A stretch of 64,000 nucleotides of DNA from Neolewinella agarilytica (lineage in GTDB: Bacteria; Bacteroidota; Bacteroidia; Chitinophagales; Saprospiraceae). Every line of letters begins with the position of its first letter. Positions within the stretch are counted from its first letter, which is position 1. The notes below the pieces were generated by a model. It was not told the DNA's origin and searched no databases. It was given only the letters and a program-made list of their open reading frames with translations. Position numbers and translations under genes: made by a program. Shown piece after piece: positions 1 to 64,000 of this stretch. Location of the stretch: contig NZ_FOFB01000001.1 in NCBI RefSeq assembly GCF_900110645.1, forward strand, positions 434,001 to 498,000. Direction: 5' to 3'.

Positions 1-1021
1 TTATGCCCGTAACCACGTCCAGGTCTCCGTCCAGATCCATGTCAAAAACCTGCAGGGTATGCGCGGCCGGCAATTCCTTCAGGATGACGTGCTCCGTATA
101 CGTTCCATCTTCATTTCGGGAGTAATAACTCAGGGGATAACCAGCTCGCTCACTGTGCGAAATGAAGATTTCCGGCGTACCGTCTTCGTTCAGGTCAGCG
201 ATGAACTCCTTAGTGCCGTTAGCACTCCAGTCTCCTTCCTGATTGTGCCATTTATCGTCAATGCTCGTCATCGTCCAGGGCGCGGTCAGGTCTCCGCCCG
301 GATTATCAAAAATGAAGCCATTGGCTACAATATCTGCATCACCGTCGCCGTCGAGATCGCCAACATCCATACCCTCGTGTAAGCCTTTCTGCGTGATGTC
401 CTGTACCATGACGAAGCTGCCATCCTTTTGCTGCTGATGGATGCGGAGGTTGGATTCATCAAAGGTCAGAACGGCCAGATCGGCCAGTCCGTCACCGTCA
501 AAATCACCGATACTCATGTCCTTCACGGCATCTTTGGCTTCGCCGATGGCGTGAGCCTCCCAACCGGGGTTTTCGTAGTAGAATATTTCGGCGGCCTCTC
601 CTGCATTGTCCCATTCACCAGTGTGTTTTACGGCCAGAATGTCAATGTCGCCGTCTCCATCCATGTCTCCGGCTTCCAGATCTCCGGCGGCGAAAGTGCC
701 GCCGGCAGGCGGCGCAGTGGCTACGATGGTCTCCTGCCAAAGCCCCCCTTCCTTGCTTCCGGCCCGGAAACCGAGATGGCCGCCATTCGCGTTGTTATTG
801 ATGTAAATGATATCCTGAAGACCGTCATTGGTTACGTCACCGATGGTAAGTGCCCACCACCATTTGGCATCATCGACCACCCGGTGGGCGGTGAACTCCA
901 TGGCTTTCCTGACGGCTACAGCCTCTGGCTTGGGTTCTGTCTCTGCGGCCTGGTCAGCATCGCCGGAACAGGAAAAGAGAAAAAACAGGGGAAACAGGAA
1001 AAGGTATTGTTGGCAGCTCAT
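1..1021 (-). CDS. FG-GAP/VCBS-repeat lipoprotein (C-terminus outside window)
   Basis: The minus strand is open from an ATG at 1021 to the window edge (340 codons). The N-terminus is a hydrophobic stretch ending in a lipobox (FLFSC followed by SGD), so a surface or periplasmic lipoprotein is expected. The body carries repeated calcium-binding-like Asp motifs of FG-GAP/VCBS blades (GDMDGDGDIDI, GDFDGDGLADL, GDLDGDGDADI, DMDLDGDLDVV), typical of a seven-bladed beta-propeller. Such propellers bind partners or carbohydrate; no enzymatic function can be assigned. The stop codon is not in the window. Confidence 0.85.
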   Translation of the reverse strand, partial: MSCQQYLFLFPLFFLFSCSGDADQAAETEPKPEAVAVRKAMEFTAHRVVDDAKWWWALTIGDVTNDGLQDIIYINNNANGGHLGFRAGSKEGGLWQETIVATAPPAGGTFAAGDLEAGDMDGDGDIDILAVKHTGEWDNAGEAAEIFYYENPGWEAHAIGEAKDAVKDMSIGDFDGDGLADLAVLTFDESNLRIHQQQKDGSFVMVQDITQKGLHEGMDVGDLDGDGDADIVANGFIFDNPGGDLTAPWTMTSIDDKWHNQEGDWSANGTKEFIADLNEDGTPEIFISHSERAGYPLSYYSRNEDGTYTEHVILKELPAAHTLQVFDMDLDGDLDVVTGI

Positions 1022-1240
1022 TGACAAAAGATTGATCGATCGGGAGTAAACTTAAGGCTTTGGCACTCAGCACTCTCTTTATTCAGGTGCATAATTAGCA
1101 TAAAGCGCTAAATCTCCAGCCAAAAGTCCGGCCCCGGATTCATTCAGAGCGGCTAAGGGAGCTAAGGGCGTTTCTGAAATTTAGCGCTCAACGTGGGGCA
1201 AGTTCAACCTAAGTTTGGGCGAGGCGTTCCCTGTGAAGAA

Positions 1241-2239
1241 ATGTCAGCAATCACCTCCTGGGCCCAACGGCTCAACGATCTTGGCCGCCGGTCTTGTCCT
1301 TGCTTTTTCCTGATGGATTTTGAGCAAGAGTTTCCTCGCGTATGGGAGTTGGCCGAACGGGAGTGGGATATGCCCCGTTTTTCTTTTCCCCGACATCCGG
1401 AGACGGGTACTCCACCCATCGGGCTGCGCGCGCCCAAGTTACTGGCCGACCACATTGACGCCAAAACGTTCGAGCGGGCTTTTTCTGTCGTGCAGGCAGG
1501 TCTCCGACGGGGAGACAGCTTTCTGACCAACCTCACCTTTCCGGTGCCCGTGCAGCTAACCACTGCCCTGGAAGAAATCTACTGGCAGAGTGATGCGAAG
1601 TATCGCATTCTTTGGGAAGGCCACTTCGTTTGCTTTAGCCCGGAGACCTTCATCACCATTGATAAAGAAGGCTACATCGAAAGCCGGCCAATGAAAGGTA
1701 CAGCACTGGACACCCCCGCCGCCCGGAATGCCCTGCTTAACAGCCAAAAAGAAATTGCGGAACACGCCACCATCGTTGACCTGATTCGTAACGATCTCAG
1801 CCAGGTAGCCAGGAAGGTACGGGTTACGGATTACCGCTATTTCCATAAGATCGCAACCAGTCGGCGGGGACTGGTGCAAACGAGTAGTAAAATCGGCGGG
1901 CAGCTACCGGAAGACTGGAAATCCGGACTGGGCGATATTCTGACCAAACTCCTGCCAGCAGGCTCCGTCAGCGGTGCCCCTAAGCCCGCCACATTAGACA
2001 TTATTCGTCGGGCAGAAGGACAAAAAAGAGGCTATTATTGTGGCATAGGCGGGTACTTTGACGGAGAAACCGTGGACACCTGCGTTCTCATCCGTTTCAT
2101 CGAAAAAACGGATTCAGGAGATTACCTTTTTCGCTCTGGCGGAGGGATTACGGCGCGCTCTGATTGGGAGGAAGAATACAAGGAATTAAAGGCAAAAGTG
2201 AGAATTCCGCTTTCCGGTGTTACATTTACTTTACATTAA
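1241..2239 (+). CDS. pabB: aminodeoxychorismate synthase component I (chorismate-binding)
   Basis: Chorismate-binding domain protein of about 332 residues, shorter than enterobacterial PabB because it lacks most of the N-terminal half. The motif RPMKGTALD contains the Lys (P-[IM]-KGT) that marks PabB rather than TrpE (PIAGT). The family signatures VDLIRNDLS, LPAGSVSGAPK and YYCGIGG are all present. It should use glutamine-derived ammonia to convert chorismate to 4-amino-4-deoxychorismate for folate. An in-frame ATG at 1193 exists, but the ATG at 1241 after GAAGAA fits better. It overlaps or abuts pabC, which supports the assignment. Confidence 0.88.
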   Translation: MSAITSWAQRLNDLGRRSCPCFFLMDFEQEFPRVWELAEREWDMPRFSFPRHPETGTPPIGLRAPKLLADHIDAKTFERAFSVVQAGLRRGDSFLTNLTFPVPVQLTTALEEIYWQSDAKYRILWEGHFVCFSPETFITIDKEGYIESRPMKGTALDTPAARNALLNSQKEIAEHATIVDLIRNDLSQVARKVRVTDYRYFHKIATSRRGLVQTSSKIGGQLPEDWKSGLGDILTKLLPAGSVSGAPKPATLDIIRRAEGQKRGYYCGIGGYFDGETVDTCVLIRFIEKTDSGDYLFRSGGGITARSDWEEEYKELKAKVRIPLSGVTFTLH

Positions 2240-2291
2240 CCCTGCTGAGCCTGGTGTAACTATCAAATCAGCTGAAGGATACCCAGACAAA

Positions 2292-2912
2292 TTGAAAGTA
2301 AAGAAAACCGATTCTAAACTACTGTTGGAATCTATCCGAGTTGTTGATGGGAAGGCCCCGCTGCTTCCCTACCATCAGCGTAGGATGGACCGGGTTCGAC
2401 GTGTCCTGTTCGCCAAATCCTCCCCCATTAAACTGGAGAAAATCCTGGGTGAGCTTGAGCTTCCCAGCAAAGGATTGTTCAAACTACGGATTGAATATAG
2501 CGACGTAGTAAAACGCCAGGAACTGGTTCCTTACCTGATCAAGCCCGTGCAAAGCATCCGGCTGGTCAACGCAGATAAAGTTATTTACGGCAAGAAATAT
2601 GCCGACCGCACCGGCATCCGCCGTTGTCTGGAAAAAAAAGGGGACTGTGATGATATCCTGATGACGCAACGGGGGCACCTTACGGACGCCAGCTACGCCA
2701 ACGTCGCCCTATTCGATGGGAAGCACTGGTATACCCCCTCCTGGCCGCTCCTGCGGGGCACCCGCCGGGAAGAACTGCTGGAAAAGGGTATTATCCGCCC
2801 TTCCGTCATCCGGGAAAAAGATCTCGATTCCTTTCAGTGTATCCGGCTCATCAACGCCATGTTACCCTGGGGAGAAGGACCTACGCTCGACATCTCGGCG
2901 ATCAGGCGGTAG
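2292..2912 (+). CDS. pabC: aminodeoxychorismate lyase-like class IV aminotransferase
   Basis: Class IV PLP-fold enzyme of about 206 residues, of the short type common in Bacteroidota. Likely role: release of pyruvate from aminodeoxychorismate to give p-aminobenzoate. Visible motifs are LLESIRV near the N-terminus, YGKKYADR with the probable PLP lysine, TDASYANVALFDG (cofactor phosphate binding) and LLRGTRRE. The open frame extends upstream to a GTG at 2217 inside pabB, but homology-like sequence begins near the TTG at 2292, preceded by GAAGGAT. The true start is uncertain. Translationally linked to pabB. Confidence 0.8.
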   Translation: MKVKKTDSKLLLESIRVVDGKAPLLPYHQRRMDRVRRVLFAKSSPIKLEKILGELELPSKGLFKLRIEYSDVVKRQELVPYLIKPVQSIRLVNADKVIYGKKYADRTGIRRCLEKKGDCDDILMTQRGHLTDASYANVALFDGKHWYTPSWPLLRGTRREELLEKGIIRPSVIREKDLDSFQCIRLINAMLPWGEGPTLDISAIRR

Positions 2913-2953
2913 ACGTTTACGCGGAAGCAAAACAACAGACGGACAGCTTTTTT

Positions 2954-2996
2954 GGGCGGGGGACCGCAGGTGCAGGGGGAAGCTTTGGGAGCAAAG
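2954..2996 (-). repeat. dispersed 41-bp element, copy 1
   Basis: Reads on the minus strand CTTTGCTCCC, then CTTCCCCCTGCACCTGCGG and a CCCCGCCC end. Located between the convergent ends of pabC and the HAD gene, so not at a promoter. Confidence 0.75.
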
Positions 2997-3003
2997 ACGT
3001 TCT

Positions 3004-3654
3004 CTACATATACACCGTCCCTAAAATCTGGAGCGCACGCGCCAGCGCTGCTGCGTTGTCCCGGATTATTTCATCAGCCATCTCCACCTTATCGTTGAGG
3101 CCGATGAGGTAGCATCCGGCGGCTTTAGCGGACAAGCCACCCGGGGCACTGTCTTCAATGGCTACACAGCCCCCCGCATGGACGCCCAGCCGTTCGGCCG
3201 CCAGCAGGTAGATATCAGGTGCGGGTTTGAGGTTGGGCACATCTGTAGCCGTCACGACAACATCCGTAAAGCGATCCAAGCCAAGAGCCGGCACGACAAC
3301 ATCCGTATCCCCCCGCCCACTATTGGTGGCAATTGCCAGTGGGAATTGTTCGCTAAGTTTCGCCAGCTCTTCCAAAACTCCCGGGAAGCTCTTCCCAGCC
3401 TTACGAACCATAGCATGAAATCGTTGCTGCTTTTGCCCGATGAGGGTATCGACTGAAACGGAGAGCTCATGCTTTTGGATCAACCAATCAGCAACAACCC
3501 GGTCGCTCGTCCCTATCCACTGCTCAAACCAGTGGACGTCATAACTTAACTGATAGTCTTGCTGCAGCATTTCCAGCCAAGCAGCACAATGCTGTGGCTC
3601 CGTATCGGCAAGGGTTCCGTCCAGGTCGCACAAAAGTGCCAGGTATTGAGACAT
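3004..3654 (-). CDS. HAD-superfamily phosphatase, beta-phosphoglucomutase-like
   Basis: About 216 residues from the ATG at 3654; an upstream in-frame ATG at 3675 would add seven residues before the usual family start. Motif I is LLCDLDGTLADTEP with both catalytic Asp residues, motif II is AIATNSGRGD, and motif IV is VAIEDSAPGGLSAKAAG. The cap region is helical, as in HAD subfamily I members (phosphoglycolate phosphatase, beta-phosphoglucomutase). Substrate cannot be told from sequence. It is convergent with pabC. Confidence 0.85.
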   Translation of the reverse strand: MSQYLALLCDLDGTLADTEPQHCAAWLEMLQQDYQLSYDVHWFEQWIGTSDRVVADWLIQKHELSVSVDTLIGQKQQRFHAMVRKAGKSFPGVLEELAKLSEQFPLAIATNSGRGDTDVVVPALGLDRFTDVVVTATDVPNLKPAPDIYLLAAERLGVHAGGCVAIEDSAPGGLSAKAAGCYLIGLNDKVEMADEIIRDNAAALARALQILGTVYM

Positions 3655-3705
3655 TGGTGTTTGTTTGAACCGCAAAGGTAATCACTCTCTTTACGCCAAA
3701 ATCAA

Positions 3706-3734
3706 GGCCCGTTCGGAATTTCTCCGAACGGGCC
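3706..3734. terminator. bidirectional hairpin
   Basis: GGCCCGTTCGGA and TCCGAACGGGCC with a short loop. On the minus strand it follows the small membrane protein gene and precedes a TTGATTTTGG stretch. Confidence 0.7.
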
Positions 3735-3780
3735 TGTGAATACTGGGTCTATGTTTATTATTGGTGCTTTTCTAGCGTAA

Positions 3781-3996
3781 CTATTTTACCAGCAGGCGAC
3801 GAACAGCATCAGCACCACGGCTGATGAGTGCTCCACTGGTTTTTACCTGATGACTCATATTTTGTAATTGTTCCGTTGCCGTCGAATCAGAACTCAATTG
3901 ATGGCTCCGCCCAAGTAAGAAACCAAAACTGGCTCCACTGAGAGCAAGTACTGCCACAAATACAAAAGAGGTTAGCCGGGTTTTCTTCAAAGACAT
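3781..3996 (-). CDS. small single-pass membrane protein, unknown function
   Basis: A 71-residue frame with a basic N-terminus (MSLKKTR), one hydrophobic segment at about residues 9-28 with a glycine pattern (SGASFGFLLGR), and a polar remainder predicted to be helical. It sits between two strong hairpins (3706-3734 and 4051-4085), as a separately terminated unit should. No family recognised. Topology could be signal anchor or cleaved signal peptide. Confidence 0.6.
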   Translation of the reverse strand: MSLKKTRLTSFVFVAVLALSGASFGFLLGRSHQLSSDSTATEQLQNMSHQVKTSGALISRGADAVRRLLVK

Positions 3997-4050
3997 CGCG
4001 GGTATTTTCTGTTGCCTACAATATAAGGGCTCTTAACGCTTCTTTAATTG

Positions 4051-4085
4051 AAAAAGCCCCGTTTGTCGACAAACGGGGCTTTTTT
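4051..4085. terminator. strong bidirectional Rho-independent terminator
   Basis: AAAAAGCCCCGTTTGT, CGA, then the complement with a T-run on both strands. Terminates serC on the minus strand. Confidence 0.9.
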
Positions 4086-4104
4086 CTCGACGAAATGAGG
4101 TGCC

Positions 4105-5163
4105 CTAAAAGGATTTCATCACATCTACCAACGCCTGAACGCTGGATTTTGGCATACTATTATAGATACTGGCCCGGAATCCACCCACTGAGCGGTGGCC
4201 CTTCACCCCTACACAACCGGCCGCCTCGCAGGCGTCCAGGAAGGGCTGTGCGTCAGCTTCATCAACGGGTTCAAAGGTCACGTTCATCAGGCTCCGGCTG
4301 GCTTTGTTAGCCACCGTACCCCGGAATTTAGGGTTACGATCAATCTCATCGTAGAGCAGTTGTGCTTTGTCCGCATTATGCTTTTCCATTGCCTCCACAC
4401 CGCCTTGAGCTTTAACCCAACGCATCGTGAGCATACTCACGTAAATCGGGAATACAGGTGGTGTATTGAAGCTGGATTGTTTCGCGATGTGGGTCCGGTA
4501 ATCGAGCATCGTAGGAAGCGTCCGCTTCACTTTGCCCAATAAGTCTTTACGAACGATGGCCAGGGTAACTCCGGCCGGGCCCATGTTCTTCTGAGCACCT
4601 GCGTAGATGAGGCCAAACTTCTCCATCGGCAAACGACGGCTGAAGATTTCACTGGACATGTCCGCCACCAACGGAGCATCTGTTTCGGGGAATTCCGCAA
4701 ACTGTGTTCCGAAAATGGTATTATTGGCCGTCAGGTGAACATACTGCAGTCCGGAAGGAATCTCGATGTTCTCCGGAATGTAGTTGTAGTTTCCGTCCTT
4801 GCTGCTGGCAAGAACATTGACTCCGCCGAAGTTTTTAGCTTCCTTGATGGCCTTAGCGGACCAGGCACCGGTGTCAATGTACCCGGCGGTCTGGTCTTCG
4901 TTCAGCAGGTTCATCGCCGAAACGAAAAACTGGCTGCTGGCACCTCCGGTAAGGAAGAGGACCGCGAAATCGTCCGAAACACCAAGTAGCTCACGTACGA
5001 GCGCTTCTGCTTCGTTCAGTACCGCAACGAACTGCGGAGAACGGTGACTGATTTCCAGGATGGATAAACCCATCCCTTCAAAGTCGGACACAGCAGCAGC
5101 GGCTTGTTCCAAAACGGGAGCGGGAAGAATGGCCGGACCGGCGAAAAAATTGTGCTTTTTCAT
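4105..5163 (-). CDS. serC: phosphoserine aminotransferase
   Basis: Class V PLP aminotransferase of about 352 residues that converts 3-phosphohydroxypyruvate plus glutamate to phosphoserine in serine biosynthesis. The N-terminus KKHNFFAGPAILP is diagnostic, followed by ISHRSPQF, FLTGGASSQF and the PLP lysine motif YAGAQKNMGPAG. The C-terminus has the substrate-binding VGGFRASIYNSM. The frame opens at 5223, but the family start is the ATG at 5163. A strong terminator (4051-4085) follows. Divergent from the lipoprotein gene at 5274. Confidence 0.95.
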   Translation of the reverse strand: MKKHNFFAGPAILPAPVLEQAAAAVSDFEGMGLSILEISHRSPQFVAVLNEAEALVRELLGVSDDFAVLFLTGGASSQFFVSAMNLLNEDQTAGYIDTGAWSAKAIKEAKNFGGVNVLASSKDGNYNYIPENIEIPSGLQYVHLTANNTIFGTQFAEFPETDAPLVADMSSEIFSRRLPMEKFGLIYAGAQKNMGPAGVTLAIVRKDLLGKVKRTLPTMLDYRTHIAKQSSFNTPPVFPIYVSMLTMRWVKAQGGVEAMEKHNADKAQLLYDEIDRNPKFRGTVANKASRSLMNVTFEPVDEADAQPFLDACEAAGCVGVKGHRSVGGFRASIYNSMPKSSVQALVDVMKSF

Positions 5164-5273
5164 GTAAGGGGCTATTGAGGGGGCAAAAATAATCCATTTT
5201 CCTTCACCGTTCTCCCTTAACATTACATCGCTTTAGCATCTTTATACTACTAATAACCAATTTTCCCTACTCT

Positions 5274-7240
<1,967 letters not shown>

Positions 7241-7286
7241 AGGCGGCCGGATCTCCACTCCTGACGAGGGGATGCCTGACTCATTC

Positions 7287-7307
7287 AGCGAAAATTCGCT
7301 AATTTGC
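7287..7307 (+). promoter_or_regulatory. palindrome AGCGAA-N2-TTCGCT overlapping a -7 box
   Basis: AGCGAAAATTCGCT (7287-7300) runs directly into TAATTTGC (7300-7307), a Bacteroidota -7-like box, 20 bp before the enoyl-CoA hydratase start. Same layout as at 41275-41295. Confidence 0.6.
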
Positions 7308-7327
7308 CGGCCTAAAGATTACAAGTC

Positions 7328-8098
7328 ATGCAACAATACGACAGTCTGACCATCGCTCTTGAGGAAAGCCTGGCCACCGTAACCATCAATAACGGCAAGG
7401 TAAACGCCATCGACACCCGGCTTTCGGAAGACCTGTTGGCGGCCTTCACCGCACTGGAAGAAGACCAGGACGTATCTGGCGTGGTGCTGGCGGGCAGACC
7501 TGGCTGCTTTTGTGCCGGACTGGACATCAAGCACATGGCCACCTTTACCGATGAGACCCTGCGCAAATTCTGGCACGCCAACCTCGGCGCCATCGCGGCG
7601 ATGGTCCGCCTGAGCAAACCCTACGTTGCGGCAATAACGGGCTTTGCCCCGGCCGGAGGAACGGTGCTGGCCCTGACGGCGGATTACCGGGTCATGGCCA
7701 TTGGTCCCAAGCACACGATGGGGATGAATGAGTTCAATATGTCCTTGCAGATACCCGAGCTCTACGCTGATTTGATCACTTATCATCGGGGCGAGCATGC
7801 TGGCTGGGTAGACGTGCAACAGGCGACCATGTACCACGCAGAGGCGGCGGTAGCCGCCGGCCTGGCCAACGAAGCCGTCGCCGAAGACGAAGTCCTCGAA
7901 CGCGCCACCAGGTATTGCCGCAAGCTCATGAATGTCTACGCCCCCGTCTACGCCACTACTAAGCGCTATCAGCGCCGGAAGTTATTGGAACGGGTTAACC
8001 GGGATATTCCCGCTCAGGTAGACGAAATCTCGCGCAACCTCGATGATCCTCGCTTCAAAATGATGCTGGAGATGTTTGTGGCTAGCTTGAAGAAGTAA
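7328..8098 (+). CDS. enoyl-CoA hydratase/isomerase family protein
   Basis: 256-residue crotonase-fold protein. The oxyanion-hole motif GRPGCFCAGLDIKHM and the second loop GFAPAGGTVLALTADYR are present. The segment KHTMGMNEF replaces the usual Glu pair of true hydratases, so an isomerase or another crotonase activity is possible. Expected cytoplasmic role in acyl-CoA metabolism. The promoter carries a palindrome (7287-7300) shared with the fatty-acid block at 41.3 kb. Confidence 0.85.
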   Translation: MQQYDSLTIALEESLATVTINNGKVNAIDTRLSEDLLAAFTALEEDQDVSGVVLAGRPGCFCAGLDIKHMATFTDETLRKFWHANLGAIAAMVRLSKPYVAAITGFAPAGGTVLALTADYRVMAIGPKHTMGMNEFNMSLQIPELYADLITYHRGEHAGWVDVQQATMYHAEAAVAAGLANEAVAEDEVLERATRYCRKLMNVYAPVYATTKRYQRRKLLERVNRDIPAQVDEISRNLDDPRFKMMLEMFVASLKK

Positions 8099-8099
8099 A

Positions 8100-8134
8100 G
8101 GCTGCTGCGCAGCGATTCCGATAGGCCCGCAGCC
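8100..8134. terminator. weak hairpin between convergent genes
   Basis: GGCTGCTGCGCAGCG and CGCAGCC can pair; no clear T-run. Lies between enoyl-CoA hydratase and serine hydrolase stops. Confidence 0.35.
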
Positions 8135-8141
8135 CGGTCCG

Positions 8142-9272
8142 TCAATCCAAGCCTCGCCATACCTTCCCCACCTCCCGGGCAATATCGTCCATTCGAACGT
8201 TTTCGGAATTATCCAGCAATACGAGCAGGGTTCCTTTTTCGGCGTTTCGGCCGACGTAAGTCCCGGCTCCCAGCCAGGAGCCGTTGTGCCAGTGAAAGCC
8301 TTTTTTGTCGATCAGCCAGCCAAAGCCGTAATAGGATATCTTTTGCCCGGGCAGATTTACCGGTTGAAAAGCCAGTTGCAGCAGTTCGTTGTCGATCAGG
8401 TCATTGCCTGACCAGAAGCGGTCCCAGATCAAAAAATCGCTGATGCTCGAAAAAACAGCGCCATCACCTGCCACTCCATCAATAAAGTCAGGCTTTAGCG
8501 CACGAGCCTGCCCACCGATCAACCTAAAGCCTTCCGTTTTTCCGGGGAAGGTTTCATCCGGAGACAGGAGGTTCCAAACCCGGGTCTGCTTCATTCCCAG
8601 TGGTTGGAACAGTTCTTTGTTCATAAAAGCTTCAAAGCTTTGCTGACTTACCGCTTCGATGATACCCGCCAGGAGGACATAGTTGGTGTTGGAGTAGGTA
8701 AATACTTCTCCCGGGGCGTGTTTGGGTGTTTCGGCCTCTTCTGCCACCAGCCGGACGACATCATTAATGCTAAGCGGCCCCTTCAGGCTTTCCACGTTTT
8801 CCTGAGCCAGACGCATATAGTTATCCGGCACGCCCCCGGTCTGGTTCAGCAGGTGGCGAATCGTGACCGTTGGATATGGGAAAGTCTTCAAATAATCCGC
8901 TACGTGACGATCAATATTGAGCAATCCCAGCTCCTGAGCACGCAAAATTCCGGCCGCCGTAAATTGCTTGGAAACGGAAGCCAGCCTGAAGGAGGAATTC
9001 GTTGTGAGTGTCTCTTTTCGCCAGGCATCCGTAAAGCCGTAGGTTTTCATCAGTAGTGGCTCATGGTTACGGGCGAAGAGAACGGCGCCATTGAACTTAC
9101 CTTCTTCCTGCAATTTGCTGAGGTAATTATCCACATAATCGAGCTTCTCTTTTTCAGAGGCCGTAGCGGGCAGGTCGATACCCGGCGTCCTGGCGTAAAT
9201 CAGGAAAAACCAGGCAAGGAGCGCCACAGCAATCAAAACCAACGCAAGAATAACGTAAAGAAGGATCTTCAT
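8142..9272 (-). CDS. serine hydrolase, class C beta-lactamase family
   Basis: 376 residues. An N-terminal membrane anchor (residues about 3-25) is followed by a beta-lactamase-related fold: catalytic SVSK (SxxK) in RLASVSKQF, YSN of the second motif in FTYSNTNYVLL, and a WHNGSWLG segment equivalent to the KTG/HxG motif. Such proteins act as periplasmic D-aminopeptidases, esterases or carboxypeptidases; resistance function is not implied. A copy of the dispersed element (9345-9384) lies 73 bp upstream in the same orientation. Confidence 0.88.
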   Translation of the reverse strand: MKILLYVILALVLIAVALLAWFFLIYARTPGIDLPATASEKEKLDYVDNYLSKLQEEGKFNGAVLFARNHEPLLMKTYGFTDAWRKETLTTNSSFRLASVSKQFTAAGILRAQELGLLNIDRHVADYLKTFPYPTVTIRHLLNQTGGVPDNYMRLAQENVESLKGPLSINDVVRLVAEEAETPKHAPGEVFTYSNTNYVLLAGIIEAVSQQSFEAFMNKELFQPLGMKQTRVWNLLSPDETFPGKTEGFRLIGGQARALKPDFIDGVAGDGAVFSSISDFLIWDRFWSGNDLIDNELLQLAFQPVNLPGQKISYYGFGWLIDKKGFHWHNGSWLGAGTYVGRNAEKGTLLVLLDNSENVRMDDIAREVGKVWRGLD

Positions 9273-9344
9273 TGGTGTAAAATAAGAAGTTCAGGAAGCA
9301 TTAACAGGCCAATTCGACGGGAATCCTGCCTGCCTCGACGTTTT

Positions 9345-9384
9345 GGCGCGCTCGCAGGTGCAGGGGGATTGTTTTTTGCAGCAG
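9345..9384 (-). repeat. dispersed 41-bp element, copy 4
   Basis: Minus-strand CTGCTGCAAAAAACA, CCCCTGCACCTGCGAGCGCGCC. Lies 73 bp upstream of the serine hydrolase, in its orientation; inverted partner of copy 5. Confidence 0.78.
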
Positions 9385-9388
9385 AAAC

Positions 9389-9427
9389 TTTGCGCCCGTC
9401 AACTTAACTTGCACCTGCGTCCGCGCC
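9389..9427 (+). repeat. dispersed 41-bp element, copy 5
   Basis: TTTGCGCCCGTCAACTTAAC, TTGCACCTGCG and TCCGCGCC. Lies 60 bp upstream of pepT in the same orientation. Copies 4 and 5 sit back to back in a divergent promoter region. Confidence 0.8.
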
Positions 9428-9486
9428 GCCCCTACTTTTTGTAAAATACGGCAGCGCCAATCGACCAGCAAACCAAAAGACCAACC

Positions 9487-10710
9487 ATGCTCCTTGACCG
9501 TTTCCTCCGCTACGTACAAATCGATACGCAATCAGACGCCCACTCCCCCACCCAGCCCAGCACAATGAAGCAAAAGGACCTGGGGAAAGTCTTAGCGCAG
9601 GAATTACTTGACCTGGGCCTTGAAGACGCTCACCTGGACGAGCACGGCTACGTCTACGCTACTCTGCCCGCTACTCCGGGTAAAGAAGGTGCGCCCGTCA
9701 TCTGCTTCTGCAGCCACATGGACACCAGCCCGGATGCCAGCGGGAAGGACGTTAAGCCATTGGTCCATAAAAACTACCAGGGGCAGGATCTGGTCTTACC
9801 CGACGATCCATCCATCGTTATTCGTATGGCGGACCATGCGGGGCTAGACCAGTGCATAGGCCACACCATCATTACGGCCTCGGGCACTACCCTGCTCGGA
9901 GCGGATAATAAATCCGGTGTAGCGGCCATCATGACCGCCGTGGAAACCATGGTTAACAATCCCGGCATCGAACACGGACGCGTGCGAATCCTCTTCACCC
10001 CCGACGAGGAGATCGGCCGCGGCGTCAACGCCGTCGACATGGATAAACTCGCCGCCGACTTCGGCTACACCATCGACGGAGAAGAATTCGGCAGCCTGCA
10101 GGATGAGACCTTCAGCGCCGACGGTGCCCGCATCACCATCACCGGCGTAAGCGCCCACCCCGGCATGGCCAAAGGCCATATGGAAAACAGCATCAAGATC
10201 GCGGCGGACATCATCGCCGCCCTGCCCAAAGATCGCCTCAGCCCGGAAACTACTGAAGGGAAAGAAGGCTTTCTCCATCCCGTGGAAATGGAAGCCAAAG
10301 CAGAGTCTGCCCGCATTGATTTTATCCTCCGCGATTTCGACACCGCCAAACTTACCGACCTGGCGAATGACCTGGCGGATATCATCATCGCCGTTGCGCC
10401 CAACTACCCTAACTCAGAAATCAAGCTCAGCATCACGGAGCAATACCGCAACATGAAGGAGGTGCTCGATGAGCACCCCCACGTGATGGCCCTGGCCGAA
10501 ACCGCCATCCGCAACGTCGGCATCACCCCAAAGCCAGACAGCATCCGGGGCGGCACCGATGGCTCCCGCCTGAGCTTTATGGGCCTGCCCTGCCCGAACA
10601 TCTTCGCCGGGGAGCATGCTTTCCATTCAAAGTACGAGTGGGCCAGCCTGGAGGAAATGGAAGCAGCAGCAAAAGTGGTGGTGGAGATTTGCCGCTTAGG
10701 GGCAGAGTGA
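9487..10710 (+). CDS. pepT: peptidase T (tripeptide aminopeptidase)
   Basis: 407 residues, full length for the M20B family. The zinc-site motifs are all visible: CSHMDTSPD, GADNKSG, TPDEEIGRG and the dimerisation-domain segment SAHPGMAKGHMENS. It removes N-terminal residues from tripeptides in the cytoplasm. The dispersed element (9389-9427) lies 60 bp upstream. The stop codon lies at the very beginning of an octamer-repeat hairpin (10706-10848). Confidence 0.95.
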   Translation: MLLDRFLRYVQIDTQSDAHSPTQPSTMKQKDLGKVLAQELLDLGLEDAHLDEHGYVYATLPATPGKEGAPVICFCSHMDTSPDASGKDVKPLVHKNYQGQDLVLPDDPSIVIRMADHAGLDQCIGHTIITASGTTLLGADNKSGVAAIMTAVETMVNNPGIEHGRVRILFTPDEEIGRGVNAVDMDKLAADFGYTIDGEEFGSLQDETFSADGARITITGVSAHPGMAKGHMENSIKIAADIIAALPKDRLSPETTEGKEGFLHPVEMEAKAESARIDFILRDFDTAKLTDLANDLADIIIAVAPNYPNSEIKLSITEQYRNMKEVLDEHPHVMALAETAIRNVGITPKPDSIRGGTDGSRLSFMGLPCPNIFAGEHAFHSKYEWASLEEMEAAAKVVVEICRLGAE

Positions 10711-10848
10711 ATGGGGGAATGAGTGAATGGGAGAATGGGAGAATGAGCGAATGGGAGAATGATTGGATAAATAATTTCTTTCAACAATTTCCACATTCTC
10801 TCATTCAATCATTCCCTCATTCAATCATTCCCTCATTCACTCATTCAG
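10706..10848. repeat. octamer-repeat hairpin between pepT and photolyase
   Basis: Left arm: seven units of the form NNNGAATG (GGAGAATG, AGCGAATG and variants). Right arm (10794-10848): seven units CATTCNNT (CATTCAAT, CATTCCCT). The arms are complementary and can fold into a long imperfect stem with an AT-rich loop. Starts inside the last codons of pepT. Confidence 0.85.
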
Positions 10849-10866
10849 CAAGTATCTCCCCAACCC

Positions 10867-12408
10867 ATGCCAACCCTCCGCCTGATCCTCGGTGATCAAC
10901 TCAACGAAAAACACAGCTGGTTTACATCCGTAGATCCGGAGGTGACCTATTGCCTGTTCGAGACCTGGTCAGAGAGCAACTACACCCGACATCACATTCA
11001 GAAGATCACGGGCTTCTTTCTGGCCATGCGGGCTTTTGCGAAGCGGCTGGGCGAAATCGGACACACCGTAGTCTACCGGACACTGGACGACACCCGCGAG
11101 CTGCAGCTGGAATCCATCAGCGATAATCTCGGGCAACTTGCCTCCGAGCTCGGGGCCGGCACCGTCGAATACCAGCTACCGGATGAGTGGAGGCTTGATC
11201 AGGAATTAAATAGATTTTCAGAAAACTTTGGAGGAGTAATAAATGTCTTTGACAGCGAGCATTTCCTGAGTGAGCGGATGGACGTTCGCGATCTGTTTCA
11301 GGGGAAGAAGACTTACCTGATGGAGACCTTTTACCGCATGATGCGCCGGCGCTATGACATCATGCTGGACGCCGCTGGCGAGCCCGAAGGCGGGCAATGG
11401 AACTTTGACCATGACAACCGGGGTAAGCTGCCCAAAGACATCACCTTCCCTGAGGCAAAGACCTTCCCCAAAGACGCGGGTGCAATCGTTGACTTACTGG
11501 ATCGCCATGGCGTAGAGACGATGGGCCGGATGAAGGACAACCGTTTTGCCTACCCCACTACCCGCGGCGAGTGCCTCGAAGCCCTGGCGGACTTTTGCGC
11601 TAATCGCCTGCCCCAATTCGGAACGTATCAGGATGCCATGACGGTTAAGCATCCGCTGCTCTACCATGCCAACCTCAGCTTTGCGATGAACACAAAGATG
11701 ATTTCCCCGAAGGAAGTCATTGATGCCGCCATCGCTGCCTGGCGGTCCCGGCAGGAGGAGATAACGATCAATCAGGTAGAGGGCTTCGTCCGGCAGATTC
11801 TCGGCTGGCGGGAGTATATGCGGGGTGTGTACTGGGCGAAAATGCCCGCCTTTGCCGCCAGCAATGACCTGAACCATCAGGCAAAATTGCCCGACTGGTT
11901 CTGGACCGGCGAAACGAAGATGAACTGCCTCAGCCACGCCATCAACCAGAGCCTGGACCAGGCCTACGCTCACCACATCCAGCGGCTGATGGTGACGGGT
12001 AACTTCGCCCTTGTATTGGGCGTAGACCCGGACGAGGTAGACGCCTGGTACCTCGGTGTTTACATCGACGCCATCGAGTGGGTAGAGATCACCAACACCC
12101 GGGGTATGAGCCAGCGGGCGGACGGCGGTCTGGTCGCCACCAAGCCGTACTGCAGTAGCGCGAACTACATCGATAAAATGAGCGATTATTGCAAAGGCTG
12201 CCATTACAACAAGAAAGAAAAAGTCGGCGAAAGGGCCTGCCCCTTCAACAGCCTCTACTGGGATTTTCTGGATCGCCACCGGGAAAAATTCAGCAACAAC
12301 TTCCGCATGGCCTTCATGTATAAAACCTGGGACAAGAAGGACGGAGACGACAAGGCCGCTATTCTGGAGCGGGCGGCCTGGGTGAAGGGAAATAGCCATC
12401 AGCTGTAA
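10867..12408 (+). CDS. iron-sulfur (6-4) photolyase / DPRP-family cryptochrome
   Basis: 513 residues. The N-terminus LRLILGDQLNEKHSWF marks the deoxyribodipyrimidine photolyase-related family. Four cysteines at about residues 354, 442, 445 and 458 (MNCLSH, YCKGCHYNK, GERACPF) have the 88-3-13 spacing known for the [4Fe-4S] ligands of the bacterial PhrB group. FAD-binding region features such as GWREYMRGVYW and TGNFAL are present. Predicted to repair UV (6-4) photoproducts with light. It starts 19 bp after a long hairpin of 8-bp repeats. Confidence 0.92.
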   Translation: MPTLRLILGDQLNEKHSWFTSVDPEVTYCLFETWSESNYTRHHIQKITGFFLAMRAFAKRLGEIGHTVVYRTLDDTRELQLESISDNLGQLASELGAGTVEYQLPDEWRLDQELNRFSENFGGVINVFDSEHFLSERMDVRDLFQGKKTYLMETFYRMMRRRYDIMLDAAGEPEGGQWNFDHDNRGKLPKDITFPEAKTFPKDAGAIVDLLDRHGVETMGRMKDNRFAYPTTRGECLEALADFCANRLPQFGTYQDAMTVKHPLLYHANLSFAMNTKMISPKEVIDAAIAAWRSRQEEITINQVEGFVRQILGWREYMRGVYWAKMPAFAASNDLNHQAKLPDWFWTGETKMNCLSHAINQSLDQAYAHHIQRLMVTGNFALVLGVDPDEVDAWYLGVYIDAIEWVEITNTRGMSQRADGGLVATKPYCSSANYIDKMSDYCKGCHYNKKEKVGERACPFNSLYWDFLDRHREKFSNNFRMAFMYKTWDKKDGDDKAAILERAAWVKGNSHQL

Positions 12409-12447
12409 AATTTCCTGTATTTTGTGCTACCTCTAAAACCCAATATT

Positions 12448-13335
12448 ATGTCTTTACGCTTGCTTCTCCCGGTATCTCTTACCTTCTTAGCGACCAGCCT
12501 TCTGGCCCAATTTACTTCCATCGAAATATATGGCGGCATTGGGACTTTTGACGCCCCAAAATCAACCTCAATCTCAACTTATGAAGCGCTTTTTCCCATT
12601 AGCGGCCAATTTGGAGAAGATTTTTTCCTGAGGCAACTGACCTCCGTCACTGACTTTTCCGAGACGACAATTGCTGAAAGGGTCAGCGGTCGGCTCGGTG
12701 TTGAAGTGCACTTTCCGATTGGTGGGTCAGGGAGTATTTATTCCGGATTAGGCATCCAGTCGCTTAACTTTTCCTACAATGAGATTTCCATACAAACGGC
12801 AACGACCGAAATTGGCCCTGTAGATACTGTCTTTATTGAAGCACCCGACCCGGGTACTATCGGTGATCCGATTTCTGCTTGCGACGGAAATGGTTTCCAA
12901 GGCTTTTCCAATGAGCCTCCGCGGGGCTTTCTCATTGACGTGGGGGTGCCCGTAGGATACCGCCAGGAGCTGTTTAATGGGAATCTTTCGCTGCGGGCGC
13001 AGGTATCCATTAACGTACCGATCTTAGTTAGCCTGAGAAGAGAGGCCCCACAATTTGAAGTCTTACCCGAAGGCTGCTTTCAATTAACCAACCGGTCCAT
13101 CAATCTGCGTGATGCTCACCAAGTTTCTTCGATCCTCTTCCGGGCCGGCGGTGGTTTCGATGTTCACATCGGTCATTCGTTCAGCATTGGGGTGCTGGTT
13201 GAAAAACAATTGAACGACTATTTCACTTCCACTCAGGGTTTCGTTTTCAATGAGAATACTTCTGCGCAAGTGCCGGCGATAACGACCTTCCGTCCGCTTA
13301 CGGCGCAGCTGGTAGGGCGCTATCGGCTGCGGTAG
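12448..13335 (+). CDS. putative outer-membrane beta-barrel protein
   Basis: About 295 residues after the ATG at 12448; an upstream ATG at 12424 lies in the leader. Signal peptide LLLPVSLTFLATSLLAQ. The remainder alternates polar and hydrophobic residues with recurring G-x-Y/F strand patterns, ending in a charged-aromatic strand (TAQLVGRYRLR), as in Bacteroidota porin-like proteins of unknown cargo. No specific family recognised. It runs in the same direction as pepT and the photolyase but is probably expressed separately. Confidence 0.65.
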   Translation: MSLRLLLPVSLTFLATSLLAQFTSIEIYGGIGTFDAPKSTSISTYEALFPISGQFGEDFFLRQLTSVTDFSETTIAERVSGRLGVEVHFPIGGSGSIYSGLGIQSLNFSYNEISIQTATTEIGPVDTVFIEAPDPGTIGDPISACDGNGFQGFSNEPPRGFLIDVGVPVGYRQELFNGNLSLRAQVSINVPILVSLRREAPQFEVLPEGCFQLTNRSINLRDAHQVSSILFRAGGGFDVHIGHSFSIGVLVEKQLNDYFTSTQGFVFNENTSAQVPAITTFRPLTAQLVGRYRLR

Positions 13336-13339
13336 CCTC

Positions 13340-13383
13340 CCTTGCTTTTTTAACGTTCCCCTCCACCTGCGCTCCGTCGGCTC
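13340..13383 (+). repeat. dispersed 41-bp element, copy 6
   Basis: CCTTGCTTTTTTAACG, CCACCTGCGCTCCGTCGGC. Follows the outer-membrane protein gene; 215 bp before sucC. Confidence 0.65.
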
Positions 13384-13399
13384 CTCTTCCTGTTCTTCA

Positions 13400-13440
13400 G
13401 GGCGCCGGAGCGCAGGTGCAGTGTTTGACCAAGCAGAGCC
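13400..13440 (-). repeat. dispersed 41-bp element, copy 7
   Basis: Minus-strand GGCTCTGCTTGGTCAAAC, ACTGCACCTGCG, CTCCGGCGCCC. Inverted partner of copy 6, with the GC-rich ends facing each other. Confidence 0.75.
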
Positions 13441-13548
13441 ATGGCACTAAGCCGAAATAACCACCAGCAAACATGAGGTACAAAGGCTGGCCAGCACACC
13501 ACTTGCGTCACTGAGGGGGATCAATTTTCGAAAAGCAGATCAGACAGT

Positions 13549-13577
13549 AGCGGTAATCGCTAACTTTCCTATCTTCG
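13549..13577 (+). promoter_or_regulatory. sucC promoter with related inverted repeat
   Basis: AGCGGTAATCGCT (13549-13561) followed by TAACTTTC and then TATCTTCG (13570-13577). The arms AGCG/CGCT match the two acyl-CoA gene palindromes less closely. Confidence 0.45.
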
Positions 13578-13598
13578 CACCAAATTCAAGACCTCAAT

Positions 13599-14801
13599 AT
13601 GAACCTCCACGAATACCAAGGCAAGAGCATCCTCGTCAAGTACGGTGTCCCGATTCAGAATGGCTACGCTGCCGACTCCGTCGAAGAAGCCATGACCAAA
13701 TACGATCAGCTCGCTGAAGAAACCGGCAGTAAATTTGCCGTGATCAAAGCACAGATTCACGCCGGTGGCCGTGGTAAAGGTGGCGGTGTAAAGCTGGCCA
13801 AAAACCGGGATGAGGCAAAAGAGCACATTTCTAATATTCTGGGAATGCAGCTGAAGACGCCTCAGACTCCGGGTGGCATGGAAGGCCCCGGTAAGAAAGT
13901 TAACAAAATCCTCGTAGCTGAAGATGCTTACGCACCGGATTTTGCTGCTTGCAAAGAGTACTACATCTCTATCCTGATGGACCGCGGTCGTAAGCAAAAC
14001 GTCATCATTCACTCTACCCAGGGTGGTATGGACATTGAGGCCGTAGCGGAAGAAACCCCTCACCTGGTACACAAAACCTACATCGATCCGGAGTTGGGCA
14101 TGCAGCCTTTCAACGCTCGTGAAGTAGCCTTTAACCTGGGCCTCTCCGGTCTGGCGTTTAAGAACATGACCAAGTTCATCTACAAGCTTTACGCGGCTTA
14201 CCTGGGTGCGGACTCGGCCCTGATCGAAATCAACCCCTGTTTGCACAAGCCAGACGACAGCATCATCGCCGTTGACTGTAAATTCAGCATCGACGGTAAC
14301 GCACTCTACCGCCAGAAAGAAATCGCCGCTATGCGCGACGTGACGGAAGAAGACGCTACCGAAGTAGAAGCACAGAGCTATGGCCTCAACTTCGTTAACC
14401 TCGATGGTAACGTAGGCTGTATGGTAAACGGTGCCGGACTGGCCATGGCCACGATGGATATCATCAAGCTCTCCGGTGGAGAACCCGCTAACTTCCTCGA
14501 CGTAGGTGGTACGGCAGATGCGGCCCGGGTTGAGCAAGCCTTCCGGATCATCCTCCGCGACCCGAACGTAGAAGCTATCCTGATCAATATCTTCGGCGGT
14601 ATCGTTCGCTGTGATCGTGTGGCTCAGGGTGTTGTGGATGCCTACAAGAATATCGGCGATATTAAAGTGCCAATCATCGTTCGCCTCCAGGGAACAAACG
14701 CTGACATCGCCAAGAAGCTCATCGATGAGTCTGGTCTGAACGTACGTTCTGCCGTTGCCCTTCAGGAAGCCGCTGACGTGGTGAAAGAAGTGCTGAGCTA
14801 A
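13599..14801 (+). CDS. sucC: succinate-CoA ligase (ADP-forming) beta subunit
   Basis: 400 residues with ATP-grasp domain N-terminus MNLHEYQGKSILVKYGVP, the Gly-rich loop QIHAGGRGKGGGVKLAK, EINPCL and the C-terminal ligase loop NIFGGIVRCDRVAQG. It couples succinyl-CoA cleavage to nucleotide phosphorylation in the TCA cycle together with SucD, which is not in this window. A Bacteroidota-type -7 box (TATCTTCG) lies 22 bp before the start, and a strong terminator follows at 14827-14868. Confidence 0.96.
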   Translation: MNLHEYQGKSILVKYGVPIQNGYAADSVEEAMTKYDQLAEETGSKFAVIKAQIHAGGRGKGGGVKLAKNRDEAKEHISNILGMQLKTPQTPGGMEGPGKKVNKILVAEDAYAPDFAACKEYYISILMDRGRKQNVIIHSTQGGMDIEAVAEETPHLVHKTYIDPELGMQPFNAREVAFNLGLSGLAFKNMTKFIYKLYAAYLGADSALIEINPCLHKPDDSIIAVDCKFSIDGNALYRQKEIAAMRDVTEEDATEVEAQSYGLNFVNLDGNVGCMVNGAGLAMATMDIIKLSGGEPANFLDVGGTADAARVEQAFRIILRDPNVEAILINIFGGIVRCDRVAQGVVDAYKNIGDIKVPIIVRLQGTNADIAKKLIDESGLNVRSAVALQEAADVVKEVLS

Positions 14802-14826
14802 ACAAGCATTGTCTTATGACGACGGG

Positions 14827-14868
14827 CCGGGCCGCTGGAATTCATTTTCCGGCGGCCCGGTTTTTTTT
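14827..14868 (+). terminator. terminator of sucC
   Basis: CCGGGCCGCTGGAA pairs with TTCCGGCGGCCCGG and is followed by eight T residues. Confidence 0.9.
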
Positions 14869-14951
14869 GCCCAAATCCGCCTATGGCGGAGAGTAGCAGT
14901 GAGCGCCCGCTGGTCTTAGGCTAACTGAGCCATGGAATCATTACCAACAAA

Positions 14952-15072
14952 CTCTTCTTAGTGCTCTGTGTGCCTGTGTGCCCTTTGCGTCAAACAGCGC
15001 GAAGCGCATACCAATGTTATTGCTACGCAATTCTACTGGCTACACACAGGACACAAAGTCCACACAGAAGAG
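14952..15072. repeat. MITE-like element A (CTCTTCT ... AGAAGAG)
   Basis: A 121-bp imperfect inverted repeat with outer CTCTTCT/AGAAGAG and internal TGTGCCTGTGTGCCCTT and ATTGCTACGCAATT blocks shared with the element at 55786-55902. In the 592-bp gap between sucC and the YceI gene; this gap also holds an inverted pair GGTCACTTCAGGT/ACCTGAAGTGAC at about 15114-15187. Confidence 0.75.
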
Positions 15073-15272
15073 ATGGGCGTAAAAGTCAAGTTCATTAAAG
15101 ACATAGTAGGCTCGGTCACTTCAGGTGATTTTCAAAACTTCAGTAATTATGACGTTCAAACGCTTCGTTCCCGACCTGAAGTGACTAAGCCGCCTGCTTC
15201 GTTAAAATTGGTTCTTAAAAGTTTTTCACTTCTGGTGACCGAGGAGACTATATCTTCAAAGTAGAAGGCTAT

Positions 15273-15340
15273 GAGTGCATACCTCAACTCCTAGCCGGAG
15301 GCTACTCGCAGCCGCTCTCTGCCCGAGGCAGATTCGACCA
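15273..15340 (+). repeat. single diverged relative of the 160-bp repeat
   Basis: GAGTGCATACCTCAACTCC, then GGAGGCTACTCGCAGCCGCT and CTGCCCGAGGCAGATTCGACC follow, in order, the segment of the tandem unit from GCATACCTCAGTCAACTCC to GGAGGCAGCATCAACC. It ends where the signal-peptide gene for the YceI protein begins. Confidence 0.65.
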
Positions 15341-15393
15341 TGGCCAAAACCATCGCCCCGGCTAAATCGTTAAGCTGCTCAAACATCGGTATT

Positions 15394-15909
15394 ATGCGGC
15401 TTGCAGTCTTACTTACCTTTCTCTTTATGCTATCTGTTGCCTGGGCCACCGATTATCGCCCCGCTGATGATTACGCCATCCAGTTTGCTACGGAAAAAGC
15501 GGAAGGAAACTTTAAGGGCCTGGAAGGTACCATACGTTTCACCCCGGATGATTTGAATTCCTCCAGCTTCAACGTCTGGGTAGACGCCAGTACCATCAAT
15601 ACAGGTAATAAGAAAAAAGATAAACACGCCCTCGGAGAAAGTTGGCTCGACGTTGAAAAGCACCCAAAAATCAGCTTTGTCTCCAGCGATTTTCAAAAGA
15701 CTGCGACAGGATATTCTGTCACCGGTCAGCTAAGTATCCGGGGGGTTAGCAAGCAGGTCAGCATACCTTTCACCTTCGAAGGCAACGTATTTAAAGGCTC
15801 AACCACCGTACTTCGTGAAGACTACGGCATCGAAGGCCCCTTCCTCTTTGGCGGCCTGGTGGGGGATGAGATTAGCGTGAGGCTGCGGGTTCCGGTGGTG
15901 GGGGAGTAA
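15394..15909 (+). CDS. YceI-family periplasmic protein
   Basis: 171 residues with a signal peptide (LAVLLTFLFMLSVAWA) and a YceI lipocalin-like domain: FKGLEGTIRF, DASTINTGNKKKDKH, WLDVEKHPKISFVS, VTGQLSIRGVSKQV. The family binds polyisoprenoid-type lipids in the periplasm. The frame is open to 15340, but the sequence before 15394 is derived from repeat DNA, and the signal peptide starts at the ATG at 15394. Confidence 0.88.
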   Translation: MRLAVLLTFLFMLSVAWATDYRPADDYAIQFATEKAEGNFKGLEGTIRFTPDDLNSSSFNVWVDASTINTGNKKKDKHALGESWLDVEKHPKISFVSSDFQKTATGYSVTGQLSIRGVSKQVSIPFTFEGNVFKGSTTVLREDYGIEGPFLFGGLVGDEISVRLRVPVVGE

Positions 15910-15914
15910 GGGGA

Positions 15915-16115
15915 AAAGGTCAATGGATTAGAATTAATGGAATTAGAGTAGAATTTTTAGAATTAATCCTACCGTTTGTCCATTTAATCTGTGCTCTAAT
16001 CTGTGTGAATCCGTGATAATCTGTGGTGGGTCAGCTGTGCAGCAGCCATTCTGTGAACCTCTGTGTCTACCTCTGTGCACCTCAGTGGTTCAACTCTAAA
16101 GCTGCGTAGCAGCCC
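15915..16115. repeat. intergenic repeat-like sequence with CTGTGTG/ATAATCTGTGG motifs
   Basis: Contains ATTAGAATTAATGG-type direct repeats (15925-15970), AATCCGTGATAATCTGTGGT (16007-16026, related to 62938-62956), and three CCTCTGTG repeats (16054-16082). No coding capacity seen. Confidence 0.55.
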
Positions 16116-16118
16116 CCA

Positions 16119-16634
16119 CTACCCATAGGCCTCCCAATACAGCTTCGCATGGTGCAACACATGCCCACTCAGCATAAAGCCTACCGCTCTTACGGAGACA
16201 CTACCACCGCTAACGTGGCCCATCCGAATCAAATCCCCCGGTGTGAAGCCTTTGAACAATTGCTCCGTCGTCAGGCGGAGCAGGCGAAATTCTTCGACCA
16301 TTTCCTTAAAATCCCGTTGGGAGACATCCACTACACTGGCGAACTGGTCCTGATCGAAGCCGGGAAGTGGTGTTTCATCTCCACGCCCGAGCCGCAGTGC
16401 CCGGTAGGCAAAGACGCGTTCGGTATCAATGATGTGCTGCAAGCACTCCCGGATTGTCCACTTTCCCGGGGCGTAGGCATGATTGATGCGATCATCGGGC
16501 ACTTCCGTCAGGTAGGCCAACAGCTCCTTACGGCTGTGTTCCAGGGCGGGCATCAACTCCATTTCCCCTACCCGGGCGATGTATCCGGCGTAAAACGGAG
16601 CGTATTCTTCGGGTTTCAGATCAGTAGTTGTCAT
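16119..16634 (-). CDS. DinB-family protein
   Basis: 171 residues from the ATG at 16634. Four-helix DinB/YfiT fold with candidate metal ligands in ECLQHIIDTER and SGHVLHHAKLY; the intervening WTIRECLQH and LPGFDQDQF stretches are typical. DinB proteins are often thiol-dependent transferases or hydrolases; the substrate is unknown. A longer frame from 16694 adds a segment without family features. Confidence 0.85.
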   Translation of the reverse strand: MTTTDLKPEEYAPFYAGYIARVGEMELMPALEHSRKELLAYLTEVPDDRINHAYAPGKWTIRECLQHIIDTERVFAYRALRLGRGDETPLPGFDQDQFASVVDVSQRDFKEMVEEFRLLRLTTEQLFKGFTPGDLIRMGHVSGGSVSVRAVGFMLSGHVLHHAKLYWEAYG

Positions 16635-16845
16635 ATTTTTTTCCGTAAAGTTAGTAGATATGGTTTCTGCAATCGATAGCACGCAAGGTAGCATCGGGAG
16701 AAACCAGATTTGGGGGTCCGGAGTCCATAAATCAGACGGACCAGCACCACGAGTTTTTGTTATCTTGCCTCCCTGAGATTTCCGTTAGTGGATTTACCAG
16801 GACCAGATCACGCAATCAAAATAACCACAGACAAAAGACCAACCC

Positions 16846-17901
16846 ATGACTACGATTCAGGGCCCCGCCATTTTTCTCGCACAATTTATGGGTGACGAGC
16901 CTCCTTTCAACAATCTTGACGATATCTGTAAGTATATGGCCGGCCTCGGCTATAAAGGCATTCAGGTTCCTAGTTGGGATGCCCGGTTGATCGACCTGGA
17001 GAAAGCAGCAACATCGAAGACCTACTGCGACGAATGGAAAGGCAAGATTGCCGAGCATGGTCTGACCGTCACGGAGCTGGCCAGCCACCTGCAGGGACAA
17101 CTCGTAGCCGTTCACCCCGCTTACGCTAAAATGTACGAAGGCTTTGCTCCCAAGGAAGTAGCCGGCAACCCTAAGGCCACCCAGGAATGGGCCGTGCAGC
17201 AGATGAAGTGGAACGCTAAGGCGAGCCAGAATCTGGGCCTCACCGCCCACCCTTCTTTCCCCGGTGCACTGCTCTGGCCCTACCTCTACCCCTGGCCGCA
17301 GCGGCCTGCCGGACTGGTAGAAGAAGCCTTCGGCGAGCTCGGTAAACGCTGGAAGCCCATCCTCGATGTATTCGATGAGTGCGGCGTTGACGTTGGCTAC
17401 GAACTTCACCCAGGGGAAGACCTCTTTGACGGCACCAGCTTTGAGCGCTTCGTGGAAGCCGTTGACGGCCACCCTCGCGCTCAGATCAACTACGACCCGA
17501 GTCACTTCGTGTTACAGTGCCTGGACTACCTGGAGTTCATTGATATCTACCACGAGCGCATCTGTGCTTTCCACGTTAAAGACGCGGAGTTTAATCCTAC
17601 CGGCCGCCAGGGAGTCTACTCCGGCTATGCGGGCTGGGCGGACCGGGCCGGCCGCTTCCGCAGCCTCGGCGACGGGCAGGTCGACTTCAAAGCCATCTTC
17701 TCCAAACTCAGTCAGTACAACTACGACGGTTGGGCCGTGCTGGAATGGGAGTGTGCCATTAAGTCAAGCGACCAGGGTGCCGCCGAAGGAGCCCCCTTCA
17801 TCTCTGAGCACATCATTAACGTTACCGAGCGCGCCTTCGACGACTTCGCCGATGCCGGAACGGATGCGGAGACGAACCGGAAGATTTTGGGGCTGAGTTA
17901 G
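16846..17901 (+). CDS. sugar phosphate isomerase/epimerase (TIM barrel, AP-endonuclease 2 family)
   Basis: 351-residue xylose-isomerase-like TIM barrel. Metal-site motifs are YELHPGEDLFDG, INYDPSHFVLQ, FHVKDAEF and VLEWEC, the His/Glu/Asp set found in inosose dehydratases and related epimerases. It probably acts on a sugar or cyclitol in the cytoplasm, but substrate and neighbouring pathway genes are not apparent. The C-terminal helix DDFADAGTDAETNRKIL is conserved in Bacteroidota homologues. Confidence 0.85.
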   Translation: MTTIQGPAIFLAQFMGDEPPFNNLDDICKYMAGLGYKGIQVPSWDARLIDLEKAATSKTYCDEWKGKIAEHGLTVTELASHLQGQLVAVHPAYAKMYEGFAPKEVAGNPKATQEWAVQQMKWNAKASQNLGLTAHPSFPGALLWPYLYPWPQRPAGLVEEAFGELGKRWKPILDVFDECGVDVGYELHPGEDLFDGTSFERFVEAVDGHPRAQINYDPSHFVLQCLDYLEFIDIYHERICAFHVKDAEFNPTGRQGVYSGYAGWADRAGRFRSLGDGQVDFKAIFSKLSQYNYDGWAVLEWECAIKSSDQGAAEGAPFISEHIINVTERAFDDFADAGTDAETNRKILGLS

Positions 17902-17924
17902 ATTACAACTTCCCCTTTATGCCA

Positions 17925-18008
17925 ATAGATTAGGATGAATAGGATTAGCGTAGGATGTATAGGATTAATCCTAAAAATTCTATCAAAATCCTATTCATCC
18001 TAATCTAT
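17925..18008. repeat. 22-bp perfect inverted repeat
   Basis: Arms 17925-17946 and 17987-18008 are exact reverse complements built on AGGAT/ATCCT units (ATAGATTAGGATGAATAGG and its complement). Inner AGGATTAATCCT at 17971-17982 adds a second stem. Sits between the isomerase gene and the BNR lipoprotein gene. Confidence 0.85.
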
Positions 18009-18035
18009 TTTTCTTCAAACATTATCCCTTTCCAC

Positions 18036-19283
18036 TTGAAATACGCCCTTTCTGTCCTACTCTCCTTTCTATTCTTCAACTGTGGTCAGGACACGCCTAC
18101 AATGGCGGAAGCGGAGTGTTTTCAACTGCCAAAGGGTACTCATTTACCACGGTTGTTCCTTACTCCTGAGAACATCCAACTCTCCTATGTTCTAAGCGAA
18201 CAGGAACAACACAATCTTCTCGCCTTTCCGATTCCACCTTCGGAGAATTCGACACAGACTACGGTGTTCCAAAGCGGTAAAGAATGGTTTGTGAATTGGG
18301 CAGACTTTCCTTCCATTAAGTACGTCGACGAAGGGCTTCACGGACATGTTTTCTTTTCACACGCTCTCGAGTATAGTGCGGGAGGCACTTACGATTATGA
18401 TATTAAATACTCGTTTAGAGACGATAATGGGCCACTGTTTATCCCCCGCAAGCTCCACCAGGACACCGTTTCCGCCGAGCACGGCTTCCTCTCTTCGGCG
18501 CAATTGCCGGAGGGTGGTTTACAGGTGAGCTGGCTAGACGGCCGCTACACCAAACAAGCAGGCGCGGACGCGGGTGCAAAGAAAGTTGCAGAGCAAAGTG
18601 ATGACCATGGTCACGGTGGCGGAGGCGCCATGACCCTCCGGACCAAAGCCCTCACCGATTCCGTCAGCGTAGAGCTCGACCACCGCGTCTGCGACTGCTG
18701 TAACACGGCTACGGTGGCGACGGACGATCTCGTGATGGTCGCCTACCGCGACCGCTCCGAGCATGAGATCCGCGATATCGGCTACGTCATCAAACCTACC
18801 GGCAGGGAATGGTCTACGCCCAAGCTCGTCCACGCCGACAACTGGGAGATCAGTGGCTGCCCGGTAAACGGGCCGGCCCTGGCCGCCAACGGAGCCGGAA
18901 ACATTGCTATTGTATGGTACACGGCACCTGCGGACCGCGCCCAAATCCTCTTCAGCCGCTACGATGCGGCCCTCGACGCCTGGCAACCACCTACCCTGCT
19001 GGATGACAATGCTCCCCTCGGCCGCGTCGACCTGCAACTCGCCGAAGACGGCACCGCCTACGCCACGGCCCTCACTACCAGGGAAAACATCGACGATGCT
19101 TTCCTCACTCTGTGGGCCATAGCTCCTTCCGGCGAAGTTGAGCGCGAAGACCTCGTCTCCACCTCCCCCGCCCGCTCCTCCGGCTTCCCTAAAATTGCTT
19201 TATTTGAAGACAAACTCTACTGGGCCCGCACCGTAGTTGGTGAAGAAAAAGGGCAACATCACGTAGAGGTTTGCTGGCGCTAA
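18036..19283 (+). CDS. BNR/sialidase-like beta-propeller lipoprotein
   Basis: About 415 residues. The TTG at 18036 is chosen because it opens directly into a signal peptide with lipobox SFLFFNC; the upstream ATG at 17955 lies inside a 22-bp inverted repeat and is unlikely. Propeller features include VSWLDGRY, VMVAYRDRSEHEIRDIGYV, ISGCPVNGPAL and AIVWYTA, with CDCC in the centre. A copy of the dispersed 41-bp element (18561-18598, opposite strand) is embedded in frame and encodes a low-complexity linker (GADAGAKKVAEQ). Sialidase activity is not established. Confidence 0.75.
   Translation: MKYALSVLLSFLFFNCGQDTPTMAEAECFQLPKGTHLPRLFLTPENIQLSYVLSEQEQHNLLAFPIPPSENSTQTTVFQSGKEWFVNWADFPSIKYVDEGLHGHVFFSHALEYSAGGTYDYDIKYSFRDDNGPLFIPRKLHQDTVSAEHGFLSSAQLPEGGLQVSWLDGRYTKQAGADAGAKKVAEQSDDHGHGGGGAMTLRTKALTDSVSVELDHRVCDCCNTATVATDDLVMVAYRDRSEHEIRDIGYVIKPTGREWSTPKLVHADNWEISGCPVNGPALAANGAGNIAIVWYTAPADRAQILFSRYDAALDAWQPPTLLDDNAPLGRVDLQLAEDGTAYATALTTRENIDDAFLTLWAIAPSGEVEREDLVSTSPARSSGFPKIALFEDKLYWARTVVGEEKGQHHVEVCWR
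18561..18598 (-). repeat. dispersed 41-bp element, copy 8, inside a coding sequence
   Basis: Minus-strand CTTTGCTCTGCAACTTTC, TTTGCACCCGCG, TCCGCGCC: a near-consensus copy within the BNR lipoprotein gene, translated as part of a low-complexity linker. Confidence 0.8.
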
Positions 19284-19286
19284 TGT

Positions 19287-19745
19287 TTATGCGCCGCGGA
19301 GCTTATCCAGCAAGTGGCTTAATTGATTAGCTTCTTCATCCGTCAGTGTATTAAAGGAGGAACTACGGCTCCTTTCCACAGCCTGACTGGCTCGCTCAAT
19401 AACATCGAGCCCGGCCTCCGTAATGAGAATATCCACCCTGCGGCGATCTTCCGCACATTCTTTACGCTCAACGTAGCCCTTCTCTTTCAGCTTATCCACC
19501 AGCCGGCTGGCGTTACTCATTTTATCAAGCATCCGTTCGGTCAGTAACTTGATGGTTGATGGCTGGCCACCACGACCCCGTAGGATGCGCATGATGTTGA
19601 ATTGCTGCAAGCTGAGACCATATGGCTTAAGGGCTTTAATCGTTCCATGGTTCAACCAGGCGGCCGTGTAGATGATGTTAACCTGGGCCCGGTGACTGGA
19701 GGTTTCAAATTTTGGTTGTTGAATAGCTTCTTCTATGGAGTTCAT
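19287..19745 (-). CDS. MarR-family transcriptional regulator
   Basis: 152 residues with the winged helix characteristic of MarR: LSLQQFNIMRILRGRGGQPSTI, recognition-helix region MLDKMSNASRLVDKL, and wing KGYVERKECAEDRRRVDILIT. It probably acts as a dimeric repressor responsive to a small ligand. It converges on the upstream lipoprotein with only three bases between stops and is divergent from proC 177 bp away, a possible target. Confidence 0.92.
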   Translation of the reverse strand: MNSIEEAIQQPKFETSSHRAQVNIIYTAAWLNHGTIKALKPYGLSLQQFNIMRILRGRGGQPSTIKLLTERMLDKMSNASRLVDKLKEKGYVERKECAEDRRRVDILITEAGLDVIERASQAVERSRSSSFNTLTDEEANQLSHLLDKLRGA

Positions 19746-19893
19746 AACGGGTTTCTTCTCAAAATTAAATACAAAAGCACTTAATACAATCTATGATGAA
19801 AAGTTTAACGAAAGTCTTACTATAACACTTTCATTTCGGTTAACGACTGGAATTCCGTCACCTTTGAGTTTCGTGCTACCCCAATGCGAGGGC

Positions 19894-19901
19894 TATGTTT
19901 G
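19894..19901 (+). promoter_or_regulatory. -7 box of proC
   Basis: TATGTTTG, a full match to TAnnTTTG, 21 bp before the start codon. A TTTC lies at 19869-19872, near the expected -33 position. Confidence 0.6.
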
Positions 19902-19922
19902 CACCCTGAAATTTAAGCAAAT

Positions 19923-20726
19923 ATGAAAATCCTTATCATTGGCGGCGGGAATATGGGTAAGACCTACGCCCGAAGTTTACTACGGGCACACTTGGTTAAG
20001 CCGGAAGACCTCATGGTGCTGGAACGTAGCCCTGAACAGGCGGAAAAGCTTCGCGGAGAGAATATTGGCGTTGTGCATACTGACCCGGCCCACTGTCTTA
20101 ATGCCGCAGATCTGATTATTCTGGCCGTCAAGCCCCAGGATTCGTCCGCCTTATTTGCCACACTTCGCCCGTCGACCGATCCTCAACAAGTGTACCTCTC
20201 CATTATGGCCGGGGTGACCATTGACACGATCAGAAAAGGACTTGGAGTAGAGAAAGTCATCAGAGCTATGCCGAACCTTCCGGCTCAAATCGGGCTCGGC
20301 ATGACCTCTTATACGGCCAGTGATGCCGTTACCCGCATCGAGCTTGTCCTTGTGCAAAACCTGCTGAACACAACGGGAAAAGCTATTTACGTAGACAATG
20401 AATACGCCATTGATGCCACTACGGCCATCTCGGGCAGCGGCCCTGCTTACGTGCTTTATTTTATGCAGGCAATGATAGAGGTAGCGCAGGAGATGGGCTT
20501 CAACGCCAGCCAGGCTGAGTTACTGGTGGCGCAAACCTTTCGGGGTGCCGTTGAATTGCAAATGAAAAACGACGCCAGTTGTGAGGAATGGATCAGGCGT
20601 GTGTCCAGTAAAGGGGGAACAACGGAGGCAGCGATCAACTCCTTCAAGGCAACCTCCGTCTACATGGACATCAAGAACGGAGCCAAAGCAGCCCTGGCCC
20701 GAGCCGAGGAATTGGGACGCGAATAG
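19923..20726 (+). CDS. proC: pyrroline-5-carboxylate reductase
   Basis: 267 residues. Rossmann start MKILIIGGGNMGKTYARSL binds NAD(P)H; AVKPQD, MPNLPAQIGLGMTSY and the C-terminal signature SGSGPAYVLYFMQAM plus SSKGGTTEAAI complete the family pattern. It reduces pyrroline-5-carboxylate to proline. A TATGTTTG -7 box at 19894-19901 lies just upstream. Confidence 0.95.
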   Translation: MKILIIGGGNMGKTYARSLLRAHLVKPEDLMVLERSPEQAEKLRGENIGVVHTDPAHCLNAADLIILAVKPQDSSALFATLRPSTDPQQVYLSIMAGVTIDTIRKGLGVEKVIRAMPNLPAQIGLGMTSYTASDAVTRIELVLVQNLLNTTGKAIYVDNEYAIDATTAISGSGPAYVLYFMQAMIEVAQEMGFNASQAELLVAQTFRGAVELQMKNDASCEEWIRRVSSKGGTTEAAINSFKATSVYMDIKNGAKAALARAEELGRE

Positions 20727-20782
20727 CCGTAAACCATCTTTTGGTCGATAATTAAGCAGTTACTTATTGCTGAACTAACAGT

Positions 20783-20815
20783 CTAATGGGCTAACTGTCT
20801 AACTTCGCCCATTAG
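20783..20815 (+). repeat. hairpin abutting the MATE start codon
   Basis: CTAATGGGC (20783-20791) and GCCCATTAG (20807-20815) with a 15-base loop; the last G is the first base of the GTG start. Could limit ribosome access to the MATE mRNA. Confidence 0.55.
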
Positions 20816-22173
20816 TGAAACTAAGCACCTCATATCGCGACATCTGGAAAGTCTCCATTCCGATCATCATCGGGAGCGCCGCCCAGAATGTTGTGGCGAT
20901 GACGGACAGTGTGTTCCTCTACTACAAGAGCGAAGACGACTTTGCCGCCATTGGCTTCGTCGCTACTTTTTACATCATTGTTGCCGCCATCGGTTTTGGT
21001 TTCAGCCGGGGCGGCCAGATTTTGATGGCCCGGCGATCCGGGCAGGAGAAGACCGAAAGCGTTGGCAGAACCTTCTACAGCACCATTTATTTCGAGCTGC
21101 TGCTGGCCCTTGCTCTGTTCTTTTTCATGACCTACGGGGCTTATTGGCTTTTCGCCAGTCTGGTGGACTCCGACGTCATTTTCTATAAATCGCTAGAATA
21201 CCTCGAAACGCGCAAATGGGGCGTATTCGCCAGCTATATCGGCGTGGCCTGTGTTGCTTTTTACACCGGAATTGCCAGGCCGGTCTTCATCATTATTGAC
21301 ACCTTCATCCTCGCGATCACTAATATCTTCCTGGATGATGCGCTCATTTTCGGGCACTACGGCTTCCCCGAAATGGGAATTGCCGGAGCAGGATTAGCCA
21401 GCACAGTATCGGAATATATCGCCCTGTTTGTGTTCCTTATTTATATGGTCTTCGACAAGAAGAACCGGAAATATAACATCTTCCACTTCCCGAAATGGGA
21501 CCCGGTTATTATCCGGGAAATCATTGGCTTATCCGTCCCTATCGTTGGTATGTCGGTAGTTGGGCTGGGGAGCGGATTTATCTTCTTCGGTTTGGTAGAG
21601 AACTTCGGGGAACGTGCGCTGGCAACGACCAACATAGTGCGTATTGCCTACTTGATTTTATCCATTCCGGCCTGGGGATTCTGTACGGGCATCAACACTA
21701 TGGCCAGCTATTTCATTGGCTCCGGGCAGCGGGAGAAAGTGCCCATTGTGCTCTGGAAGACAGCCTTTCTGTGTCTGGGAATCACGACGCTGATGATCCT
21801 GCCATTATTACTCTTTCCCAATCAGGTGCTTTACCCCATCCTCGGCGATGAACGAGCCTACCTCATCAATGCAGCCTATCCGGTATTCTGGGTTTTATGG
21901 GGCATCCTGACCACCTTCAGCTTTGGCAGCATCTTCCTCAACGGGCTCATCGGAGCTGGTGAAACGGGTCTGGCGCTCAAGATACAGGGCCTTTGCGCCA
22001 CTGTTTACGTGGTACTTATATTCTGGGTGGTACACAGCTCATGGGGCAGTATGACGCTGGCCTGGTCAGTAGAAATTCTGTATTGGATAGTGATTTTCAT
22101 CATGGCTTTCTTCTACTTCAAACGACCGGGGTGGCAATTGATAAAACCATCTAAGAAAAACGAAGAAGAATAG
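20815..22173 (+). CDS. MATE-family multidrug/Na+ antiporter
   Basis: 452 residues with about twelve transmembrane segments and MATE features: an early IPIIIGSAAQNVVAMTDSVF and an RGGQILMARRSGQ loop in the first half, and an equivalent second half starting near VPIVGMSVVGLGSGF. Start is a GTG at 20815 that abuts a hairpin (CTAATGGGC / GCCCATTAG). Predicted cytoplasmic-membrane exporter, substrate unknown. Convergent with the YkuK-type gene. Confidence 0.9.
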   Translation: MKLSTSYRDIWKVSIPIIIGSAAQNVVAMTDSVFLYYKSEDDFAAIGFVATFYIIVAAIGFGFSRGGQILMARRSGQEKTESVGRTFYSTIYFELLLALALFFFMTYGAYWLFASLVDSDVIFYKSLEYLETRKWGVFASYIGVACVAFYTGIARPVFIIIDTFILAITNIFLDDALIFGHYGFPEMGIAGAGLASTVSEYIALFVFLIYMVFDKKNRKYNIFHFPKWDPVIIREIIGLSVPIVGMSVVGLGSGFIFFGLVENFGERALATTNIVRIAYLILSIPAWGFCTGINTMASYFIGSGQREKVPIVLWKTAFLCLGITTLMILPLLLFPNQVLYPILGDERAYLINAAYPVFWVLWGILTTFSFGSIFLNGLIGAGETGLALKIQGLCATVYVVLIFWVVHSSWGSMTLAWSVEILYWIVIFIMAFFYFKRPGWQLIKPSKKNEEE

Positions 22174-22245
22174 GACGAGGGATCGTGTTTGCTGAGCGAA
22201 GCCGAAGTACAGGAGCAAGCCCGGGGAGATAAAAGAGCAAAGGAG

Positions 22246-22275
22246 GCAGGGACGAAGTTTATGCTTCATCCCTGC
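22246..22275. terminator. hairpin between MATE and YkuK-type genes
   Basis: GCAGGGACGAAG and CTTCATCCCTGC with one mismatch; T-rich sequence follows on the minus strand. Serves the convergent pair. Confidence 0.6.
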
Positions 22276-22288
22276 TCTTGCTTATCCC

Positions 22289-22786
22289 TTAGCATACCTT
22301 ATCAGCACAGGCTGAAGAGGCGAAAGCATCGGGCTTGGCTTTGAAGACGAAGCCCATACCGAGAATGTACCCCATAGCCTCTTTCAGGGCGGTGTTGGAC
22401 TTAAAGTGAGGGTCGGTATTGATGTCAGCGTGCACTTCGAGTTCTACCTTATGCTCATCGAGCAGGTTACAGAGTTCGTAGGCGATTTCTACCGAGCGGG
22501 CGACCTCCAGAATCATCCGTTCGCGGATGCTCATTTTTTGCTCCGTCTTGTAGTTGGCAATGAACATGAAGCCCCCCTTCTTTTCCCGGAGGAAAACGAT
22601 AACGGTGGCAAACTCCGTCACTTTGCCCCGTACCTGGCTATCGGTACCAATACAGACCTTGAGGCGGTGGCCTTGCTCCCGCTCCCGCAGGATGGTTTTA
22701 CGGACAGCTTCGCTGATGGGGTCAGTGATCTTGCGGCCGTCATAACGACGCCACTTCATCTCCGTTAATGGTATTTGATTCATCAT
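22289..22786 (-). CDS. YkuK-type RNase H-like protein (DUF458)
   Basis: 165 residues (two adjacent ATG starts). The stretches VCIGTDSQVRGKVTEFATVIVF, MILEVARSVEIAYELC and VEVHADINTDPHFKSN correspond to the DUF458/YkuK family, which has an RNase H-like core with an early Asp. Function is unproven; nuclease or sporulation-linked roles have been suggested for relatives. The C-terminus ends in CADKVC. Confidence 0.82.
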   Translation of the reverse strand: MMNQIPLTEMKWRRYDGRKITDPISEAVRKTILREREQGHRLKVCIGTDSQVRGKVTEFATVIVFLREKKGGFMFIANYKTEQKMSIRERMILEVARSVEIAYELCNLLDEHKVELEVHADINTDPHFKSNTALKEAMGYILGMGFVFKAKPDAFASSACADKVC

Positions 22787-22921
22787 GGGGTAGTTAATAC
22801 GTTTGCCAAGATAACCTTCTGAAAGCTAAGCTAAGTTGCACTACCCAACAATTGTGATAAACTTCATATTGAGAAAATACACGCTTAATCGGCTGATTGG
22901 CCGTAGTTCGCCCGCCCGTCC

Positions 22922-22962
22922 CACTGCTTTTAGTGAGGCAAATTTTGCACCTGCGGCCGCGC
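22922..22962 (+). repeat. dispersed 41-bp element, copy 9
   Basis: CACTGCTTTTAGTGAGG, TTTTGCACCTGCG, GCCGCGC. In the 427-bp gap before the AAA+ gene, 252 bp upstream of its start. Confidence 0.75.
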
Positions 22963-22964
22963 AA

Positions 22965-23123
22965 AAGACACTTCTCCAAAAAAAACCGGAATAATCTCGC
23001 AACCTTATTTCTAAATCGCAGTTTATCCCTCGACCGTCAGGTTTAGGGGCTGTAAAACGCATAGCCCCTAAGTTTAGATAGGTGGTTTTGAGGTGCTCCG
23101 AATATATTCGGAGCACCTTTTTT
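22965..23123 (+). ncRNA. candidate small RNA or attenuated leader
   Basis: Gene-free interval with two stems in series: TAGGGGCT-N11-AGCCCCTA (23044-23070) and the terminator at 23091-23123. No open frame looks like a protein. The start of transcription is not identified; a dispersed element (22922-22962) lies upstream. Confidence 0.4.
23091..23123 (+). terminator. Rho-independent terminator without an upstream gene
   Basis: AGGTGCTCCGAAT and ATTCGGAGCACCT with a T6 run on the plus strand. The nearest upstream gene is on the other strand, so it must end a non-coding transcript or act as an attenuator for the AAA+ gene. Confidence 0.85.
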
Positions 23124-23213
23124 CACGTCTTCATCATAGTTTTTAGGGTGCTAACAATTAAAGCCCGTAAACCGGGTTTGGATAGTTTACCGTTATGGTG
23201 TTTCTTTACTTAA

Positions 23214-25874
23214 ATGACCGTAAGCCAGGATAATGATGAAGTAGTATCAGCCTTTAAGTTCAAAGAACTTAAAGTGTACAACTCTACGGAATATCTCTGG
23301 GAAAATGTGAAGAAGTACCGCCAGGTTTTTGATCGGTACGAGACAGCCTATATCTACGCAGAACTTTCTCTCTATAATAAAAAGTTTGATCTCGAAGACT
23401 GGTCCTTACGCGTAGACCTGAAGTGCTTTAGCATTGAAGGAAAAGAAAAAACTGAAATCTGTAATCTGACGATAGAGAAAGAGGTCAGTAAATTCGATAA
23501 TGTCATCTTCCTAAGGGAAGGATGGGGCAATCAAAAGCGCGGGACTTTCTGGAAGAAAGGCACTTACTTCTGGGAAGCCTACATTGATGGTAAGAAGGTT
23601 GGCAGCAAATACTTTTACGTCATTGAGCACGCTGACTCAGCGGAGGGCATTCAGGATCTGGATTGGATGGACATGGAATCCATCGAAAAGTACCTGAAAC
23701 TGAAATCCGTCCGTCTTTACGAAGGCCCTTACGATGATGTACTGGAAGACGACCGGGTCTTTCTGAAAGAGTTTGCCGTTAAAGAAACCCGCTACATATA
23801 CGTCGAGCTCCTGTTTGACAACCTCCAACCCCATGAAGACTGGCACCTGGAGCTGTACACCAAGTTTCATAACCAGGCCCGCGAGCTAAAGGGACAGATT
23901 GTTCGCCTGCAACTCGTCAAGCAAGATCAAAAAGAAGTGAAGGTTACCGCTGGCTGGGGTGCTGCGAATCCGAACCTCTGGCGGGAAGATGCTTACACGG
24001 CCGATATTATCTTTCTGGATAAACTCATTGCCAGCGTTCCCTTTCTCGTCGATGATGAAGCCGTACCGGGTTTACCACCCGTTTACCTTCCCGGGGAAGA
24101 CAACGGGATGGTTCTTGCCCCTCAGGAAGAATCATCAGAAACCTTTGACACCATTATGGCCCGCCTGAATGCACTAACGGGCCTGCAGGAAGTAAAGCAG
24201 AAAATAAACGAGCACGCCATCTACATCCGCTTTCTGCAACTACGGCAGAAGCGGGGGTTTGATATGGACAAAGGCATTGACGTTCATTCCGTTTTCAGCG
24301 GAAACCCCGGCACCGGAAAAACTACGGTGGCCAGAATGATGGGGCAGCTCTATCGTAAAATGGGCTTACTCTCCAAGGGTCATACCGTAGTGGCTGACCG
24401 TGTTGACCTGGTGGGCGAATACATCGGACAGACAGCCCCCAAAACCCGGGAGGTGATCGAGCGGGCCCGCGGCGGTGTTCTTTTCATTGATGAAGCCTAC
24501 GCCCTGGCCCGAAGTAATGACGATGGTAAAGACTTTGGCCGGGAGGTCATTGAGATCCTTGTCAAGGAAATGTCTAACGGTGAAGGAGATATCGCCGTTA
24601 TTGTAGCCGGTTACCCTACGGAGATGAAGCGCTTCCTGGACAGCAATACCGGCCTGAAATCCCGTTTCAAGCATAACTATGACTTCCGGGACTTTCTCCC
24701 ACAGGAACTCAGCACCATTGCGGATTACGCCTGCGAACAACTTGGTGTTAAGCTAAGCACCGCAGCCAAAGCCCGCATCGACGTGATGATCACCAAGGCC
24801 TTCCGCTCGCGGGACAAGACCTTCGGCAACGCCCGCTACGTACACGATCTTATCGAAAAGGCCAAAGTACAAATGGCGCTGCGTCTGATGCAGGACGAGA
24901 CTAAGGCGCTCAAACTCACTGAAGAGCAGTTGAGTAGTATTCTCGTAGAGGACGTAGAAAAGATTGAGTACGACAAGAAGGCAGATCGACCGGCCATACC
25001 CGTTAACGAGGAGCTCCTCGCCGAAGCCATGGCGGAGCTGGATGCTCTGATCGGGATGGAAAACATAAAGGTGCAGCTCCGGGAACTCGTTAGTCTGGTG
25101 AAATTTTACCGTAAGACTGGTCGTGACGTCCTTAATGCCTTCCACCTTCATACCGTCCTGATTGGTAACCCGGGAACGGGAAAGACTACCGTTGCCCGTA
25201 TTCTGGCCCGCATCTATAATGCTTTAGGTATTTTAGAAAGAGGCCATATTGTGGAAACGGACCGTCAGGGGATGGTCGCTGGTTACGTTGGCCAGACCGC
25301 CGAAAAAACGGCTAAGAAAATAGAAGAAGCCATCGGGGGAGTACTGTTCATCGATGAAGCTTATGCGCTGACGCAGAAGAGCAGCCAACGGGGAGACTTC
25401 GGCGACGAGGCCATCCAAACCCTGCTCAAGCGGATGGAAGATAAACGCGGAGAATTTTTCGTCTGTGTAGCGGGATACCCCGATAACATGGATGTCTTCC
25501 TGAAAGCCAATCCGGGTCTCAGTAGCCGCTTTGACAAGACCTTGCTCTTCGAAGATTATTCCCCGGAGCAACTGCTTCAAATTGCCGAGAGCATGTTTAA
25601 GGAGCGGTCCGCCAGGCTGGCCCCCGCCGCGACGAAACACCTGGAGGCCTACCTGCGATTCCTGCATAAATACCGGGATAACTTCTTCGGCAATGCGCGC
25701 TCCGTCCGCAAAATTGTTATCGACATCCTTAAACGCAACGATCTCCGCCGGGCGGAACTGCCCGACAATAAAAAGAGCCCCTCCAAAACCGTGAGAGTGC
25801 TAAAGGCCGACGTCGAACATCTGAAACTGGATACTAAGGAGCTTAGCATTCAGCGGAAGCGGATTGGGTTTTAG
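23214..25874 (+). CDS. double AAA+ ATPase with duplicated N-terminal domain (CbxX/SpoVK type)
   Basis: 886 residues. Residues about 10-140 and 155-285 are two copies of the same beta-rich domain: compare ETAYIYAELSLYNKK with ETRYIYVELLFDN, and REGWGNQ with TAGWGAA. They are followed by two CbxX/CfqX AAA+ modules, each with Walker A GNPGTGKTT (about 363 and 650) and Walker B GVLFIDEAYAL (about 421 and 709). Relatives are rubisco activase CbbX, SpoVK and EccA-like proteins of type VII secretion. Both ATPase sites look intact. No substrate protein is evident nearby. Confidence 0.88.
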   Translation: MTVSQDNDEVVSAFKFKELKVYNSTEYLWENVKKYRQVFDRYETAYIYAELSLYNKKFDLEDWSLRVDLKCFSIEGKEKTEICNLTIEKEVSKFDNVIFLREGWGNQKRGTFWKKGTYFWEAYIDGKKVGSKYFYVIEHADSAEGIQDLDWMDMESIEKYLKLKSVRLYEGPYDDVLEDDRVFLKEFAVKETRYIYVELLFDNLQPHEDWHLELYTKFHNQARELKGQIVRLQLVKQDQKEVKVTAGWGAANPNLWREDAYTADIIFLDKLIASVPFLVDDEAVPGLPPVYLPGEDNGMVLAPQEESSETFDTIMARLNALTGLQEVKQKINEHAIYIRFLQLRQKRGFDMDKGIDVHSVFSGNPGTGKTTVARMMGQLYRKMGLLSKGHTVVADRVDLVGEYIGQTAPKTREVIERARGGVLFIDEAYALARSNDDGKDFGREVIEILVKEMSNGEGDIAVIVAGYPTEMKRFLDSNTGLKSRFKHNYDFRDFLPQELSTIADYACEQLGVKLSTAAKARIDVMITKAFRSRDKTFGNARYVHDLIEKAKVQMALRLMQDETKALKLTEEQLSSILVEDVEKIEYDKKADRPAIPVNEELLAEAMAELDALIGMENIKVQLRELVSLVKFYRKTGRDVLNAFHLHTVLIGNPGTGKTTVARILARIYNALGILERGHIVETDRQGMVAGYVGQTAEKTAKKIEEAIGGVLFIDEAYALTQKSSQRGDFGDEAIQTLLKRMEDKRGEFFVCVAGYPDNMDVFLKANPGLSSRFDKTLLFEDYSPEQLLQIAESMFKERSARLAPAATKHLEAYLRFLHKYRDNFFGNARSVRKIVIDILKRNDLRRAELPDNKKSPSKTVRVLKADVEHLKLDTKELSIQRKRIGF

Positions 25875-25876
25875 GG

Positions 25877-25920
25877 ATAGAACGGTAGAGACAGGCCGTG
25901 GCCTGTCTCTACCGTTCTAT
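25877..25920. terminator. perfect 21-bp hairpin between convergent genes
   Basis: ATAGAACGGTAGAGACAGG plus CC, loop GT, then the exact complement; a 44-bp palindrome in a 48-bp gap between the AAA+ gene and the DUF6503-like gene. Core GTAGAGACAGGCC resembles repeat palindromes seen in many genomes, so it may be a REP-like element serving as terminator. Confidence 0.75.
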
Positions 25921-25922
25921 TC

Positions 25923-26768
25923 TTAAAATTCCGTAAACACCTTATCCCGAAGGTTTCCACCGACAGAAATATCCGTCAGCTGAAAACGTCCTCCGCGGTC
26001 ACCTGACAGCAGGATTCCCTGATGGGGGAGATATCCCTCCCAGGGTGTTTCCATAGCAGGCTTCTCATCATCAGCATTGCGGAAGAATTGCCAGGTATTG
26101 ATCCGGTAGCTCACCTTATCAATGTACAAACGATAGCGGTTATCGGGCGTGTCCCCTACCCCGCTGAAGGTCTGATCGAGGATGTAGCTGGGGCGCTTGG
26201 CCTGCGGGTCAGTAGCAATGTCGCCACCGAATTTCAGGGTAACGCCAGCATCCTTGAGCTTAAACTGCTGCACGAGCCAAAAGGCATCGTTGATGAAAAT
26301 GGAATTGGCGCGCTTGAGGTATAGCGCCAGGCTATCCGGATGGGTAATCTCATCGCCCAACTTCCGGACACGGCCGGATAGGGTGTCCTGGCTGTAGTCC
26401 AGCAGATAGACCATGTTTTGCTTGGGCACATCGATGCGTACCCGGCTATCTTTTTTGTCCCAGGTCAGGGATCTGGCACCAAAGAAGTTCCACTTCAGGA
26501 AACGGGTATCGTCCCAGGCCTGACGGCCGCCGTGGTATTTGACGATGCTGTCGGCCAGTTGAATGGCCTTTTTATCGGACCCCTCAGCGTTGAAGCCGGG
26601 AGCGGCGGGGTTGTTACCGCCATCAAGGTCAAGGGAGACGGGTTCTAATTGGAGGGTGTTGCTTTCGGTCTCTACAGCCTCAGGTTCGGTACTGGTTGCC
26701 GGCGTGGTGTTGCAACTGTAGCAGAGAAATAAAACGGTGAAAGGGAGGAATCTTAGTAAAGTGTGCAT
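25923..26768 (-). CDS. lipoprotein, DUF6503-like
   Basis: 281 residues. Signal peptide with lipobox LCYSC, then an acidic linker and a domain beginning near residue 70 with ADSIVKYHGGRQAWDDTRFLKWNF, which recurs in Bacteroidota lipoproteins (DUF6503, LolA/LppX-like lipid-binding fold). Predicted outer-membrane or periplasmic lipoprotein of unknown ligand. Convergent with the AAA+ gene across a perfect hairpin. Confidence 0.75.
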   Translation of the reverse strand: MHTLLRFLPFTVLFLCYSCNTTPATSTEPEAVETESNTLQLEPVSLDLDGGNNPAAPGFNAEGSDKKAIQLADSIVKYHGGRQAWDDTRFLKWNFFGARSLTWDKKDSRVRIDVPKQNMVYLLDYSQDTLSGRVRKLGDEITHPDSLALYLKRANSIFINDAFWLVQQFKLKDAGVTLKFGGDIATDPQAKRPSYILDQTFSGVGDTPDNRYRLYIDKVSYRINTWQFFRNADDEKPAMETPWEGYLPHQGILLSGDRGGRFQLTDISVGGNLRDKVFTEF

Positions 26769-26832
26769 TTCTCAGAAACACACTTTGTGTGGTTGGGTTC
26801 ACTATCTGAACGTTGAGTGAGATAATTCTCTT

Positions 26833-27927
26833 TTACATCATCTCCACTTCCAAATAAACCGGTTGATGATCAGAATATTTAAAGCCCTGGTTGATTCCCT
26901 TCACGCGCTTGATACGAAGATTGGGACTGAGGAGGAAAAAATCGATTACTGACCGACGGCTGCGATGCGCGTCGTAAGGTATGTGGCTCTCGCGGACGGT
27001 AGCCGTGCCAGGGTCATAACCGTACTTCCAGCCGGGGGGCATGAAGTCAAAACTCACCGCAGTGGGCAGCTCTACCCTTTCTACCGTTGGGTTGAGGCTG
27101 AACCAGTTGAATCCGGGAGGCATCTGGTTCCAGTCTCCGCCAATGATGACATAACGGCCCGCTTGGTAGTCCGCCAGCGCCGCCTCCCGCAGCGCATTCA
27201 TTTGCTGGCGGCGGATGCTGCCATCTTTATCGTAAGCAGATAGGTGGACGTTGTAGACCGCCAATTCCTGGCCTTCCTTCACGGGGTAAACCTGCCGCAG
27301 GGCGCATCGATCCAACTGAAAGAGTTTGGTTGGCCAGGGGAACTCCCCCGGCAGCTGTATCCGTTCAGCCGTCGCAGGCCGGTACTTAGACATGGAGACC
27401 AAGCCACCGACTACGTAGCCGTAATGGTCCCAGGGTTGTAGTAGCGGCAAAGGAACGCGCTTGCTTTTGAAGTTGGGGGCAAAGAAGGTAGCGTAGGATG
27501 GCCGGGCTTCCCGGACAGTTTGCAGCTGGTTCACGTAGCGGCTACGGTAAGCAGCCGTATCGATCTCCTGCAGCAGGAAAAAGTCACTAAGCGTGTTCTT
27601 AACGGTTAGCTCCTGCCCGTCTACATTGGATATGATCCGCTCTTCGGACATTCGAACGGTACCGGGCGTCGTCCAGAAAAAGTCTCCCTTATTGTAGAAG
27701 AAAAAGTCCTCGTCTCCGATACCGCCGTAGCCTACGTTCCAGCTCAACAAACTGATAATGGAATCCTGGATAACGGGCTCTGCCCGTTCAGCGGAGGCTA
27801 CGCTTGAAGACAGCGTTTCGGTACCTTCCGGCTTCCAGTCCGTTACGGTACCAAAAAGCAGAAAACCCGCTACGTAGAGTAAAAAGATAACGGCCGTCCA
27901 GACCAGGATTTTGAACAGTCTTCGCAT
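26833..27927 (-). CDS. endonuclease/exonuclease/phosphatase family protein, membrane-anchored
   Basis: 364 residues. A transmembrane anchor at about residues 8-27 precedes an EEP domain with ISLLSWNVGYGG, FLLQEIDTAAY, VYNVHLSAYDKD, VIIGGDWNQMPP and KYSDHQPVYLEVE, covering the catalytic Asn, Glu, Asp-x-Asn and terminal Asp-His. The catalytic domain should face the periplasm. Substrate (nucleic acid, phospholipid or phosphoinositide-like) cannot be decided. It lies downstream of the glycosyltransferase on the same strand with a 23-bp gap. Confidence 0.88.
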   Translation of the reverse strand: MRRLFKILVWTAVIFLLYVAGFLLFGTVTDWKPEGTETLSSSVASAERAEPVIQDSIISLLSWNVGYGGIGDEDFFFYNKGDFFWTTPGTVRMSEERIISNVDGQELTVKNTLSDFFLLQEIDTAAYRSRYVNQLQTVREARPSYATFFAPNFKSKRVPLPLLQPWDHYGYVVGGLVSMSKYRPATAERIQLPGEFPWPTKLFQLDRCALRQVYPVKEGQELAVYNVHLSAYDKDGSIRRQQMNALREAALADYQAGRYVIIGGDWNQMPPGFNWFSLNPTVERVELPTAVSFDFMPPGWKYGYDPGTATVRESHIPYDAHRSRRSVIDFFLLSPNLRIKRVKGINQGFKYSDHQPVYLEVEMM

Positions 27928-27950
27928 AAGGCGAAGGTACGCTTTATGGC

Positions 27951-29168
27951 CTAAGCTTCCACCGCAGTACGCATCAGCTTATGGTAACGAACGAGTAATT
28001 TTTCAGCCAGCACTCTACGGTCGTATTTCTTGTGGAAACGGATGGCGGCGGCCCGACCAATTCGTTCCAACTTGCGGCCCCGCCGCAAACAATCGGCAAT
28101 TGCTTCGACGAATTGGGTGGGTGTATCGGCTACGAAGAGATCCCGACGGTGCTTAGCATCAATCCCTTCCAATCCGATGGAGGTAGAGATAACGACTCTG
28201 CCTAAAGACATTGCCTCCAGAATCTTGGCCCGCATTCCACCACCGCTCAGTAATGGGACAATGCTGATGCTGTGAGCGGCGACGAAGTCGCAGCTGCTTT
28301 CTACTTCACCGTGAATGATAACGTTCTTCATCCGCAACTCCTGAAGGGAAGGAGGCATGTTCCGTCCGGCAACGTGAAATTCCAAATCCGGGAAGCGCCG
28401 GTGAATACCGGGCCAGACGTCATTCAGGAACCACTGCAGCCCTTCCAGGTTCGGCATCCAATCCAGGGAGCCAATGAAGTGCAGGCTGAGGGGCCGCGCG
28501 TAGCTGTCGTAACGTGGTTCTCCGCAGGTAGTTTCCAGGCCAATGGGGAGCACGTAGCTCTCGCCCCGGAAGCCCAGTGTCTTGAAGTAAGACTCGTCCC
28601 GCCGGGTAATCGGCAGCAGCAGGTCATACTGATTGAGCTGCTGTTGCTCATATTCTTTTAGCTGAGCCGTCAGGTGCTGTAAATACCAGCGCTTGGGGGC
28701 AAAGCTGATATTGGCGCTGCACCGCTCCCAGATTTCATGTTCTACGTTGTGGGAGCGCATGACTACCTGAGCCTCGCTGTGCTTACGAATGGTATTGACG
28801 TAAGGAGACAGGTATAAAGTCTCCAGCTGCACTACATCAAAGGTCTCTTCCAACAACCATTCCGTCAAGCTGTCGTGGTAAGCAGGAAGATCGAACCGAC
28901 TGATATGGTAAGAGGTCCCCCGCAATAGATTTCCCAGCGCATCAAAGGCGCTAATGGTGTTATCTACATTCACCGTTCTGACTTCCCGGTAGTGGCTCAT
29001 TTGTTCGGGCAGCGTACTGCCGGCAAAAAAGTGCTTACTGGTATTCATGGCCAGTAGGCAGACTTCGCAACCTAACTCACTCAGAGATTTACTCAAACCA
29101 TGGATGGCCTGACTTTCTCCGTCTTTAAGTGGGTAGGGAAACTTCTTGGTTAGTAGTAATATCTTCAT
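27951..29168 (-). CDS. GT4-family glycosyltransferase
   Basis: 405 residues from the ATG at 29168; the frame extends to 29225 but the Rossmann start MKILLLTKKFPYPLKDGESQ is the family N-terminus. The C-terminal half shows SLHFIGSLDWMPNLEGLQWF, FHVAGRNMP and the nucleotide-sugar segment SIVPLLSGGGMRAKILEAMSLG. It is predicted to transfer a sugar from an activated donor, probably for surface polysaccharide or glycoprotein. No other glycan genes are adjacent. Confidence 0.88.
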   Translation of the reverse strand: MKILLLTKKFPYPLKDGESQAIHGLSKSLSELGCEVCLLAMNTSKHFFAGSTLPEQMSHYREVRTVNVDNTISAFDALGNLLRGTSYHISRFDLPAYHDSLTEWLLEETFDVVQLETLYLSPYVNTIRKHSEAQVVMRSHNVEHEIWERCSANISFAPKRWYLQHLTAQLKEYEQQQLNQYDLLLPITRRDESYFKTLGFRGESYVLPIGLETTCGEPRYDSYARPLSLHFIGSLDWMPNLEGLQWFLNDVWPGIHRRFPDLEFHVAGRNMPPSLQELRMKNVIIHGEVESSCDFVAAHSISIVPLLSGGGMRAKILEAMSLGRVVISTSIGLEGIDAKHRRDLFVADTPTQFVEAIADCLRRGRKLERIGRAAAIRFHKKYDRRVLAEKLLVRYHKLMRTAVEA

Positions 29169-29447
29169 GCAGGGATGCGGTCTCTCTAAGCTACGTCGTG
29201 GTGGTGGTTCATGGATTTGATACATCCTACAGTATAAACGTTGCTTCAGTTGAAGTAAACAGGCTGACTTTATTACTCAAATAAATGTCCAAACGCCTCT
29301 TTCATGCATAATTAGCTCGTAATCAATGATTTTTGCTCTCAGGTTATCTTTCCTACTTTACAATAAATTTGACGCTGATTTATACTGACACATAACTTTT
29401 TTAAACCCAATTCATCTTCTGTCTAATTTCCCAAACAGTCATTTCAT

Positions 29448-30560
29448 ATGAAACAACTCTACCTCTTTTTTTGCTGCTGCCTGCTCAGCACAGTTCTGCT
29501 TGCTCAGACCGTCACTTTCGATACGAACACCGGAAACGCTGGCTACAGTGCATATCCACCCGCTGATGGTGTAATTGGTCTCGAAGACTACTCAATGGAC
29601 CTGTCTGCATTCCCGGGCACCTCCGCCACCAGCGTTGAAATCACATCCATTCTCTTCGTCGGAGGGGTAAGCAGTACCGATGGCACTGGCGGCGTAATCA
29701 CCGTCGAGTTCTTCGATGCTGCGACAGCACTTGTTACCAGTGTTGACGTTAACCTTTCGCAAGATGGAAACTTCGCCTGGACGCTTACCCTCACCCCTCC
29801 CGTTACTGTTCCTGTAAATGGCTTTATGCAAGTCCTGATTGATCCGGCTAACACTAATAATAGCGGCAGAAACGTGCAGGGTCAGTGGTTTTTAGCGGAT
29901 CCTCCGATTACCGGCCAAATAGGTACCACGCCCGGCGCCCCCTTTAATAATGGTTCAACCGATGTCGCTTTTGCCATGGGACTGACCGTTAATGACATTT
30001 CCTTACCGGTCACATTCTCCAACCTCAGCCTGACTGCTGCAGACAAAAGCCTGCAACTTGACTGGTCAACCTCTTTCGAAGACAACAACCGTGGCTTCAC
30101 CGTGGAACGGTCCGTTGATGGCAGCTCCTTCATTGATGTAGGATTTGTTGCAGGACACGACAATGCTTCCAATGGAGGTGATTATCGCTTCCTGGACCAG
30201 GGAATCATCGAAAACACCACCTATTTCTATCGTCTTCGCCAGGAGGACTACGATGGATCTACGAGCTATTCTGATGTTGTCAGCGGAGCGCTTGCGTCTG
30301 GCACGGGCTTCAATGTCGGAAATTTCGTCCCTAATCCCGCCCGAGAATCGACCATGCTGAGTATTCGCCTGGACGAAGCAGCGGAGGTGTCTCTCCGCCT
30401 TTTCGACGCCTCCGGACGGCAGGTCGCCGAGAGAAAGCAGCAGCTCGGCGCTGGAAACAACCTACTTACCCTCCCATTAGCCGACCTTCCCGCCGGCACC
30501 TATCTGGCGCAGATCGTTACGGCTGACAAAGCCCTCACACAACGTCTTATCATTCGGTAA
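29448..30560 (+). CDS. T9SS type A sorting-domain secreted protein
   Basis: 370 residues. Signal peptide (FFCCCLLSTVLLAQ) and a C-terminal Por-secretion tail: VPNPARESTMLSI, SLRLFDASGRQVAER and LPAGTYLAQIV...LIIR. The middle (about 190-270) contains LSLTAADKSLQLDWSTSFE and RGFTVERSVDGSSF, an FN3-like module common in these cargo proteins. It should cross the outer membrane by the type IX system and be anchored to LPS or released. The N-terminal domain is not recognised. Confidence 0.88.
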   Translation: MKQLYLFFCCCLLSTVLLAQTVTFDTNTGNAGYSAYPPADGVIGLEDYSMDLSAFPGTSATSVEITSILFVGGVSSTDGTGGVITVEFFDAATALVTSVDVNLSQDGNFAWTLTLTPPVTVPVNGFMQVLIDPANTNNSGRNVQGQWFLADPPITGQIGTTPGAPFNNGSTDVAFAMGLTVNDISLPVTFSNLSLTAADKSLQLDWSTSFEDNNRGFTVERSVDGSSFIDVGFVAGHDNASNGGDYRFLDQGIIENTTYFYRLRQEDYDGSTSYSDVVSGALASGTGFNVGNFVPNPARESTMLSIRLDEAAEVSLRLFDASGRQVAERKQQLGAGNNLLTLPLADLPAGTYLAQIVTADKALTQRLIIR

Positions 30561-30587
30561 CGCTACCGAAATTGAATCAGAAGGTAG

Positions 30588-30635
30588 AACCAGAATGGCC
30601 CGAAAGCAGCTGCTTCCAGGCCATTCTTTTTGGTT
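30588..30635 (+). terminator. terminator of the T9SS cargo gene
   Basis: AACCAGAATGGCC and GGCCATTCTTTTTGGTT pair, with an inner AAGCAGCTGCTT palindrome; a T5 run follows the core stem. Confidence 0.75.
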
Positions 30636-30641
30636 CCGTCA

Positions 30642-30684
30642 CCTTGCTCATCCAAGGCAGAACACTGCATCCTGCGTCTGCGCC
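30642..30684 (+). repeat. dispersed 41-bp element, copy 10
   Basis: CCTTGCTCATCCAAGG, ACTGCATCCTGCG, TCTGCGCC. Between two convergent genes, so not in a promoter. Confidence 0.68.
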
Positions 30685-30756
30685 ATGAACAATCAACGAA
30701 CTTGCTGCCGTAAAGACTATCAGACTCTTTAACTGTTTGACTACCTGACGACCAGA

Positions 30757-32586
30757 TTACTTCTCCCAGCTGTTATTCTCCACATCATCCTCAAACATCC
30801 GATTACGCGGGTTGAGCTGAACGGATTTAATGTCCTTTTTATTGACGTCAATGGTAAAGTCGTAGGTGGGGTTCGTCCACGGCCAGTCCTGTAGTACCGT
30901 CCAGTTATCGGCGTACTCAGGCTGATCTTTAGTGGCGCGCAGCAGGCGGGGGGCAATGTAATACCAGCGTTCAGCACCGTCATTGAGGGTAACCAGAATT
31001 TCCAGCGGCATCGGCATCCGACCGATCTTTTCCAGGAAAATTTTCGATTTCTTTTTATCAGACTCCACCTTGTCTACGGCATAATCGGCATAGTCCGTTC
31101 CGTTCACCCAGTATTCCCGGTACCAGTCGAGTTCCATTCCGGAACACTTCTCCGCTACGCGGATAAAGTCGTTCGGATTCGGGTGCTTAAAGGCCCAGTC
31201 GTTGAAGTAGCGGTGCAGGGTACAGTCATGCGCTTCTTCACCAATGATGTAACGAAGCTGTTCCTGAAAGACGTTTCCATTAACGTAGGCAGCAACGCTG
31301 TAAGCGGCATTCGTTGCAAAGTGGTCAGCATGAATAGTCAGCGCTTCCTGCATACCACTCTGGCGGAACCCCCGCAAGCTGGCGTAGGTCCGGGCGTGAG
31401 GGTTATCGCTGGCTTCTCCGCCAATGAGACCTTTTTTGCGCAGATGGTTCATCACCTCACTGCTTGCCCAACTGGTGAAGCCTTCATCCATCCAGGCGTA
31501 GAGGCTTTCATTCGTCCCCATCAGGTGCTGATACCAGCTGTGCATCAATTCGTGCACGGAGACGCCGACCAATGAAGGGAAGCTACGTTCGCCGGTAATC
31601 AGCGTTCCCATAGGGTACTCCATACCTCCGTCGCCGCCCTGAACAAAGCTGTATTGCTTGTAAGGGTAATGCCCGTAATGCTCATTGATGTAAGCAAAGG
31701 CTTCGTCCATTACCTTAGGCAGGTTCTCCCAGTTTTCAGACGTTTTTTCTCCGGGCTGGTAGTAGAAATGCATCGTCATGCCATCGGCACGTTTCATGCT
31801 GGTGTGCTTATAGTCCGGGTCAGCCGCCCACATGAAATCACCTACTTTCGGCGCCTTAAAATGGTAAGTAATTTTCTTAGCGCGTTTCGCGGGCTCTGGT
31901 CCATAGCCGTAGCCAATTTCCTCCGGGTTTTGCAAATACCCCGTACCGCCAACTACGTAACTACCATCAATAGTAATCTTCACGTCAAAGTCACTCCAGA
32001 TGTGGTAGAACTCACGACCAATGTAAGGGTTAGCGTGCCAGCCCTGGTAGTCATACTCCGCCATTTTGGGGTACCATTGAGCCATACTGAACCGAATGCC
32101 TTCTTTGTTATCCCGACCACTGCGGCGAATCTGCAGAGGCACCTGAGCCTCCCATTCCATCTTGAAGGTGCTGGTGGCACCGGGAAGAATGGGTTCGTTG
32201 AGCTCCACTTCAAGAATGGTACCGACCGTTTCGTGCTTTACCGGGCGGCCATCCTGAGTAAGGCTGCCGACCTTAATGTAACCGATCTCCTTTTTATCCA
32301 GATTTTTGATCCGGTCCCCCACCCGCTTGTCCGCATCGGGTAGTGTCTGATTCCGTATATCCATCATACTTCCGGGCTGGAAAGCATTAAAATACAGGTG
32401 ATAAAAGGCCTTCGTCAGCGTATCCGGTGAATTGTTGACGTAGCGCAGCGTTTGTATGCCGTCGTATTGGTTTTTCTTGACATCCATGTCAATTTCCATT
32501 TCGTAGGTAGCAGCCTGCTGCCAGCGATCTGGTTGTGCCGTAAGTGCAAATGAAGTCAGCGTAAAAAGGAGAAGTAGAAAACGCAT
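30757..32586 (-). CDS. M1-family metallopeptidase, secreted
   Basis: 609 residues with signal peptide (LLLLFTLTSFALTAQ). The gluzincin site is VSVHELMHSWYQHL followed by WMDEGFTSWAS, giving HExxH and the third zinc ligand Glu at the expected distance (about residues 343-366). The aminopeptidase N-like N-terminal beta domain is visible in YEMEIDMDVKKNQYDG and the exopeptidase-like segment GGDGGMEYPMGTLI (the GxMEN equivalent). It probably trims peptides outside the cytoplasm. A dispersed element (32632-32673) lies 46 bp upstream. Confidence 0.9.
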   Translation of the reverse strand: MRFLLLLFTLTSFALTAQPDRWQQAATYEMEIDMDVKKNQYDGIQTLRYVNNSPDTLTKAFYHLYFNAFQPGSMMDIRNQTLPDADKRVGDRIKNLDKKEIGYIKVGSLTQDGRPVKHETVGTILEVELNEPILPGATSTFKMEWEAQVPLQIRRSGRDNKEGIRFSMAQWYPKMAEYDYQGWHANPYIGREFYHIWSDFDVKITIDGSYVVGGTGYLQNPEEIGYGYGPEPAKRAKKITYHFKAPKVGDFMWAADPDYKHTSMKRADGMTMHFYYQPGEKTSENWENLPKVMDEAFAYINEHYGHYPYKQYSFVQGGDGGMEYPMGTLITGERSFPSLVGVSVHELMHSWYQHLMGTNESLYAWMDEGFTSWASSEVMNHLRKKGLIGGEASDNPHARTYASLRGFRQSGMQEALTIHADHFATNAAYSVAAYVNGNVFQEQLRYIIGEEAHDCTLHRYFNDWAFKHPNPNDFIRVAEKCSGMELDWYREYWVNGTDYADYAVDKVESDKKKSKIFLEKIGRMPMPLEILVTLNDGAERWYYIAPRLLRATKDQPEYADNWTVLQDWPWTNPTYDFTIDVNKKDIKSVQLNPRNRMFEDDVENNSWEK

Positions 32587-32631
32587 AGTTGGTCGTTTGT
32601 TTTGGTCAGTTTGTTATTAACCCTGTTGTCA

Positions 32632-32673
32632 GGGCGCTGCCGCAGGTGCAAAAGGAAGTTGTAGAGAGCAAAG
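32632..32673 (-). repeat. dispersed 41-bp element, copy 11
   Basis: Minus-strand CTTTGCTCTCTACAAC, TTTTGCACCTGCGG, CAGCGCCC. Ends 46 bp upstream of the M1 peptidase start, same orientation. Confidence 0.82.
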
Positions 32674-32679
32674 AAAGTG

Positions 32680-33747
32680 CTACTCCTGCTCTTCGGCAAT
32701 TTGATTGATCAGGGCCCAGGCAGCGGGAATATTCTGTTCGATGGTCTCAGCGTTAACCTTCAGCCCGATCTGATCCGGAAAACCGTAGAGGTAATCATTG
32801 GCTTCCGTGAAGCTTTCCGCAGGATATTCAAACCAGGCATTGGTTAATTTTTGCTGTACATCCTTGGCGAAAAGGTAATTGATCAGCGCAACGGCCATGT
32901 TGCGGTTAGGCGCATTCGCAGGCATCGCTACACAGGTAATGTTGAAGAAGTTAATGTCCGTCGCCTGTGTATGCGGGAAACGGACCCGCCAGGTTTCCGC
33001 TGCTTTGAAGTGCTGTGGGTCTCCGTTGAGGAACCAACGAACGGCCGTTCCCAGGCTAACGAATGCCATATCTAACTGGCCACTCAGCATTCGGTTGAGC
33101 TGATCCGTATCTGAACCATTAGGGCCACCTACTGATTTTTCGTAGACCGACTGCGCCCAGATCGCCGCAGCCTTAGAGTTAAGGTTAGCGTTCAGGCCTG
33201 CCACCACACCCGCCAGCCCGGAACTGTCCGGGTGAGCTACCCCCAGGCGGATTCCCCGCCGGGTTGCCTTAACGATGCCGGCATAACTGCCGGCCTCTTC
33301 AGAAGTAACGGCATTAGGGTTATAGACGGACACCATCGTCCAGCGGGTAAGGCCGGCGTAGTAACCTTCATTATCAAGGTAGCGGTCATCAACATTGCCA
33401 TTCGTAAAAGCATCGACGAAAAAGGGTTGCAGCACATTGAAGTTCCGCAGGCGAACGGCGTCCTCCAGCGTAGGGAGTAACACCACATCAGCGTTAAGTG
33501 CACCACGGGAAGCCTCCTCGATGATGTCTCGCATCGGCTTAACGATCACGTTTACTTTAGTCCGGTAGCGGAGTTCAAAACCTTTGATTAAAGCGGCATC
33601 CTGAGCCAGATAGCGCCAGGTAAGCAGGTTAAGACCTACGGGAAAATCCTGAGCGGGAGCATTCCCTCCGGCAGGCGGGTTGTCGTTTCCACAGGAGAAG
33701 AGCCCCAACAGGCCGATAAACAAGAGCGTACCAATCAATCGTTGCAT
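32680..33747 (-). CDS. ABC-type periplasmic binding lipoprotein (iron/thiosulfate-like)
   Basis: 355 residues. Lipobox LGLFSC; then a type-2 periplasmic binding fold with GFELRYRTKVNVIVKP, ADVVLLPTLEDAVRL, GYYAGLTRWTMVSVYNPN and AVALINYLFAKDVQQKL, similar to ferric-iron binding proteins. No permease or ATPase is adjacent. Its start overlaps the end of the SSB-like gene by 13 bp, suggesting co-transcription with the ssb pair, an odd combination. Confidence 0.75.
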   Translation of the reverse strand: MQRLIGTLLFIGLLGLFSCGNDNPPAGGNAPAQDFPVGLNLLTWRYLAQDAALIKGFELRYRTKVNVIVKPMRDIIEEASRGALNADVVLLPTLEDAVRLRNFNVLQPFFVDAFTNGNVDDRYLDNEGYYAGLTRWTMVSVYNPNAVTSEEAGSYAGIVKATRRGIRLGVAHPDSSGLAGVVAGLNANLNSKAAAIWAQSVYEKSVGGPNGSDTDQLNRMLSGQLDMAFVSLGTAVRWFLNGDPQHFKAAETWRVRFPHTQATDINFFNITCVAMPANAPNRNMAVALINYLFAKDVQQKLTNAWFEYPAESFTEANDYLYGFPDQIGLKVNAETIEQNIPAAWALINQIAEEQE

Positions 33748-34091
33748 AGATGCTTATTTGAGTGGGTAAAGGTAATAGTTCCTCCTTTGCCCAAATAGCT
33801 ATACTCCCGAATATGAATTTCAGGCACCCGATAAGTTTTGCCCCGCTGCCATTTATGCAGCCGGTAAAGAAGCTCCCCCCGGACGAGTAACCGGTCTCCT
33901 CTGTGAAGATGCTTGTGGAGGTCAAGTGCTGCCGGCCCCCAGGCAATACAATGATGGGCGGTCGTAGCCGATGTCCGGGTATTGACCTCTGAAGAGGTCC
34001 GCAACTCAAAGCGCGTTAAATCCTGTCCGTGTACCGTACAGTGATAAGTAGGGTCTACCACCAGTTGGCCAATTAAAGTAACTTCATTCAT
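33735..34091 (-). CDS. single-stranded DNA-binding protein-like (OB fold), second of pair
   Basis: 118 residues. N-terminus MNEVTLIGQLVVDPTYH and GDRLLVRGELLYRLHKW follow the SSB OB-fold strand pattern; HHCIAWGPAALDLHKHL matches the central W-containing segment. It lacks the acidic C-terminal tip (DDDIPF-type) that recruits repair partners in canonical SSB. Its ATG overlaps the stop of the preceding SSB-like gene (ATGA at 34088-34091), indicating translational coupling. Confidence 0.8.
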   Translation of the reverse strand: MNEVTLIGQLVVDPTYHCTVHGQDLTRFELRTSSEVNTRTSATTAHHCIAWGPAALDLHKHLHRGDRLLVRGELLYRLHKWQRGKTYRVPEIHIREYSYLGKGGTITFTHSNKHLCND

Positions 34092-34444
34092 AGAGCAGAA
34101 ATTTGTTGCCGCTCAGAAACCGAGCGACCGGATGAAAGCAGTAAAAAATGATCCAGATGAACTTCGGTGCGGAGAACCTTTCTCCCTTCGTATTCCAGAA
34201 AACGAGTCCGGAGTTTGCCCTGCACGAACAACTCACTTCCCCGTTTTACTTTTCGGTAAAAAGTCTCTGCAAGCCCGCCCCAGGCCACTAAGTAGAACGA
34301 AGGCTTTGGTTCCCCCGCCTCCTTCTGGCTGTAGTCCTGATATAACCGAAGACGTAGCACGGCTGTGCCATCCGTCAGGTAGTGCAACTCCGGATCATGA
34401 CCGGCTCTTCCGGTTAACTGTGTTTGATTGAGATAAAACGCCAT
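34088..34444 (-). CDS. single-stranded DNA-binding protein-like (OB fold), first of pair
   Basis: 118 residues from the ATG at 34444 (an in-frame ATG at 34465 is also possible). LNQTQLTGRAGHDPELHYL, FYLVAWGGLAETFYRKV and GSELFVQGKLRTRF follow the SSB OB fold. No acidic tail: it ends VSERQQISAL. Divergent in sequence from its partner downstream, so the two may form a heteromer (inference). The upstream region carries TACGTTTA repeats at 10-bp spacing. Confidence 0.8.
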   Translation of the reverse strand: MAFYLNQTQLTGRAGHDPELHYLTDGTAVLRLRLYQDYSQKEAGEPKPSFYLVAWGGLAETFYRKVKRGSELFVQGKLRTRFLEYEGRKVLRTEVHLDHFLLLSSGRSVSERQQISAL

Positions 34445-34500
34445 AGGTATTTTGTTGTCCCGCAAAACTCTGGCAAGACAAAGGCAATAGCCGTTATTTA

Positions 34501-34534
34501 TACGTTTACTTACGTTTATATACGTTTATAAACG
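34501..34534. promoter_or_regulatory. operator-like direct repeats upstream of the ssb pair
   Basis: TACGTTTA begins at 34501, 34511 and 34521, exactly 10 bp apart, and the last repeat is part of a 12-bp palindrome CGTTTATAAACG (34523-34534). A further CCGTTTATAAAA occurs near 34571. The rest of the 324-bp gap 34445-34768 is AT-rich with no gene seen. Confidence 0.6.
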
Positions 34535-34768
34535 GATAATCCGCTTTTGCATTCTGACAATCAAATATTGAACCCGTTTATAAAATTGGGATTCTCCCCC
34601 AAAACATCGAAGTTTTCACAGACGCGATAATTTTCCTGCAATCCATTGCATCCTTTTAACCAGGTAAGCTCTGTACTGCGAGCGATATAAAATAACTTGT
34701 TTAGCTATCCGGCCGCTATCCGAATTCATCATTTGTGACTTACCTTCCCCATCTAATATTTTTTGGAA

Positions 34769-35878
34769 ATGTCGATAGTCCTTCGTGCCACACTACTAAC
34801 AACAATTGTCTTTTTGTTGTCAACCTGTACCGATCCGGTTGTTCCTGTTTACCAGTTTGAGACGGGCTTCATACTGGTAGAAGGCAGAATTACGGATACC
34901 CCGGGCTATAGCGAAATCAGGATATCCCGCAGTGAGCTTCTTTTTGATAATTACACCCTCAGCCCCGAGCTTGGAGCTACGGTGAGTACAATCTCCAGTG
35001 ATGGAGAGGAAGTCACCTGGGAACAAGTAGGAGGGACGAGTGCCTTTCGTGCTCCGGAAGACTGGGTCGCAGAGGCCGGCAAATCCTATTCCCTGCGCAT
35101 CATCACCAGCCAGGGAGAGATGGTGGAGTCTGAGCCGGAGCAATTGCCAACGAGCGTTCCGATGCAGAACGTCCGCGTTGAATTTGAGCAGGAAGCCTAC
35201 TTCAGTACTGGCCGCAACCGCTTCATTCCAGCTTTTAACCTTCTGGTGGACGTTGACGACCCTCCCGGCGAGGCCAATTTTTACCAGTACCGGTACACCA
35301 CTTATGAGATGATTGATGTTTGCGCCAGTTGTGAACGTTCCCGCTGGCGGGATGGGGTGTGTATCGCCGGGCCGGGTACGAACTTTGTCAGCCGCTGGGA
35401 TTACCTGTGCGACGCTGCCTGCTGGGTTTTCAGTAACAGCCAGGACCTCAATATTCTCAGTGATGAATTCAGCCAGGGGCAACGGATTGAGGGAATTCCT
35501 GCCGGACGCTTCGATTACAGCCGGCCCGGTGGCCTCCTCTTTGACGTTCAGCAATACAGCACTACTGCGGCGGCTTTCGCTTTCAACTCGACCCTGAAAG
35601 AACTCGCGGATGGTTCAAGCGGTTTGAATGCTCCCCTGCCGGCAGCCCTGGTAGGTAACCTCTCTGACCTCAGCGAAAAGGGGACGCCGGTTCTGGGTTT
35701 TGTCAGCGTTTCCTCTGTGTCAACGGAGAGAGTCTATATTGACAGAGAGTCATTTGGCGGCACCTCCCTGCCCTACGATGGTCAGATAATACTGGAACCC
35801 GTTATGCCGGCCCCTCCCGTTGCGCCCTGTGAAGGAGGCAACCGTAGCCGCATTGAGCCGGAAGGATGGGGCGGTTAA
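34769..35878 (+). CDS. DUF4249-family lipoprotein
   Basis: 369 residues from the ATG at 34769. Lipobox FLLSTC; the early segment FILVEGRITDTPGYSEIRISRS is the hallmark of DUF4249, which normally pairs with a TonB-dependent receptor. A Cys-rich stretch (VCASCERSRWRDGVC, YLCDAACW) is in the centre. It probably sits on the outer surface and assists the receptor encoded next. In most loci the receptor gene comes first; here the order is reversed. Confidence 0.82.
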   Translation: MSIVLRATLLTTIVFLLSTCTDPVVPVYQFETGFILVEGRITDTPGYSEIRISRSELLFDNYTLSPELGATVSTISSDGEEVTWEQVGGTSAFRAPEDWVAEAGKSYSLRIITSQGEMVESEPEQLPTSVPMQNVRVEFEQEAYFSTGRNRFIPAFNLLVDVDDPPGEANFYQYRYTTYEMIDVCASCERSRWRDGVCIAGPGTNFVSRWDYLCDAACWVFSNSQDLNILSDEFSQGQRIEGIPAGRFDYSRPGGLLFDVQQYSTTAAAFAFNSTLKELADGSSGLNAPLPAALVGNLSDLSEKGTPVLGFVSVSSVSTERVYIDRESFGGTSLPYDGQIILEPVMPAPPVAPCEGGNRSRIEPEGWGG

Positions 35879-35880
35879 TC

Positions 35881-35921
35881 TCTGCTCTTCCAACAATTAT
35901 TGCACCTGCGCTCCGGCGCCC
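35881..35921 (+). repeat. dispersed 41-bp element, copy 12
   Basis: TCTGCTCTTCCAAC, ATTGCACCTGCG, CTCCGGCGCCC. Between the DUF4249 gene and the TonB receptor, ending 39 bp before the receptor start. Confidence 0.8.
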
Positions 35922-35960
35922 TCTACATCGCTACCCCTCGTTCCTATCATTTATTTCCTT

Positions 35961-38375
35961 ATGAGAGCACTTTTCTCCTTCCTGGTTTTGCTATCTGGCA
36001 TCAGCTGTTTTGCCCAATCCTACTCCCTGAAAATCGTTACCACGGACGCCAGCAATCGGGAACCGCTCGGCTTCGTCAATATTCAGGTGGAAGGAACCGA
36101 CGTTAACGGGACCACCGATCTGAACGGTGAAATCACCCTCGAGGTGCCCGGAGGAGACATTGTTTTGTTGGCTTCCTACCTTGGCTATGAGGCATTGCGC
36201 AAAGAATTAACCATCAATAACAGCCAGGCCCGGTTAATTCTGGCCATGGATCCCACCGCCCAGCTACTGGAGACCGTAGAGGTAAGCTCCAACGATGCCA
36301 GTGAGCGACTGGAACGCCCGATGATGGGTGTGGAACGACTGAGCATTGCCGAAATCGAAGTCTTACCCGTTGCCCTCGGTGAGGTCGACGTATTCCGGGG
36401 CTTACAGCTGCTTTCCGGGGTAAATTCCGCCGGGGAAGCCAGCAACGGGCTCAGTGTCCGGGGAGGTACTATTGACCAGAACCTGGTGCTTTTCGACGGT
36501 GCCCCCATCTTTACCCCTACCCACCTGTTCGGTCTGTTCTCCGTCTTTACGCCGGACGCAGTTGGCAGCGTCGACCTTTACCGCGCGAACATCCCTTCCC
36601 GCTTTGGCGGCCGGGTATCTTCCGTTCTCGATGTCCGCTCCAGAACGCCCCGCGCCGATAAGTTCCGGATGCAGGGCGGTATTGGTTTGGTGTCCAGTAA
36701 CCTGAGTATTGAAACCCCCGTTACTAAAGACAAAAAGCTAAAACTCCTGATCGGTGGTCGCGCCGGTCTGAATGATTTTGTCTTCTCAGCCATTGATCGG
36801 CTGAAAAATACCCAGAGCCGATTTGTAGACGGAACCGCTAAGCTTCGGTACTCCGCAAACGAAATGAACATCTTCACTTTATCCGGATTTTACAGCAAGG
36901 ATTTTTACCAAATTGACCTGCTCAATTCCTTCGGCGGCATTATCGCCGATCAAAATCAAAACGACTATTTTACCCTCAACGGAAGTGCCGAATGGCTGAA
37001 GATTTTTAACGATAAAATGAGCCTGCAAACGCGGCTGGTAACCAGTAACCATGAACCGAAAATCCTCTTCCCCCAGTCCGACTCAGAAAATGTAATTGAG
37101 TATAAATCCCAGATTCAATATTCCAGTGTTCAGAGTACGCTGGATTATCTGGGAAGCGGCGGACATCACCTCTCCGGTGGCCTGCAGCTTATTCGCTACG
37201 ACCTGAACCCCGGCGAATTAAACCCGGGAGGAGCAACTTCCGTGAACAACATTGCACTGGAAGACGAACAAGCCATCGAAGCCAGCCTGTTTGCCGAAGA
37301 TGAATGGACCGTCAGCGATAAGTTCAAACTCTCTCTTGGCCTGCGTTTCACTCAATTTTCTCAACTCGGTGCGGGCGAACAGCGCACTTACTCCAGTGAG
37401 GAAGTGATTGATGATGGCACCTTCGTCTCCGCCGAAACATTTGGTAAAGGTGAGACCATGCAGACCTACAGCGGACTGGAACCACGCCTCGGCCTGAGCT
37501 ATCAGCTCAGTTCAAAAATGAGCCTTAAGGCCGCTTACGCTCTTAACCGCCAGTACTTGCAGAATATCTATAACGCCACTACCCCACTCCCCAGTAGCCG
37601 TTGGAAAGTATCGGACAATAACATCGTTCCGCAGCAAGCTCAGCTATTTAGTGGAGGGCTCTATCTGCTGCCCGGTGAAGGTAAGTATGAGCTATCGCTG
37701 GAAGGTTACTACCGATCCATTGACAATCTACTGGAATACAAGCCTGGTGCTGACTTCTTCCTCAACCCTGCGGTTGAAACGGACGTAGTACAGGGGGAAG
37801 GGCAGGCTTACGGCATTGAGTTGGGCGTTAAAAAGCGAAGAGGTAAACTCACCGGAGAGGTAAACTATGCCTACGCCCGCAGCCGCAACCGGGTCAATGG
37901 CTCCACCTTTTCTACTTCGATCAATGGAGGAGACTGGTATAACGGTTACTTCGACCAACCGCACACCCTGAATACCAACCTTACGCTGGATGACGGCAAA
38001 ACGAATCGAATCAGCCTCAACTTCGTTGTACAGAGTAACCGCCCTTACACTGTCCCTAATGGATTCATTACCGTAGACGCTCAGCCCATTCCCATTTTTC
38101 TGGAACGGAATAATGACCGGCTCCCCGTTTACCACCGACTTGATTTCAGCTGGACCATTACCAACCCCAAAATGGTCAAAAAGCGCTGGGTGGGAGACTG
38201 GACCTTCACGGTCTATAACCTTTATGGCAGAGACAATGCTTACAATATTTACTACCAACCCCGCGAGGCAGGTGGCCCCTCGGAGGTCTTTGGGTCCAGT
38301 CCGTTGGGGAGCTATAAGCTGACCATCTTCGGTGCGCCAATCGTTAGTTTGAGCTATGGCTTTAAGTTTGAGTAA
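35961..38375 (+). CDS. TonB-dependent receptor with carboxypeptidase-regulatory-like domain
   Basis: 804 residues from the ATG at 35961; the longer frame from 35820 runs through repeat DNA. Signal peptide (FLVLLSGISCFAQ), CarboxypepD_reg-like domain at about 20-105 (GFVNIQVEGTDVNGTTDLNGE), plug domain (SVRGGTIDQNLVLFDGAPIF, RFGGRVSSVLDV), then a 22-strand barrel ending YGFKFE. It imports an unknown ligand across the outer membrane using TonB energy, probably with the DUF4249 lipoprotein upstream. A dispersed element (35881-35921) lies between the two genes. Confidence 0.92.
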   Translation: MRALFSFLVLLSGISCFAQSYSLKIVTTDASNREPLGFVNIQVEGTDVNGTTDLNGEITLEVPGGDIVLLASYLGYEALRKELTINNSQARLILAMDPTAQLLETVEVSSNDASERLERPMMGVERLSIAEIEVLPVALGEVDVFRGLQLLSGVNSAGEASNGLSVRGGTIDQNLVLFDGAPIFTPTHLFGLFSVFTPDAVGSVDLYRANIPSRFGGRVSSVLDVRSRTPRADKFRMQGGIGLVSSNLSIETPVTKDKKLKLLIGGRAGLNDFVFSAIDRLKNTQSRFVDGTAKLRYSANEMNIFTLSGFYSKDFYQIDLLNSFGGIIADQNQNDYFTLNGSAEWLKIFNDKMSLQTRLVTSNHEPKILFPQSDSENVIEYKSQIQYSSVQSTLDYLGSGGHHLSGGLQLIRYDLNPGELNPGGATSVNNIALEDEQAIEASLFAEDEWTVSDKFKLSLGLRFTQFSQLGAGEQRTYSSEEVIDDGTFVSAETFGKGETMQTYSGLEPRLGLSYQLSSKMSLKAAYALNRQYLQNIYNATTPLPSSRWKVSDNNIVPQQAQLFSGGLYLLPGEGKYELSLEGYYRSIDNLLEYKPGADFFLNPAVETDVVQGEGQAYGIELGVKKRRGKLTGEVNYAYARSRNRVNGSTFSTSINGGDWYNGYFDQPHTLNTNLTLDDGKTNRISLNFVVQSNRPYTVPNGFITVDAQPIPIFLERNNDRLPVYHRLDFSWTITNPKMVKKRWVGDWTFTVYNLYGRDNAYNIYYQPREAGGPSEVFGSSPLGSYKLTIFGAPIVSLSYGFKFE

Positions 38376-38440
38376 AGGGTAGCTGAACCTTCAGGTGGAT
38401 ACAGTTTCACTGGTTTAATCCTTCCTCTACTGCATAAAAA

Positions 38441-38475
38441 AACCTCCGATCCGGTTCAAAGACCAGATCAGGAGG
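38441..38475 (-). terminator. minus-strand terminator after the S24 regulator region
   Basis: CCTCCGATCCGGT and ACCAGATCAGGAGG pair with mismatches; on the minus strand the stem is followed by seven T residues. The 318-bp gap 38376-38693 contains only this and the hairpin at 38582-38619. Confidence 0.65.
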
Positions 38476-38581
38476 CAAAACAAAAAACAGCAGATTGTAG
38501 GGCGGTCCGTTCCGGCCGGAGCCGGTTATTGGAATTCGCCAGTAGTATTTAATAAAACAGAATGTAGCGTCCTGATACCGT

Positions 38582-38619
38582 AAAAACGGCGACCTCTCAA
38601 GGGTAGAGATCGCCGTTTT
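38582..38619. terminator. bidirectional terminator
   Basis: AAAAACGGCGACCTCT and AGAGATCGCCGTTTT form a strong stem with A/T runs on each side; terminates the S24 regulator gene. Confidence 0.82.
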
Positions 38620-38693
38620 GGTTCTGTCTACCACGGCCATAATAAGGCTTTCCAGTAGAAAAGAAACGTCACCGTGGAGCGACGGTAAGGTGT

Positions 38694-39425
38694 CTAGAGT
38701 TCGCTAATCCGGCGAACTACCTCATAAATTTTGGTACTCATCTCTACTTCCTCTACCCAGGGGTCATGCTCGAGGAAGTTAGCGGAAACCAGGCGAAGGC
38801 CCGTAATCCGGCCTTTGCTATCGGGTACGGTCTGAACGTACTTGATCCAGATGCTTCCTTTGCTGCGAACGGCGTAGATGCGGTTATCTCTGATTTGGTG
38901 AAGGCCATCGATTTCCTTACAGATGACGATGTCACCGTTATTAATCACGGGCTCCATGGAGTTACCGGTAATGGGGAAGGCGACGTAGCCGGAGCCCATA
39001 ATACCAGGCAGGCGGAAGAAATCCGTATCCTCAGTAGTGAAGCTGTCCGTATCGATACTGGCACCAGCAAATGCCTCCTTAGAGGTAAACATGATGTTGA
39101 GTGGAATATCAGAACCAACCACTTCAACGGGTTCGGGGAGCTCCATGCCGAAGGGAGTTCCATCCCCTTCCAGCAGATACGCCAGATTGACACCATACTC
39201 ATGGCAAACCCGACGGGCCTGTTCGTAGTTGATGCAACGTTTATCGTCATCATTTAAAAAGGCACGGACGATGTGTCCGTAAGAACGGTTATTGAGGATA
39301 CGCTTGGCAAAGTCACCAAGGCCACGACCATTACGGTCGTTCTTGATGATTTCCCCCCGCTCTTCCAATATTCGGAAGACCTCTTTAAAGCGGTCGTTCA
39401 ACTCGCGGCGATCTTGAGTAATCAT
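38694..39425 (-). CDS. S24/LexA-like regulator with N-terminal helix-turn-helix
   Basis: 243 residues. The N-terminal third is helical, with a possible HTH in NYEQARRVCHEYGVNLAYLLEGDG. The C-terminal S24 peptidase domain has the Ser in PITGNSMEPVINNGDIVI and the Lys in AVRSKGSIWIKYV, the self-cleavage dyad of phage repressors and LexA. It is probably a chromosomal CI/C2-like stress regulator. No phage genes are adjacent, so a remnant or a domesticated repressor is possible. Confidence 0.85.
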   Translation of the reverse strand: MITQDRRELNDRFKEVFRILEERGEIIKNDRNGRGLGDFAKRILNNRSYGHIVRAFLNDDDKRCINYEQARRVCHEYGVNLAYLLEGDGTPFGMELPEPVEVVGSDIPLNIMFTSKEAFAGASIDTDSFTTEDTDFFRLPGIMGSGYVAFPITGNSMEPVINNGDIVICKEIDGLHQIRDNRIYAVRSKGSIWIKYVQTVPDSKGRITGLRLVSANFLEHDPWVEEVEMSTKIYEVVRRISEL

Positions 39426-39555
39426 GTGTGGTATCAGTTATTTTCTACCACAAATTAAAACATTTTCAAACAATACCGCAACTTTTCCCCTTAAAATCTT
39501 TAAATTTTATGTTGGATTAATGGTTTTTCAGTTGGATTGGTGGTTAAATACAGAT

Positions 39556-39700
39556 TGTTGCAGGTTGGGCAGGTTGCAGGTTGGGCAGGTTGCAGGTTAC
39601 AGGTTACAGGTTGGGCAGGTTGCAACCTGTAACTTGAAACTTGAAACTTGCAACTTGAAACTTGCAACTTGTAATCTGCAACTTGAAACCTGCAACCTCC
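39556..39700. repeat. heptamer-repeat hairpin
   Basis: Left arm of GTTGCAG, GTTACAG and GTTGGGCAG units (39556-39622) and right arm of CTGCAAC, TTGAAAC, TTGCAAC units (39623-39700). Mostly 7-bp periodic and roughly self-complementary. Lies just after the stop of the dienoyl-CoA isomerase and 130 bp before the S24 regulator start. Confidence 0.85.
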
Positions 39701-39707
39701 CCCCTCC

Positions 39708-40442
39708 CTACCCCAACAATAAATTGGCACTATAATCCGCCACGTACTTCAGGCTGTCGGCCGTAGAGTGCTCCCGCTGATAGAGGAGGTTGTGTTTGAT
39801 CCCTGCGATTACACGGGGTGGCTTGCTGGCAATGCTGGCGGCAATTTCCGTTACGCCGGCCAGCAGCGTCTCCCGGTTAGAGAAAGACTGATTGACCAGC
39901 CCGGAGCGGAGGGCCTCCGGAGCAAACATCTTCCGGCCGGTAAAGGCCAGTTCGCTCACCAGGCCGGGTTGTAGAATATAAGGTAGCCGCTGGAGGGTAC
40001 CGATATCGGCAACAATGCCAAAGTCCACTTCCTTGACGGTGAAGTAAGCATCCTCGGAGCAATAGCGAATATCGCAGGCAGAGATAATGTCTACCCCGCC
40101 CCCGATACAACCGCCGTGGATGGCGGCGAGTACCGGCTTGCGGCACTGCTCGATGGCAGTAATACTGGCCTGGATCCGGAGGATGAAGGTCTCCAGCTGA
40201 GCGATCATCTCTGCCTTCGTGCCAATGGCACGAGCCTGAAGACTCCCGAGGACAGCAAGATCCATCCCCGCACAAAAGTGTTTTCCTTCGCCGGCGAGGA
40301 TGACGACGTGCACGTCGTCGTTTTCGTCCAGCTCCCGGAAGGTATCGCCCATGGCGTCCCAGTCGGCTTCGCCCAGGGCGTTAGCCCGGTCGGGGTGCGA
40401 AAAAGTAACGGTGGCGATGTGGTTACTAATGGAAGTTTTCAT
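39708..40442 (-). CDS. delta(3,5)-delta(2,4)-dienoyl-CoA isomerase-like crotonase
   Basis: 244 residues. GEGKHFCAGMDLAVLG is the oxyanion-hole loop, and IHGGCIGGGVDIISACDIRYCSEDAYFTVKEVDFGIVADIGTLQRLP (read in parts) closely follows the ECH1 type with both acidic residues. It isomerises 3,5-dienoyl-CoA to 2,4-dienoyl-CoA during oxidation of unsaturated fatty acids. It lies 14 bp after the reductase gene on the same strand, so the two form an operon. Confidence 0.87.
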   Translation of the reverse strand: MKTSISNHIATVTFSHPDRANALGEADWDAMGDTFRELDENDDVHVVILAGEGKHFCAGMDLAVLGSLQARAIGTKAEMIAQLETFILRIQASITAIEQCRKPVLAAIHGGCIGGGVDIISACDIRYCSEDAYFTVKEVDFGIVADIGTLQRLPYILQPGLVSELAFTGRKMFAPEALRSGLVNQSFSNRETLLAGVTEIAASIASKPPRVIAGIKHNLLYQREHSTADSLKYVADYSANLLLG

Positions 40443-40456
40443 GGTTGTTCAATGAT

Positions 40457-41251
40457 TTACCGAAACATGTTTACCATCCGCATCCGGTCTCCGTGCAGAT
40501 GGTCCATGCCGTCGACATAAAGGGTGGTGCCGCTGGTGTAAGCGGACAGCGGACTGGCGAGAAAAAGCACGGCATTGGCAACATCTTCGATGGTACCGTG
40601 GCGTTGCATCAGGTTTTCCTCCTTCATTTTATCCAGCAGTGCCTTGACGGGTTCGGCATAGGTATCGAGCCCGGAGGAGATGATCGTTCCCGGAGCAACG
40701 CAGTTCAGGCGGATGTTGTAAACGGCCCATTCCTGCGCCAGTGTTTTGGTGAGGTTCTCCACGGCGGCGCGGGCAGCGCCGGTGTGGGCCATGCCCGGAA
40801 AACCACGCAGGTGGTTAACGACGATGTTTATGATGTTGCCGCTTTTTTGCGGCACGAAAAAGCGGTTGGCCATGATGCGGGACACATAAAAGGTGCCGTT
40901 CACGTTCGTGTTGATCACGGCATTCCAGCCGTTGTCACTGATGTGTCGGGCCAGGCTGGGAAACTGTCCGCCGGCGTTATTGACCAGAATATCCAGGCGA
41001 CCAAACTCACTTTCGATGAGATCCGCCAGGGCTTCCACTTCCTCGCTTTTGCGGATGTCACAGGGGCGCTGCACGCAGGTGCCGTGTTCGGATAAGGCAG
41101 CAGCGGCTTCCGCCAACGGCGCCGCTTTGCGGGCGCAGATGATGACTTTAGCACCCAGCTTCAGCAAAGCCTCCGCGATGCCGTAGCCGATGCCCGATCT
41201 GCCGCCGGTAACGAGGGCTACTTTGTCCTGAAATAAATTGGGGGCGTACAT
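40457..41251 (-). CDS. SDR-family enoyl-CoA reductase (PECR/DECR-like)
   Basis: 264 residues. NADP(H) site VTGGRSGIGYGIAEALLKLG, LVNNAGGQF, and a catalytic region GFPGMAHTGAARAAVENL where the SDR Tyr-x-x-x-Lys is replaced by a H-x-GAAR pattern, as in peroxisomal trans-2-enoyl-CoA and 2,4-dienoyl-CoA reductases. It probably reduces double bonds in acyl-CoA chains. Operon with the dienoyl-CoA isomerase. Its promoter region holds an AGCGAA-N2-TTCGCT palindrome (41282-41295). Confidence 0.85.
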   Translation of the reverse strand: MYAPNLFQDKVALVTGGRSGIGYGIAEALLKLGAKVIICARKAAPLAEAAAALSEHGTCVQRPCDIRKSEEVEALADLIESEFGRLDILVNNAGGQFPSLARHISDNGWNAVINTNVNGTFYVSRIMANRFFVPQKSGNIINIVVNHLRGFPGMAHTGAARAAVENLTKTLAQEWAVYNIRLNCVAPGTIISSGLDTYAEPVKALLDKMKEENLMQRHGTIEDVANAVLFLASPLSAYTSGTTLYVDGMDHLHGDRMRMVNMFR

Positions 41252-41274
41252 GGGCAGTCGACTTTAGTTGCGAC

Positions 41275-41297
41275 GCAATGTAGCGAAAATTCGCTAA
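41275..41297 (-). promoter_or_regulatory. palindrome AGCGAA-N2-TTCGCT overlapping a -7 box
   Basis: On the minus strand AGCGAATTTTCGCT runs into TACATTGC (41282-41275), 23 bp before the enoyl-CoA reductase start. The plus-strand 16-mer AGCGAAAATTCGCTAA is identical to 7287-7302. Confidence 0.6.
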
Positions 41298-41347
41298 AAT
41301 CGCTTTTTGTCAGGCACCTTTGTGGTGCAGCCTAAAGCGCGGTGGCC

Positions 41348-41391
41348 TTAGCTCCTCTAACCGCTTCCTTTGCACCTGCGCCCCGGCGCCC
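41348..41391 (+). repeat. dispersed 41-bp element, copy 13
   Basis: TTAGCTCCTCTAACC, CTTTGCACCTGCG, CCCCGGCGCCC. Ends 52 bp before the acyl-CoA synthetase start, same orientation. Confidence 0.82.
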
Positions 41392-41443
41392 ACATTCTTT
41401 ATCTAGCCAAAAAATCCTACCTTCCCGCCTTTAAGCTCGATTT

Positions 41444-43114
41444 ATGCAATTCCCTACCTTACTCCATGCCTTCTATCACCGTGAAAAAGCCCAGGCTGAA
41501 CGGGTGTATCTTCGCCAGCCCTTCGGGGAAAAATGGGAAGATTACAGCTGGGCGGAAGTAGGCCAAATGGCCCGTAAGGTGGCCACTTACCTGAAGGCGC
41601 AGAACTTCCCTCCCCGCAGCAATATCGGGCTGGTCTCCAAAAATTGCCGGGAATGGGTAATCGCCGACCTGGCCATCATGATGGCCGGTCACGTTTCGGT
41701 ACCTTTTTTCGCCACCCTGACCGGTAAGCAGATAGCAGAAGTACTTGACCTGGGAGATGTTGTTTGTCTCTTCGCCGGCAAAACCGAAGTTTGGGACGAC
41801 ATGAAAAAAGGCGTCCCCGAAGACATGCCCCTGATTCGCTTTCCCCATTATGCGGGCAATTCGGAGATTAAACGAGGGAAAGACTGGAATGAAATTCTGC
41901 AGGAAAATGCGCCAATGGAAGGGAGCCCCGTTCCATCGCCTGATGACCTCTGGACCATCATCTTCACCAGTGGAACCACCGGAACGCCAAAGGGCGTGAT
42001 GGTCAAACACGGCACCATGGCCGCACAGGCGCGGGCTATTCATGACAAGAACGTCCTGAACCTTGATCAGACGGGCGCCAGCAACGTTTTCTTCAGTTTC
42101 CTGCCGCTCAATCACGTAGCCGAACGTGGCGTAGTGGAATGTATGTGCATCTGGTACGGCGGCTCCATGGCCTTCACCGAAAGTATTGATCGCTTTGCCG
42201 CCAACCTTCAGGATATCCGCCCGACACTATTTTTCGCCGTCCCCAGAATCTGGACGAAACTCCGGGGTGGCGTGCTGGCTAAAATGCCGCTGGAGAAGCT
42301 CAATAAGTTCCTTCGGATTCCCATTCTTTCCTGGTACGTTAAGCGAAAGATCGCCAAGGGGCTCGGTCTGGACCGGACGCGGATTAACATCACCGGTGCC
42401 GCTGCCATTCCCCAGGCAACGAAGTCTTTCTTTGCCAAAATCGGCCTGCCCTTGTCCGAAGCCTACGGGATGACGGAGAACTGCGCCACCAGTCACATGC
42501 TCTTCCCCGGCCAGGACAAGCCCGGCTCCGTTGGCCAGGCACAGCCCGGAACGGAATGCCGCATCGACCCCGAATCCGGTGAAGTACTGACCAAAGCTCT
42601 CTACACAATGGATGGCTACTATAAGGATGAAGAAAAAACGGCGGAGACCATTACCGACGGCTGGTTGCACACCGGTGATCAGGGCAAAATTGATGAAGAC
42701 GGCTTCCTCTTCCTGACCGGCCGGGTGAAAGACACCTTTAAAACGGCCAAAGCCAAGTTTATCGTCCCGAACGAAATTGAGAAAAAATTTGACAGCCTGA
42801 CCGACCTCGAGCAAATGTGTCTGCTGGGCCTCGGCATGCCACAGCCCGTCCTGGTGGTTTCTCTCTCAGAACTCGGTGCGGCGCTTCCGCAGGATGCACT
42901 GCAGCGCTCATTGAAAGCAAAGCTGGACAGCGTCAATGCTACCTTAGCCAGCTACAAAAAGGTGGCGGCTATTATCATTGCCAAAGAAGACTTCACCGTA
43001 GAGAATGGTTTGCTTACACCAACCCTGAAGGTTAAACGCCCACAGGTTCACACCCGCTTTAGCAAGCACCTCCCCGAGTGGTGCAGTCTGGACGGAGAGG
43101 TTATTTGGGAGTAA
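41444..43114 (+). CDS. long-chain acyl-CoA synthetase (AMP-forming)
   Basis: 556 residues. The AMP-binding signature IFTSGTTGTPKGVMVKHG, the adenine/acyl motif YGMTENCATSH and GWLHTGDQGKIDEDGFLFLTGR are complete. It activates free fatty acids to acyl-CoA. The ATG at 41444 lies 53 bp after a dispersed element (41348-41391). Divergent from the reductase/isomerase operon and followed by a thioesterase gene after 33 bp. Confidence 0.92.
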   Translation: MQFPTLLHAFYHREKAQAERVYLRQPFGEKWEDYSWAEVGQMARKVATYLKAQNFPPRSNIGLVSKNCREWVIADLAIMMAGHVSVPFFATLTGKQIAEVLDLGDVVCLFAGKTEVWDDMKKGVPEDMPLIRFPHYAGNSEIKRGKDWNEILQENAPMEGSPVPSPDDLWTIIFTSGTTGTPKGVMVKHGTMAAQARAIHDKNVLNLDQTGASNVFFSFLPLNHVAERGVVECMCIWYGGSMAFTESIDRFAANLQDIRPTLFFAVPRIWTKLRGGVLAKMPLEKLNKFLRIPILSWYVKRKIAKGLGLDRTRINITGAAAIPQATKSFFAKIGLPLSEAYGMTENCATSHMLFPGQDKPGSVGQAQPGTECRIDPESGEVLTKALYTMDGYYKDEEKTAETITDGWLHTGDQGKIDEDGFLFLTGRVKDTFKTAKAKFIVPNEIEKKFDSLTDLEQMCLLGLGMPQPVLVVSLSELGAALPQDALQRSLKAKLDSVNATLASYKKVAAIIIAKEDFTVENGLLTPTLKVKRPQVHTRFSKHLPEWCSLDGEVIWE

Positions 43115-43147
43115 ACGTAAACCTGCAAAAGATCACTGATTTACTAC

Positions 43148-43573
43148 ATGATTTGGACTACCCCCCCCACCCTGGAAGGGCTCAATGCCAGCAACCAAGA
43201 TACTGCGGCCTCCCACCTCGACCTTACTTTTACTGAATTTGGCGATGACTACCTGATCGCAGAGATGCCCGTTACCTCCCGCAGCGTACAACCCATGCGG
43301 ATGCTCCACGGCGGTATCAGCTGTTTTATCATTGAAACACTCGGCTCAGTAGCCGGGATGCTCTGTGTGCCGAAGCCCGGGCAGCAGTACATTGTGGGCA
43401 CGGAGATTAACGCCAGCCACCTCCGGGGGGTCCCCGAAGGAAACAAGGTCTTTGGCAAGGTCACCCCCGTCCGCATCGGGAGAAGAGTTCAGGTTTGGCA
43501 GGTAGACATAAGCAATCAGGCCGGCAGGCTGATTTGCACCGGACGCATCAATTGCCAGGTGCTGATGATGTAG
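43148..43573 (+). CDS. hotdog-fold acyl-CoA thioesterase (PaaI/YdiI type)
   Basis: 141 residues. MRMLHGGISCFIIETLGSVAG contains the H-G-G and catalytic Glu of PaaI-type thioesterases; GTEINASHLRGVPEG is the family's second block. It hydrolyses acyl- or aryl-CoA esters in the cytoplasm; DHNA-CoA in menaquinone synthesis is one possible substrate. Same direction and probably co-transcribed with the acyl-CoA synthetase. Confidence 0.87.
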   Translation: MIWTTPPTLEGLNASNQDTAASHLDLTFTEFGDDYLIAEMPVTSRSVQPMRMLHGGISCFIIETLGSVAGMLCVPKPGQQYIVGTEINASHLRGVPEGNKVFGKVTPVRIGRRVQVWQVDISNQAGRLICTGRINCQVLMM

Positions 43574-43574
43574 T

Positions 43575-43717
43575 TCTCCCCCCTGATTTGATGAGGCATA
43601 TTTCCTCCAGTACGGAGTGACATAAATTCACCGCTATTTGTATTGAGGCCCTCGGCGCACTTCTCGGCTGGCTTCTCCTTCGTCGAAGCTCGCTCGAAGC
43701 GCACCGAGGGGGGGAGA
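43575..43717. repeat. possible MITE-like element with CTCCCCCC/GGGGGGAG ends
   Basis: Outer TTCTCCCCCC and GGGGGGAGAG are complementary and about 140 bp apart; inside, GCCCTCGGCGCACTTCTCGG pairs imperfectly with CTCGAAGCGCACCGAGGG. Located in the 250-bp convergent gap between the thioesterase and acs. Confidence 0.5.
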
Positions 43718-43823
43718 GATTAGCAAGCAACTTAGTTTACACTGTACTAGCATCGGCACAAACCACGGCCGCAGTCTGACTCATCAGACTACGGCCGTAG
43801 ATTTAAGGAAAGGGTTATTCCCC

Positions 43824-45734
43824 TTAAGCCAGTGATTCATCCATAATATTCTGGACAACTTCCGGGTTCAACAGCGTACTGATATCTCCCAGATTAGAGG
43901 TGTCTTTCCCGGCGATCTTACGCAGGATTCGGCGCATGATCTTCCCACTACGGGTTTTGGGCAAACCAGTCGTAAACTGAATCTTTTGCAATTTCGCAAT
44001 TGGCCCGATCCGGTCAGTAATCAGTTGATTGATTTCCTTACGAAGGTTGTCCTGATCCCGGCTTTCGCCGGTTTCCTTGAGCGTAACGTAACCATAGAGA
44101 GCATTGCCCTTTATGTCGTGCGGGTACCCAACGATGGCGCTCTCGGCCACGGCAGGATGCTCGTTTATGGCGTCCTCGATCGGCGCAGTGCCGAGATTAT
44201 GCCCCGAAACGATGATGACATCGTCTACCCGGCCGGTAATACGGTAATAGCCGACGGCATCACGTAGTGCGCCGTCACCGGTAAAGTAAGTGCCGGGGTA
44301 GGCAGAGAAGTAGGTCTCGCGGTAACGTTCGTGGTTGCCGTAAATCGTTCGGGCGATGCTCGGCCAGGGGAACTTGATGGCCAGTCTCCCTTCTACGCTG
44401 TTACCTTTAATTTCCTTGCCATTCTCATCGAACAGTACCGGCTGAACGCCCGGCATCGGCAGCGTGGCAAATGTCGGAATCGTCGGGGTGGAATACGGAA
44501 TCGGACTAATCATAATCCCCCCCGTTTCGGTTTGCCACCAGGTATCAATAATGGGGCTGTTCTTCTTACCAACGTTTTCGTTATACCAGTGCCAGGCCTC
44601 TTCATTAATCGGCTCACCGACGGTACCAAGGACCTTGAGGCTACTCAGGTCGTGTTGATTAACGTAGTCGAGGTTCTCTTTCGCCAGAGCACGGATGGCC
44701 GTTGGAGCGGTGTAGAACTGGGTGACTTTATGCTTTTCAACGATTTCCCAGAAGCGGCCGTAGTCGGGATAGGATGGAACGCCTTCAAACATGACGGTCG
44801 TGGCGCCGTTGGCCAGCGGACCATACACGATGTAGCTGTGGCCGGTGATCCAGCCGATGTCTGCCGTACACCAGTAGACATCGTTCTCGCGGTACTGGAA
44901 AGCGTTTTTAAAGGTGTAGGCCGTATACACCATATACCCGCCGGTAGTATGCACCATTCCTTTGGGCTTCCCGGTGGAGCCTGAGGTATACAGGACGAAG
45001 AGGGGGTCTTCGGCATCGACGATAGTGGCCTCTCGCCGGGCATCGGCGGCGTCAAGTAGGGGCTGCAGCCATTGGTCCCGTCCTTCCTTCATAGTTACTT
45101 CCCCACCGGTGCGCTTAACCACCAGAGAGGTCTCAACGCCAGGACACTCTTCCAACGCCTGATCGACGATCGTCTTGAGGTCAATTGTTTTCTTGCCCCG
45201 GTAAGATCCATCGGAGCAAATGACGGTTTTACAGTCGCAATCGTTGATCCGGGTCGCCAGGGCAGTGGCACTGAAACCGGCAAATACTACGGAGTGAACG
45301 GCTCCTAGCCGCGCACAAGCCAGTAGGGAGACCGCCAACTCCGGAATCATGGGCAGATAGATACATACGCGGTCTCCTTTCTCTACCCCCTGGTCAGCCA
45401 GTACGTTAGCGAAGCGGCATACCCGCTCATGCAGCTGGCGATAGGAAATATGTTCGGCTTCTTTAGCCGGATCATTGGGCTCAAAGAGAATAGCGGTCTT
45501 ATCGGCTCGGACGGCAAGATGGCGGTCGAGGCAGTTCTCGGTAATGTTAAGCCTGGCGCCTTCAAACCATTTGATTTCCGGCTTGCTGAAATCCCAGCTC
45601 AGGACTTTATCCCAGCGTTTCCGCCAGAGAAAGTGCTCTTCGGCTATCTCCTCCCAGAAATTTTCGGGGTTACGGACAGACTTACGGTAAACCTGCCAGT
45701 ATTCTTCGAGGTGTTTGATGTGGTAATTAGACAT
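43824..45734 (-). CDS. acs: acetyl-CoA synthetase
   Basis: 636 residues, full length. Substrate and adenylate motifs are YTSGSTGKPKGMVHTTGGYMVY (read in parts), DTWWQTETGGIMISP and TGDGALRDAVGYYRITGRVDDVIIVSGH; the C-terminal acetylation lysine lies in PKTRSGKIMRR. It converts acetate, CoA and ATP to acetyl-CoA. Upstream on the same strand is a symporter pair expected to import acetate, giving an acetate assimilation block. Confidence 0.96.
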   Translation of the reverse strand: MSNYHIKHLEEYWQVYRKSVRNPENFWEEIAEEHFLWRKRWDKVLSWDFSKPEIKWFEGARLNITENCLDRHLAVRADKTAILFEPNDPAKEAEHISYRQLHERVCRFANVLADQGVEKGDRVCIYLPMIPELAVSLLACARLGAVHSVVFAGFSATALATRINDCDCKTVICSDGSYRGKKTIDLKTIVDQALEECPGVETSLVVKRTGGEVTMKEGRDQWLQPLLDAADARREATIVDAEDPLFVLYTSGSTGKPKGMVHTTGGYMVYTAYTFKNAFQYRENDVYWCTADIGWITGHSYIVYGPLANGATTVMFEGVPSYPDYGRFWEIVEKHKVTQFYTAPTAIRALAKENLDYVNQHDLSSLKVLGTVGEPINEEAWHWYNENVGKKNSPIIDTWWQTETGGIMISPIPYSTPTIPTFATLPMPGVQPVLFDENGKEIKGNSVEGRLAIKFPWPSIARTIYGNHERYRETYFSAYPGTYFTGDGALRDAVGYYRITGRVDDVIIVSGHNLGTAPIEDAINEHPAVAESAIVGYPHDIKGNALYGYVTLKETGESRDQDNLRKEINQLITDRIGPIAKLQKIQFTTGLPKTRSGKIMRRILRKIAGKDTSNLGDISTLLNPEVVQNIMDESLA

Positions 45735-45873
45735 GATCGAGATGGGAATTTACTAATTTAAAAGGAGGAATGCAGGATGGCCCAAGTTATGGTATTCGTC
45801 AACTGTTCCAAAACACAATTGGGTCTAATAATTGAACTATTCCGTCAACCTGGCCCACAATTCACTACTCCCT

Positions 45874-47655
45874 CTAATGCCCCCTGGCCTCCCCCGCTCC
45901 ACTGGGTATCCGGATATTCTCCACAATATCCTGCACTTCTTGCGGCGGCGGAGTAGTGAAGTGACACACTACGAGACTGACGACGAAGTTAATGATCATC
46001 GCAATTGTTCCGAAGCCTTCAGGAGATATCCCGAACCACCACTCATCGCTACTTGGCAGGGTAGCATCAAACCAACCGAGTTTGTACTTGATCATGTACA
46101 GCAACATTGCCGTAATCCCTACCACCATACCTGCGATCGCGCCCTCCTTGTTCATGCGTTTGTAAAAGATGCCCAGAATGATGGCGGGAAAAAAGGACGC
46201 TGCCGCCAGGCCAAAGGCCAAAGCGACTACCGCCGCCACAAAGCCAGGTGGATTAATACCAAAGTAACCGGCTACACAAACCGCAGCTACGGCGCTCAAC
46301 CGGGCGGCCATCAGTTCTCCTTTTTCACTGATGTTAGGATTAACCACCTTCTTGATCAGATCATGAGACACAGAAGAGGAAATGACCAGCAACAAACCAG
46401 CAGCAGTAGATAAGGCAGCAGCGAGGGCACCAGCGGCGACCAGAGCGATTACCCAACCCGGAAGGTTGGCGATCTCCGGGTTGGCGAGTACCATAATGTC
46501 ACGATCAACGTAAAGCTCATTTTGGTTGCCTGGGTTGATATTAGTTACCGCGCGGGCTCCGAGAGCCGTGCGTTTGTCTCCATCATAAGCTGGCTTCCCG
46601 ATAAAAGCGGAGCCCGGACCGTACTGTACCAGGCCGTCGTCGTTCTTATCCGTCCAGGCAATGAGACCAAGGTTTTCGTAGTTCTTCAGCCAATCGGGTT
46701 GTTCCTGATAAGTCTTATCAACGACGCTATCGATCATATTCGTCTTAGCGAAAACCGCCACAGCAGGAGCGGCAGTGTAAAGAATAGCAATCAGCAATAG
46801 CGCATAACCAGCACTTTTACGGGCATCCCTCACTCGTTTAACGGTAAAAAAGCGCACAATCACGTGTGGCAGTCCTGCCGTACCAACCATCAGGGCCAGT
46901 GTGATGGCGAAGACATCGATCATCGATTTGGAACCGTCCGTATAAGCCGCAAAACCCAGCTGTGTGCTCAGGCCATCCAACTTATCAAGGAGAAAAGTGC
47001 CGGACCCGTCCGCCAGCGTACTGCCCATGCCAAGTTGTGGGATGGGGTTACCCGTCATTTGTAAAGAGATGAATATTGCGGGAACCATGAAGGCAAATAT
47101 CAACACACAGTACTGAGCAACCTGGGTGTAAGTGATGCCTTTCATTCCACCGAGCACGGCGTAGAAAAGTACGATTATCATACCAATGATGACACCGGTA
47201 TTAATATCAACTTCCAGGAAACGGGAGAAGACAAGCCCTACTCCACGCATCTGTCCGGCTACGTAGGTAAAGGACACCAGGAGGGCACAGAAAACCGCGA
47301 CGAGACGGGCGGTGTCGGAGTAATATCGGTCACCGATGAAGTCGGGCACCGTGAATTTGCCGAATTTCCGGAGGTAGGGTGCGAGGAGAAGAGCGAGGAG
47401 TACGTAGCCGCCGGTCCACCCCATCAGGTAGACTGATCCATCATAGCCGGCAAAGGCAATGATGCCCGCCATGGAGAGAAAGGAGGCTGCGCTCATCCAG
47501 TCAGCGGCCGTGGCCATGCCGTTGGCGAGAGGGGAAACGCCACCGCCGGCAACGTAGAATTCTTTGGTGGATCCGGCACGGGACCAGATCGCAATGCCGA
47601 TGTAAATACTAAAAGTCAGGCCGACTAGAAGGTAAGTCCAGGTTTGAACGTCCAT
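45874..47655 (-). CDS. sodium:solute symporter, acetate-type (VC_2705-like)
   Basis: 593 residues with about 13 transmembrane segments of the SSS family. N-terminal VGLTFSIYIGIAIWSRAGSTKEFYVAGGGV and MATAADWMSAASFLSMAG match ActP-like cation/acetate symporters; a loop of about 80 residues near 310-390 is characteristic of the VC_2705 subgroup. It lies between acs and the DUF4212 small subunit, supporting acetate or other small carboxylate uptake. A dispersed element (47716-47753) precedes it by 61 bp. Confidence 0.9.
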   Translation of the reverse strand: MDVQTWTYLLVGLTFSIYIGIAIWSRAGSTKEFYVAGGGVSPLANGMATAADWMSAASFLSMAGIIAFAGYDGSVYLMGWTGGYVLLALLLAPYLRKFGKFTVPDFIGDRYYSDTARLVAVFCALLVSFTYVAGQMRGVGLVFSRFLEVDINTGVIIGMIIVLFYAVLGGMKGITYTQVAQYCVLIFAFMVPAIFISLQMTGNPIPQLGMGSTLADGSGTFLLDKLDGLSTQLGFAAYTDGSKSMIDVFAITLALMVGTAGLPHVIVRFFTVKRVRDARKSAGYALLLIAILYTAAPAVAVFAKTNMIDSVVDKTYQEQPDWLKNYENLGLIAWTDKNDDGLVQYGPGSAFIGKPAYDGDKRTALGARAVTNINPGNQNELYVDRDIMVLANPEIANLPGWVIALVAAGALAAALSTAAGLLLVISSSVSHDLIKKVVNPNISEKGELMAARLSAVAAVCVAGYFGINPPGFVAAVVALAFGLAAASFFPAIILGIFYKRMNKEGAIAGMVVGITAMLLYMIKYKLGWFDATLPSSDEWWFGISPEGFGTIAMIINFVVSLVVCHFTTPPPQEVQDIVENIRIPSGAGEARGH

Positions 47656-47715
47656 TATTTATTTTTTTATTGGGTGGAAAAAGTAGCTGTCCGGCTTTAC
47701 GGACAAGGCTATTCA

Positions 47716-47753
47716 GGCGCGGCCGCAGGTGCAAAAAAGGTTATTAAGCAGTG
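47716..47753 (-). repeat. dispersed 41-bp element, copy 14
   Basis: Minus-strand CACTGCTTAATAACC, TTTTGCACCTGCG, GCCGCGCC. Between the DUF4212 gene and the symporter gene, 61 bp before the symporter start. Confidence 0.78.
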
Positions 47754-47765
47754 CGACCTGCCTCT

Positions 47766-48032
47766 TCACTCCACGTCATATCCGTACTTCTTATCCAGCT
47801 TATTCATTAGCCGGACGTACACAAAAATCAGGATGACAAATACATAGATCGACCCCTGCTGAGCAAACCAGAAACCCAATTTAAATCCGCCCAAACGGAA
47901 ATTATCAAGCGGACCTTTGAACAGTATTCCTGCTCCGTAGGAAACGGCGAACCAGATGGTAAGCAGAATGGTGAGATAGCGAAGGTTTTCCTTCCAATAC
48001 GCTTTAGCGTTACTGTCTTTATTAATTGGCAT
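47766..48032 (-). CDS. DUF4212 small subunit of sodium:solute symporter
   Basis: 88 residues from the ATG at 48032. Two transmembrane helices; AYWKENLRYLTILLTIWFAVSYGAGI (in parts) and GGFKLGFWFAQQGSIYVFVILIFVYV are the DUF4212 pattern. It always accompanies VC_2705-type symporters and is thought to be their small subunit. Separated from the symporter gene by 110 bp that contain a dispersed element. Confidence 0.9.
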   Translation of the reverse strand: MPINKDSNAKAYWKENLRYLTILLTIWFAVSYGAGILFKGPLDNFRLGGFKLGFWFAQQGSIYVFVILIFVYVRLMNKLDKKYGYDVE

Positions 48033-48179
48033 GATCTCGATTGAGCGATTATGGAGGAAATATACGGCTGGAATTTCGCGCTCATCGTCTGGCAAAGCAG
48101 CAAACAGGATTTCTCCCCTATTTTACTCCTGATAAAATAAAGATGACGGCCAAATTTCTTTCGGAGAGCTGGTCAGGTC

Positions 48180-48187
48180 TATTTTTG
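48180..48187 (+). promoter_or_regulatory. -7 box of the lpxD operon
   Basis: TATTTTTG matches TAnnTTTG, 48 bp before the ATG at 48235; a TTTC lies about 21 bp upstream in place of the -33 TTTG. Confidence 0.6.
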
Positions 48188-48234
48188 TCCAAAATTTCTT
48201 CATGCGTATTATCGGCCGGATCGGACACCCAAAC

Positions 48235-48492
48235 ATGCAAATCACCGTTTTCTCTAATGACGGTCGGTTTCCGGTTCAATTCGAGCTTTCGGGCCTCACC
48301 CAAATTTACCGCTTCCGTAAAGGGGATCAGGTAAATGGGTTAGCGGACATTCGTCGCTTGATTGATGCCGATTTTGCGGCGGCAGTATTGCGGCAGTTTC
48401 GGGAGATGCAGAAAATTCAGTCTGACTTATTTGACCGCCATGCTCCATCAACGGATACAGAAGACTTTAATGACTTGCCTGATTTAATCTGA
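48235..48492 (+). CDS. small conserved-looking protein upstream of lpxD, unknown function
   Basis: 85 residues from the ATG at 48235; an ATG at 48202 is also possible but leaves only about 15 bases after a TATTTTTG -7 box (48180-48187). The N-terminal half is beta-like (MQITVFSNDGRFPVQFELSGL), and the rest is charged and helical, ending in an acidic tail (STDTEDFNDLPDLI). It lies 16 bp before lpxD and probably heads the lipid A operon. No family recognised. Confidence 0.6.
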   Translation: MQITVFSNDGRFPVQFELSGLTQIYRFRKGDQVNGLADIRRLIDADFAAAVLRQFREMQKIQSDLFDRHAPSTDTEDFNDLPDLI

Positions 48493-48508
48493 GTTTAACC
48501 AAACATCC

Positions 48509-49546
48509 ATGCAAATTACCGCTGCTCAATTAGCAGAGATGATCAACGCTACCGTCGAGGGAAACCCCGATGCCATTATCTCCGCTCCAGCAAAAATCGA
48601 AGAAGCAGGCCCCGGCACCATTACTTTTTTGGCCAACCCTGCTTATGAGAACTACCTCTATTCCACCGGCGCGTCCGCAGTCCTGGTCAGCCGGGACTTT
48701 AAAGCAAAACAAGCTGTGGCTGCAACCCTTCTCAGGGTTGATGATGTATACGGCACAGTTGGCCACCTTTTATCTGTATATGGTAAAGAGGAAGCTGCCC
48801 TGAGTGATCGTAGCATTTCAGCACAGGCTTATGTAGACGATACGGCCAGCATCGGACAAGATGTAGCCGTTGGCCATTTTTCCAGTGTAGGTGCTGGTGC
48901 AAGTGTCGGAGACGGAACGGTCATTCTGGACCAGGTCTTCATTGGCCCCAACGCGCGTATTGGTAAAAACTGCACCTTCTACCCCGGTGTCCGCATTCTA
49001 CGGGGATGCATCGTGGGGGATAACTGCATCCTCCACGCCAACGTGGTTGTGGGCGGAGATGGTTTTGGCTTTTCTCCGGATGCGGCAACAGGAAAGTATA
49101 CAAAAGTCCCTCAGGTAGGAAATGTAATCATCCATAACGACGTCGAGATTGGAGCCTGTACCACCATTGACCGGGCAACAATGGGTTCCACTGTCATTCA
49201 CTCCGGCGTGAAGCTGGATAACCTTATCCAGATCGCTCACAACGTAGAAATCGGAGAAAACACGGTGATTGCTGCATTGGCGGGTGTTGCCGGATCGGCG
49301 AAGATTGGTCGCAATTGCCGGATCGGCGGGCAGGTAGGTATCGCCGGGCATTGTACCCTCGCGGACGGGACACAGGTACAGGCACAGGCAGGAGTTATCA
49401 ACTCCATTAAAGAGCCTGGCGCAGCACTTGGCGGATCTCCGCACATGCATTATCCTGATTATTTAAGGAGTTATGCCCTCTTCAAAAACCTCCCTAAAAT
49501 AGTCGCGGAGCTCCGCAAAAAGATCAATGAACTCTCTGTTCATTAG
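48509..49546 (+). CDS. lpxD: UDP-3-O-acylglucosamine N-acyltransferase
   Basis: 345 residues. N-terminal uridine-binding domain (GTITFLANPAYENYL), then a left-handed beta-helix of hexapeptide repeats (VAVGHFSSVGAGASVGDGTVI) with the catalytic His region HANVVVGGDGFGF and IAHNVEIGENTVIAAL. It adds the second hydroxyacyl chain in lipid A synthesis. First recognised enzyme of the lpxD-lpxC/fabZ-lpxA group. Confidence 0.95.
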   Translation: MQITAAQLAEMINATVEGNPDAIISAPAKIEEAGPGTITFLANPAYENYLYSTGASAVLVSRDFKAKQAVAATLLRVDDVYGTVGHLLSVYGKEEAALSDRSISAQAYVDDTASIGQDVAVGHFSSVGAGASVGDGTVILDQVFIGPNARIGKNCTFYPGVRILRGCIVGDNCILHANVVVGGDGFGFSPDAATGKYTKVPQVGNVIIHNDVEIGACTTIDRATMGSTVIHSGVKLDNLIQIAHNVEIGENTVIAALAGVAGSAKIGRNCRIGGQVGIAGHCTLADGTQVQAQAGVINSIKEPGAALGGSPHMHYPDYLRSYALFKNLPKIVAELRKKINELSVH

Positions 49547-49565
49547 GCATCCTCCCGGAAAGACC

Positions 49566-49573
49566 TATCTTTG
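49566..49573 (+). promoter_or_regulatory. -7 box of lpxC-fabZ
   Basis: TATCTTTG, full match to TAnnTTTG, 45 bp before the start codon in the 71-bp gap after lpxD. Confidence 0.6.
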
Positions 49574-49617
49574 CGGCCGCAATTGAATTCCACTACCTTA
49601 CTGAGCCCCCCTTCTAC

Positions 49618-51009
49618 ATGATGAACCAACGCACCATTGCCAGATCTTTCTCTCTTAACGGAGTAGGCCTGCACTCCGGCGCGCAAGTGAAGCTAACGTT
49701 CAAACCTGCCCCTGCAGGACACGGAGTTAAGTTTCAACGCATTGACCTGGAAGGACAGCCAATTATCAACGTCGACGTCAACCGTGTCGTTAGTACGGAT
49801 CGCTCTACCACCATCGGCACGAAAGATGCAATGGTCTCCACCGTAGAACACTTACTCTCCGCTGTTTCCGGCCTGCAGATTGATAACCTCCTCGTTGAGC
49901 TGGACGGACTTGAGATCCCCATTCTTGACGGTAGCGCCAGCCCCTTTATCGCCCCATTACTGGAAGCCGGTGTAGAAGAGCAGGACGCGCCAAGAAATTA
50001 CTTCATCGTAGAAGAGCCTATCACTTACCGCGATGAAGTAACAGGATCTGAGATCGTTGCCCTACCCTACGACGGCTTCGAGGTAGTAAGCATGATTGAT
50101 TTTGATAGTCCCGTTCTCGGTCAGCAATACGCTACTCTGCGGGGCTACGAAGACTATGCCAGCGAAATTGCGCCTTGCCGCACCTTCGTCTTTCTTCATG
50201 AGCTGGAAGCTCTCTTCGAGCACGACCTCATCAAGGGAGGAGACCTCACCAATGCCATCGTTATTGCTGACCAACTCGTTCCTCAGGAACGACTGGACAA
50301 ACTGGCCAAGCGCATGGGTAAAGAGACCGTTGAGGTCACCCAAAAGGGCATTCTCAACACCCTTGATCTAAAATTCCATAACGAACCTGCGAGACACAAA
50401 CTCCTGGATGTTATGGGAGACATCAGCCTGCTTGGTGTTCCGATCAGAGGTAGAATCCTTGCGACAAAGCCCGGCCATGGTGCTAATGTTGCCTTCACCA
50501 AGCTGTTGAAGAAAGCCTACATGGAGCAGCGTCGCCTCAAGGGACGCCCCCATTACAACCCTAATGACGAACCGGTATACAACCTGGTGGAAATTCAATC
50601 CATCATGCCACACCGCTACCCTTTCCTGTTGATCGACAAGATCATTGAAAAGGGAGAAAACCATATCGTTGGCCTCAAAAACCTGAGTGCCAATGAGGAG
50701 TTTTTCCAGGGTCACTTCCCCGGAAACCCGGTCATGCCCGGCGTACTTCAGATCGAAGCTATGGCACAAACCGGAGGCCTGTTGGTACTCACTCAACAAG
50801 ATGACCCCTATGGCTGGGACACCTACTTTTTAAAGGTGGAAAATGCCAAGTTTAAGAATTTTGTCGTTCCGGGAGACACCGTTCTCTTTAAGATGGAACT
50901 CATTGCTCCGGTTCGCCGGGGCATCTGCCAGATGCGAGGTACTGCTTACGTTGGCAATAAGATTGTTTCAGAAGCCGAGTTAGTTGCCCAAATCGTAAAG
51001 CGCCCTTAA
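49618..51009 (+). CDS. lpxC-fabZ: bifunctional LpxC deacetylase / FabZ dehydratase
   Basis: 463 residues. Residues about 1-300 are LpxC: TVEHLLSAVSGL and HNEPARHKLLDVMGD hold the zinc and catalytic residues. Residues about 315-463 are FabZ: MPHRYPFLLIDKI and the catalytic FFQGHFPGNPVMPGVLQIEAMAQ. This fusion is typical of Bacteroidota and couples lipid A deacetylation to fatty acid synthesis. A TATCTTTG -7 box at 49566-49573 gives it its own promoter. Confidence 0.96.
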   Translation: MMNQRTIARSFSLNGVGLHSGAQVKLTFKPAPAGHGVKFQRIDLEGQPIINVDVNRVVSTDRSTTIGTKDAMVSTVEHLLSAVSGLQIDNLLVELDGLEIPILDGSASPFIAPLLEAGVEEQDAPRNYFIVEEPITYRDEVTGSEIVALPYDGFEVVSMIDFDSPVLGQQYATLRGYEDYASEIAPCRTFVFLHELEALFEHDLIKGGDLTNAIVIADQLVPQERLDKLAKRMGKETVEVTQKGILNTLDLKFHNEPARHKLLDVMGDISLLGVPIRGRILATKPGHGANVAFTKLLKKAYMEQRRLKGRPHYNPNDEPVYNLVEIQSIMPHRYPFLLIDKIIEKGENHIVGLKNLSANEEFFQGHFPGNPVMPGVLQIEAMAQTGGLLVLTQQDDPYGWDTYFLKVENAKFKNFVVPGDTVLFKMELIAPVRRGICQMRGTAYVGNKIVSEAELVAQIVKRP

Positions 51010-51011
51010 GT

Positions 51012-51818
51012 ATGTCGATTCACTCATTAAGTGTTGTTCACCCAAATGCCAAAGTTGGTGCAGGTGTCACGGTTGGTCCTTTCAGCTACATCGAAGACGA
51101 TGTGGAGATCGGGGAAGGCTCCTATATCGGGCCCAACGTTACCATCTATGCTGGCTCCCGGCTGGGAAAAAATGTCAAGATATTTCCTGGTGCCGTCATC
51201 GGCGGGGAACCTCAGGACTTGAAATTCGAAGGAGAATACACCACCGCCCAGATCGGTGATAACACCACCATTCGGGAATACGTTACCGTTAACCGCGGTA
51301 CGGCCTATGCAGGCACAACCATCGTCGGCAAGAATTGCCTGATTATGGCCTACGCCCACGTAGCCCATGATTGCGTCCTGGGCGACAACATCGTTATTGC
51401 CAACAATGTCAATCTGGCCGGCCACGTTGTGCTGGACGATTACGTCATCATCGAAGGTCAGGTTGGTGTTCAGCAATTCGTTCGGATCGGGCAACACAGC
51501 TTTATTGCTGGGGGAAGCCTGGTGCGCAAGAGCGTGCCTCCCTACGTTCGCGCAGCGCGCGAACCCCTTAGCTACATCGGGGTCAATCGAATCGGTCTCC
51601 AACGTCGGAACTTCAGCATCAAGCAGATCAACACTATCCACGAGATCTACCGGATCCTGTTCGTCAAGGGGCTCAACATTACCAACGCCGTGACGGAGAT
51701 CGAGGCTTCAGTCCCCGTTTGTCAGGAAAGAGACGATGTGGTTCAGTTCATTTCCGGAACGGAGAAAACCGGAATCATCCGTAGCTTCAACAGCCTCAAC
51801 GACACCACTCAAGTGTAA
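51012..51818 (+). CDS. lpxA: UDP-N-acetylglucosamine O-acyltransferase
   Basis: 268 residues, starting two bases after lpxC-fabZ. Hexapeptide-repeat left-handed helix (PNAKVGAGVTVGPFSYIEDDVEIGEGSYIG, in parts), the catalytic His in MAYAHVAHDCVLGDN, and the C-terminal helical domain (INTIHEIYRILF). Catalyses the first acylation step of lipid A. The spacing implies translational coupling with the upstream fusion gene. Confidence 0.96.
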   Translation: MSIHSLSVVHPNAKVGAGVTVGPFSYIEDDVEIGEGSYIGPNVTIYAGSRLGKNVKIFPGAVIGGEPQDLKFEGEYTTAQIGDNTTIREYVTVNRGTAYAGTTIVGKNCLIMAYAHVAHDCVLGDNIVIANNVNLAGHVVLDDYVIIEGQVGVQQFVRIGQHSFIAGGSLVRKSVPPYVRAAREPLSYIGVNRIGLQRRNFSIKQINTIHEIYRILFVKGLNITNAVTEIEASVPVCQERDDVVQFISGTEKTGIIRSFNSLNDTTQV

Positions 51819-51821
51819 ACC

Positions 51822-52466
51822 ATGAAGCCCGGAGAATCTGTCACCAAAATTCACCTCACTTTAGCGGGTGTTGGCAAACGATTCGGTCGTCATTGGATAC
51901 TACAGGATATTAACGAGGAATTCACCGGAGGAGACCTGATCGGCATCAAAGGCCGTAATGGCTCTGGCAAATCCACGCTTCTACGGATTCTCTGCGGGCA
52001 GCTTACTCCCTCCCGTGGTTCTTTATCCGTTGAGATCAATGGAAAAGGAATCTCTACCAATGAGCTGTATCAATACGTCAGTTGGGCTGCTCCCTATCTT
52101 GAAATCGTAGAAGAGCTGACCATCAGCGAATTTCTGGCTTTCCACTTTAAGCTCAAAGCACTGCTACCAGGCCTGACTCTTTCAGAAGTTCCGGCACAAC
52201 TCGGTCTTGATCACGTTCGTAAACGCAAACTCCGGGATTGCTCCTCCGGCATGCAACAACGTGTATTGCTGGGCAGCGCCTTATATGCCGATACGCCCTT
52301 GCTGTTACTTGATGAGCCAACGATTACCCTCGATGAGGAAGCTATCAGCTGGTTTCACCAGCAGCTCAGGCGCTTTCGTGGCAACAGATTAGTCTTTGTA
52401 GCCAGCAACGAAGCCGGTGATTTACAAGATTGTCAGCGAGTACTATCCCTAAACTCAGGTATTTAG
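51822..52466 (+). CDS. ABC transporter ATP-binding protein, no adjacent permease
   Basis: 214 residues. Walker A GRNGSGKST, signature DCSSGMQQRVLLGSAL (SSGMQ in place of LSGGQ) and Walker B PLLLLDEPTITLDEEA. It begins three bases after lpxA, so it belongs to the lipid A operon. The missing permease may be elsewhere, or the protein may act as a regulator. A role in envelope lipid export is an inference from location only. Confidence 0.88.
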   Translation: MKPGESVTKIHLTLAGVGKRFGRHWILQDINEEFTGGDLIGIKGRNGSGKSTLLRILCGQLTPSRGSLSVEINGKGISTNELYQYVSWAAPYLEIVEELTISEFLAFHFKLKALLPGLTLSEVPAQLGLDHVRKRKLRDCSSGMQQRVLLGSALYADTPLLLLDEPTITLDEEAISWFHQQLRRFRGNRLVFVASNEAGDLQDCQRVLSLNSGI

Positions 52467-52504
52467 CGGATATTCGCAGCTAGCCAATTATCGGCTCCCC
52501 ACGA

Positions 52505-53581
52505 ATGCAGTTTAATTACTCCGACAAGAACACTCCTTTCGTCCTTAGCCCGGAAAGCCTGGACTGGTACCTTAGTAAGGGTTGGTACCGAATGGGAGCT
52601 ACCATTTTCACCACCCATTTTCTCTACTTCAAGGATAAGCCCTACTCGGCAATATGGATTCGGATTGACCTTCAGGATTTCAAATTCTCCAAGTCTCAAC
52701 GCAAATTGATGCGGCGGAATGCAGCGCTCTTTAACACCTCCGTTGAACCCAGAGTTATTGATCAGGAACGGGACGAACTGTACAAGATCTACGCCGAAGA
52801 CTTTGACGGCCGGCTGTCGCCCACTATCTCTGACAGCCTCGAAGATTATAACGGAGATACCGTCTTTACCACCTACGAGGTTACCGTGCGGGAAAAAATA
52901 AGTAACCGCCTCATTGCTGACAGCTACTTTGACCTCGGCGATGCTGCAGCGGCCAGCATTCTCGGCATTTACGATCCCGGCCTGAAGTCCTTCAGCCTCG
53001 GATATTACACCATGCTGCTGGAAATGGAATATTGCCTGGCGAAGGGCATACGGTACTATTACCCTGGCTATGTTGTGCCTGGCTACCAACGTTTTGATTA
53101 TAAACTTCGCCTGGGACCAAGCCACTATTTCGACGTTAAGACGGACAAATGGCTGCCCTACAACCAGCAGGAAATTGAGAAAAGCGGCCCCGTGGAATCG
53201 CAGCGTTCCTTCCTGCGCTCGCTCGTGGAATCACTGGTTGCCAGGGGGGCAAATGTAGAGCTCTACACTTACCCCATGTTCGAGGCCGGCTTCTATGACA
53301 TGTGGCATGAGGGCTACGTCCCCTACCCCTACATTCTTCCTTTGGGGCAGGACCCTGACGGCAACATCATTATCGTTGCCTTTGACCCACGGGACGAGGA
53401 GTATCGCTTACTCAGCTGTCAGCACATGGTTGAAAGTCAGATCATGTTTACCCCCGTTGTTCTCACTGAGCCGAAGCAGGGAAAATATTTTACGGACTTA
53501 CTCTCCATAAAAGCGGTTCTTTTTCGTTCTTCTTCTACCGAAACAATGACAAGAGCCTGCGCTACCGTTCTGAATCTGTAA
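52505..53581 (+). CDS. arginyl/leucyl-tRNA-protein transferase-like (ATE_C/Bpt fold)
   Basis: 358 residues. SKSQRKLMRRNAALF and LGIYDPGLKSFSLGYYTMLLEMEYCLAKG (in parts) plus GYVVPGYQRFDYKLRLG match the C-terminal GNAT-like domain of Bpt/ATE enzymes, which attach Leu or Arg to protein N-termini. The N-terminal Cys cluster domain of eukaryotic ATE1 is absent, and about 130 residues at the C-terminus are unassigned. Substrate specificity is uncertain. It follows the ABC ATPase gene after 38 bp. Confidence 0.72.
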   Translation: MQFNYSDKNTPFVLSPESLDWYLSKGWYRMGATIFTTHFLYFKDKPYSAIWIRIDLQDFKFSKSQRKLMRRNAALFNTSVEPRVIDQERDELYKIYAEDFDGRLSPTISDSLEDYNGDTVFTTYEVTVREKISNRLIADSYFDLGDAAAASILGIYDPGLKSFSLGYYTMLLEMEYCLAKGIRYYYPGYVVPGYQRFDYKLRLGPSHYFDVKTDKWLPYNQQEIEKSGPVESQRSFLRSLVESLVARGANVELYTYPMFEAGFYDMWHEGYVPYPYILPLGQDPDGNIIIVAFDPRDEEYRLLSCQHMVESQIMFTPVVLTEPKQGKYFTDLLSIKAVLFRSSSTETMTRACATVLNL

Positions 53582-53606
53582 TATCAAATTTTCAAATCCA
53601 ACTTCA

Positions 53607-54221
53607 ATGAGAATCCTCCTAACCCATTCCCTCCTCCTTTCTTGTCTTTTGATGGTCTCCTGTGGAAATAATACCGACACTGCTGAAACAGACATTCCAC
53701 CAGCAGTTACCGTAGCCGCGGCTTTTGAACCGGCAGCAGCGGCGCTTGACAACAAGGAAGGGCCCGCTAAAGTAGGTGGCTTATTAATGCAACGGTTTTC
53801 GGCGGTCAGTAACGCGCAGACCGGGGCCCTTGACATGGAAGCCAGTAAGAGCTTTGTAGACCTCGCACAAAGACTTGCCACAGAACACCCCAATGATACC
53901 CTGGCGGCCTTACCCCTTTACCGGGCAGCGGAGGTTGTGCGGGCCATGAACGACCCGAAACGGGCGGCGGCCATTTACGAACAGGTGCACCATTCTTACC
54001 CTACCTTCAGTAAAGCAGCGGAGTCGTTGTTCATGCTCGCCTTCACCTATGATGAAGACCTGAACAATATGGAAAAAGCAAAAGAAACCTATGAGAAGTT
54101 TCTTAAGCTCTACCCCAATAATTCCTTCGCAGACGACACGAAGATGCTGCTAGAGAATCTGGGCAAAAGTGATGAAGAGATCCTGAAAGAACTGGAAGAA
54201 AAAGCCAAAATGCAGCAGTAG
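53607..54221 (+). CDS. TPR lipoprotein (YbgF/BamD-like helical repeats)
   Basis: 204 residues. Lipobox LMVSC; tetratricopeptide-like helices at about 90-190 (PLYRAAEVVRAMNDPKRAAAIYEQV, in parts; AAESLFMLAFTYDEDLNNMEKAKETYEKFLKLYPNNSFADDTKMLL, in parts). Similar proteins assist envelope assembly. It ends the run of same-strand genes starting with lpxD; a short hairpin with a T-run follows (54254-54270). Confidence 0.78.
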   Translation: MRILLTHSLLLSCLLMVSCGNNTDTAETDIPPAVTVAAAFEPAAAALDNKEGPAKVGGLLMQRFSAVSNAQTGALDMEASKSFVDLAQRLATEHPNDTLAALPLYRAAEVVRAMNDPKRAAAIYEQVHHSYPTFSKAAESLFMLAFTYDEDLNNMEKAKETYEKFLKLYPNNSFADDTKMLLENLGKSDEEILKELEEKAKMQQ

Positions 54222-54253
54222 AGCGTCAAAAGAGACAGCCACCGCGGAGAGTA

Positions 54254-54270
54254 AGCCACCCTGGCTTTTT
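54254..54270 (+). terminator. short hairpin with T-run after the TPR lipoprotein
   Basis: AGCCA-CCC-TGGCT followed by TTTT; weak but well placed 33 bp after the stop. Overlaps element copy 15. Confidence 0.45.
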
Positions 54271-54300
54271 CAACCTTCCACTGCACCTGCGGGCGCGCCC
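54262..54300 (+). repeat. dispersed 41-bp element, copy 15
   Basis: TGGCTTTTTC, then AACCTTCCACTGCACCTGCG and GGCGCGCCC. Downstream of both neighbouring genes; shares an exact 20-bp core with inverted copy 16. Confidence 0.75.
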
Positions 54301-54335
54301 AAAAGACTATAAATAACGGACAGAATAATGTCTGC

Positions 54336-54551
54336 TTATTTCACCTGCGGCATATCCGGCATTTTGCAATCTTCGTCCGGGTTCTTGCCACAGACCTCAC
54401 AGTTACCTATCTTGTTGGTGAGCATTGGGTTGTTGCTGGCACAAGTGCCCCGGAACTCATTACCCGTAATCAGGTGGCGGATATTGATCAGAACAAAACT
54501 CAGTGCAAAAACACTGAAAATGACGGCAAACAGGTACAGGAAATTGCTCAT
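54336..54551 (-). CDS. small Cys-containing membrane protein conserved in Bacteroidota
   Basis: 71 residues from the ATG at 54551 (a longer frame to 54641 runs through repeat DNA). One transmembrane helix (LYLFAVIFSVFALSFVLINI), then a conserved tail with FRGTCASNN and CEVCGKNPDEDC: a CxxC pair plus further cysteines that could bind metal. I recall this form as a frequent unnamed 'membrane or secreted' protein. It is flanked by inverted copies of the dispersed element (54262-54300, 54644-54680). Confidence 0.72.
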   Translation of the reverse strand: MSNFLYLFAVIFSVFALSFVLINIRHLITGNEFRGTCASNNPMLTNKIGNCEVCGKNPDEDCKMPDMPQVK

Positions 54552-54643
54552 AAGATGGCAGTTTAGAAGTGCAAATATAACACCCTCCTGCCTGGATAGT
54601 TGCTTCTTCTTTTGCCATTGACCTGTCAGAAGCAAGACCATTA

Positions 54644-54680
54644 GGGCGCTTTCGCAGGTGCAGTGGAAGGTTTAAAGGCA
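54644..54680 (-). repeat. dispersed 41-bp element, copy 16
   Basis: Minus-strand TGCCTTTA, then AACCTTCCACTGCACCTGCG and AAAGCGCCC. Lies 93 bp upstream of the small Cys membrane protein, same orientation. Confidence 0.78.
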
Positions 54681-54716
54681 AGAATTCTTCTGCACTGCTC
54701 AATTCAAGACTTCAGC

Positions 54717-55757
54717 ATGAAAAGGATACTCTTGGCTCTTTTGGGAATAATAGCCGCTTACCTGATCTTTTACCCTGCCCCCATTGAGCCGGCAGCACTG
54801 AACTGGCCGGAGATGGAGCCGCACGAGAGTACAACCATGCCCGCCATCGAAGTACTCTTCCCGCGTACTTGCCAGGATTGTGAAGACATCTCTGTCGTTG
54901 ATAACTATCTCTACACCGGCCATGGAGATGGCCGCTTACTCCGTTTCCCCCTCGCCGGCGGAGACCGGCTAACCGAAATGGTCCAGTTCAAAGGCCGGCC
55001 ACTGGGCCTCGAGGTCCTCGGCGACAGCCTCGCCTGGGTCTGCGTTGAGCAGGAAGGCCTGGCGCGCGTAGACCTGCGCAACCGAACCTACGAAATCGTC
55101 GTCAACAGCTACAACGACACCACCTTCCAGCTCATCGATTACCTCGATGTCGCCGCCAACGGAGACGTGTACTTCACCGATGCTTCGGACAAATTCAGTG
55201 ACGACGACCTGCAGTACGACGTCCTCGAAGGCCGCCCCAACGGCGCCCTTTACCGATACAACGTCGCCTCCGGAACGACGGACCGGCTGATGGACAACCT
55301 CTACTTCGCCAATGGCGTCGTCGTTGCCCCCGACGAATCCTACGTCCTCGTTGCCGAAACCGCTGGCTTCCGCATTCAGAAATACTGGCTTAGTGGCCCC
55401 AGAGCAGGCAGCAGCGAAATCTTTATTGAAGGGCTTCCCGGTTGGCCGGACGGCATCAGCCTCGGTTCTGATGGTTTGATTTACGTCACCCTCATCAGCC
55501 CCCGAATCGCGATGCACAATTTCATTCTCCCCCGCCCCTGGACGCGCCGGCTGGTCACCAAACTCCCAAAATCCTTCCTGCCTAAGCCCGTAAAGGCTAA
55601 CCGCATTCTCGCCCTGGACAACCAAGGCGCTATCATCCACGACTGGGCGGATGACAATCCCGTTTTCTCCAGCATTTCTTCCATTGAGCGTATTGGTAAT
55701 ACGCTATACCTTGGAACGCTGGATGAAGCAGGGGTTGGGCGGATATCATTGAAGTAA
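54717..55757 (+). CDS. SMP-30/strictosidine synthase-like beta-propeller, membrane-anchored
   Basis: 346 residues from the ATG at 54717. An N-terminal transmembrane anchor (LLALLGIIAAYLIFY) and a six-bladed propeller with GDVYFTDASDKF, LYFANGVVVAPDESYVLVAET and GLPGWPDGISLGSDG, the strictosidine synthase/gluconolactonase pattern. Bacterial members are presumed lactonases or esterases; the Ca-site residues (Glu, Asn, Asp) are plausible here. Function otherwise unknown. Confidence 0.82.
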   Translation: MKRILLALLGIIAAYLIFYPAPIEPAALNWPEMEPHESTTMPAIEVLFPRTCQDCEDISVVDNYLYTGHGDGRLLRFPLAGGDRLTEMVQFKGRPLGLEVLGDSLAWVCVEQEGLARVDLRNRTYEIVVNSYNDTTFQLIDYLDVAANGDVYFTDASDKFSDDDLQYDVLEGRPNGALYRYNVASGTTDRLMDNLYFANGVVVAPDESYVLVAETAGFRIQKYWLSGPRAGSSEIFIEGLPGWPDGISLGSDGLIYVTLISPRIAMHNFILPRPWTRRLVTKLPKSFLPKPVKANRILALDNQGAIIHDWADDNPVFSSISSIERIGNTLYLGTLDEAGVGRISLK

Positions 55758-55785
55758 ATCGAAATATCTTTCCATTCACGACAGT

Positions 55786-55902
55786 CTCTTCTCTGTGTAC
55801 TTTGTGCCTGTGTGCCCTTCGTGTCATAAAACTCGCAGCGCTGCGCTCAATTGCTACGCAATTTCGATGCATCACACAAAACACAAAGAACACAAAGAAG
55901 AG
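55786..55902. repeat. MITE-like element B (CTCTTCT ... AGAAGAG)
   Basis: 117 bp, same layout as the element at 14952-15072: CTCTTCT end, TGTGCCTGTGTGCCCTTCG, central CGCAGCGCTGCG and ATTGCTACGCAATT, then ACACAAAGAACACAAAG and AGAAGAG. Fills the convergent gap between the strictosidine-synthase-like gene and pckA. Confidence 0.78.
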
Positions 55903-55918
55903 TAGAACCGTAAGCAGG

Positions 55919-57484
55919 TTAGCGAGGCCCAGCAGCTACAACATCCGCTGCCGCTTCTTTGGCATAAGACTTAAAGTTAGTGTTGAACAATTCCGCGAGT
56001 TTTTTAGCCGCAGTGTCATAGTCTGCCTCATTACGCCAGGTATCCCGTGGGTAGAGTAAAGCATTGGGTACATCCGGGCAGGTGCGTGGAATGGACAGAC
56101 CGAAGTAAGGGTCTTCCTGGTACTCCACCTCATCAAGATCACCGTTCAGGGCTGCTTTGATCATTGCCCGGGTAAAGGTGAGCTCCATCCGGGAGCCGAG
56201 GCCGTAACCTCCTCCGGTCCAGCCGGTGTTGACCAGCCAGACATTAATCTTCTCGCCGCCTTCAGCAGCTGAGGCCAGCTTTTCCCCCAGCATTTTGGCG
56301 TAGACCGTTGGGTGCAAAGGAATGAATGGTGCCCCGAAGCAGGCGGAGAAAGTAGCTTGCGGTTCGGTGATGCCCGTCTCCGTACCGGCAATTTTTGCCG
56401 TGTAGCCACTTACGAAGTGGTACATGGCTTGCTCCGGCGTCAGTTTACTGATGGGAGGTAAAACGCCGAAGGCATCACAGGTGAGGAAGAAGATATTCCG
56501 TGGGAGGTCTCCACGGGAGTTGTACATGATATTATCGATGTGGTAGATCGGATAACTTACCCGGGTATTCTGGGTAATGCTGCTATCCGCGTAGTCCGGG
56601 GTATGCCCGTCTTCCTGCAGGCCGATATTTTCCAACATCGCTCCGTAGCGGATGGCGCGGTAGATCTGTGGCTCTTTAGTTTCGGACAGGTCGATCACTT
56701 TGGCGTAGCAACCGCCTTCGAGGTTAAAGACGTTGGCCTGGCTCCAACCGTGCTCATCGTCGCCGATGAGGCGGCGGTCCGGGTCGTTGCTCAGCGTTGT
56801 TTTCCCCGTGCCGGAGAGGCCGAAGAAGAGCGCCGAGTCTCCCTTGGAGCCAACGTTGGCGGAACAGTGCATGGAAAGTACATCCCGTTGGGTGGGCAAC
56901 ACGAAGTTGAGGACGGAGAAAATTCCCTTCTTGATCTCACCGGTATAGGCCGTTCCACCAATAATGATGGTTTGCTTAGTGAAATTGATGATGGAGAAAT
57001 TTTCCTGGCGGGTACCGTGTACGGCGGGATCGGCCAGGCAGCCGGAGAAGGCGTAGATGGTCCACTCGTCCGTCTGCAGGTTCTTAATCTGCTTGCCGTC
57101 AGGGCGCAGGAACATATTGTAGGCGAAGAGGTTTTGCCACGGCTGCTCGGTGTATACCTTGACGTTGATCCGGTATTTCTGGCTGGCACAGGCGTAGGCA
57201 TCACGGACGTAGACGGTATCCAGTTTTTTAGCGTAGGCCAGAATTTTGTCTTCCAGCACATCGTAGCCTTCCTGGGTGAAAGGGATGTTTACCTCACCCC
57301 AGTCCACGGTCTCCCGGGTAATATCATCTTCGACGATGTACCGGTCTTTAGGAGAACGTCCGGTAAATTTTCCGGTATTGACAATCAGGGCTCCGGTATC
57401 GGAAAGACGCCCCTGCCCTGTTTTAATGCTGGCCTCTACGAGTGCAGATACGGAGAGATTAGACTGTAAATTATGATGCTGCAT
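55919..57484 (-). CDS. pckA: phosphoenolpyruvate carboxykinase (ATP)
   Basis: 521 residues, full length. The P-loop FFGLSGTGKTTLSND, kinase-1a region RLIGDDEHGW, and FTGRSPKDRYIVED for substrate binding are present. It makes PEP from oxaloacetate, the entry to gluconeogenesis, fitting the acetate and fatty acid genes nearby. A dispersed element (57538-57576) lies 54 bp upstream in the gene's orientation. Confidence 0.96.
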   Translation of the reverse strand: MQHHNLQSNLSVSALVEASIKTGQGRLSDTGALIVNTGKFTGRSPKDRYIVEDDITRETVDWGEVNIPFTQEGYDVLEDKILAYAKKLDTVYVRDAYACASQKYRINVKVYTEQPWQNLFAYNMFLRPDGKQIKNLQTDEWTIYAFSGCLADPAVHGTRQENFSIINFTKQTIIIGGTAYTGEIKKGIFSVLNFVLPTQRDVLSMHCSANVGSKGDSALFFGLSGTGKTTLSNDPDRRLIGDDEHGWSQANVFNLEGGCYAKVIDLSETKEPQIYRAIRYGAMLENIGLQEDGHTPDYADSSITQNTRVSYPIYHIDNIMYNSRGDLPRNIFFLTCDAFGVLPPISKLTPEQAMYHFVSGYTAKIAGTETGITEPQATFSACFGAPFIPLHPTVYAKMLGEKLASAAEGGEKINVWLVNTGWTGGGYGLGSRMELTFTRAMIKAALNGDLDEVEYQEDPYFGLSIPRTCPDVPNALLYPRDTWRNEADYDTAAKKLAELFNTNFKSYAKEAAADVVAAGPR

Positions 57485-57537
57485 GATCTTATTTTGGTAA
57501 ACGAAATACGCTTAGCGGAGGCGCATAAAGATGTGGT

Positions 57538-57576
57538 GGGCGCTACCGCTGGTGCAAAGTTAGTAGTAAAGGGCAA
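57538..57576 (-). repeat. dispersed 41-bp element, copy 17
   Basis: Minus-strand TTGCCCTTTACTACTAAC, TTTGCACCAGCGG, TAGCGCCC. Ends 54 bp upstream of pckA, same orientation. Confidence 0.78.
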
Positions 57577-57700
57577 GGTTTTCAGCCCCAGTTTAAGGAA
57601 TTATCAAAAACCAAGCCTCTTTTTTGTTAACTTTAAAATGAAGCAAAGTGTAGAGCTTTCCCAATCCTGAACGAGTATATTTACCCTAAACAATAATCCT

Positions 57701-58093
57701 ATGACCATTACCGGCCCGTTCACCGTTGATTTGAAGCCACAGGAGACCTGTCACGACAAGTCGGAGGGCTTCGATTTGGCAAGAATGTCGATTGATAAAA
57801 CTTTTGGGGGTCCCCTTGAAGGAAAGAGTCAAGGAGAAATGCTAATGGCTATTAGCCCACCAAGCCCGTCCGCAGGCTACGTTGCCATTGAGAAATTTAT
57901 CGGGAAGTTGGAAGGTAAAGCAGGCACCTTCGTGTTACAGCATTTCGGCATCAAATCAGCCGCGGGCGAGAATCGACTGATACTGGAAGTTGTACCAGAC
58001 TCCGGCACCGGTCGCCTAACGGGAATTAGCGGTAAGATGGAGATTGACCGGGAAGACGGGAAGCATAGCTATACTTTTCACTTCGAGCTCTAG
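57701..58093 (+). CDS. DUF3224-family protein
   Basis: 130 residues. ARMSIDKTFGGPLEGKSQGEML, GYVAIEKFIGKLEGKAGTFVLQHFG (in parts) and GTGRLTGISGKMEI follow the DUF3224 (allene-oxide-cyclase-barrel-like) pattern. No signal peptide; a cytoplasmic small barrel of unknown function. It stands alone between divergent pckA and scoA. Confidence 0.82.
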   Translation: MTITGPFTVDLKPQETCHDKSEGFDLARMSIDKTFGGPLEGKSQGEMLMAISPPSPSAGYVAIEKFIGKLEGKAGTFVLQHFGIKSAAGENRLILEVVPDSGTGRLTGISGKMEIDREDGKHSYTFHFEL

Positions 58094-58101
58094 CCACTAC
58101 C

Positions 58102-58144
58102 CTGCTCTTTAAAAAATAAAACTTTGCATCCTGCGTCCGCGCCC
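58102..58144 (+). repeat. dispersed 41-bp element, copy 18
   Basis: CTGCTCTTTAAAAAATAAA, CTTTGCATCCTGCG, TCCGCGCCC. Ends 25 bp before the -7 box and 53 bp before the start of scoA. Confidence 0.8.
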
Positions 58145-58169
58145 TAAACATTTGTCATGACAACTGAGT

Positions 58170-58177
58170 TATCTTTG
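58170..58177 (+). promoter_or_regulatory. -7 box of scoA
   Basis: TATCTTTG 20 bp before the ATG; TTTG at 58151-58154 lies close to the -33 position. Just downstream of element copy 18. Confidence 0.65.
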
Positions 58178-58197
58178 CCACGCCTAATCAAACGATC

Positions 58198-58896
58198 ATG
58201 AACAAAATTTACGCGAACGCCCGGGAAGCCATTGCTGGCATTGAAAGTGGCATGACGCTGATGCTGGGAGGCTTTGGCCTCTGTGGAATTCCGGAAAACA
58301 GCATTGCTGCGCTGGCGGATACGGACATCAATAATCTGACCTGCATCTCCAACAACGCTGGTGTGGATGACTTCGGCCTTGGGCTGTTGTTACAATCCCG
58401 GCAGATCAGGAAGATGATCGCCAGTTACGTCGGCGAAAACGCCGAATTTGAACGGCAGATGCTCTCCGGCGAATTGGAAGTTGATCTGATCCCCCAAGGT
58501 TCTCTTGCCGAACGCTGCCGCGCTGGTGGCGCGGGTATTCCGGCATTCTTTACCCCCGCCGGCTTCGGTACCGAAGTGGCAGAAGGCAAGGAAGTGCGGG
58601 AATTCAACGGCAAGCCGCACATTCTGGAATCAGCACTGACGGCCGACTTCGCCATCGTGAAAGCCTGGAAAGGCGATAAGCACGGCAACCTGATCTACAA
58701 AGGAACCGCCCGCAACTTTAACCCCGTGATGGCCATGGCCGGAAAGATCACCATTGCTGAAGTGGAAGAACTGGTAGAGCCCGGAGAACTGGACCCCAAT
58801 TTTGTACACACCCCCGGCGTATTCGTACAACGGATTTTCCAGGGTGCGAAGTTTGAAAAACGGATCGAGCAGCGGACGGTGCGGGAGCGAACCTGA
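58198..58896 (+). CDS. scoA: succinyl-CoA:3-ketoacid CoA-transferase subunit A
   Basis: 232 residues. [15 protein letters not shown] and [24 protein letters not shown] (in parts) plus [24 protein letters not shown] (in parts) are typical of the alpha subunit. With ScoB it moves CoA between succinyl-CoA and acetoacetate, linking ketone/fatty acid metabolism to the TCA cycle. A TATCTTTG -7 box at 58170-58177 and a dispersed element (58102-58144) lie upstream. Confidence 0.94.
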
Positions 58897-58909
58897 GGTA
58901 AGATCCCTT

Positions 58910-58985
58910 TTTCGGGTACAAGTACAGATGTACCCGAAAACCGCAGCCATACTCATTTCGGGTACAAGTACAGATGTACCCGAAA
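58910..58985 (+). repeat. two identical 30-bp hairpins between scoA and scoB
   Basis: TTTCGGGTACA - AGTACAGA - TGTACCCGAAA occurs at 58910-58939 and again at 58956-58985, each an 11-bp perfect stem. Candidate RNA processing, stability or attenuation signals within the operon. Confidence 0.85.
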
Positions 58986-59012
58986 CCACCCTACAAAAGT
59001 CAAAAATACATC

Positions 59013-59666
59013 ATGCTCAACAGAGATCAAATAGCCCAACGCATCGCTCAGGAAGTACAGGATGGCTGGTACGTCAACCTCGGTATCGGCATCCCCACCC
59101 TGGTGGCCAATTACGTCCGTGATGACATCAGCGTCGAGTTTCAGTCAGAGAACGGTATCCTGGGCATGGGCCCCTTTCCCTTCGACGGTGAAGAAGACGC
59201 CGACCTGATCAATGCTGGCAAGCAAACCATCACGGCCCTGCCCGGTGCGGCTATTTTTGACTCCGCCACCAGCTTCGCCATGATCCGCGGTCGCCACATT
59301 CAGCTGACCGTACTCGGCGCAATGGAGGTCGCCCAAAACGGCGACATTGCCAACTGGAAAATTCCCGGTAAGCTCGTCAAAGGAATGGGCGGCGCGATGG
59401 ACCTGGTCGCTTCTGCGGACAACATCATCGTAGCCATGAACCATACCAACCGCAAGGGTGATTCCAAAATCCTGGAGCAATGTACCCTGCCACTAACCGG
59501 CGTCGGCTGTGTCAAAAAGGTTGTTACCAATATGGCGGTGCTCGAAGTATTGGGCGATGGCTTCCGCCTGCTGGAGCGTGCTCCCGGCGTTAGCGTGGAA
59601 GACATTCAGAAAGCGACGGCCGGAAGGCTGGTGGTGAAAGGCGACATTCCGGAGATTATTTTGTAG
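59013..59666 (+). CDS. scoB: succinyl-CoA:3-ketoacid CoA-transferase subunit B
   Basis: 217 residues from the ATG at 59013. NLGIGIPTLVANYV, the catalytic Glu in QSENGILGMGPF, and GAMEVAQNGDIANWKIPG define the beta subunit. It is separated from scoA by 116 bp that hold two identical 30-bp hairpins, unusual between subunit genes. A perfect 36-bp inverted repeat starts four bases after its stop. Confidence 0.94.
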   Translation: MLNRDQIAQRIAQEVQDGWYVNLGIGIPTLVANYVRDDISVEFQSENGILGMGPFPFDGEEDADLINAGKQTITALPGAAIFDSATSFAMIRGRHIQLTVLGAMEVAQNGDIANWKIPGKLVKGMGGAMDLVASADNIIVAMNHTNRKGDSKILEQCTLPLTGVGCVKKVVTNMAVLEVLGDGFRLLERAPGVSVEDIQKATAGRLVVKGDIPEIIL

Positions 59667-59669
59667 CGC

Positions 59670-59752
59670 CGGGTGCGCTTCGCGGCTGCCTTCGGCGGTC
59701 AGTCGGCGAAGTACGTCGACTGACCGCCGAAGGCAGCCGCGAAGCGCACCCG
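59670..59752. repeat. perfect 36-bp inverted repeat filling a convergent gap
   Basis: Left arm 59670-59705, loop GCGAAGTACGT (59706-59716), right arm 59717-59752, an exact reverse complement (CGGGTGCGCTTCGCGGCTGC start). No T-run on either side. It occupies nearly the whole 89 bp between the stops of scoB and the dikinase-like gene. Confidence 0.92.
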
Positions 59753-59755
59753 ACG

Positions 59756-62671
59756 TTACAAAGAAACGCCCAGGTCAATCCAAACCCCTTCCCGCTTAGC
59801 AGGAGAGATACTCTCCAGATACTCCGAGCTCATTGCATTCTTATTCTCCACGAAGGGGCGAATCTGGAATAGCCAGATCTTATCGTCGGCAAAGCCCAGC
59901 TCTACGTCAAACGGACCATCAGTCTCCACCCCGTCAGAGGCGGGCATTACGCGCTCAACCTCCTGGCCGAGTTCATACAGATCTTTCAGGTTCTTGCGGC
60001 TCAGGATACGTTCGTCAAAGGCAGCGGGTACCATGACACTACCACCGGTTTTGGGCAGGCGGCGATGCAGCCGTTCCCGGGCAGGAGCCAGCAGGGTGAA
60101 ACGGCCCAAATGATCCAGCAGGTAGGACTCAGCGGCCTGTCCGTCCACGGCGCCACCGGCGCCGCGGCTGAAAGCGACCGTAATATCATCCGGGTGGCCG
60201 GAAGTGACGCCCTTGGTGATCATAACACCGGAATGATCAACGTCCACGGTTGGAATGATGAGGATACTGGGAAAGACATTCTCCGGATTGAGGAGGTAAC
60301 GCTGTCGCCAGCGATAGCTGCGCTCCGTGTAGGGGCTGGCCCAAACGGCCTTTATGCCATCAATGATCCCGGCTTCATCCACTACGTTGAAGACGGTCTT
60401 GTTGAGGCCGGCGCCCGTAAAGTCCTCCAGGTCTTCCATGTTCGTATCAGAGCGCAGGAAGACGGGGACACCACCAAGCGGACCACCGAGTACTTTACTG
60501 AATCCCGCCCGTAGCTCATTGATCAGGGAAGGATACAACTCAATCTGCGCAATGGCCGCTCTCAGCGTAGCCAGACGTTCCAGGGTAAAGGTTTCAATTT
60601 CGGCCTCCGAAAAGCCTTTCTCTTCCATCTTTTTGGCGTCGGCGAAACCCCGATTCAGGAACTCCCAGTAAGACAAGTCTCCCTGCCCCGGCATCCGTTG
60701 GTTCAGGTGCTCGCGAAAGATGCCGAAAGGAATAACGAGCCCTTCCACAACCTTCTCCGGGAACAACTGCTTCAACTGCCCGAGGTTGGCAGCCTTCGGC
60801 CCACAACGAACTCCTGAGTCCGTCGAGTTAACGTTGCGCATATTGAGTACTGACTTCGTGCTCAGGTCGATCCGATCAACCGGAACCCGGATGCGCTCCA
60901 GGTTACGCTCCCGAACGGCAAAGAGCTCTTGCTCAACATCAGACATATCACCGGCGGGCTTCATCAAAACCGTCCCGGCATTCGAGACGGCATAGAAAAC
61001 TTCTTCGCCGTCATAACTTTTCAATTCGGAGAACTGATCATCCGTCAGTACCGCATTAGGTATGCCCAGGTTACGGGCCAACAGCTGTACGTGGCTGACC
61101 ATATTCCCTTCGCTGACGGTCAAAATTCCACCGACGGGCTTCAGGTCTGCCGGCGGGCGACTGAAGACAAAAATGTCGTTAGGGTTCACTTCTACTTCGT
61201 CGGGGGTTCCTTCAATCAGGCGAAGCTTTCCTTTGGCAAAACCGGGGTTCAGGCCCCGGGCCTGCGCCTGGTTCCGGAGGTCCATCAGCGCATTGCCCTG
61301 TTCGGAGTGATCCGCGAGCCAGCCGCCAAGCGAGCCAACGGCTTCCCCTAAAGGCAAGAGCACCGAAGAACGGATGCGATCATCCAGAAAGCCTAAAGCC
61401 TTAGGCTCGAAAGCAGCGTAACGCTCAACGACATCCACGTAAACCGCCCGGTTGGTAGCGGTACCCCACTCCACAAAACGACGTGCATTATCAATGTATT
61501 CGTTCAGGCTGGCGGGGAAAATGTATTGGTAGTTCTGATCCGCCAGCTGGCTTTCGGCGTCTTCGTATTCCCAGAGTTCCACCAGTCCGGCACCGGCGGC
61601 AGCTTTACCGAGGTAACAGATTTTTTCCATCAGCTCACGTGGAGATGCCGGCTTCCAGCTGCCGGCGCTGCGGAAGATGAGGTCGGAGAGCTCGTTCTGC
61701 AGGTCGATCATGGCAAGTTTATCCCGGGCGGAAAGTTCCGTGTCCTGCGTCATGGCTTCCCGGAGTTGGAGGCTTACCTCGGTAGCTGCCGTCAGGCGGG
61801 CCTGGTTGTGCCCCTCCGCTTCGTGGTGAAAGATGAATTGCTCAAGCATCCGTTTCATCACGCCGTCAGCGAGGCCGGCGGTCAGGTCACGGATGTTTTC
61901 CAGTCCGCTTCCCCCGTAGGCAGCTTCGATGTCGGCTACGAGTTGCTCCGCGTCTTTCGTCAGTCCTTTTGTGTCCAGTTCCTTTTTATTGGTTTCTGCA
62001 AAGGAGCGTACGGCGGCAGCATCCTCCAGGGCTGGGCTTCCGTGAATCTTTATCCGCAGGTCCATAAAGTCCGGATAAGCATCCGCAATGTTCTTACTTA
62101 CCGCACGGATGCGTTGGTTCAGGTCCGTGTCTCCCCGATGGGGAATATCTCTGGCTGCCTGCAACAACAGGTAATAATCCGTTTTCAGCAATCCGGGCTT
62201 ACGCATCAGCCAGAGGAAAAAATCACGCCCCCAGTTTTCTTCGTCTTCAATCTGAAACGCCCCCCGGTAAAAGCGGGCTTTTTCCAGTACCCAGCCGTTG
62301 TCTACGGCGGCCAGGTAATTCCCCAGCTGATACTGCTTCAGCCGGCTTTGGTCTTTAGCCTCATCCCAAAAACTGGCCCGATCGGTATTCGTCAGGATCT
62401 GCCCCCAATACAGATGATCGCGCACCATCAGGCTTTTGACGTCTGATTTATAATCTGCGTGTTGGTGGTTGTCTTCTGATTGCTCTTCACACGGTTCCCG
62501 TGGCGCATTCTGCGTTCCGTCAGCACAGAACCAGAAAATACCACGATAAGGCCCCCGGGGATCAGCCCGGTATTCATTGACAAGCTCCCGCAGGCGTTCA
62601 TCAGTAGTTTGGGCAGATATCTCAGGGATAAGGGCAAGGAAGAGGACAAAAACAACAAGAAGACGCAGCAT
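59756..62671 (-). CDS. secreted PEP synthase/glucan dikinase-like protein
   Basis: 971 residues. Signal peptide LLVVFVLFLALIPEISAQ. Residues about 30-480 are mainly helical and unrecognised. A swivelling phosphohistidine domain follows with GNMVSHVQLLARNLGIPNAVL (in parts), and then a C-terminal PPDK-type ATP-binding domain: GPKAANLGQLKQLF, VFLRSDTNMEDLEDFTGAGL and ISPxxTKGVTSGHPDD-like VMITKGVTSGHPDD. The order His domain then ATP-binding domain resembles plant alpha-glucan water dikinase rather than PEP synthase, and no C-terminal PEP/pyruvate barrel is present. An ATP-using domain with a signal peptide is unexpected. Confidence 0.8.
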   Translation of the reverse strand: MLRLLVVFVLFLALIPEISAQTTDERLRELVNEYRADPRGPYRGIFWFCADGTQNAPREPCEEQSEDNHQHADYKSDVKSLMVRDHLYWGQILTNTDRASFWDEAKDQSRLKQYQLGNYLAAVDNGWVLEKARFYRGAFQIEDEENWGRDFFLWLMRKPGLLKTDYYLLLQAARDIPHRGDTDLNQRIRAVSKNIADAYPDFMDLRIKIHGSPALEDAAAVRSFAETNKKELDTKGLTKDAEQLVADIEAAYGGSGLENIRDLTAGLADGVMKRMLEQFIFHHEAEGHNQARLTAATEVSLQLREAMTQDTELSARDKLAMIDLQNELSDLIFRSAGSWKPASPRELMEKICYLGKAAAGAGLVELWEYEDAESQLADQNYQYIFPASLNEYIDNARRFVEWGTATNRAVYVDVVERYAAFEPKALGFLDDRIRSSVLLPLGEAVGSLGGWLADHSEQGNALMDLRNQAQARGLNPGFAKGKLRLIEGTPDEVEVNPNDIFVFSRPPADLKPVGGILTVSEGNMVSHVQLLARNLGIPNAVLTDDQFSELKSYDGEEVFYAVSNAGTVLMKPAGDMSDVEQELFAVRERNLERIRVPVDRIDLSTKSVLNMRNVNSTDSGVRCGPKAANLGQLKQLFPEKVVEGLVIPFGIFREHLNQRMPGQGDLSYWEFLNRGFADAKKMEEKGFSEAEIETFTLERLATLRAAIAQIELYPSLINELRAGFSKVLGGPLGGVPVFLRSDTNMEDLEDFTGAGLNKTVFNVVDEAGIIDGIKAVWASPYTERSYRWRQRYLLNPENVFPSILIIPTVDVDHSGVMITKGVTSGHPDDITVAFSRGAGGAVDGQAAESYLLDHLGRFTLLAPARERLHRRLPKTGGSVMVPAAFDERILSRKNLKDLYELGQEVERVMPASDGVETDGPFDVELGFADDKIWLFQIRPFVENKNAMSSEYLESISPAKREGVWIDLGVSL

Positions 62672-62747
62672 GTACAGGTGGCTTGGTATGTAAACGTAAA
62701 GGTAGAACCCCCAAACTAAGGTTTAGTGCGCTCAGCAGGAGTATTTT

Positions 62748-62785
62748 GCGCGCACGCAGGTGCAGAGCTTAGTTAAAAGAGCAAG
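62748..62785 (-). repeat. dispersed 41-bp element, copy 19
   Basis: Minus-strand CTTGCTCTTTTAACTAAG, CTCTGCACCTGCG, TGCGCGC. Ends 77 bp upstream of the secreted dikinase-like gene, same orientation. Confidence 0.78.
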
Positions 62786-62800
62786 AGAAGAGCCCCTTGG

Positions 62801-62841
62801 CCCTGCTCTATATGCCATTCATTGCACCAGCGGACGCGCCC
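62801..62841 (+). repeat. dispersed 41-bp element, copy 20
   Basis: CCCTGCTCTATATGCC, ATTGCACCAGCGG, ACGCGCCC. Back to back with copy 19; the next same-strand gene (recQ) is about 1 kb away beyond the tandem array. Confidence 0.72.
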
Positions 62842-63003
62842 CTCCGGCTTCTCGTTACTGTTTTGCGAGAAGTATCCATCACGTAACGAAAAACCTGTGC
62901 CCAACCGCGCAGCAGCCACCAAGTACATCTGAGTAAATCCATGATAATCTGTGGTCAAATATCCCGTAGCGATTAAAGCCTCGCCTCCTTCGCACGAACA
63001 ATC

Positions 63004-63757
63004 AGTCGCGCAACGGCCAGGGCCAACAGCCCGCATACCTCAGTCAACTCCTTCCCGAAGGGAACTCGCCACCGCTCGCTGCCGGAGGCAGCATCAACCG
63101 GAAAACTCGTCACGCAGCGACCTCCTCCCACTCCTCTTCTCCTCCCGCTCCTCAGGAAAATAAGGTCGCGCAGTGGCCAGGGCCAACAGCCCGCATACCT
63201 CAGTCAACTCCTTCCCGGAGGGAACTCGCCACCGCTCGCTGCCGGAGGCAGCATCAACCGGAAAACTCGTCGCGCAGCGACCTCCTCCCACTCCTCTTCT
63301 CCTCCCGCTCCTCAGGAAAATAAGGTCGCGCAGCGGCCAGGGCCAACAGCCCGCATACCTCAGTCAACTCCTTCCCGGAGAGAACTCGCCACCGCTCGCT
63401 GCCAGAGGCAGCATCAACCGGAAAACTCGTCGCGCAGCGACCTCCTCCCGCTCCTCTTCTCCTCCCGCTCCTCAGGAAAATAAGGTCGCGCAGCGGCCAG
63501 GGCCAACAGCCGCATACCTCAGTCAACTCCTTCCCGAAGGGAACTCGCCACCGCTCGCTGCCGGAGGCAGCATCAACTGGAAAACTCGTCGCGCAGCGAC
63601 CTCCTCCCACTCCTCTTCTCCTCCCGCTCCTCAGGAAAATAAGGTCGCGCAGCGGCCAGGGCCAACAGCCGCATACCTCAGTCAACTCCTTCCCGAAGGG
63701 AACTCGCCACCGCTCGCTGCCGGAGGCAGCATCAACCGGAAAACTCGTCACGCAGCG
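63004..63757 (+). repeat. 160-bp tandem array, about 4.7 copies
   Basis: The anchor GGCCAGGGCCAACAGC starts at 63015, 63175, 63335, 63495 and 63654, giving periods of 160, 160, 160 and 159. Copies differ by a few substitutions and one single-base deletion (CAGCCCGC to CAGCCGC). Each unit contains an internal hairpin (GCTGCC-GGAGGCAGC region) and a pyrimidine-rich tract of CTCCTCC/CTCCCG. The last copy is truncated before GAACAGGTAG. A 160-bp period is not a multiple of three, so the frames through it are not proteins. The rest of the 62672-63823 gap holds element copies 19 and 20 and an AATCC-TGATAATCTGTGGT motif (62939-62955) shared with 16007-16027. Confidence 0.95.
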
Positions 63758-63791
63758 AACAGGTAGAAAAGATAACCTCAACCTATCTCCG

Positions 63792-63799
63792 TACCTTGC
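63792..63799 (+). promoter_or_regulatory. -7-like box of recQ
   Basis: TACCTTGC, one base short of TAnnTTTG, 24 bp before the inferred TTG start and 35 bp after the tandem array. Confidence 0.4.
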
Positions 63800-63823
63800 C
63801 TCGCAGCTAATCAACCACTGAAC

Positions 63824-64000
63824 TTGTCACCAACCGAAATTCTGCAGAAATACTGGGGTTACCCGTCCTTCCGGCCCGGGCAGGAAGATATTGTTAATGC
63901 CGTACTGGAAGGCAGAGACACCCTGGCACTGCTACCCACCGGCGGCGGTAAGAGCATCTGTTTTCAGGTACCAGCCATGGCCCTGGAGGGCGTCACCATC
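63824..64000 (+). CDS. recQ: RecQ-type ATP-dependent DNA helicase, 5' end only
   Basis: Fifty-nine codons from a TTG at 63824 to the window edge. LQKYWGYPSFRPGQEDIVNAVL (in parts) and Walker A LLPTGGGKSICFQVPA are the RecQ helicase N-terminus, including the Q-motif region FRPGQ. RecQ unwinds DNA in recombination and replication restart. No ATG lies in frame near the family start; TTG is inferred. A TACCTTGC -7-like box lies 25 bp upstream, and a 160-bp tandem array ends about 65 bp upstream. Confidence 0.9.
   Translation, partial: MSPTEILQKYWGYPSFRPGQEDIVNAVLEGRDTLALLPTGGGKSICFQVPAMALEGVTI

Follow-up and report, generated by a model that had tools for sequence, protein, structure and literature searches.

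A tandem array upstream of recQ in Neolewinella agarilytica as a probable atypical REP-like cluster

REPs (repetitive extragenic palindromes) usually occur in more than 100 copies per genome (PMC2817692), and clusters of them have been described in which the repeats are reiterated together with flanking DNA (PMC3733652). In Pseudomonas fluorescens SBW25, ordered clusters consist of tandem, near-identical REPINs including the flanking sequence; the largest of these contains four REPINs and one REP and exceeds 700 bp, and three notable clusters adjoin genes for RAYTs, REP-associated tyrosine transposases (PMC3116915). Bacteroidetes are among the phyla from which CGTC repeats are reported (PMC3733652). 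The repeats of TnpA_REP subclass 2.6, which is mostly from Bacteroidetes, do not carry GT[AG]G and are called only 'atypical secondary structures' in the one broad survey found, whose main text has no mention of 'lewinella', 'tandem' or 'saprospir' (PMC6006769). Among the titles listed by a search of openly available papers, none dealt with repeats of this kind in Lewinella. Here we describe an array of hairpin-bearing units in front of recQ in Neolewinella agarilytica, found in a 64-kb stretch of DNA that was analysed as a whole and is called the window below.

The array between two divergent genes

The initial annotation had placed a tandem array of nearly five alike units of ~160 bp before recQ, and this was borne out both by TRF and by alignment of the units (Table 1). 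TRF gave a period of 160 with 4.7 copies, 97% matches, 0% indels and a score of 1424, the top TRF score within the window. The units are 157, 160, 160, 159 and 118 bp long, the first being without three starting bases and the fifth being partial. Pairs of units differ at 1-6 bases across 115-160 compared columns, and the closest pair is formed by the first and the last copies (1 difference in 115 columns). Eight columns vary; at six of these a single unit stands apart, and the last two units have a 1-bp deletion in common. The array was thereby confirmed as real, at positions within one base of those first given, its number of units being that of the assembly.

Table 1. Positions of the array, its modules and the neighbouring genes in the window
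Feature	Position	Strand	Basis or remark
Diverged single module A copy elsewhere in window	15280-15340	-	BLAST; R1 70.4 bits
Divergent gene, 971 aa, PPDK_N domain	59756-62671	-	ORF and domain match
Tandem array, 4.7 composite units	63005-63758	.	TRF and unit alignment
Array units	63005-63161, 63162-63321, 63322-63481, 63482-63640, 63641-63758		Unit alignment
Module A core, copy 1	63040-63100	-	R1 87.0 bits
Module A core, copy 2	63200-63260	-	R1 89.3 bits
Module A core, copy 3	63360-63420	-	R1 84.7 bits
Module A core, copy 4	63519-63579	-	R1 83.3 bits
Module A core, copy 5	63678-63738	-	R1 87.0 bits
Module B hairpin GGTCGCTGCGCGAC	63269-63282 (exact copies 63429-63442, 63588-63601)	-	Pattern search
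Module C	63122-63161 (also 63282-63321, 63442-63481, 63601-63640)	+	Dispersed matches to unit positions ~121-160
Promoter-like box of recQ, TACCTTGC	63792-63799	+	TACCTT conservation
recQ, first part	63824-64000	+	TTG start, 634 aa, extends beyond window

Three other kinds of element were considered and rejected. Two open frames, of 197 and 186 aa, span most of the array; a coding function was dismissed because the 160-bp period puts every full unit into a new frame and because the modules of the unit are extragenic elsewhere. A structured RNA comprising the whole unit was rejected as well: the Rfam 15 covariance models gave 0 matches at E<=5 over positions 62600-64000, and the fold of one whole unit had no advantage over shuffles (z -0.19 to -0.30), so that the hairpins are local. 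A CRISPR or integron array was rejected on the ground that the units are contiguous and alike over their full length, with no unique spacers or cassettes. Tandem repeats of short period (7-30 bp) also occur in the window at 10705-10847 and 39557-39696, their sequence being unrelated to the array as far as seen.

The array sits between divergent genes, one encoding a protein with a PPDK_N domain on the minus strand and recQ on the plus strand, a setting that the initial annotation did not mention. The identity of RecQ follows from the match to TIGR00614 (391 bits, cut-off 219.8). At 8 of 13 loci of the genus the sequence TACCTT precedes the aligned start of recQ by 27-43 bp, and in the present genome it lies at 63792; we take it to be the -7 box of Bacteroidota (TAnnTTTG). 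Between the end of the array and this promoter-like box there are 33 bp. Among the 13 genus loci the element is present at two only, those of the present genome and of its nearest relative; at the 11 others no triloop hairpin of 6 bp was found in the upstream stretch searched, which was up to 400 bp long and at one locus 114 bp. A recQ-specific role is not supported, because copies of the modules also lie next to other genes and, of the loci examined, only these two carry the element; recQ would be an incidental neighbour, and the idea of a recQ-specific array is corrected.

Dispersed modules of the array unit

The unit is a mosaic of modules that are dispersed in the genome: module A, with a 61-bp core and two triloop hairpins, module B, a small hairpin, and module C, a GA-rich arm that appears on the plus strand as a CT-rich arm of ~40 bp. 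On the minus strand the consensus of module A is CGGTCGAnGCTGCCTCCGGCAGCGAGCGGTGGCGAG, then hairpin 2, then GAGTTGACTGA. Small hairpins of the GTCGCgcaGCGAC type, B' and B, lie on both sides of module A, and module C follows. The layout of the array can be written as [B'AB](C[B'AB])x4, which starts in B', stops in B and has C solely between copies. The internal hairpins claimed before are present as TTCCCgaaGGGAA, GCTGCCggaGGCAGC and GTCGCgcaGCGAC, each with a 3-nt loop, and the C/T-rich tract claimed before is module C.

The stems of module A are 5-6 bp long with loops of 3 nt, and both hairpins have a TCC loop on the same strand, that is, in direct orientation. Beside these direct loops stand inverted feet, GTCGA and, on the opposite strand, GTCAA. 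The canonical GT[AG]G was not found at the hairpin foot, for which the module A consensus is GGTCGA. The stems are conserved by paired change: in 24 distinct module A copies from the present genome and its nearest relative, 92.7% of the pair cells are paired, against 78.8% (sd 1.2) in shuffles, and 9 of 12 pairs have changed on both sides (41 cells); none of the 500 shuffles matches the observed values or reaches these double changes, although the shuffle test is inflated by the kinship of the copies. Slid controls, which retain the kinship, gave at most 46.4% paired. The number of further pair types is unexceptional, being reached by 78 of 500 shuffles. The alignment (A1) excludes the partial matches L032, L025 and L033 and holds one representative of each set of identical cores.

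A search of the whole genome (6.22 Mb, 74 contigs) with one unit as query returned 58 matches at E<=10, the array itself accounting for five; E is below 1e-4 for 29, and the part of the unit that is matched varies from place to place. With the covariance model R1, at least 18 strong copies of module A (64 bits or more) were found at 12 loci, and at least nine (56 bits or more) in the nearest relative, an uncultured Lewinella MAG designated G009; these counts are lower bounds, at most 150 candidates having been scored per genome, of up to 3216 (2976 in the present genome), and most of the strong matches in the two genomes also served to build R1. At E<=0.01, at least 14 of 30 genomes including the present one have R1 matches, all within the same genus (14 of 19, against 0 of 11 from other genera). 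Outside the present genome and G009, the best match among the candidates scored has 48.9 bits. Of the 18 stretches returned by a pattern scan of genome contigs, an uncultured Lewinella MAG accounts for two; the other 16 come from scattered phyla and were taken as chance.

At 11 of the 12 loci no ORF of at least 180 aa encloses module A, which at one of the 11 (L010) overlaps the end of a 329-aa ORF; at L028 it is within a 213-aa frame. At 5 of the 12 the module lies 2-12 bp from an ORF. For the module B 14-mer, 16 occurrences were counted in the genome, three of them in the array, and the reversed-pattern control gave 0. Module C is found alone and also, by eye, as the arm of an inverted pair (L016, L017, L022, L027 and L029). 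A search of the genome for other arrays of the unit had been suggested, and arrays with parts of it were found: one of 3.9 x 213 bp (C21:23018-23856; L022 1350-2188) holds module C, the only part it shares with the recQ unit, and one of 2.5 x 170 bp on C20 is built of a diverged relative of the unit. Other repeats were seen in passing. One of ~80 bp, unrelated to module A, is dispersed at L064 3942-4023 and 17 places in the present genome, three of its copies being 206-207 bp apart on C67; and in a species of the genus other than these two, L033 (G008:C1:450177-450298) has four GCTGCCTCCGGCAGC in a row, ~26 bp apart.

G009, a MAG of 55% completeness, is the nearest relative among those searched by the start of RecQ (95% over 59 aa; next 81%). 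Its orthologous recQ intergene has one B'AB unit, 63 bp from recQ, with conserved flanks and without module C. This is likely a true single copy, because a collapsed B'AB-C-B'AB array should retain module C. Identity to the G009 unit is 72.9-75.9% for four array copies aligned one at a time, and identity between the genomes is 84.8% over 1.9 kb that span the last unit and most of recQ. Hairpin 2 at the recQ site differs on both arms, with TTCCC/GGGAA here and GCAACC/GGTTGC in G009. Since a single unit stands at the orthologous site, the element would be older than the split of the two species, and the composite unit would have multiplied later in the present lineage, unless gene conversion evened the copies. 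The recent expansion proposed for the array is supported, as its copies differ by only a few bases from one another yet far more from the orthologous unit of the relative.

Five of the nine strong module A copies of G009 are at sites that also carry the element here (recQ; C119/window 15.3 kb; C422/C45:144.9 kb; C372/C45:150.3 kb; C339:894/C60). The other four are without a counterpart in the present genome, and matching flanks were found at two of their sites. Between such flanks G009 has 220 bp with the element at C145, against 14 bp here by BLAST, with inexact edges; the alignment of C145 leaves more unmatched than BLAST does, and no target duplication was recognised in it. At C257 there are 500 bp in G009 and 195 bp here. 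The copy C339:2845 is in the second copy of a ~430-bp stretch, ~1.9 kb from the first, and no such second copy exists here. For C339:1279 no R1 match was obtained in the present genome among the candidates scored. These differences in presence and absence may be insertions or deletions.

RAYT genes and their flanking hairpins

Seven Y1_Tnp matches were found in the present genome, and one more RAYT was found on C41 with the RAYT of C30 as query. Hairpins with loops of 3-4 nt were seen by eye on both sides of six of the seven Y1_Tnp loci, the exception being L042. Arrays adjoin the RAYTs on C27 (7.0 x 146 bp), C30 (3.0 x 124 bp) and C55 (2.8 x 162 bp). On C27, the segment 507551-509045 (L040 396-1890) contains a 161-aa RAYT ORF beside its array, with the hairpins gacgcTATgcgtc and accagGCTctggt; it lies ~9.8 kb beyond the recQ array, outside the window. 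TRF found no array at L037, L038, L042 and L169, and only a 15-bp repeat at L043; among ten RAYT loci picked by hand, nine had TRF arrays.

RAYTs like that of C30 are present in 20 of 21 genomes of the genus. A set of 35 loci for the tree and the flank tests was made up of 29 of the 30 loci taken from the C30-RAYT search (49 matches listed) together with L038, L039, L040, L046, L050 and L056; L170, in which no motif-bearing open frame was found, and L043 were left out. At 28 of the 35 an identical hairpin with a 5-bp stem is common to the left and right 600-bp flanks, compared with 0 of 35 in outer windows and a mean of 2.95 of 35 in mismatched pairs. The RAYT lineages differ in the stems and feet of these flanking hairpins (L149-L178), examples being GGTCAA-gacgcTATgcgtc-GAC, GGTTGA-ggcttTTTaagcc-GAC and GTACAAT-gctgccTCAggcagc-GCC. 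NCBIfam REP_Tyr_transpos was the best match for all four RAYTs tested, yet below its cut-off (50.6-70.3 vs 80 bits), and Pfam Y1_Tnp was above cut-off in three of the four. The Y motif of the class-2 RAYTs of the present genome is YVLNNP or YILNNP.

One clade of these RAYTs may be linked to module A. The VWAE motif marks one side of a tree branch with support 88/95, and the C30 RAYT of the present genome falls inside. Of the ten RAYTs with the VWAE motif, eight are flanked by the hairpin-1 pattern GCTGCYTCNRGCAGC, as against none of the 25 others (Fisher 1.9e-6); for the exact hairpin-1 15-mer the numbers are five and none. The hairpin GCTGCTTCCAGCAGC of the C30 RAYT recurs unchanged in the C60 copy of module A and in three G009 copies, and weak R1 matches of 27-32 bits surround this RAYT. 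Other observations count against the link. A foot of the GGYYGA type with a 5-bp stem, as in module A, was found beside 14 of the 25 other RAYTs and beside none of the ten with VWAE. No full module A stands beside a RAYT at the seven Y1_Tnp loci here, at 13 loci of four relatives or at the 30 loci of the C30-RAYT search; module A matches beside the RAYTs examined are stretches of ~16-40 bp only. There is also no RAYT adjacent to the recQ array. A RAYT origin of the hairpin type of module A is well supported.

Origin of the array and comparison with known repeats

We consider it probable that the array represents a REP-like cluster of Lewinella, atypical (non-GTAG) in type, that arose by tandem amplification, with spread mediated presumably by a RAYT and with recQ as an incidental neighbour. 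The founder would have been an extragenic B'-A-B element of ~116 bp with short hairpins closed by 3-nt loops. Spread through the genome would be due to a RAYT (TnpA_REP) single-strand transposase, most likely one of the C30 RAYT clade acting on a hairpin GCTGC[C/T]-TCC-[G/A]GCAGC. In the present lineage B'-A-B together with the module C arm would then have given rise to the 4.7 copies; the present state is observed, and the order of events is our reconstruction. The tandem step could be explained either by slippage or unequal recombination between B' and B, or by repeated RAYT strand transfer. The near-identical direct hairpins on either side of the element make slippage or recombination a plausible amplifier.

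These bounding hairpins would equally suit a plain tandem duplication of an old, inert repeat on which no enzyme has acted for long and whose likeness to RAYT hairpins reflects only a remote common origin. The five G009 copies at shared places and the foot of module A, which does not match the VWAE clade, also agree with such a history. However, the stems have been kept by paired changes, four G009 copies are without a counterpart here, and a module A hairpin matches that of the resident C30 RAYT exactly, so we regard an inert repeat as unlikely. Still less is to be said for a cis-regulatory array in which hairpins or protein sites would tune transcription or topology for recQ, for the divergent PPDK_N-domain gene or for both. 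Its position between divergent genes, ending close to a conserved promoter-like box, and its retention at the recQ site in two species could be read in this way, but the same modules adjoin other genes, the remaining recQ loci of the genus are without the 6-bp triloop hairpin in the stretches searched, and the nearest relative has a single unit; we think this quite improbable. That the number of units is an artefact could be suspected from the division of the assembly into 74 contigs and from the length of the array, which at 754 bp is longer than a short read. False repeats would tend toward identity, whereas here eight columns vary, six in a single unit, and the last two units share a deletion; the array is also situated inside a 590-kb contig, and we consider an artefact very improbable.

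A wider reading, which goes beyond the REP-like cluster preferred here, is possible though rather doubtful: Lewinella may have a distinct type of RAYT-driven repeat with 5-6 bp stems, 3-nt loops (often TCC/GGA), same-strand doublets without GTAG and a code of stems and feet particular to each RAYT lineage, the repeats beside RAYTs being often amplified into composite tandem arrays with periods of ~27-300 bp. Module A would in that case be a hybrid that combines the stem of one clade with the foot of another and could switch or share enzymes. Within a single genus there are 35 RAYT loci, with matching hairpins on both sides of 28, and natural stem variants; two species, moreover, differ at one site in having a single unit or about five. 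Enzyme-repeat matching and tandem REP amplification are thereby directly testable.

Compared with described systems, the copy number of module A given above is low against the usual REP count, which counts against a REP reading (PMC2817692). The recQ array shares with the SBW25 clusters the tandem repetition of elements with their flanks, but has no RAYT next to it, unlike three of those clusters; and whereas most SBW25 REP doublets are two inverted REPs, module A has TCC loops on the same strand and short stems (PMC3116915). Of the tags described for GTAG- and CGTC-tagged REPs (PMC3733652), neither is present at the foot of module A. With subclass 2.6 the Lewinella system has in common Y1 HUH proteins of Bacteroidetes, flanking hairpins without GT[AG]G and copies elsewhere in the genome, while the Y motif, here mostly Y[VI]LNNP, is nearer to that of subclass 2.4 (YIxNNP) than to that of 2.6 (YIH[QN]NP) (PMC6006769). 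Apparently, the array works like a REP cluster with a putative RAYT as its enzyme, and differs from the canonical GTAG-REP.
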